From: a virus | Length of the DNA: 21,631 bases | IMG/VR virus record: IMGVR_UViG_3300024517_000126 | Location: 1-21,631 of that record | Direction: 5' to 3' (one strand) | Part shown: positions 1 to 21,631 of the stretch, one piece after another | Layout: every line of letters begins with the position of its first letter | Numbering within the stretch: position 1 is the stretch's first letter | Made by a program: the position numbers and the translations under genes | Notes under the pieces: model-generated | Database searches by the model: none | The model's input: only the letters and a program-made list of their open reading frames with translations | What the model was told of the DNA's origin: nothing

Positions 1-76
1 CCTGCCTTTTTTCTTGCAAAACCCTCTTTTTTTGCTCGATATGGTACTATCAAGACTTAAAACCGGAGATTTAACG

Positions 77-862
77 ATGGCACAGACTCCTACCCCGATG
101 GGGCCGAATGGCGCACCGATGCAGGACGATCAATTATTGATTTCGATGGGTGTTTATGAGGGTATTACCAGTATAAACAAGTTTGGGCGTAATACTGATG
201 TAGCGAGTGGGGTTGAGGAAGAAATCTGGGATGGTTCCGCTGCTTATTCATTCCCTGCAACTGCCTTGATTACGAGTATTTCACAGACTACCGATCAAGT
301 GGCTTTACGCGGTGAGACTGTTGAGATTGAGGGGCTTGACGCGAATTACGATAAAGTGACGCAAAATGTTATTCTTGACGGCACATTAACGACCACCGTG
401 GTAACGCTGACAACCGCATTAATACGGGTGTTTCGGGCGAAAATTCAATCGGGCGTGGTTGCTGATTCGACGGTGAGGGTACATAACGCGGGTGAGACTG
501 TGGATTACGCGGTCATATCGGTAGGCAATCAGCAGACCGAAATGGCCATGTATACTGTTCCCGCAGGAAGTACGGGATATATGACTAATTACTACGCCCA
601 CCACAACCCAAAGACGGGTCAGAACTTCACCTCTAATCCAATTAGAATTTGGGCAGCAGATAACCATAATGGTTATGCCAGGCAGATCAAGCATATCGTT
701 GGAATACCCGAAGATTCGGGCTTTCGTCATCCATTCGCCCCTTATTTAACATTTACTCAAAAAACCGATATTATATTGACTTCACAGCCAGTTGCACAAG
801 CCGCTGATGTCAGTGCAGGATTTGATCTTATTGTGGTACAAAATAGCGTATATGGACTGTAA
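77..862 (+). CDS. Putative virion structural protein (copy 1 of a paralogous pair)
   Basis: A 261-residue protein, predicted beta-rich and soluble, with no signal peptide or membrane segment. I chose ATG 77 because GGAG at 64-67 precedes it at good spacing; the frame opens further upstream at position 14 without a ribosome site. From about residue 40 (NKFGRNT) to the end it aligns almost without gaps with the protein at 9893-10660, about 70 percent identical by eye, with shared blocks VEEEIWDGS, LRGETVE, DSTVRVHNAGET and SVGNQQTEMA. I know no function for the family. Position directly before the packaging genes, and of the paralog inside the fibre module, suggests a virion component such as a decoration, head-fibre or tail-spike accessory protein. 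That role is inference. Bases 1-76 hold only a pyrimidine-rich stretch and this gene's leader. Confidence 0.75.
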   Translation: MAQTPTPMGPNGAPMQDDQLLISMGVYEGITSINKFGRNTDVASGVEEEIWDGSAAYSFPATALITSISQTTDQVALRGETVEIEGLDANYDKVTQNVILDGTLTTTVVTLTTALIRVFRAKIQSGVVADSTVRVHNAGETVDYAVISVGNQQTEMAMYTVPAGSTGYMTNYYAHHNPKTGQNFTSNPIRIWAADNHNGYARQIKHIVGIPEDSGFRHPFAPYLTFTQKTDIILTSQPVAQAADVSAGFDLIVVQNSVYGL

Positions 863-891
863 TAATAAGTTTCATATTATGTAAAGTAGAC

Positions 892-909
892 TACACCAAA
901 AAAGGTGTA
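892..909. repeat. Perfect hairpin TACACC-A6-GGTGTA
   Basis: A 6-bp perfect inverted repeat with an A6 loop lies 30 bases after the stop of the preceding gene. No T run follows on either strand, so it is not a convincing intrinsic terminator. It sits just before the DnaA-box cluster and may be part of the same regulatory or replication region. Confidence 0.5.
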
Positions 910-916
910 TGTAACC

Positions 917-948
917 TGTGGATAACTCTGTGGATAACCTGTGGATAA
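917..948 (+). promoter_or_regulatory. Three tandem DnaA-box consensus sites
   Basis: TGTGGATAA occurs at 917-925, 929-937 and 940-948. Each is the exact reverse complement of the strong DnaA box TTATCCACA. The starts are 12 and 11 bases apart, close to one helical turn, so bound proteins would lie on one face of the DNA. The cluster is in the 120-base intergenic gap before the small-terminase-like gene, and I found no other perfect copy in the window. This could be a replication origin, a DnaA-responsive regulatory site or a DnaA-titration site. The sites are seen directly; the role is inference. Confidence 0.7.
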
Positions 949-982
949 CTTATGAAAAGATCACACAAAAAGGGCCGTAAAA

Positions 983-1435
983 ATGGCAAAAAGAAAGGTA
1001 AGAAAACCTACTAAAAAGCCCGATAGTTTCGAACTGGATAAAATGCAGGAGATTCTTGCCAAACCAATCGAAATCGGACTGCCTGAAAGCCTCGCTGATG
1101 TAGATTTCGGCAGGGACGATGTTCCGGTAGTTCAGGCGAGGTCAGGCAGGCCAAAGAAATCCAAAAACGAGACTACGGTTTTCAGGGATCAGATGATCGA
1201 GACTTTCGAGAAGCAGGTTAAGAAATCGTTCAAGAAGATCATTCTAACCGTATGCGAGGCCGCCGAGGACGGGAACATGAAAGCGGCAGATATGGTATTA
1301 AGTCGAATTGTGCCTGTGAATAAGGCAGTTGATGGTGATACCACTACAGGGACATTTAGTGTTAATATCAATATAGGTAATCTGGTTGCCCCTGAAATTC
1401 TGAAAAAACCGGATGATGTAGTTTCTGAACAGTGA
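983..1435 (+). CDS. Putative terminase small subunit / DNA-binding protein
   Basis: A 150-residue protein with a very basic N-terminus (MAKRKVRKPTKKPD) and a GRPKKSKNET motif around residue 55. An amphipathic helical segment follows (FRDQMIETFEKQVKKSFKKII), then a short acidic tail. The GRPK-SKN motif followed by helices and a run like AAEDGNMKAADMVLSRIVP resembles small-terminase-like proteins of the DUF5681 type. Together with its place just before TerL, this supports a role in recognising phage DNA for packaging. A 20-codon basic ORF starting at 952 overlaps its leader and is probably not a gene. No helix-turn-helix is obvious by eye, so the family call is tentative, and a general DNA-binding role is the alternative. 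Confidence 0.55.
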   Translation: MAKRKVRKPTKKPDSFELDKMQEILAKPIEIGLPESLADVDFGRDDVPVVQARSGRPKKSKNETTVFRDQMIETFEKQVKKSFKKIILTVCEAAEDGNMKAADMVLSRIVPVNKAVDGDTTTGTFSVNINIGNLVAPEILKKPDDVVSEQ

Positions 1436-1445
1436 GGATTTGAAA

Positions 1446-1589
1446 ATGCCACATGGTGTGAAAGGTAGTTATAACAAACCGAAAGGTAATTCGAAAGGTA
1501 GTCCGACTCCTGGTAATGCAAGTGGGCCAATTGGCACCCGGCATTGGGGTGGTATCAAAGGTAGTGTCTCAAGCAAGAAGTTCGGCTAA
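1446..1589 (+). CDS. Small Gly/Ser/Lys-rich hypothetical protein (47 aa)
   Basis: A 47-residue basic, low-complexity protein with three repeats of a K-G-(S/N) pattern (VKGSY, PKGNSKGSP, IKGSVSS) and a central WGG. GAGG at 1434-1437 precedes ATG 1446 at good spacing. Its stop overlaps the next start (TAATG), so it is translated with its neighbours between the small-terminase candidate and TerL. No domain is recognised. It is too short and disordered for an enzyme; it may bind nucleic acid or be a minor virion protein. Confidence 0.55.
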   Translation: MPHGVKGSYNKPKGNSKGSPTPGNASGPIGTRHWGGIKGSVSSKKFG

Positions 1590-1732
1590 TGGGTACGCCT
1601 ACCACTAAAGCAGGCGGCGTAAAGTCTGTCGGCTCTACAATTCCCGCCCGTACCGCGCCTGCGAGGGATTGCCCTTCTGATAAGGAATTGGAAGAAAAAG
1701 AAATCCTGAAAAAAGGCACTTCGGGGTTCTAA
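1589..1732 (+). CDS. Small hypothetical protein (47 aa)
   Basis: A 47-residue protein with a Thr/Pro/Ala-rich first half and a charged helical end (SDKELEEKEILKKGTSGF). Its ATG overlaps the preceding stop as TAATG, and TerL starts 7 bases after its stop, so it is embedded in the packaging operon. No family is recognised. The tight coupling and ordinary codon use favour a real gene. Confidence 0.5.
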   Translation: MGTPTTKAGGVKSVGSTIPARTAPARDCPSDKELEEKEILKKGTSGF

Positions 1733-1739
1733 GTTCCCA

Positions 1740-3020
1740 ATGGTCGATTTAAATTTCGACCTGCACGAAGAACAGGCCCAGGTGTTTCAGTCACCTGCCC
1801 GTTTTCGTGTCTGTGCGGCAGGTAGACGGTGGGGCAAGACCGAGGAAGCGGCTATTGAGTTAATTATCAATGGTTTGCAGGAAAAGAACGTCTATGGCTT
1901 TGATCTGACCGGAATGGAGGTCTGGTATATCTGTCCCACCTTCGGACAGGCCAAAGACCTGATTTGGGACAAGCTAAAGCGTATCGGCAAGGATGTTATT
2001 GCAAAAACCCTCGAAAATACCGCAACCATCAAGCTAATCAATGGCAGGACGATAAAACTCAAAGGTTCTGACCGACCCGATACCTTGCGCGGTGTTGGTG
2101 TCTCGTTTTGTGTCTTGGATGAGTACGCATTCATGAAACCGGAAGTTTGGGACTTAATCATGCGCCCGACACTCGCCGATGTAATGGGTTCGGCCTTATT
2201 TATCGGCACTCCTGACGGGAAGAACCATTTCTACGATTTATTCCTGCAATGTGAGGGGCAGGACGATTGGGAGGCATTCCAGTTCAATTCTTTGGGAAAC
2301 CCTGTCTTACCGCCTGACGAGATAGAAGAAGCGTCGAAAACCATGACCCAAGAGGCTTTTCGGCAAGAGTTTGAGGCTTCTTTCGCCGCAGCCGGCGGTG
2401 GTGAGTTCAAGGACGAGGAATTCATTTTCATGGATCGCCCGCCCGAGCGCGGAGTGACTTATATCGCTGTCGATCCCGCAGGCTTTGTTGAAAGTAAGGG
2501 AAAGCTGACTTCCAAGCTGAAAAAGAGTGACGAATGTGCGATTGCCGTTGTAGAGACTTCCGAATCCGGTTGGTTCATTCATGACGTTATACATGGTCGT
2601 TGGGGAGTCCGAGAGACAAGTTTGCAGATAATTAAGGCTTGTAAGGTCTATCAACCTAATATTTTGGGTATTGAGAAAGGTTCGTTGATGAACGCTATCA
2701 TGCCTTATTTATCTGATCAGATGCGCCGATTAAACGTGTATCCACGCATCGAACCATTGACCCACGGTGGTCGGAACAAAACAAAGCGGATTGCATGGGC
2801 TTTACAGGGTAGATTTCAGAACGGGAAGATATTCTTCAAAAAAGACGCTTCATACGTTAAACCCCTGACAGATCAGCTACTTGATTTTCCAAACCCGATG
2901 GTTCACGACGATTTGATTGATGCACTCGCATATATTGACCAATTAAGCAAAATCCCGTATTTTGCAGATGCAATCATTCAAAATGAGTTCCAACCACTAG
3001 ATTCCGCAGCAGGTTACTAA
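1740..3020 (+). CDS. terL: Terminase large subunit (ATPase and nuclease)
   Basis: A 426-residue packaging motor. It threads phage DNA into the procapsid using ATP and cuts the concatemer. The ATPase domain shows a Walker A-like AAGRRWGKT at residues 26-34, Walker B FCVLDEYA at 123-130 with the acidic pair D127-E128, and a coupling-type FIGTPDG at 154-160. The RNase H-like nuclease domain shows YIAVDPA (D245), ILGIEKGS (E312) and the C-terminal VHDDLIDALAY (D390, D391, D394). The length is normal for the family. It follows the small-terminase candidate and precedes the portal, the usual order. The packaging type (headful or cohesive ends) cannot be decided by eye. Confidence 0.96.
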   Translation: MVDLNFDLHEEQAQVFQSPARFRVCAAGRRWGKTEEAAIELIINGLQEKNVYGFDLTGMEVWYICPTFGQAKDLIWDKLKRIGKDVIAKTLENTATIKLINGRTIKLKGSDRPDTLRGVGVSFCVLDEYAFMKPEVWDLIMRPTLADVMGSALFIGTPDGKNHFYDLFLQCEGQDDWEAFQFNSLGNPVLPPDEIEEASKTMTQEAFRQEFEASFAAAGGGEFKDEEFIFMDRPPERGVTYIAVDPAGFVESKGKLTSKLKKSDECAIAVVETSESGWFIHDVIHGRWGVRETSLQIIKACKVYQPNILGIEKGSLMNAIMPYLSDQMRRLNVYPRIEPLTHGGRNKTKRIAWALQGRFQNGKIFFKKDASYVKPLTDQLLDFPNPMVHDDLIDALAYIDQLSKIPYFADAIIQNEFQPLDSAAGY

Positions 3021-3021
3021 T

Positions 3022-3390
3022 ATGGCTGAAAGAACCAAAGGCAAAACTTTTAATCCAGAAGGGGCGGGATTTGATACCAAAACAGCTAAAAGGCTGATTG
3101 AGGAAAACCCATTGACCATCGAAAAGCCTTCTTCATATATTGGTGATGAAGTGGCAAACAAGAATTCATTTCAGGCCTGGGTATGGCATCCAGAAATAAA
3201 CGAGTATAAAAAGCATAGTTCCAGTCGTGATCCTGAAACTGGACTGATATTAAAAGGGAAAAGGCACAAAACCTTTAATAAAACTGTGGAAGCAGAAAGT
3301 AGACTTGGTTTTGAAATAACAAAAAAAGGAAACAGGTATTATAGTAATAAGCCTAAACGCCGACTGTCGGTAGGTGGGCTTGAGCAATGA
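3022..3390 (+). CDS. Conserved phage hypothetical protein between terL and portal
   Basis: A 122-residue basic protein starting one base after the terL stop. It begins with a Lys-rich stretch and a GAGFDTKTAKRLIEENPLTI segment, then a region rich in aromatic and polar residues (AWVWHPEINEYKKHSSSRDP), then a basic tail ending in RYYSNKPKRR. No catalytic motif is visible. Similar proteins, as I recall, occur next to packaging genes in other phages, but I know no assigned function. A head-assembly or packaging accessory role is inferred only from position. Confidence 0.65.
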   Translation: MAERTKGKTFNPEGAGFDTKTAKRLIEENPLTIEKPSSYIGDEVANKNSFQAWVWHPEINEYKKHSSSRDPETGLILKGKRHKTFNKTVEAESRLGFEITKKGNRYYSNKPKRRLSVGGLEQ

Positions 3391-3408
3391 AACTAAGAGG
3401 CGCGGATA

Positions 3409-5634
3409 ATGGCAAGCACTGATAAGATAGTAGATATCGAAAGCGAAGATCAGAGCGATTTCGACTCGATTGAAACACAACTGGTATCTTGGGTGGTGGC
3501 ACTCGTCCGAGAATGGGAAGATCATCGTGACAGCAATTACGAGTCTCGTTGGAATGAATATTACCGTTTGTGGCGCGGAGTCTGGAAAGAAGAAGATCGT
3601 ACCCGCGAAACTGAGCGTTCCCGCTTAATATCCCCTGCAACCGCCCAGGCCGTTGAAGTCGCAACTGCTGAGATTGAAGAAGCCATATTTGGTAAAGGAA
3701 AGTGGTTTGACGTATCTGATGACGTTAGGGATGACGATAAAGCCGATATGATGGTTTTCCGTAATAAATTATTGGAAGATTTGACTGAAAATGGCTACCC
3801 GAGGGCAATTGCCGAAATAGTGCTGAATGGTGCTATCTATGGCACAGGAATCGGGAAGATCGTTGTCGAGCATAGCGAGGAACGTAGTTTCGATATTTCC
3901 AAGTCAGAGGGTCTACTTGAAGAACTTGAAGCGATTGGTAGATCGGAAATGAGAACAAGAATCAAACTGGTTGCTGTTGAGCCGCGAGATTTCGTTATTG
4001 ACCCTGCCGCGACCACAATTGATGAAGCAATGGGGTGCGCCCATGTGTTTTTAGTGCCAAAACACATAATTACGTCAAGAATGCAGTCTGGTATGTATCG
4101 CCAGGTGAGTTTGGGTACTTATCATGAGGATTTCGACCATGAATCGAAGGGTGAAGTGCGAACCGGACTCACTGACCATGTGAAATTGACCCAATATCAC
4201 GGTTTAGTGCCTGAAATGATGCTTCATTTCGATGCCGACCCCGAAAATGAGGATATTTTCAGTGTTGAGGAAGGCGAAGGCTCATTTGATGAGTCGGAAG
4301 TCATGATTGAGGCAATAATCACCATTGCAAATGATGGTGTACTGCTAAAAGCTACCGCAACTCCCCATTTCATGCAGGATCGCGACTTTGTTTCCTTCCA
4401 GTACGACACCGTACCAAACAGATTTTGGGGTAGAGGTGTAGCCGAAAAGGGTTACAACCCGCAAAAGGCTCTCGATGCCGAGCTAAGAGGCAGAATCGAC
4501 GCAATGAGCCTCACAATTCATCCGATGATCGGAATTGATGCGACCCGAGTACCCCGAGGGGGCGATTTTAGTGTCAGACCTGGCAAATCCATCCTGACAA
4601 ATGGTGATCCGCGCGAAGTTCTGAACCCGTTCAGGTTCGGTGAGGTCAGCAACAATACATTTAGTGAAGCGGGTGATCTGGAAAGGATGATTCAGATGGC
4701 AACGGGCGCAATGGATTCCGCAACCCCGATCGCTCAAAATTCCCGCAACAATACGCTTGGTGGCATGAGTATCATGCAAGCGGGTGCGATTAAGCGATCC
4801 AAGCGAACATTAGCCAATATCGAGGCATCTTTCCTAAAACCACTGATTCAGAAGTCTGCCTGGCGATATATTCAGTATGCACCGGACGAATACGCCCAAA
4901 CTGACCCAAGATTTGTCGTAAATTCGACTTTGGGGATAATGGCGCGAGAACTCGAAATGCAGCAATTAGCGGGTCTTTTAGCCTCTACGCAAGGTGATTC
5001 CGTTGGATATTGGATGTTAATGAAGTCAATCTATGAATTATCGAGCGCATCCAATCGAGAGGAAATGATGGGTGTAGCTGATCGAATGCTTCAACAGGCG
5101 CAAAACCCACCACCTGACCCATTAGCTTTGGTCAAGCAGGCCGAACTTGAGCATACCAAAGAACGTGATTTAGCTAAACTCCAAATCGAGCAAGGCCGCG
5201 CCAACACCGAGGCCAGGAGAGTTGGAAATGAAGAAGCAAAACTTGAGGGAAGCATTGCCAAAACGGATGCTGAAACTAGACTTGCCGAAACCCGATCCGA
5301 AAGCCTACGAAGGACTACCATTGTCGAAACCGATAAAGAGGTTGCAATTCAGAAGAACAAGACTCGGGAACTCGAACTGAAAGAAGATGAGTTAGCATTG
5401 AAGAAACGTGATCAGGAAATCAAGCTAACCCTGTCTCAGAACGAGATTTTAGCCGAGAAAGACTTACTGGAACGCGAACTACGGGCGAAAGCGGCAGAGC
5501 AAGAATCAAATGAGAAATCTGCTGCCGCAAGCAAGCCCGCCGCACCTGTTATTAATATTGTCGGTTCAGGCAAGAAGAAAATTGCAGTAAAAAGGACTGC
5601 TGATGGACTTGAAGGTACGAGCGAGGAAATCTGA
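3409..5634 (+). CDS. Portal protein (P22-like), head-tail connector
   Basis: A 741-residue portal that would form the twelve-subunit DNA entry ring at one capsid vertex and dock the terminase and neck. AAGAGG at 3395-3400 precedes the ATG. The N-terminus has the usual pattern of charged helix plus aromatic residues (ESRWNEYYRLWRGVW). A membrane-independent alpha/beta core follows, with the segments YPRAIAEIVLNGAIYGTGIG and NTLGGMSIMQAGAIKRSK typical of P22-type portals. Residues from about 565 to 700 are a long charged coiled coil (repeats of A-K-L-E-type heptads), followed by a low-complexity Ala/Pro and Lys-rich tail. That C-terminal extension may form a barrel like the one in P22. Its last 32 bases overlap the next gene. 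Confidence 0.9.
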   Translation: MASTDKIVDIESEDQSDFDSIETQLVSWVVALVREWEDHRDSNYESRWNEYYRLWRGVWKEEDRTRETERSRLISPATAQAVEVATAEIEEAIFGKGKWFDVSDDVRDDDKADMMVFRNKLLEDLTENGYPRAIAEIVLNGAIYGTGIGKIVVEHSEERSFDISKSEGLLEELEAIGRSEMRTRIKLVAVEPRDFVIDPAATTIDEAMGCAHVFLVPKHIITSRMQSGMYRQVSLGTYHEDFDHESKGEVRTGLTDHVKLTQYHGLVPEMMLHFDADPENEDIFSVEEGEGSFDESEVMIEAIITIANDGVLLKATATPHFMQDRDFVSFQYDTVPNRFWGRGVAEKGYNPQKALDAELRGRIDAMSLTIHPMIGIDATRVPRGGDFSVRPGKSILTNGDPREVLNPFRFGEVSNNTFSEAGDLERMIQMATGAMDSATPIAQNSRNNTLGGMSIMQAGAIKRSKRTLANIEASFLKPLIQKSAWRYIQYAPDEYAQTDPRFVVNSTLGIMARELEMQQLAGLLASTQGDSVGYWMLMKSIYELSSASNREEMMGVADRMLQQAQNPPPDPLALVKQAELEHTKERDLAKLQIEQGRANTEARRVGNEEAKLEGSIAKTDAETRLAETRSESLRRTTIVETDKEVAIQKNKTRELELKEDELALKKRDQEIKLTLSQNEILAEKDLLERELRAKAAEQESNEKSAAASKPAAPVINIVGSGKKKIAVKRTADGLEGTSEEI

Positions 5635-5854
5635 TTATGTTGAAGGGCGTAGGGAAGATTTTATCTACTACCTTGAGCGATCCGACTTATCCGCGACCCT
5701 ACTCGCGGAAAGCACAGGTATTTCTTTAGACTGGATCAAACAGGTCAAAAACTCGCGTATTCAAATGCCAGCCGACTATCGAATGACTATTCTGATTGAC
5801 TTCATTAAAGACTTTGAAAGATTGCAGACTTATTATGCTGCATTGGAGAGGTAA
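5603..5854 (+). CDS. Small helix-turn-helix-like protein
   Basis: An 83-residue protein that starts inside the end of the portal gene in another frame; AGGA at 5593-5596 supports ATG 5603. Residues about 28-62 (DLSATLLAESTGISLDWIKQVKNSRI) have the spacing of a Cro/CI-type helix-turn-helix, followed by a helix with hydrophobic heptads. The layout resembles the protein at 19261-19512. A regulator of late genes is possible, but a structural neck role is also possible given its position. The DNA-binding call is from pattern only. Confidence 0.6.
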   Translation: MDLKVRARKSDYVEGRREDFIYYLERSDLSATLLAESTGISLDWIKQVKNSRIQMPADYRMTILIDFIKDFERLQTYYAALER

Positions 5855-5856
5855 TT

Positions 5857-6033
5857 ATGACAAGCAAGCAACGTACCAAGCACAAGGTAATAAAAAGGGA
5901 CGATCCACGAAAAAAGGACAAGATTTACAAAGGTGTTCTACCATTACGGTTCGCGTCGAAAGACGTTAATGGTAATGATGTGATCAAGACTTCTGAGCAA
6001 ATGGCAGAGCAAGTCGAAGATTATCAGTGGTGA
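5857..6033 (+). CDS. Small basic hypothetical protein (58 aa)
   Basis: A 58-residue protein with a very basic first half (MTSKQRTKHKVIKRDDPRKK) and an acidic end (EQMAEQVEDYQW). GGAGAGG at 5845-5851 is a strong ribosome site for ATG 5857, and its stop overlaps the lysozyme start (TGATG). No family is recognised. It is too short for an enzyme; nucleic-acid binding or a minor virion role are guesses. Confidence 0.6.
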   Translation: MTSKQRTKHKVIKRDDPRKKDKIYKGVLPLRFASKDVNGNDVIKTSEQMAEQVEDYQW

Positions 6034-6449
6034 TGGAGTTAAAGAAAGTCAGGAGCCTCATTGCCAAACATGAAGGCTTGAGGCTACTGGCGTATAAAGA
6101 TACGGTTGGCAAGTTGACTATCGGGTATGGTCACAACCTGGACGATGTGCCTATTTCAGTTGAAATTGCCGAACAGTTATTGGAAATCGATGTTAATGAC
6201 GCGGTTCTCAGCGCACAGTCATTCGAATGGTTTCGCGATCTGGACGGGGTTCGACAGGGAGTTGTTGTAAATATGGTTTTTAATCTTGGTCTGCCCCGGT
6301 TCATGGGGTTCAAGAAAACGATCAAGCTGATTGAAAAGAAGAAGTACACTCAAGCGGGAACCGAAATGCTCGATTCCAAATGGGCGAAGCAGGTAGGTAA
6401 TCGAGCAATGGAATTATCCAGAATGATGAAATCAGGTGAGTGGCAATGA
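6033..6449 (+). CDS. Endolysin, T4-type lysozyme (GH24)
   Basis: A 138-residue muramidase that cleaves the glycan strands of peptidoglycan at the end of infection. The N-terminus matches T4 lysozyme well: KHEGLRLLAYKDTVGKLTIGYGHNL. The catalytic triad is E14, D23 and T29, with the same 9- and 6-residue spacing as T4 E11-D20-T26. It has no signal peptide or SAR-type membrane anchor, so release through a holin pore is expected. I chose ATG 6033, which overlaps the previous stop (TGATG), over GTG 6027. Somewhat shorter than T4 lysozyme (164 residues). It opens a five-gene lysis cassette. Confidence 0.92.
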   Translation: MELKKVRSLIAKHEGLRLLAYKDTVGKLTIGYGHNLDDVPISVEIAEQLLEIDVNDAVLSAQSFEWFRDLDGVRQGVVVNMVFNLGLPRFMGFKKTIKLIEKKKYTQAGTEMLDSKWAKQVGNRAMELSRMMKSGEWQ

Positions 6450-6784
6450 TTGAATTTGTAGTGGTGAACTTCATACTGCTCGTATTCGTTTTCGTATGGG
6501 TAATGAAACTGCGCGATGCCTGTGAAGGAACCGTTTGGGAACCTTTCCTACGGGTTGTAGTGGGTATCCCTGCTTTGGCCTTTGACTGGTATGTTAATAC
6601 ATTCGCCGCAACTGTCCTTTTCCTTGATCCGCCTGACGGATGGGAAGTGGTTACTGGCAGGCTGAAACGATATAAAAAGAAGTACGGGAGTCAGGCACAT
6701 TTGAAGGGTATTAAATGGTGGAGGCTAACCATTGCGGAATTTTTCTGCAATCTTGCTAATAAATTCGACGTAGGGCATTGCTAA
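6446..6784 (+). CDS. Conserved membrane protein of the lysis cassette
   Basis: A 112-residue protein starting at an ATGA overlap, with AGGTGAG at 6434-6440 as ribosome site. Residues 2-20 are a strong membrane segment (MIEFVVVNFILLVFVFVWV), and residues about 36-58 (VVVGIPALAFDWYVNTFAATVLF) may form a second. The end is basic and aromatic and finishes in FCNLANKFDVGHC. I recall similar proteins, with a cysteine-ending tail, near lysis genes in other phages but no assigned function. It may help holin function or lysis timing. The terminal Cys is not a lipobox. Confidence 0.7.
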   Translation: MIEFVVVNFILLVFVFVWVMKLRDACEGTVWEPFLRVVVGIPALAFDWYVNTFAATVLFLDPPDGWEVVTGRLKRYKKKYGSQAHLKGIKWWRLTIAEFFCNLANKFDVGHC

Positions 6785-7182
6785 TGTTTAAGTTTATCAA
6801 AGGTTTGTTGGGCGGTGGTCAGAATGGGTCTGACAACGTAATGAAGGTTGCGACTGGTGTTGGTGGATGGATCGACGGGCTTAAACTCACCGATCAGGAA
6901 AAGCAGGAATTCAACGGAAAGATGGTGCAGCACTATTCCGATTTTATGGCATCGACGGTCAGTGAGAATACCGAGCGATCACGCACCCGACGAGACATTG
7001 CCTTGTGGATCATCAAATTAGAGGCATTCTTTCTGGTGTTCTCTCTGGTGGTGTTTCATTTCAATGACGCACTGGCGAAATATTCTTATCAAATCGCTAC
7101 GGATTCACCGTGGGGATATCTAACGCTTGGTGTTGGTGCATTCTTTTTCGGGGCGCATTTAGTCCGAGCAGCTAAAGGGTGA
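6784..7182 (+). CDS. Holin candidate (GTA/3TM-like)
   Basis: A 132-residue protein with start overlapping the prior stop (TAATG) and AGGG at 6772-6775. The first 60 residues are soluble and amphipathic (KLTDQEKQEFNGKMVQHYSDF). A basic SENTERSRTRRD turn precedes a membrane helix at about 73-92, and a second hydrophobic stretch follows at 109-125, with positive residues at the end. This pattern (amphipathic lead, R-T-R-R, hydrophobic segments) is like the GTA_holin_3TM family. It would make the inner-membrane lesions that release the lysozyme encoded two genes upstream. Two clear segments are seen, not three, so the family call is tentative. Confidence 0.65.
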   Translation: MFKFIKGLLGGGQNGSDNVMKVATGVGGWIDGLKLTDQEKQEFNGKMVQHYSDFMASTVSENTERSRTRRDIALWIIKLEAFFLVFSLVVFHFNDALAKYSYQIATDSPWGYLTLGVGAFFFGAHLVRAAKG

Positions 7183-7185
7183 ATT

Positions 7186-7563
7186 ATGAAGTTCCTACTC
7201 ACAATCCTGATACTGGTTACTATCTGGACTCAGGCCGAAGCGGGAGAGAAGCATTCTACCCCTGCACCACCACCAGTAATCACGACTACTACATCGACCC
7301 CGACTACACTAAATCTGCCGTCCGGTAACACTTACGGATTACTTGGGCTGGCAGCAAACAATCAATTCGATTGGGGTGTACCTGAGAAATTACAGGTAGG
7401 TGTCACAATGGCATTCACCGAGGGCGGCAACCAGGCTATTGCGGTTGGTGCAGCAACCAGAGTTGGTGGCATCATGGTTCATGGTCAGTTCGTTTCTACA
7501 ATCGATGGCCCTGATACCGAAGATGACTACGCTGTTATTGTCGGCGGCACGATGCACTTCTGA
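7186..7563 (+). CDS. Secreted, beta-rich outer-membrane-like protein in the lysis cassette
   Basis: A 125-residue protein with a good Sec signal peptide (hydrophobic residues 3-14) and a likely cleavage site after AEA at residue 19. A Pro/Thr-rich linker follows (PAPPPVITTTTSTPTT), then alternating hydrophobic/polar strands from residue 52 (GLLGLAANNQFDW, KLQVGVTMAF, AIAVGAATRV, YAVIVGGTMHF). It ends in Phe, as outer-membrane barrels do. The strand region resembles the short YadA-type C-terminal anchor. AGGGTGA at 7175-7181 supports ATG 7186. A role in the outer-membrane step of lysis or in altering the cell surface is inferred from position. It lacks the lipobox expected of an o-spanin. Confidence 0.7.
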   Translation: MKFLLTILILVTIWTQAEAGEKHSTPAPPPVITTTTSTPTTLNLPSGNTYGLLGLAANNQFDWGVPEKLQVGVTMAFTEGGNQAIAVGAATRVGGIMVHGQFVSTIDGPDTEDDYAVIVGGTMHF

Positions 7564-7805
7564 TGAAAAAGCCCTCACAGCAATCGGTAATGGGTTTGAT
7601 CCTGGCGGTGATGACCTTTGCTACTTCCTATCTTGGTTACGACAAGTACGAATCGAGCAAGGAACCTGCAAACGTGACGGTGAACGTCGAATCCATGCCA
7701 AACATCAGTCACGATCACCGATCGACCGAAAGTATACAAGCCATGATCAATAAGACAGTTGAATCAAGAATGAATAAGCATATCCATGATGAGGGTCGGC
7801 ACTAA
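7563..7805 (+). CDS. Small membrane-anchored protein of the lysis cassette
   Basis: An 80-residue protein with one N-terminal membrane segment (GLILAVMTFATSYLGY, about 11-26) followed by a charged, His-rich tail (ISHDHRS, KHIHDEGRH). The start is coupled to the previous stop (TGATG). The N-in, single-span layout could be an inner-membrane spanin subunit or an antiholin, but the outer part is much shorter than usual i-spanins. No family is recognised. Confidence 0.6.
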   Translation: MKKPSQQSVMGLILAVMTFATSYLGYDKYESSKEPANVTVNVESMPNISHDHRSTESIQAMINKTVESRMNKHIHDEGRH

Positions 7806-8203
7806 TGACTCAACACAAACATTTAGATGACGAAATTCATCAGCTTAATACTCGTATGGCACTGGTTGAACAAGACCTAAAGCTGATAGCAGGTATGCGG
7901 AAGTGGATTGTGACTGGCGTTATCGCCATTATTGCTCAAGCAGGTGGAGTCGTTTACACCTACGGGCAACTGACTGCCCAGGTTGAATTGATAGCGGGAG
8001 TTGATTTGGCGCGTGACGTATCAACATCGCGGAGAGTCCTTGCCGATCACGGCTCAGAACTTGAGAGTGTTCGCTTGGAGCAGGCGCGGGTTCGCGAAAG
8101 ACTCGATATTGTTGCTGATCGCCACAATGAACACGTTGCCAAAGGCGGGCATGAAAAATTGACTGGTCGCGTAGCTCGTTTGGAAGATAAGGTTTACCAG
8201 TAA
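7805..8203 (+). CDS. Membrane protein with long coiled coil, spanin-like layout
   Basis: A 132-residue protein coupled to the previous gene (TAATG). Residues 1-33 are helical and charged, residues 34-54 are a membrane segment (WIVTGVIAIIAQAGGVVYTYG), and the rest is a long heptad-rich helix (RRVLADHGSELESVRLEQARVRERLDIVADRHNEH). This layout suits an i-spanin or an accessory lysis protein that spans the periplasm. It lies last in the lysis cassette, just before the fibre genes. Function is inference from layout and position. Confidence 0.6.
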   Translation: MTQHKHLDDEIHQLNTRMALVEQDLKLIAGMRKWIVTGVIAIIAQAGGVVYTYGQLTAQVELIAGVDLARDVSTSRRVLADHGSELESVRLEQARVRERLDIVADRHNEHVAKGGHEKLTGRVARLEDKVYQ

Positions 8204-9354
8204 TGGTTGCACAAGCTGTCCCTGTAGTAGAAGTCACTAAAGTTGGTACTCCTGCTGATAATCAGATAGCTGTATGGACAGGCGACGGCACGATTGAAGG
8301 TAACGCCTTCTTCACCTACAGTTTGGCTGATGAGTTGATGACGATAACCTGCGACCAGAACGTCATTAACGAGAACGGGTTACGATTCATAGACCCTAAT
8401 ACTGGTAGCGCGACCTCTGGATGGGAGTACAAGACGGGACAAGCAGGACTGTTTGTAGACTCCCTCATCCTGACAGACAAGCCAACCGATGCGATCAACA
8501 ACCGCTACATAACGCATGTATGGAATAACCGCCCGGTGTATGGTAAAGGTATAGCCATAGCCTCAAATACAGCACTCGCTGACGAGAGCTTAGGAGCACT
8601 GGCATACTACATGCCTCGCGATGCCACAGGCACGCATAGAGCAATTATATCCTTTGCCAGTAACACTGGATCAGGGCAATCCTCACAGTTTGCTTGGGAA
8701 ACATACATCTACGGAAACTCTGGTCTGCAACTTCGCCGTCCTGGTTTCATTCAGTCCGATGCTAATTATAACATTACATGGAAGTATCAGGGAATTGTAA
8801 GGCTCTATGATTCCAGCGACAACCAGACTAACTTCGCGCAGACAAAATACCTCCAACTAGAGCACGATGGCACAGATGTAAAACTCTCTGGTGCTAACAT
8901 CACTGACTACGAGTTCACAGGTGCGTCAGGCTCGTACAACTTTGACCAGAAAGTCATGCCCGCAGGGGACACAGCAGCAGCAGATGCCGCTGCCATCGGA
9001 TACACCGCTGCTGAGGGTTTGATCCTTACAGGACAGGGTACGACCAACGATGTAACAATTAAGAATGATGCTGATGGAGAAGTAATGGGTGTACTGACAG
9101 GTACAACAACTGCTGACTTCAAAGGCCAAGTTAATGTAGCAGCACTTTTAGTGCCTGCTTCTTATACACAATTACCGGGGTTCACAGATGCAGCATTGAA
9201 CTCACTTACGAATGCTGTTAATACTAATGTAGGTAAGGTGCAAGGAGCAATGGTCTATAACACCTCGCAAGATGCGCCCGTATATGCTGTCGGTAACACC
9301 GATGGTGCTGTCTGGGTAGACGGAGCAGGTACAACAGTGAATACACCCGTATAA
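8203..9354 (+). CDS. Tail-fibre-like protein A
   Basis: A 383-residue protein, Thr/Asn/Gly-rich, beta-predicted, without signal or membrane segment. It starts at a TAATG overlap. The N-terminus (GTPADNQIAVWTGDGTIEGNA) is a pattern common at the start of phage fibre and spike proteins. The C-terminus, GAMVYN then PVYAVG then WVDGAGTTVNTPV, is nearly repeated at the end of the protein at 11385-12050. It probably forms trimers on the virion and takes part in host binding. No enzyme motif is visible. Codon choice differs from the upstream genes (many ACA and GTA codons), suggesting module exchange. Confidence 0.75.
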   Translation: MVAQAVPVVEVTKVGTPADNQIAVWTGDGTIEGNAFFTYSLADELMTITCDQNVINENGLRFIDPNTGSATSGWEYKTGQAGLFVDSLILTDKPTDAINNRYITHVWNNRPVYGKGIAIASNTALADESLGALAYYMPRDATGTHRAIISFASNTGSGQSSQFAWETYIYGNSGLQLRRPGFIQSDANYNITWKYQGIVRLYDSSDNQTNFAQTKYLQLEHDGTDVKLSGANITDYEFTGASGSYNFDQKVMPAGDTAAADAAAIGYTAAEGLILTGQGTTNDVTIKNDADGEVMGVLTGTTTADFKGQVNVAALLVPASYTQLPGFTDAALNSLTNAVNTNVGKVQGAMVYNTSQDAPVYAVGNTDGAVWVDGAGTTVNTPV

Positions 9355-9638
9355 TGGAAATTCAACAAAAAGGTATTAAGTGGTGGAAGGACTGCCCCTG
9401 CTGTGGTTGGGAAGGTAAGGCCATTAAGCCTGATAATGATAATGCTGAATGCCCCAACTGTGGGCTTCCAGAATTACGCATGAATATAGATGAACGTGTC
9501 TTCAACGGAAGACGCTATGAACACGATGCAAGATCAGAAGATAAGCGACAAGATGCAGCCAATGTTCCAGACACCGTAAGTAGATCAAAGCCGGGGTTTA
9601 AATATAACCCTAACAGACCTAAACCAATATGGAGATAA
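9354..9638 (+). CDS. Small zinc-ribbon protein
   Basis: A 94-residue protein with start in a TAATG overlap. Two Cys knuckles, CPCCGWEG near residue 14 and CPNCGL near residue 33, would bind one zinc ion in a ribbon fold. The rest is basic and polar with a Pro/Arg-rich end (KYNPNRPKPIWR). Its place inside the fibre module suggests a small virion or assembly protein and not a regulator, but a nucleic-acid role cannot be excluded. The family is not recognised. Confidence 0.65.
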   Translation: MEIQQKGIKWWKDCPCCGWEGKAIKPDNDNAECPNCGLPELRMNIDERVFNGRRYEHDARSEDKRQDAANVPDTVSRSKPGFKYNPNRPKPIWR

Positions 9639-9641
9639 TCA

Positions 9642-9896
9642 ATGTCTTACGCTAATAGTCACGCAGTCGAGACTTCTCTCAATGGAACTGAAACCATATC
9701 GTTTCCGTGGCCTGTTAGGGAGATACAAATAACAAATGATTCAGCAGTCAATGATCTAAAGTATAAGTTCAAGTCTGCTGAAACATTCAGCACACTAAAG
9801 CCCGGAGAGAGTCGTAGACTTCCTCTGGTAAGGATTCATAATTTGTTTCTTAGTACTTCTGCATCTGTAGCATATAGAATTTGGGGGATAGGATGA
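9642..9896 (+). CDS. Small beta-rich protein in the fibre module
   Basis: An 84-residue protein with GGAGA at 9631-9635 before ATG 9642. It has alternating strands (VREIQITNDS, DLKYKFKSAETFSTLKPGESRRL, NLFLSTSASVAYRIWGIG), resembling small Ig-like or fibre-tip structural proteins of phages. The PGES turn is typical of beta-sandwich edges. It is coupled by ATGA to the next gene, the second structural paralog. A virion component is inferred. Confidence 0.6.
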   Translation: MSYANSHAVETSLNGTETISFPWPVREIQITNDSAVNDLKYKFKSAETFSTLKPGESRRLPLVRIHNLFLSTSASVAYRIWGIG

Positions 9897-10660
9897 GTTT
9901 AGATCAACTAAGAAATGCAGGGCCAACAAGCGATGTACTGCGTGCCGCGATGGGAGCAATACCCGGTGTCTCTTGCTACAACAAATTTGGGCGCAACACC
10001 TCCGTCGCGAGCGGAGTTGAGGAAGAAATATGGGACGGATCAGTAGCCTATACATTCCCAGCTACTGCACTGATGACCAGCATATCACAGACAACTGATC
10101 AAGCAGCTCTCCGTGGAGAGACTGTAGAGGTTCAGGGACTGGATGCTAACTACGCACTGGTAACACAGGATGCGGTGCTTGGTAATCCGTCTACCACAGT
10201 TGTCACTCTAACCACTCCACTACTCAGATGCTTCAGGATGAAGATTCAATCGAGTGTCGTTGCAGACTCAACAGTACGAGTGCACAACGCTGGTGAGACT
10301 ACAGACTATGCCGTCATCTCCGTTGGTAATCAGCAAACAGAGATGGCGATCTATACCGTCCCAGCATCTACGACAGCTTTCATAACATCCTACTACGCGC
10401 ACCACAACCCGACAACAGGTCAAGGCTTTACCTCTAATCCGATTAGATTGTGGAAGAGAGATAATGCAAATGGTTACGCTAAGCAGATCGAACATATAGT
10501 TGGTGTACCAGAAGATGGAGGGTTTCAACATTTCTTTACGCCTTACCTCAAGATAGAGGCTAAGTACGACCTCTTTTTAACAGCACAACCCGTAGGACAA
10601 GCCTCTGATATTTCAGCAGGGTTCGATATAATCTTAGTAGACGATGGAGTCTACGTATAA
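9893..10660 (+). CDS. Putative virion structural protein (copy 2 of the paralogous pair)
   Basis: A 255-residue paralog of the protein at 77-862. From NKFGRNT to the end the two match in order and length. Only the first 35 or so residues differ completely, as expected for different attachment points. The ATG is in an ATGA overlap with GGGGGA at 9883-9888 as ribosome site; the frame opens 12 bases earlier at a TTG. Codon choice differs: by hand count ACA is 10 of 20 Thr codons in the aligned core here, and 2 of 19 in copy 1. So this copy did not arise by recent duplication within this genome. Function unknown, probably virion. Confidence 0.75.
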   Translation: MSLDQLRNAGPTSDVLRAAMGAIPGVSCYNKFGRNTSVASGVEEEIWDGSVAYTFPATALMTSISQTTDQAALRGETVEVQGLDANYALVTQDAVLGNPSTTVVTLTTPLLRCFRMKIQSSVVADSTVRVHNAGETTDYAVISVGNQQTEMAIYTVPASTTAFITSYYAHHNPTTGQGFTSNPIRLWKRDNANGYAKQIEHIVGVPEDGGFQHFFTPYLKIEAKYDLFLTAQPVGQASDISAGFDIILVDDGVYV

Positions 10661-10673
10661 CACAGGAATAAAT

Positions 10674-10967
10674 ATGCACACAACAAGTAGATCAACAGGT
10701 GATCTGGGAGTATCAGCGGCAGTTGCTGTCACTGGTAAAGCTATCTTAACAGGGGTAAGTCTAACCTGTGATGGTGTTACAGATTCCACTATAACAATAT
10801 TCGATAATGCCTCTGCCGCTTCTGGTACGTTATTGTACAACATCAGGCTAGATGCCTCTGTTGACGGGGTACATCGTATGGATCAACTCCCAGAGATTTA
10901 TGCTAAGAATGGTTTATTCGTTACCGTCACAGGCACCAGCGCTGTAGCCATAGTTTATTATAAGTAA
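10674..10967 (+). CDS. Small beta-rich structural protein
   Basis: A 97-residue protein; AGGA at 10663-10666 favours ATG 10674 over the in-frame start at 10644, which would overlap the previous gene. It consists of short strands (AILTGVSLTCDG, STITIFDNASAASGTLLYNIRL, GLFVTVTGTSAVAIVYYK) in a compact all-beta pattern seen in small phage head or tail decoration proteins. No catalytic residues are apparent. The next gene follows by a TAATG overlap. Confidence 0.65.
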   Translation: MHTTSRSTGDLGVSAAVAVTGKAILTGVSLTCDGVTDSTITIFDNASAASGTLLYNIRLDASVDGVHRMDQLPEIYAKNGLFVTVTGTSAVAIVYYK

Positions 10968-11374
10968 TGGCTAAAAGAGGAGTATCACTAAACCCCGGTT
11001 ACATCTCTGGTAGCCATTGGGCTAACTGTGACTTTTGTGATCATCAATTCCGTGCGGAAGACTTACAGGAAACTTGGGATCATTTCTGGGTGTGTGATGA
11101 GGACTACGAGAAGCGACATGAGCAAGACTTCTTGCGCGTTCGTCCTGAGGTCATCACTGTACAAGACCCAATTCGTCCCTCCAACACAGATAATGTAATA
11201 GATTCAGCTCAGACTATAGGTGGTACAACCACTACAGCAGCTACTTGGGCTAATGTCCAAGCCGTGGCTGGTTCGGCTGAGGTTGGTTTAGCCATTGCTG
11301 GCAAAAATGACATACCAACAGCTACTCATGGCCTGACTGATGGGTTGGTTGATTTACCAACATCGAGCTTATAA
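10967..11374 (+). CDS. Zinc-finger-like protein of the fibre module
   Basis: A 135-residue protein. Residues about 21-58 hold CDFC, a Trp-rich segment (LQETWDHFWVCDEDYEKRH) and a following QDFLRVRPE. The set of three Cys plus His or Asp could hold a metal ion. I recall this C-x2-C plus WVC-x5-RHxQDF pattern from small phage proteins next to fibres. The second half is Ala/Thr-rich and flexible, ending in a short fibre-like repeat. Together with the protein at 9354-9638 it makes two metal-binding proteins in one fibre module. Function unknown. Confidence 0.65.
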   Translation: MAKRGVSLNPGYISGSHWANCDFCDHQFRAEDLQETWDHFWVCDEDYEKRHEQDFLRVRPEVITVQDPIRPSNTDNVIDSAQTIGGTTTTAATWANVQAVAGSAEVGLAIAGKNDIPTATHGLTDGLVDLPTSSL

Positions 11375-11384
11375 AGGAATTTAA

Positions 11385-12050
11385 ATGGCAACAACAACTT
11401 TTGTAGATTTTACTACCACCATCGTAGCCGCGTGGCTAAACGATGTAGACGCCCTTGTCTATCAAGGTACACATAGTGCCGCTGCCACATTCGCAAGCAC
11501 TCTTGACGTTCAAGGAGCCTTCACCAGTCTAGGCATTAACGACGATGCCCCAGCCGAGAGACTGAATGTAGCAGACACCTTACTAACAGTAGGAACCGAT
11601 GGCGCTAATTATACCATGCGGGGTGCGTCTGCTACATCCAAGCTAACTATATCCTCCAGTTCCGTACACGGTAGTAGTCTAGCTCTATACGGGAATAATC
11701 ACGCAACTCTCGCCTCGAACTGGTATCTTAAGACTGTTGGTAGCGCAACCACCATCTCTTGGGATGAAAGTGCTGGTGAACTTGATTTCTACACAAAGGT
11801 TGGTACATCTAAAACATTAGCAATGAATATTACTGCTAATCAGAGTGTGGAACCCACATACTTTAAACTCCCGAGCGCGACCACAGCACAACTTGCTGAT
11901 GTAGGGCACGCGATTAATACAGGGGATCAGAAGGTGTTGGGTAGTGTTATGTACAATAGTGATACACACAATCCTGTGTATGCCGTAGGCAGTGCTCACG
12001 CAGATATCTGGGTAGACGGAGCTGGAACCACGGTACACTCACCAGTATAA
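11385..12050 (+). CDS. Tail-fibre-like protein B
   Basis: A 221-residue beta-rich protein with AGGA just before its ATG. Its N-terminal part contains GAFTSLGINDDA, shared with the protein at 12050-13579. Its C-terminus (GSVMYN, PVYAVG, IWVDGAGTTVHSPV) is shared with the protein at 8203-9354. It therefore looks like a recombined short fibre built from modules of its two neighbours. Its TAATG junction with the next gene repeats the DNA pattern at 9354. A virion role in adhesion is likely; a chaperone role for the neighbouring fibre is another possibility. Confidence 0.7.
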   Translation: MATTTFVDFTTTIVAAWLNDVDALVYQGTHSAAATFASTLDVQGAFTSLGINDDAPAERLNVADTLLTVGTDGANYTMRGASATSKLTISSSSVHGSSLALYGNNHATLASNWYLKTVGSATTISWDESAGELDFYTKVGTSKTLAMNITANQSVEPTYFKLPSATTAQLADVGHAINTGDQKVLGSVMYNSDTHNPVYAVGSAHADIWVDGAGTTVHSPV

Positions 12051-13579
12051 TGGCAACATATCAGCTACCGCCTCCGCCGGACGCTAAAGACCCACTGATA
12101 CAAGGATGGCTCTTTGAGCTATACAAGCGGAACACTAACATTGCCGAGCTAGGTACGTCTATAGATAGTCTTGGTGATGTTATTATAACAGGTACACCAG
12201 CTAATAATGAAGTTTTAGCTTGGGATGGTGGTGTAGCACAGTGGATTAACCAGACGGCTGTGGAAGCCGGACTGATTAGTACTGCCGGGGGGCAGACCAT
12301 TGCTGGGACACTTAGTGTATCAGGAGCATTCACCAGTCTTGGTATAAATGATGACGCTACCCTAGAGGTATTGAAGATTACTGATGGGGGTATAGTTCTA
12401 GGGGATGGTACACTTAATGGTACTATTATTCAGAGCATTGATACTGTTAATACCATTATAACTGGAGGTAATACAGAGGCATCAGGCGGTAGAATAATAC
12501 TAAATGGATCGTCTCATGCTGATGGTGCTGACTCTCAATTCTTTGCCGGGCCACACCTCTGGATGAGGTTCGATGATTCTGTAGGTGACCTTGAAATATT
12601 AACAGGTACAGTAGGATCAAAGACTCCAGCCCTAACAATTAATGCAGCCCAGACAGCCACATTCACAGGGCTTATTTCGGCTGAGAAAGGAATTAACGTA
12701 GCTGGAACCACGTCTGGCACCATAAACTTAACGGGCACTTCTGGACATGCAATCATTAATCTGTTCGCCTCGGGTACAAACGATGGGTTCATAGATTTCT
12801 TCTCTGGTGCAGCACTAAAGGCTAGAATTAGTGCCTTAGATACTAGCGTCTTAAACTTCTACACAGGCGCTACACCTAGCCTAGCCCTAACAATTGACTC
12901 CTCTCAGAATATTGCAATGGCTGGTGAGGCGTTTGTGATAACTAACGCTGGTAACCCACGGATCGATATAACCGATTCAGGATCAAGCAGCACCCTACGA
13001 CTTGCAGCCGAAGGAGCCTCGGTGGTTGTGGGGGCTGAGTCTAATCACCCTCTCGTATTACAGACCAATGCTCTCACAGCACTAACAGTTAATGCAGACC
13101 AATCGGTAGACATTACCAACCATATTGGTTTTCCCGCAACACAAGTACCGTCAGCAGGTGCTAATGATCTTGATGATTACAGGGAAGGCACTTGGACAGT
13201 GGAGATGTACGATGCTCTTACTGGTGGTAATAAATCGGCAACAACTATTACGGGGAATTACACCCGCGTTGGCAATATAGTTTGTGCACGGTTCAACTCC
13301 TTCAACAATATTGATACAACAGGTATGTCGGCAGGGAACTTTATATATATAACCCTTCCATTCGCCGCCGCTTTTGATTGTATAGGTGTACTGATGCAAA
13401 CTGGTCTAACCATGACTGCTAACTATACAATGCTCAGTCCTCTCGTATCCAGTACGAGGGATCGATTTCATATAAGAGAGTCGGGGCCAGCCCTTAGTGA
13501 TTTAGGAATGCAGATCAGTACAATCACATCAACTACAGATGATATAGACGACTTCTGCATGACGTATCTAGCAGAGTGA
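12050..13579 (+). CDS. Tail-fibre-like protein C, large receptor-binding candidate
   Basis: A 509-residue protein. The Pro-rich start (YQLPPPPDAKDPLIQGWLFELYKRN) looks like a virion-attachment segment. GTPANNEVLAWDGGVAQW and GAFTSLGINDDA follow, then a long series of short beta repeats with the form ALTINAAQTATF, ALTIDSSQNIAM and ALTVNADQSVDI at roughly 100-residue spacing, typical of trimeric fibre shafts. The C-terminal 140 residues (IGFPATQVPSAGANDLDDYREGTWTV, then a GNYTRVGN strand) match a common phage fibre tip pattern. It is the last late gene and the best candidate for direct receptor contact. Confidence 0.75.
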   Translation: MATYQLPPPPDAKDPLIQGWLFELYKRNTNIAELGTSIDSLGDVIITGTPANNEVLAWDGGVAQWINQTAVEAGLISTAGGQTIAGTLSVSGAFTSLGINDDATLEVLKITDGGIVLGDGTLNGTIIQSIDTVNTIITGGNTEASGGRIILNGSSHADGADSQFFAGPHLWMRFDDSVGDLEILTGTVGSKTPALTINAAQTATFTGLISAEKGINVAGTTSGTINLTGTSGHAIINLFASGTNDGFIDFFSGAALKARISALDTSVLNFYTGATPSLALTIDSSQNIAMAGEAFVITNAGNPRIDITDSGSSSTLRLAAEGASVVVGAESNHPLVLQTNALTALTVNADQSVDITNHIGFPATQVPSAGANDLDDYREGTWTVEMYDALTGGNKSATTITGNYTRVGNIVCARFNSFNNIDTTGMSAGNFIYITLPFAAAFDCIGVLMQTGLTMTANYTMLSPLVSSTRDRFHIRESGPALSDLGMQISTITSTTDDIDDFCMTYLAE

Positions 13580-13589
13580 GCAGCCCTGC

Positions 13590-13811
13590 TTAATAACAAC
13601 GAGTGAACATGATGCCTGGTCGATCACTCCCATTGAAATAGATCGATCTGATATGCGCCTTCTTCTTTGGATGGGTGCTTAGATCAATCGGCGGAACTGA
13701 TTTGGCAAGGATGGTATACGCCTTGTTACATTCGTCTGCATCCTTGTAAACATCGATGAAGCAATCCCAAACGCCAGGCTGAATCATCAACCATAGCATC
13801 ATGGTTTTCAT
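13590..13811 (-). CDS. Small hypothetical protein at the end of the early operon
   Basis: A 73-residue protein with hydrophobic N-terminus (MMLWLMIQPGVW) and two or three Cys (CFIDVYKDADEC), similar in feel to small secreted phage proteins; the hydrophobic run is too short for a confident signal peptide. It overlaps by ATGA with the end of a remnant of the 15163-15633 gene. The leader is therefore the same DNA that precedes methyltransferase 2. It converges with the late operon, with only 10 bases between stops. Function unknown. Confidence 0.55.
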   Translation of the reverse strand: MKTMMLWLMIQPGVWDCFIDVYKDADECNKAYTILAKSVPPIDLSTHPKKKAHIRSIYFNGSDRPGIMFTRCY

Positions 13812-13865
13812 CTATCTGAACAGCGTCTTGTGCGCTTGGCTTCTATCTGCTTCACGATATGATCG
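13805..13865. repeat. Direct repeat, distal copy flanking the methyltransferase pair
   Basis: Two blocks are identical to DNA at 15160-15223: 25 bases at 13805-13829 and 22 bases at 13844-13865. The spacer is 14 bases here and 17 in the other copy. The two copies are in the same orientation, 1355 bases apart, and bracket the two methyltransferase genes. Confidence 0.9.
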
Positions 13866-13879
13866 AGGATTATTTCATG
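13808..13879 (-). pseudogene. Remnant copy of the 3' end of the coiled-coil gene at 15163-15633
   Basis: Twenty-three codons plus a stop, without an ATG, encode HEIILDHIVKQIEAKRTRRCSDR. This matches DHIVKQIKELAEKRRCSDR, the end of the 15163-15633 protein, apart from an indel of one codon. The stop again overlaps an ATG (ATGA). Its upstream end merges into the stop of methyltransferase 1. It is a fragment left by duplication or cassette insertion. Confidence 0.75.
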
Positions 13880-14498
13880 CGAATAAATCTATTTGTGAAG
13901 TCTCAGCCTCGAAACGCTCACAACCTGATTTATAGTAATCCTCGTCTATCTCACACAAAACAAGGTCACAACCGAAATAATGGCAAGCTACCGCTGAACT
14001 CATAGAACCGCCGTGGGTGTCTAGTATCTTTTGATTTGGTTCGGCGTAATTGGTTAATAACCATTCGTAAAGTTTTACGGGTTTTTGTGTTGGGTGTGTT
14101 CTGCTGGGATCTGATGACCTTAGTTTAAATAGCTTTGCTGGTTTATCAAACGATGTCCATGCCATCTCCCATTGTGAAAAATTAGGGTAAAACTGCTGCT
14201 TATCCCAGCAGATGATTCCTCTTGTTGGGGGAAGATCAAAGTAATTACCACCAAAGATTATCTGGTTGCATGATACCCTGAACATTTCTATAAAATATTC
14301 TTTTGTTGGTATACTGTGATCCCAGCCTTCCATCTTATCGTACAGAGAACGAACCATTTTTATCTTATCCCCCTCCTTCCCGCCTCCAAACATTTTATCG
14401 CCTATCCCATAGGGCGGGTCAACAATAGCCAAATCAAAAGCGTTATCCTCGCAACCTTTCATATAGGTCATACAGTCTTGGTGTAGTAGCTCTATCAT
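13875..14498 (-). CDS. DNA methyltransferase 1 (beta-class, DPPY type), with altered AdoMet motif
   Basis: A 207-residue member of the N6_N4_Mtase family, which methylates the exocyclic amino group of adenine or cytosine using AdoMet. The catalytic DPPYG is at residues 27-31 near the N-terminus and the AdoMet-binding region (LDTHGGSMSS, 159-168) at the C-terminus, the beta-class order. DPPY favours N6-adenine. HPTQKP at 135-140 is conserved. It is a tandem paralog of the next gene, coupled by ATGA. Odd point: the AdoMet loop reads GGSMSS where the paralog and the family have LGSGSS. This change may reduce or abolish activity. No cognate restriction enzyme lies near, so it is an orphan, probably against host restriction. 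Confidence 0.85.
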   Translation of the reverse strand: MIELLHQDCMTYMKGCEDNAFDLAIVDPPYGIGDKMFGGGKEGDKIKMVRSLYDKMEGWDHSIPTKEYFIEMFRVSCNQIIFGGNYFDLPPTRGIICWDKQQFYPNFSQWEMAWTSFDKPAKLFKLRSSDPSRTHPTQKPVKLYEWLLTNYAEPNQKILDTHGGSMSSAVACHYFGCDLVLCEIDEDYYKSGCERFEAETSQIDLFA

Positions 14499-15166
14499 GC
14501 AAATATATCCAGTTGCGCTGTTTCAGCTTCAAATCGCTTCATAGCTGCATCATAGTAATCCTTGTCAATCTCCATGCCTACAAAATCAAAACCTCCGTAG
14601 TGGGCTGCTATCGCGCTACTGCCGGAGCCTAAATGAGTGTCTAGTATCTTGTCGCCTTCTTTGGCGTAGTTTCTTAATAGCCATTCGTATAAACCTATAG
14701 GCTTTTGCGTTGGGTGTATTTTTAAATCTCTAACCATTTTTGTCTTCGTCGTAATGGCATTCGGTGGGCCGATATAATTACCCTGATTTTTATATTCAAA
14801 ATGTTTCATCGGCTTCTTAAATGTCGTGTACGCTAATTCTCCTGATGCAAATGTTTTACCGTATCTGTGGCCTTCTTTGTCCTGCATTTTATCCCAATAT
14901 ATCCAAGCACCTGTCGGTTTCAATTTATCAGCGAAATAATTTCCGCCCCATATAATCGAGTTTCTGCTAACCCTTAACAGTTCAGTGAAATACTCAAGAT
15001 CCGGTGTCGATTTGTCCCATTCCTTTTCTTTAAAACTGCCAAGACCGACACTTCCGCCATCCATGCCAATCCCATAAGGCGGGTCAACAATAGCTAAATC
15101 AAAAGCATTGTCCTCACAGCCTTTCATGTAATCCATACAGTCCATGTGGAGTAGTTCTATTTTCAT
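14495..15166 (-). CDS. DNA methyltransferase 2 (beta-class, DPPY type)
   Basis: A 223-residue N6_N4_Mtase family enzyme with all expected motifs: DPPYG at residues 28-32, HPTQKP at 151-156 and an intact LDTHLGSGSS AdoMet loop at 175-184. The first 30 residues are nearly the same as in methyltransferase 1 (MDCMDYMKGCEDNAFDLAIVDPPYGIG against QDCMTYMKGCEDNAFDLAIVDPPYGIG), as are the ends (RFEAETAQLDIFA, RFEAETSQIDLFA). The middles, where target recognition is expected, differ strongly, which suggests different target sites. The start overlaps the previous stop as ATGA. Probably protects phage DNA from host restriction; a regulatory role is possible. Confidence 0.9.
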   Translation of the reverse strand: MKIELLHMDCMDYMKGCEDNAFDLAIVDPPYGIGMDGGSVGLGSFKEKEWDKSTPDLEYFTELLRVSRNSIIWGGNYFADKLKPTGAWIYWDKMQDKEGHRYGKTFASGELAYTTFKKPMKHFEYKNQGNYIGPPNAITTKTKMVRDLKIHPTQKPIGLYEWLLRNYAKEGDKILDTHLGSGSSAIAAHYGGFDFVGMEIDKDYYDAAMKRFEAETAQLDIFA

Positions 15167-15223
15167 CTATCTGAACAGCGTCTTTTTTCTGCCAGTTCCT
15201 TTATCTGCTTCACGATATGATCG
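15160..15223. repeat. Direct repeat, proximal copy flanking the methyltransferase pair
   Basis: Contains the same 25-base block (15160-15184) and 22-base block (15202-15223) as 13805-13865. It covers the last 20 codons of the coiled-coil gene and the ATG of methyltransferase 2. The identical blocks are long enough to act as substrates for phage or host recombination. Confidence 0.9.
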
Positions 15224-15633
15224 TAGTCAAAATCAACACTATTCCTGAGAAATTCCAGAGCCAGTGTTGTTTCTAATGACGCTACCCGCGCCTGTAGGGA
15301 TTCGATAGCATCGGCTGCTTCCATTGTGTGAATATGGTATGGGATATGCGTCGTATCTCGCAACCGATTAAGTAGTTCATCAGTGCCTATACGGGAATTA
15401 CATTCTTCCCGCAGTTTAATATTTTCATTGAGTGCTTTCCGCAATTCTTTTTGTAGTCCGTACTCACTCATCTGATCGATCTGATCCGGTTCAATGTCCA
15501 TCGTGCCACTTCCATTGGTTAGTTCGGCTATTAATTCATCTGGAAATAGTGCGATGAATGCGCCAGAACCAGACCCAGGAGTGCGCTTTGCGAATGCCGC
15601 CTCTATCTGTTTTATTGTGAACTTGTCAGTCAT
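15163..15633 (-). CDS. Hypothetical coiled-coil protein upstream of the methyltransferases
   Basis: A 156-residue protein; ATG 15633 has GGA just upstream and overlaps the previous gene's end, while the frame runs 10 codons further to a TTG. The N-terminal part (FTIKQIEAAFAKRTPGSGSGAF) is unlike anything I recognise. The second half is a charged coiled coil (LQKELRKALNENIKLREECNSR, then AADAIESLQARVASLETTLALEFL). The end HIVKQIKELAEKRRCSDR is duplicated at 13808-13879. It ends in ATGA with methyltransferase 2. Function unknown. Confidence 0.65.
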   Translation of the reverse strand: MTDKFTIKQIEAAFAKRTPGSGSGAFIALFPDELIAELTNGSGTMDIEPDQIDQMSEYGLQKELRKALNENIKLREECNSRIGTDELLNRLRDTTHIPYHIHTMEAADAIESLQARVASLETTLALEFLRNSVDFDYDHIVKQIKELAEKRRCSDR

Positions 15634-15853
15634 GCCATTTCCAACCAAGCAGGTAGGCGGCAAAGAATTTATTCAATACAGATGGTTTCTTTTCCACACT
15701 AATGTGTAAATTACCACTGATCTGCCAGTGTCCTGCCGGTGGTGGTGGTTCAGAAAAAATAAAGGAAGTAGGGTTTTTCAATTTCAAACTTCCTCCCTCA
15801 AGGCACCAGGGCTGATGGTGTCCATGCTCGCACCCACATTCAATACAACTCAT
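15626..15853 (-). CDS. Small Cys/His-rich protein, possible metal binding
   Basis: A 75-residue protein whose first 20 residues (MSCIECGCEHGHHQPWCLEG) hold five Cys or metal-type positions and three His, a likely zinc site. The remainder is Pro-rich then aromatic. A GGAG motif precedes ATG 15853. Its end overlaps the ATG of the next gene by 8 bases. No family recognised. A 20-codon ORF at 15840-15902 overlaps its leader and is not called. Confidence 0.55.
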   Translation of the reverse strand: MSCIECGCEHGHHQPWCLEGGSLKLKNPTSFIFSEPPPPAGHWQISGNLHISVEKKPSVLNKFFAAYLLGWKWHD

Positions 15854-15934
15854 ACATTCTCCGCGATTCCAAATAAATAGTAGTGTGTTTTACGTTAGTC
15901 ATGGAAGTAGGCTAAATATAGGGTACTTTCGTGA

Positions 15935-16018
15935 CTATGACACAATCCACCAATAGAATAAAATCCAAAGAATAATCCAGTACGAATGACACCAGATAAA
16001 TGACAGCAACCATTTCAT
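15935..16018 (-). CDS. Membrane microprotein (27 aa)
   Basis: The ORF encodes MKWLLSFIWCHSYWIILWIL and seven more residues: almost entirely hydrophobic and Trp-rich, one membrane helix. Its ATG overlaps the stop of the 29-residue ORF upstream as ATGA. No ribosome site of its own is needed if coupled. Too short to compare by eye; the case rests on coupling and hydrophobicity. Confidence 0.4.
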   Translation of the reverse strand: MKWLLSFIWCHSYWIILWILFYWWIVS

Positions 16019-16104
16019 AAGAAGAATCCGGTAGCCAGGAGCAGGATCATCAACGCGACGAATCCATTAAGCATTTCACCAACATATTCAGTCAGGTATT
16101 TCAT
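16015..16104 (-). CDS. Membrane microprotein (29 aa)
   Basis: A 29-residue ORF: a short charged start (MKYLTEYVGE) then a membrane segment (MLNGFVALMILLLATGFFL). ATGA overlaps join it to the ORFs on both sides. Function unknown. Confidence 0.45.
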   Translation of the reverse strand: MKYLTEYVGEMLNGFVALMILLLATGFFL

Positions 16105-16256
16105 GCCCAACCATATCGAGCATGGACAACTATAAGCAGATAGAAGCCAATTCCGAATGCAATGACAACGAACAGGACTACCCCAACCGTTATCTTGATG
16201 AACTTCCAGATTTTAGCGAATGGAATATTGATTTCCCCAAAGTCTTTGAGATACAT
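16101..16256 (-). CDS. Membrane microprotein (51 aa)
   Basis: A 51-residue protein with a polar first 20 residues (MYLKDFGEINIPFAKIWKF) and one strong membrane helix (ITVGVVLFVVIAFGIGFYLLIVV), ending HARYGWA. GGAG lies 7 bases before the ATG, inside the end of the exonuclease gene, and the ATG is two bases after its stop. This is the best supported of the small membrane genes here. Function unknown; inhibition of a host membrane process or superinfection exclusion are the usual jobs of such proteins. Confidence 0.6.
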   Translation of the reverse strand: MYLKDFGEINIPFAKIWKFIKITVGVVLFVVIAFGIGFYLLIVVHARYGWA

Positions 16257-16257
16257 T

Positions 16258-17022
16258 TTATTGCTCCGGTATATATTTCTTGTCCATTTGCCAGTACCCG
16301 ACTAGGCACTGAAACTGTGAATACATATTTTCGGTATGCTCATAAATGTAGACGCGCCCCGCTACTGTCCGGTCAACGAATACATTCAGCAATCTGGTGG
16401 CACCAGGCGGGAGTGCCGCGCGGTAAGCTGACAGTTGCATACACTCACTTGCATAAGCCATTTTCTTTGGCTTGCCTGCGATGATTTTGTCCCATTCTTC
16501 ATCGGTGATATCTTTGGTTTTGTAATCGATCACAAAATCTTCATTGTGAAGATCGACCTTGCCACCATATCCACTACCGATAACTACTTGCTCGGGTTCG
16601 AATTCGTCGGTGTTGCAATGATTAATGATTGCCTCAACTGTCCTTGCTGCAATCTCGGTGTACTCACCACTGGATGAAATTATCGATGCGGAATCATTGC
16701 GCCAAATGCTTTCGATCGCATCATGAATATCAGTACCGATTTTGGCTTTAGATTCGCCAACTTCTTTGCTGATCTTCTTGATCCGTAAAATCCAGTCTTT
16801 GAGCAGTTCACCTTTTTCAATTGGGTTCGCCAGTGTTGCCTTGCATACTTCACCTTGCAACCAAGCATTAAGCCCAGGCTTATCGAGTTGACCGATGATG
16901 GTAGTGACGGATGGAAACAGGTTCAGTTTCCGCGCATCCCGCAAGGTTGTATCGCGCATGGTTCCGTCTTTGCCTGCGATTTCATACATTGATTCTCTAT
17001 CTTTTGTGTACCAGTGTCCCAT
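16258..17022 (-). CDS. PD-(D/E)XK exonuclease (RecB/Cas4-like fold)
   Basis: A 254-residue nuclease that probably resects double-stranded DNA ends for recombination. Motifs: GTDIHDAIE around H100 (the GxxxH-type motif of RecB and Cas4 nucleases), GGKVDL with D157, VIDYKTK with D166 and K168, and QLSAY around residue 196 (the QxxxY-type motif). No cluster of Cys for an iron-sulfur site is visible, so this is not a typical Cas4. GAGGA just before the ATG is a strong ribosome site. It lies in the minus operon with the SSB, the usual pairing for phage recombination. Exact polarity cannot be told. Confidence 0.85.
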   Translation of the reverse strand: MGHWYTKDRESMYEIAGKDGTMRDTTLRDARKLNLFPSVTTIIGQLDKPGLNAWLQGEVCKATLANPIEKGELLKDWILRIKKISKEVGESKAKIGTDIHDAIESIWRNDSASIISSSGEYTEIAARTVEAIINHCNTDEFEPEQVVIGSGYGGKVDLHNEDFVIDYKTKDITDEEWDKIIAGKPKKMAYASECMQLSAYRAALPPGATRLLNVFVDRTVAGRVYIYEHTENMYSQFQCLVGYWQMDKKYIPEQ

Positions 17023-17032
17023 TGTTATTCCT

Positions 17033-17515
17033 CTATATTAGATAGCCCATTAATTCGGGATAATTGAATTTGTTTCCGAGTGCTTCAACTACGCCGATAT
17101 TTTCAGACTCGGGTGCGCCAACCAGGTTATAGGTTTCCTTGTTGTATATATAAATGTGGGATGGAACCTTAATCTTGCCCATGACAAAATCAATTCCCTT
17201 CTCGGTTATCCTCCATTCCCCACTGGATTTTTTGCTTGAATCCTCGTTTTGCTTTTCGGATATCAAGCCCCAATGTCTCAGCTTCGCCCAATCCCCGCAA
17301 CTGTAATAGACAGTTTTGATAAACTTACTACGATGAAAAAATTCAGGGTTGTTTAGGTCAGTTATTTTGAATAGGTCAATCAGTTCTCGAACTGCCATGC
17401 CTGCCATTTTCCGTTTGTAGAGTTTGACTGTCTGATGGCAGCAGTCACAAATTGCTCCTTGCGGGGTGAGCCAACCTTGCCGCAAATCAGCCTTTGCTGC
17501 TTGTAAGGTATCCAT
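17033..17515 (-). CDS. Conserved phage protein, possible winged-helix fold
   Basis: A 160-residue protein with CDCCHQTVKLYKR at 22-34, a potential metal knuckle, followed by helices (AGMAVRELIDLFKI) and KLRHWGLISEK then GEWRITEKGIDFVMGKIKVP. The last part looks like the helix plus beta-hairpin wing of a winged-helix domain. It is a pattern I recall in many phages near replication genes, without a known function. AGGAG precedes the ATG. Gene spacing on both sides is tight. Confidence 0.65.
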   Translation of the reverse strand: MDTLQAAKADLRQGWLTPQGAICDCCHQTVKLYKRKMAGMAVRELIDLFKITDLNNPEFFHRSKFIKTVYYSCGDWAKLRHWGLISEKQNEDSSKKSSGEWRITEKGIDFVMGKIKVPSHIYIYNKETYNLVGAPESENIGVVEALGNKFNYPELMGYLI

Positions 17516-17523
17516 AATATCTC

Positions 17524-17610
17524 CTACATGAATATTGGGTGCATATAACCAATGATGATGGCGATAATGAATATCGCCACCAACGCCAGTAGTTGAACTA
17601 CTTTATTCAA
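17524..17610 (-). CDS. Membrane microprotein with TTG start (28 aa)
   Basis: A TTG overlaps the SSB stop as TTGA and opens a 28-residue ORF that is nearly all hydrophobic: start NKVV, then QLLALVAIFIIAIIIGYM and a short end. The next gene's ribosome site lies at its end. A TTG start makes it less certain than its neighbours, but the overlap copies the ATGA and GTGA junctions used elsewhere. Confidence 0.4.
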   Translation of the reverse strand: MNKVVQLLALVAIFIIAIIIGYMHPIFM

Positions 17611-18326
17611 AACGGAATATCGTCAAACCCATCATCGAGTCTGGCTTGTCCTTCTTTGATTTGAAGGTGAGGAAGCGACTGATACTCGGGTGAGAGTGCA
17701 ATCTTATCCTGCATCCGTTCACTCAGGTTATCGAACACCTGTTTATCGAAATCGTCCAGATCAAGAAAGATCGATGGATTGATTTGATCAGGACACTCCA
17801 TGCCATCCGGTAATGCCGTGACACTGGCAATATTGGCGTAGGTTTTATCCTTAACCGTATTGTGAACGACCGTCACCATGCAAGGCCGACTCATAATCTG
17901 CGAATAGCTGAACGACTCGGGTTCCTCGACAAAGGGTTGACCCAACCATGCAGACAGGTGCTTGTACAAAGCAGACTGTTCATACAGTGAGTTGGTGTAA
18001 GTTTTCACGGCTGCGAATGGCAGTTCTTTCATGTTGCCATCTTTATCTTCGAACTGATCCATTTTCAGGGGCAGTTCATAAAGAATGAAGATTTTCGCCT
18101 GATTTTTTACCTTGCCCTCGTAGTTCACTTCTTGCGTACCTTGATCGATAATCTGTACGCACCTGGCAACGTGGGTTCCTGCGGGTGTAATTGCGTAGGT
18201 CTTTTGGTCTTTATTACTTGGTGGTTTCACTATTCTTTCTCCTGCGACTCTAATCGCGGTGTCCCTAACTTGCCATTCAGCAAGCCACTCAGCAGTCGTT
18301 TGCTGTTGGGGTGGTTTTGTCGGCAT
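17607..18326 (-). CDS. ssb: Single-stranded DNA-binding protein
   Basis: A 239-residue protein. The middle (residues about 45-170) has alternating strands like an OB fold (AGTHVARCVQIIDQGTQEV, AKIFILYELPL, RPCMVTVVHNTVKDKTYANIASVTAL). The end is a long acidic linker finishing in DDGFDDIPF, the same hydrophobic-acidic tip (DDIPF) that bacterial SSBs use to recruit partner proteins. It would coat ssDNA during phage replication and recombination and work with the exonuclease and NinB-like protein. It overlaps the preceding gene by 38 bases if ATG 18326 is right; no strong ribosome site distinguishes it from a later start. Confidence 0.8.
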   Translation of the reverse strand: MPTKPPQQQTTAEWLAEWQVRDTAIRVAGERIVKPPSNKDQKTYAITPAGTHVARCVQIIDQGTQEVNYEGKVKNQAKIFILYELPLKMDQFEDKDGNMKELPFAAVKTYTNSLYEQSALYKHLSAWLGQPFVEEPESFSYSQIMSRPCMVTVVHNTVKDKTYANIASVTALPDGMECPDQINPSIFLDLDDFDKQVFDNLSERMQDKIALSPEYQSLPHLQIKEGQARLDDGFDDIPF

Positions 18327-18471
18327 TCGGGGTGAAGTCCTCTAAAATGCCGGTTTTTGGCTCGATTTGAGCCATTTCTGACTCATCGCGTAGATCATCC
18401 GACCATTTTGGGTAGTCAGGGTCATTATTCTGCAATGATTCAAAGTCGATTTCCTCGGATTTATGCCACAT
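18289..18471 (-). CDS. Small acidic hypothetical protein
   Basis: A 60-residue acidic protein (many Asp and Glu: KSEEIDFESLQNNDPDYPKW, then DDLRDESEM). I chose ATG 18471, coupled to the previous stop as TAATG, over a TTG 36 bases upstream. No domain recognised. It overlaps the SSB start. Confidence 0.5.
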   Translation of the reverse strand: MWHKSEEIDFESLQNNDPDYPKWSDDLRDESEMAQIEPKTGILEDFTPNADKTTPTANDC

Positions 18472-18728
18472 TACTTCAATAACTCCCTTTGCTGCATATC
18501 CCTGCAATGCAGGTTGAGTTTTCCTAGCCTGTAGTCGGCGGCGTTACCTAACCGGACATTTGCCAGGTCAAGCCCATGAATGATGCTGCCTTTGTTGTCC
18601 CACGGTTGATGCTCGGTTTTAACGATATGCTCGGCGATTTCAAGCAGGATTTCGGTGTTTTGGTTTTTCCGTTCCCGTTCAGCTTCCTGTAATGCTACCA
18701 GGTCATTCAATATTTTATTAAAATTCAT
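18471..18728 (-). CDS. Small helical hypothetical protein, first gene of the minus operon
   Basis: An 85-residue protein, helical and charged (KILNDLVALQEAERERKNQNTEILLEIAEHI). A very good ribosome site (AGAGAGGAAAG) precedes ATG 18728. As the first gene after the divergent promoter it is likely made early. No family recognised. Confidence 0.6.
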   Translation of the reverse strand: MNFNKILNDLVALQEAERERKNQNTEILLEIAEHIVKTEHQPWDNKGSIIHGLDLANVRLGNAADYRLGKLNLHCRDMQQRELLK

Positions 18729-18773
18729 ATATACTTTCCTCTCTAAAGGTGAAATAACTGTATCTCACAACGA

Positions 18774-18802
18774 ATTATAGTGTAAAATACGCTATATGTA
18801 TA
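18774..18802 (-). promoter_or_regulatory. Putative sigma70-type promoter of the minus operon
   Basis: On the minus strand a perfect TATAAT (18779-18774) follows TATACA (18802-18797, four of six to TTGACA) with a 17-base spacer. It lies 45 bases before the strong ribosome site and ATG of the first minus gene. Use by the host RNA polymerase is inferred. The plus-strand promoter for the divergent operon must be within the same gap but I could not pick it reliably. Confidence 0.55.
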
Positions 18803-18809
18803 CGAGTTT

Positions 18810-18877
18810 TCTCCACTGATGGGCGTTAGACTTAACCCTCTATGCACTCTCGTTGGTTTGCAACCCATCGGTGGGGA
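18810..18877 (+). promoter_or_regulatory. RBS-sequestering hairpin in the leader of the NinB-DpdA operon
   Basis: Bases 18810-18823 pair with 18864-18877 over 14 positions (two G-U pairs in RNA), closing a 40-base loop. The 3' arm contains the ribosome site GGGGA (18873-18877) of the NinB-like gene, so the helix would block translation initiation. The loop holds a small GTTA/TAAC hairpin (18825-18836). It does not look like the preQ1-I aptamer. A control element at RNA or DNA level is inferred. Confidence 0.55.
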
Positions 18878-18883
18878 TTTTTA

Positions 18884-19264
18884 ATGCTAGTCAATTCGCT
18901 TTCTGAACTGAAAGACGTATTACGAACAACGATCACGAATGCAGGTGCTTTGAAGTATCCGCTTTCGGTCAAGATCGAACCTTTCAAGCCCGTACAATCC
19001 AAAAGTCAAAGGGGCTTATACCAAGCTATCACCAGGCGCATGGCAGACTATACGGGCTATGCCCACGGTGAAATGAAACTCAACCTGCAAAAGCAATTTT
19101 TGGGTACAGAAGATTTGGATTTTAAATGGCGCGGGAAGTGGGTTAAAAAAGAAAGAGTTATTGGTACTGCCAACCTTGAGAAAGAAGATTACTCGAAATT
19201 CCTTGAGTCAGTTCTACAAGTTGCAGCCGAAATGGATATCTTTCCTATTGGGGATGAAGAATGA
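18884..19264 (+). CDS. NinB-like recombination protein
   Basis: A 126-residue protein. GGGGA at 18873-18877 supports ATG 18884; an in-frame ATG at 18842 would add 14 residues without a ribosome site. The core PVQSKSQRGLYQAITRRMADYTGYAHGEMKLNLQKQFLG fits the NinB/Orf family pattern (S-x-Q-x3-(L/Y) then helix, then x-(M)K-x3). The end has LESVLQVAAEMDIFP, like the terminal helix of that family. Lambda NinB/Orf helps load recombinases and interacts with SSB; the phage SSB here is on the opposite strand. First gene of the divergent operon. The family call is by pattern. Confidence 0.6.
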   Translation: MLVNSLSELKDVLRTTITNAGALKYPLSVKIEPFKPVQSKSQRGLYQAITRRMADYTGYAHGEMKLNLQKQFLGTEDLDFKWRGKWVKKERVIGTANLEKEDYSKFLESVLQVAAEMDIFPIGDEE

Positions 19265-19512
19265 GTAAATACACAAGACAGATTCACACATTAAGATTAC
19301 GGATTCACGCATCGAATCTATCCTACCCGCATATATATAATGAAGTCGGGTTATCGGCGGGATGGTTCATGCGAATGATCAGGGGTGACTTTATTGAGCC
19401 AAATATGGGATGGATGAAGTTGATTAATGAATATCTGGATGATTATATGGAACTGAAAACTAAATGGTACGTTGCCAGAAAGGAAAACGGGCTATCGGGT
19501 GATAAGTCGTGA
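19261..19512 (+). CDS. Small helix-turn-helix-like protein, probable regulator
   Basis: An 83-residue protein joined to the previous gene by ATGA. Residues about 14-48 (SNLSYPHIYNEVGLSAGWFMRMIRGDF) have helix-turn-helix spacing, followed by an amphipathic helix (WMKLINEYLDDYMELKTKWY). Its overall plan resembles the protein at 5603-5854. Place in an early operon suits a transcription regulator, but DNA binding is not proven. Confidence 0.6.
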   Translation: MSKYTRQIHTLRLRIHASNLSYPHIYNEVGLSAGWFMRMIRGDFIEPNMGWMKLINEYLDDYMELKTKWYVARKENGLSGDKS

Positions 19513-19760
19513 ACATTTACAACTATGCTTTTAGAGTTACTTGTCCGAATGACGGCAAGACCATAGAATATTTTCTGACTATTCAGCATGACGATATCAT
19601 TATGTGTGAGGATATTGTCAGTACTTGTCTTTTTCCAGATGCGGCATTTCATGAAGCTGTTGCCGACCAAATTGCTATTGTGTTGCCAGGATATCAATCA
19701 ATCAGGGCAACTCATTCTGGTGTCAGGGTTGAGACTCAACGAAATATGCCTTCATCCTGA
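19509..19760 (+). CDS. Conserved small protein next to the DpdA-like gene
   Basis: An 83-residue protein beginning with GTG in a GTGA overlap. It starts NIYNYAFRVTCPNDGKTIEYFLTIQHDD, then EDIVSTCLFPDAAFHEAVADQIA, then QSIRATHSGVRVE. The pattern C-P-N-D-G then I-x-Y-x-L-x-I seems familiar from other phages but I can attach no function. The stop overlaps the DpdA-like start as TGATG, so the two proteins may act together. Confidence 0.6.
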   Translation: MNIYNYAFRVTCPNDGKTIEYFLTIQHDDIIMCEDIVSTCLFPDAAFHEAVADQIAIVLPGYQSIRATHSGVRVETQRNMPSS

Positions 19761-20353
19761 TGAAGATAATGCTCGACTGCTCACCAAAGAAGATCAAAGA
19801 ATACTCTGATCGATATGATCATGACTTCTGGCAGTTGAGAACTCCCTTAACCCGATACGCCTTATCCGGTAAACCTTACGGCCTGGACAATGGATGCTTT
19901 TCCGAGTTTCAGGAAAACAACTGGTTACGACTGGTATCAGAGGCGCGAGAATTCCGACCAGTGTTTGTCTGCTCACCAGATATAGTCGGTGATGCAATCA
20001 GGACACTAGACCTATTTACTGCTTTCGAATCCAAATTAATTGGATTACCAAGAGCATTGGTATTGCAGGATGGTATCGGTAATCATTCGATACCGTGGGA
20101 TAAACTCTCGGCGGTTTTCGTCGGTGGTACTGATGCATTCAAGATATCTCCCGAGTGTGTCAACGCTTGTAAAGTTGCGAAGATGCTCGGCAAATGGATA
20201 CACATTGGCAGGGTCAATACTCCCGAAAGGGTAGCCAATTGGTTAGGCTTTGCTGACTCTCTCGATGGAAGCGGGGTATCCAAGATAGACGATCGACTTG
20301 AAAGTGTACTGGCTGCACTCAATACTGAACAGGAACAAATCTCACTGATATGA
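19760..20353 (+). CDS. dpdA: DpdA-like 7-deazaguanine DNA transglycosylase family protein
   Basis: A 197-residue TIM-barrel-type protein of the tRNA-guanine transglycosylase superfamily, short phage form. Family members exchange guanine for a 7-deazaguanine in DNA. Motifs in order: GLDNGCFSE (D43), FVCSPDIVGDA (D74, D78), ALVLQDG (Q103), VFVGGTDAFK (G122-G123), HIGRVNT (148-154) and ADSLDGSG (D166, D169). These fit the substrate Asp, Gln, Gly-Gly and nucleophile positions of the superfamily. It lacks the C-terminal zinc-binding Cys of tRNA enzymes, as DNA forms do. No queC/D/E, folE or gat-like gene lies in the window, so the base would come from the host or from genes elsewhere. It could also be a base-modifying enzyme with another base. 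Confidence 0.7.
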   Translation: MKIMLDCSPKKIKEYSDRYDHDFWQLRTPLTRYALSGKPYGLDNGCFSEFQENNWLRLVSEAREFRPVFVCSPDIVGDAIRTLDLFTAFESKLIGLPRALVLQDGIGNHSIPWDKLSAVFVGGTDAFKISPECVNACKVAKMLGKWIHIGRVNTPERVANWLGFADSLDGSGVSKIDDRLESVLAALNTEQEQISLI

Positions 20354-20472
20354 GCGAATTTCGATTCCTGCTTGTGGTTTGTCTTGTCTGCGCCATTGGG
20401 GTGTTTCTTTTGGATTATTTGGTTTTGCAAGGATATCTATGCATTGGTTACCGGATTTTTATCTGTGAGTAG
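20350..20472 (+). CDS. Membrane microprotein (40 aa)
   Basis: A 40-residue ORF joined by ATGA to the DpdA-like gene: MSEFRFLLVVCLVCAIGVFL then a second hydrophobic half (LDYLVLQGYLCIGYRIFICE). One or two membrane segments. It overlaps the start of the next gene. Function unknown. Confidence 0.45.
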   Translation: MSEFRFLLVVCLVCAIGVFLLDYLVLQGYLCIGYRIFICE

Positions 20473-20617
20473 TCCTACCGTCACAGTCTACCGGATTAAC
20501 CCTGATACCAGGCTTGCAGAAAATATCGGCTTGCAGGAAGCGATCAACCTTTGTTTAACAAATGCAGAAGAACTAAAAGAAATTGAAGAAATATTAGATG
20601 CCAACACTGACACTTAA
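20465..20617 (+). CDS. Small hypothetical protein (50 aa, GTG start)
   Basis: A 50-residue protein if started at GTG 20465, which overlaps the preceding stop; the frame opens as far back as TTG 20372 but that would add a hydrophobic, Trp-rich segment. Sequence: strand (TVTVYRINPDTRLAE) then helix (GLQEAINLCLTNAEELKEIEEILDA). It overlaps the next gene by 20 bases. Family unknown. Confidence 0.45.
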   Translation: MSSPTVTVYRINPDTRLAENIGLQEAINLCLTNAEELKEIEEILDANTDT

Positions 20618-20933
20618 AAAGAAAACACCTGAATATTTCTGCGATATCTGGTTACATACCCTTCCGCTATTCCAGAAACATACGCCTATGCGTATCGGTA
20701 TTTTTGAAGAACTCAAAATTGAGCAAAGAAAATTAAAGAAAGCTAAATTCGGATGGAAAGAAATCAGGCAACAACTTTATCATCGGGTAAGAAAAGACTG
20801 GTATCGGGCGGCAATTAAAAATCGCGAACCAAGATGCAACCTTGATGGATCAGAAGTAGATTCCGAACTAGATTATTTTAGAGCAGTAGGTTCTAAAAAA
20901 GAATCAAAAAAGCCCTTGCCAGAATCGGACTAG
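20598..20933 (+). CDS. ProQ/FinO-domain protein (RNA chaperone candidate)
   Basis: A 111-residue protein with the ProQ/FinO pattern: FCDIWLHTLPLFQKHTPMRIGIFEEL (14-39), where the HxPMxIGI segment is the family signature, then helices FGWKEIRQQLYHRVRKDWYRAAI (51-73) and the ending REPRCNLDGSEV (76-87), matching the R-x-D-L-D-G signature. Such proteins bind 3' ends of structured small RNAs and stabilise them or help them pair. The tail after residue 95 is Lys/Ser-rich. It is the last gene of the operon, followed by a hairpin that starts within its own end. Similar proteins are known on some plasmids and phages. The spacing of motifs is right for the family; RNA binding is inferred. Confidence 0.7.
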   Translation: MPTLTLKKKTPEYFCDIWLHTLPLFQKHTPMRIGIFEELKIEQRKLKKAKFGWKEIRQQLYHRVRKDWYRAAIKNREPRCNLDGSEVDSELDYFRAVGSKKESKKPLPESD

Positions 20934-20939
20934 GGCTTT
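20909..20939. terminator. Hairpin terminator, bidirectional
   Basis: An 8-bp perfect stem (AAAGCCCT 20909-20916, AGGGCTTT 20932-20939) encloses the stop codon of the ProQ/FinO gene in its loop. Plus-strand RNA ends in UUUAAUAUU; minus-strand RNA would end in a run of six U. It is a convincing terminator in the minus direction and a moderate one in the plus direction. Confidence 0.65.
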
Positions 20940-20940
20940 A

Positions 20941-21305
20941 ATATTGAAATTACAACGGTGCGCGATCACCTTTGGATTCAGAGAGACCACTCTCGGACAA
21001 CCTTTTGTGCCATATTTGGCAGCACTCTAAGGGTTAATAACCAAGTAGTCAAGAACTCTCTGCAACTCCACTGGACTCCATGCAACAGTATTGGACGCTA
21101 TTAAACACCGTTTTCAGTATGACGCACTGAAAGGAATGGGTTTGATTGCACCAGAACGTCAAGAAGATAATCTAAAAGCTGCTGACATTAACAGGGTCAA
21201 CACCGCGCACTGACCGTCAGACCAACTGGAAAATGCAGGATACAGGGGAACCGACTACTGTAAGTACCTTGCAGGAAAGGGCGGCAGCTATGGGAAAAAT
21301 AAATT
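20941..21305. other. Intergenic region with possible broken ORFs
   Basis: No well-supported gene is seen in the 365 bases between the terminator and the last gene. The frame from TTG 21091 to TGA 21213 reads DAIKHRFQYDALKGMGLIAP and RQEDNLKAADINRVNTAH without an ATG or ribosome site, apart from a GGA-ATG late in it. The frame continues after its stop without break to 21307, with Tyr/Gly-rich residues, which may point to decay of a small gene. A plus-strand promoter should lie here; none is clear. I saw no tRNA cloverleaf. Confidence 0.4.
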
Positions 21306-21334
21306 ATGAAGAAACGTTACTATGCGGTTCATAG
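21233..21334 (+). CDS. Possible small ORF (33 aa), weak
   Basis: A 33-codon ORF (MQDTGEPTTVSTLQERAAAM then 13 residues) that overlaps the next gene by 29 bases in another frame. TTVSTLQERAAAMG resembles the start of phage proteins of the DUF6378 type, which are much longer. If so this is a truncated or frameshifted remnant. It lacks a good ribosome site. Confidence 0.25.
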   Translation: MQDTGEPTTVSTLQERAAAMGKINYEETLLCGS

Positions 21335-21631
21335 AGGAAGAAAGGATAATGTTGTTGTTTCTACTTGGGCGGAATGCTCGGCTTTAGTCACTGGCTACCC
21401 AGGCGCAATCTTCAAAGGGTTTTATTCTAACCAACCTAGTCAGGCAATAAAATTTGCTGAATTCGGTAGAAAGGACAAACCCAAAATAAAATTTGCTCCG
21501 AAAATAAAAAAGAAACCAGAAAAACAATGGGGGAAGTGCCTAATGAGAAAGACCTATCGCGACCCTAAAACCTATGCATTGAAGGTAAATGCTTGCGTCT
21601 GGAAATATATTTGCACGATGACGGGCATTGA
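21306..21631 (+). CDS. Partial protein with RNase H1 N-terminal (viroplasmin-like) domain
   Basis: The 108 codons visible run off the end of the window. Residues 4-53 (RYYAVHRGRKDNVVVSTWAE, then C, ALVTGYPGAIFKGFYSNQPS) fit the small hybrid-binding domain found at the N-terminus of eukaryotic and some bacterial RNase H1 and in caulimovirus viroplasmin: the YYAV-xx-GR start, the W-xE-C turn and the GAxFKxF strand. This domain binds RNA:DNA hybrids or double-stranded RNA. A Lys/Pro-rich linker (60-80) follows, then a basic region of unknown type. Whether an RNase H catalytic domain follows is not seen. The start has only a weak ribosome site (GGAAA). Confidence 0.75.
   Translation, partial: MKKRYYAVHRGRKDNVVVSTWAECSALVTGYPGAIFKGFYSNQPSQAIKFAEFGRKDKPKIKFAPKIKKKPEKQWGKCLMRKTYRDPKTYALKVNACVWKYICTMTGI

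Follow-up and report, generated by a model that had tools for sequence, protein, structure and literature searches.

A duplicated gene end next to two methyltransferase genes in a phage operon, a probable scar of gene insertion

Two neighboring DNA methyltransferase genes (MT1 and MT2) in the early-type operon of a phage lie between two copies of the 3' end of a coiled-coil gene (CC). We consider it probable that this methyltransferase pair goes back to a past gene insertion, by recombination between phages at a border where genes overlap, and that the second copy of the CC end is the scar of this event. Scars of gene insertion are an already known kind of structure and reflect a known route by which phages gain genes.

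Results

The phage genome is the IMG/VR virus record IMGVR_UViG_3300024517_000126, which was analyzed over its whole 21,631 bases (the window). Terminase, portal and tail-like genes are found on the plus strand. The minus strand carries the early-type operon, which runs from about 18.7 kb to 13.6 kb, head-on with the tail gene at 12050-13579. In transcription order it consists of an exonuclease-like gene, a 75-codon gene, CC, MT1, MT2, copy 2 of the repeat and a 73-codon ORF (Table 1). CC probably starts at the ATG at 15633 rather than at the TTG at 15663. On the plus strand, the genes at 14-862 and 9881-10660 are paralogues (73% identity over 202 bases, part of their length), and two tail-region genes, which overlap the next gene by TAATG, have similar 3' ends (9277-9360 and 11973-12056; 84 bases, 70%).

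Table 1. Features of the minus-strand operon around the methyltransferase genes, with positions in the window.
Feature	Position	Strand	Remarks
Exonuclease-like gene	17022-16258	minus	
75-codon gene	between exonuclease-like gene and CC	minus	
Coiled-coil gene (CC)	15163-15633	minus	weak match to phrog_1748 (unknown function)
Copy 1 of repeat	15160-15223	minus	true 3' end of CC; terminal ATGA is the MT1 start
MT1, N6/N4 DNA methyltransferase	14495-15166	minus	PF01555 (1.3e-18), 223 aa
MT2, N6/N4 DNA methyltransferase	13875-14498	minus	PF01555 (4.8e-12), 207 aa
Copy 2 of repeat	13805-13865	minus	61 bases; probable 3'-end remnant of a CC allele; terminal ATGA
73-codon ORF	13590-13811	minus	without known family

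The two copies have a 25-base block (13805-13829 and 15160-15184, 25/25 identical) and a 22-base block (13844-13865 and 15202-15223, 22/22 identical) in common, both collinear and in equal orientation. No third copy of either block was found in the whole window, and none in 100 shuffles. The base composition leads one to expect about 3e-7 exact pairs of the longer and about 2e-5 of the shorter block; chance does not explain the repeat pair. The middle between the blocks is dissimilar, with 17 bases in copy 1 (AAGGAACTGGCAGAAAA) and 14 bases in copy 2 (GAAGCCAAGCGCAC). This 3-base difference in length preserves the frame (KELAEK versus EAKRT), and copy 2 would read ...DHIVKQIEAKRTRRCSDR where CC reads ...DHIVKQIKELAEKRRCSDR, each followed by a stop. 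The initial annotation had described both blocks in this order and orientation and had taken copy 1 as the genuine end of CC and copy 2 as a fragment of it, and on all these points it was borne out. The ATGA overlaps that it placed at the end of both copies are also present. Copy 2 leads into the 73-codon ORF (start 13811), and copy 1 leads into the gene that the initial annotation named methyltransferase 2, which comes first in transcription order and is termed MT1 here (start 15166). Both methyltransferase genes do lie between the copies, and the claim of an exact bracketing is slightly loose, because 9 bases separate the MT2 stop from copy 2.

Two close relatives were recovered from IMG/VR (3300027868_000322 and 3300024057_000160), about 99.4-99.6% identical to the window. 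They are near-identical records of the same virus, and these searches returned no diverged relatives of the border between CC and the 73-codon ORF. Both show the long form, with both methyltransferase genes and both repeats at equal spacing and without a base change in the repeats. This agrees, as far as these records reach, with the outcome that the initial annotation had named as refuting its idea, but with two records of one virus a short form may well exist elsewhere. Between 13785 and 15835 the three records differ by a single synonymous change, located in MT2 of one relative, and the 73-codon ORF has one synonymous change among them. Since the arrangement is the same in three records, an assembly error is unlikely. 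The short form, in which CC would directly precede the 73-codon ORF and which the initial annotation had advised to seek in related genomes, was not found in IMG/VR with the CC and 73-codon proteins and the exact repeat patterns as queries. Homologues of CC or of the 73-codon ORF were likewise not found in 50,697 phage records or in the genome contigs. Relatives recovered via the exonuclease gene are about 32-40% identical, too distant to inform on this border, and searches with the CC protein otherwise gave distant or rearranged partial matches alone (L004 and L095). Positions 15296-15426 of CC and L004:4965-5051, on a 49-kb contig otherwise unrelated to the window, have stretches of 51 bases (94%) and 26 bases (100%) in common, in opposite order; judging by such matches, CC genes may be assembled from exchangeable short pieces. 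Within the gene at 17033-17515, the relatives diverge from the window at 17068-17438 and match it on both flanks, a pattern that we read as an allele swap inside this gene.

When a crossover is simulated in silico in one or the other block, 1355 or 1358 bases are lost and an intact CC ORF of 166 or 165 codons (from TTG) results, joined to the 73-codon ORF by an ATGA overlap, as the initial annotation had foreseen. Such products raise the question of whether excision of the segment is frequent enough to be measured, in which case long and short forms would coexist in the population. The repeats offer 25 and 22 identical bases at a distance of 1355 bases, both crossover products are in frame, and phage T4 amplifies and deletes DNA between short homologies (PMC9391042), which makes present-day excision possible in principle. 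Against this, all three records (3/3) are of the long form and their repeats are unchanged. General recombination has a lower length limit near 25 bases, and the longer block is thus close to it. We regard present-day excision of the methyltransferase segment as improbable.

MT1 and MT2 both score above the curated cut-off of PF01555 (68.2 and 46.8 bits; cut-off 26.7), and both have a DPPY motif plus a second motif, DTHLGSGSS and DTHGGSMSS, respectively. Their role is probably to mask the phage DNA from host restriction. In domain, size and phage context they are like the orphan DNA methyltransferases of tailed phages (PF01555, phrog_67), and like these they have no recognized restriction gene next to them; unlike these, they occur here as two dissimilar copies in tandem. 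The two proteins are 52% identical, and the genes reach 83% over 96 bases at the 5' end. DNA identity within the pair peaks in the first 120 bases or so, both in the window and in the tandem pair of contig L015.

Adjacent paralogues with such similar 5' ends would be expected if the CC end and a methyltransferase gene had been duplicated in tandem within one molecule and then partly lost. The CC end is absent between MT1 and MT2, however, and the two repeat middles differ while staying in frame. Moreover, a tree of 66 sequences places MT1 as sister to the second methyltransferase of L015 (99/85) and MT2 elsewhere, with the first methyltransferase of L015 joining L019. Because MT1 clusters with the L015 protein without MT2, a simple, recent tandem duplication does not account for the pair, and the tree does not support it. 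We therefore rate an origin by intramolecular duplication and loss as quite improbable. Such methyltransferase pairs seem to be built from diverged members, perhaps via common ends, and not by recent duplication.

Direct repeats on both sides of a segment could also be the target-site duplication of a mobile element. The repeats are about 61-64 bases long, their middles are unlike and their lengths differ by 3 bases. Between them there is no gene for a transposase, an integrase or a homing nuclease, and the sole inverted repeats are of 10-13 bases, none of which links the two segment ends. With no mobility gene, terminal inverted repeats or short identical target duplication found on the segment, an insertion of the transposon or homing type was rejected, and this origin is very improbable. 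The segment does not resemble a moron either: a terminator-like site was not found in it, promoter-like sites are not above chance and the genes are joined by ATGA.

We compared the flanks of methyltransferase genes at 111 phage methyltransferase loci. In the unrelated contig L153 (1041-1822), a helicase gene (SNF2/ResIII) is followed by a methyltransferase gene, a 28-codon remnant of the helicase 3' end and a VRR-NUC gene. The methyltransferase starts at an ATGA inside the helicase 3' end, and VRR-NUC starts at the same ATGA position of the remnant, which is about 85% identical to the helicase end over 59 bases and has its own ATG. By its gene order and junctions, we take L153 to be an independent case of the plan seen in the window. 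In Nitratiruptor phage NrS-1, a related helicase gene overlaps an annotated endonuclease gene by 83 bases without a methyltransferase, but a ligase gene comes after the helicase in three further phages, so the overlap of helicase and nuclease is one natural arrangement among others.

The remnant in L153 bears on whether copy 2 is kept for a function, as a short translated leader or start region that couples translation of the 73-codon gene. In the window, the frame of copy 2 is open back to 13888, over 26 codons (IYSHEIILDHIVKQIEAKRTRRCSDR followed by a stop); a GTG lies at 13855, and the stop of the frame is overlapped by the start of the gene that follows. An own ATG in the L153 remnant and the lack of base changes among the three records would agree with such a role. 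By eye, though, no good ribosome site precedes the GTG. Conservation among such similar relatives carries no weight, and a function would leave the origin of copy 2 unexplained while being compatible with an insertion scar. We think it improbable that function is the explanation.

Mirror-image arrangements occur in L015 and L027, where 5' fragments of the downstream gene lie ahead of the methyltransferase gene, and in L022, where a 15-base repeat would put a downstream-gene start before it. In L015 (3311-4700), each of the two tandem methyltransferase genes comes after a short mini-ORF in which the downstream gene's 5' end is copied (MTEEAETWAQWG...). Bracketing repeats were found at 4 of 110 methyltransferase genes, this virus excluded, and at 15 of 533 other ORFs of the same contigs (p = 0.55), several of the latter being tandem or start-associated repeats of another nature. 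Bracketing repeats as a specific mark of methyltransferase genes were rejected, as the enrichment is not significant (p 0.47-0.55); repeats at gene borders are consequently not special to methyltransferases. One could still envisage that methyltransferase genes enter operons repeatably at ATGA borders, the newcomer taking the exact start position of the downstream gene and the upstream 3' end being duplicated, which would preserve both starts. Under such a rule the window and L153 would have arisen independently, with L015, L027 and L022 as the mirror image. We put this forward tentatively and think it rather unlikely to hold.

Discussion

We favor an insertion at the border between CC and the 73-codon gene. 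In the ancestral early operon, CC would have stood directly before the 73-codon gene with an ATGA overlap, and the incoming phage would have carried an allele of the same CC gene followed by methyltransferase genes. One crossover would have fallen within CC sequence common to both phages. The other, presumably illegitimate, would have fused the MT2 end to the resident CC somewhere within its last 20 or so codons. If the start signals of the downstream gene sit within the CC 3' end, recombinants with a duplicated end would be those that still express CC, the methyltransferase genes and the 73-codon gene, and the second copy would for this reason be the scar. The predicted recipient would have a CC gene that ends in ...IEAKRTRRCSDR and is followed by the 73-codon gene, and the predicted donor would have CC, then MT1-MT2 and then another gene.

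The unlike, in-frame middle suggests that copy 2 stems from another CC allele and points to recombination between phages. In a decaying duplicate, changes should be evenly spread; perfect blocks around a replaced middle that stays in frame would fit two alleles of a working gene better. Against an insertion stands that neither the short form nor a donor phage nor a further CC allele was found in searches that covered IMG/VR, phage records and genome contigs and, for the copy-2 peptide, phages. By eye, neither copy has a clear Shine-Dalgarno sequence, and bracketing repeats are not enriched at methyltransferase genes over other ORFs.

A comparable case is known from Cluster I mycobacteriophages, where gene 68 of Island3 is absent from Brujita and a 60-base 3' end is common to genes 67 and 68. 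The authors propose recombination between sequences of about 50 bases and regard deletion and insertion as indistinguishable (PMC3029335). As there, the extra genes of the window are tied to a duplicated upstream-gene 3' end of about 60 bases that lies around them, and a crossover, here in silico, restores a functional gene order. The cases differ in that the single-copy form, a recombinant of both copies, is known for Island3/Brujita, whereas both near-identical relatives of the window are long. Furthermore, the extra gene of Island3 itself ends in the repeat, while in the window two methyltransferase genes precede a free-standing remnant. The unlike middles of the window favor an origin from two alleles. 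Short conserved boundary sequences are also described for lambdoid phages (Clark, 2001; Susskind and Botstein, 1978, both as cited in PMC3029335). The repeats are like them in being short homologies at gene borders, which are proposed places of exchange. Lambdoid boundary sequences are common to many phages, unlike the repeats of the window, which within the collection searched are confined to this virus. Regarding the mobility proposed by the initial annotation, an insertion without damage is upheld by the anatomy of the locus, by L153, by the mirror cases L015, L027 and L022 and by Island3/Brujita, but the parts that call the cassette excisable or able to be lost did not gain support.

In the methyltransferase segment, a gain of genes by an operon with overlapping genes can thus be read from its scar. 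Taken with L153, the segment points to a reason for the piece of neighboring gene in such scars: if the end of one gene overlaps the start of the next, a damage-free addition needs a duplicated border. This idea is open to testing on thousands of phage genomes, and the gain and loss of methyltransferases bears on the escape of phages from host restriction.
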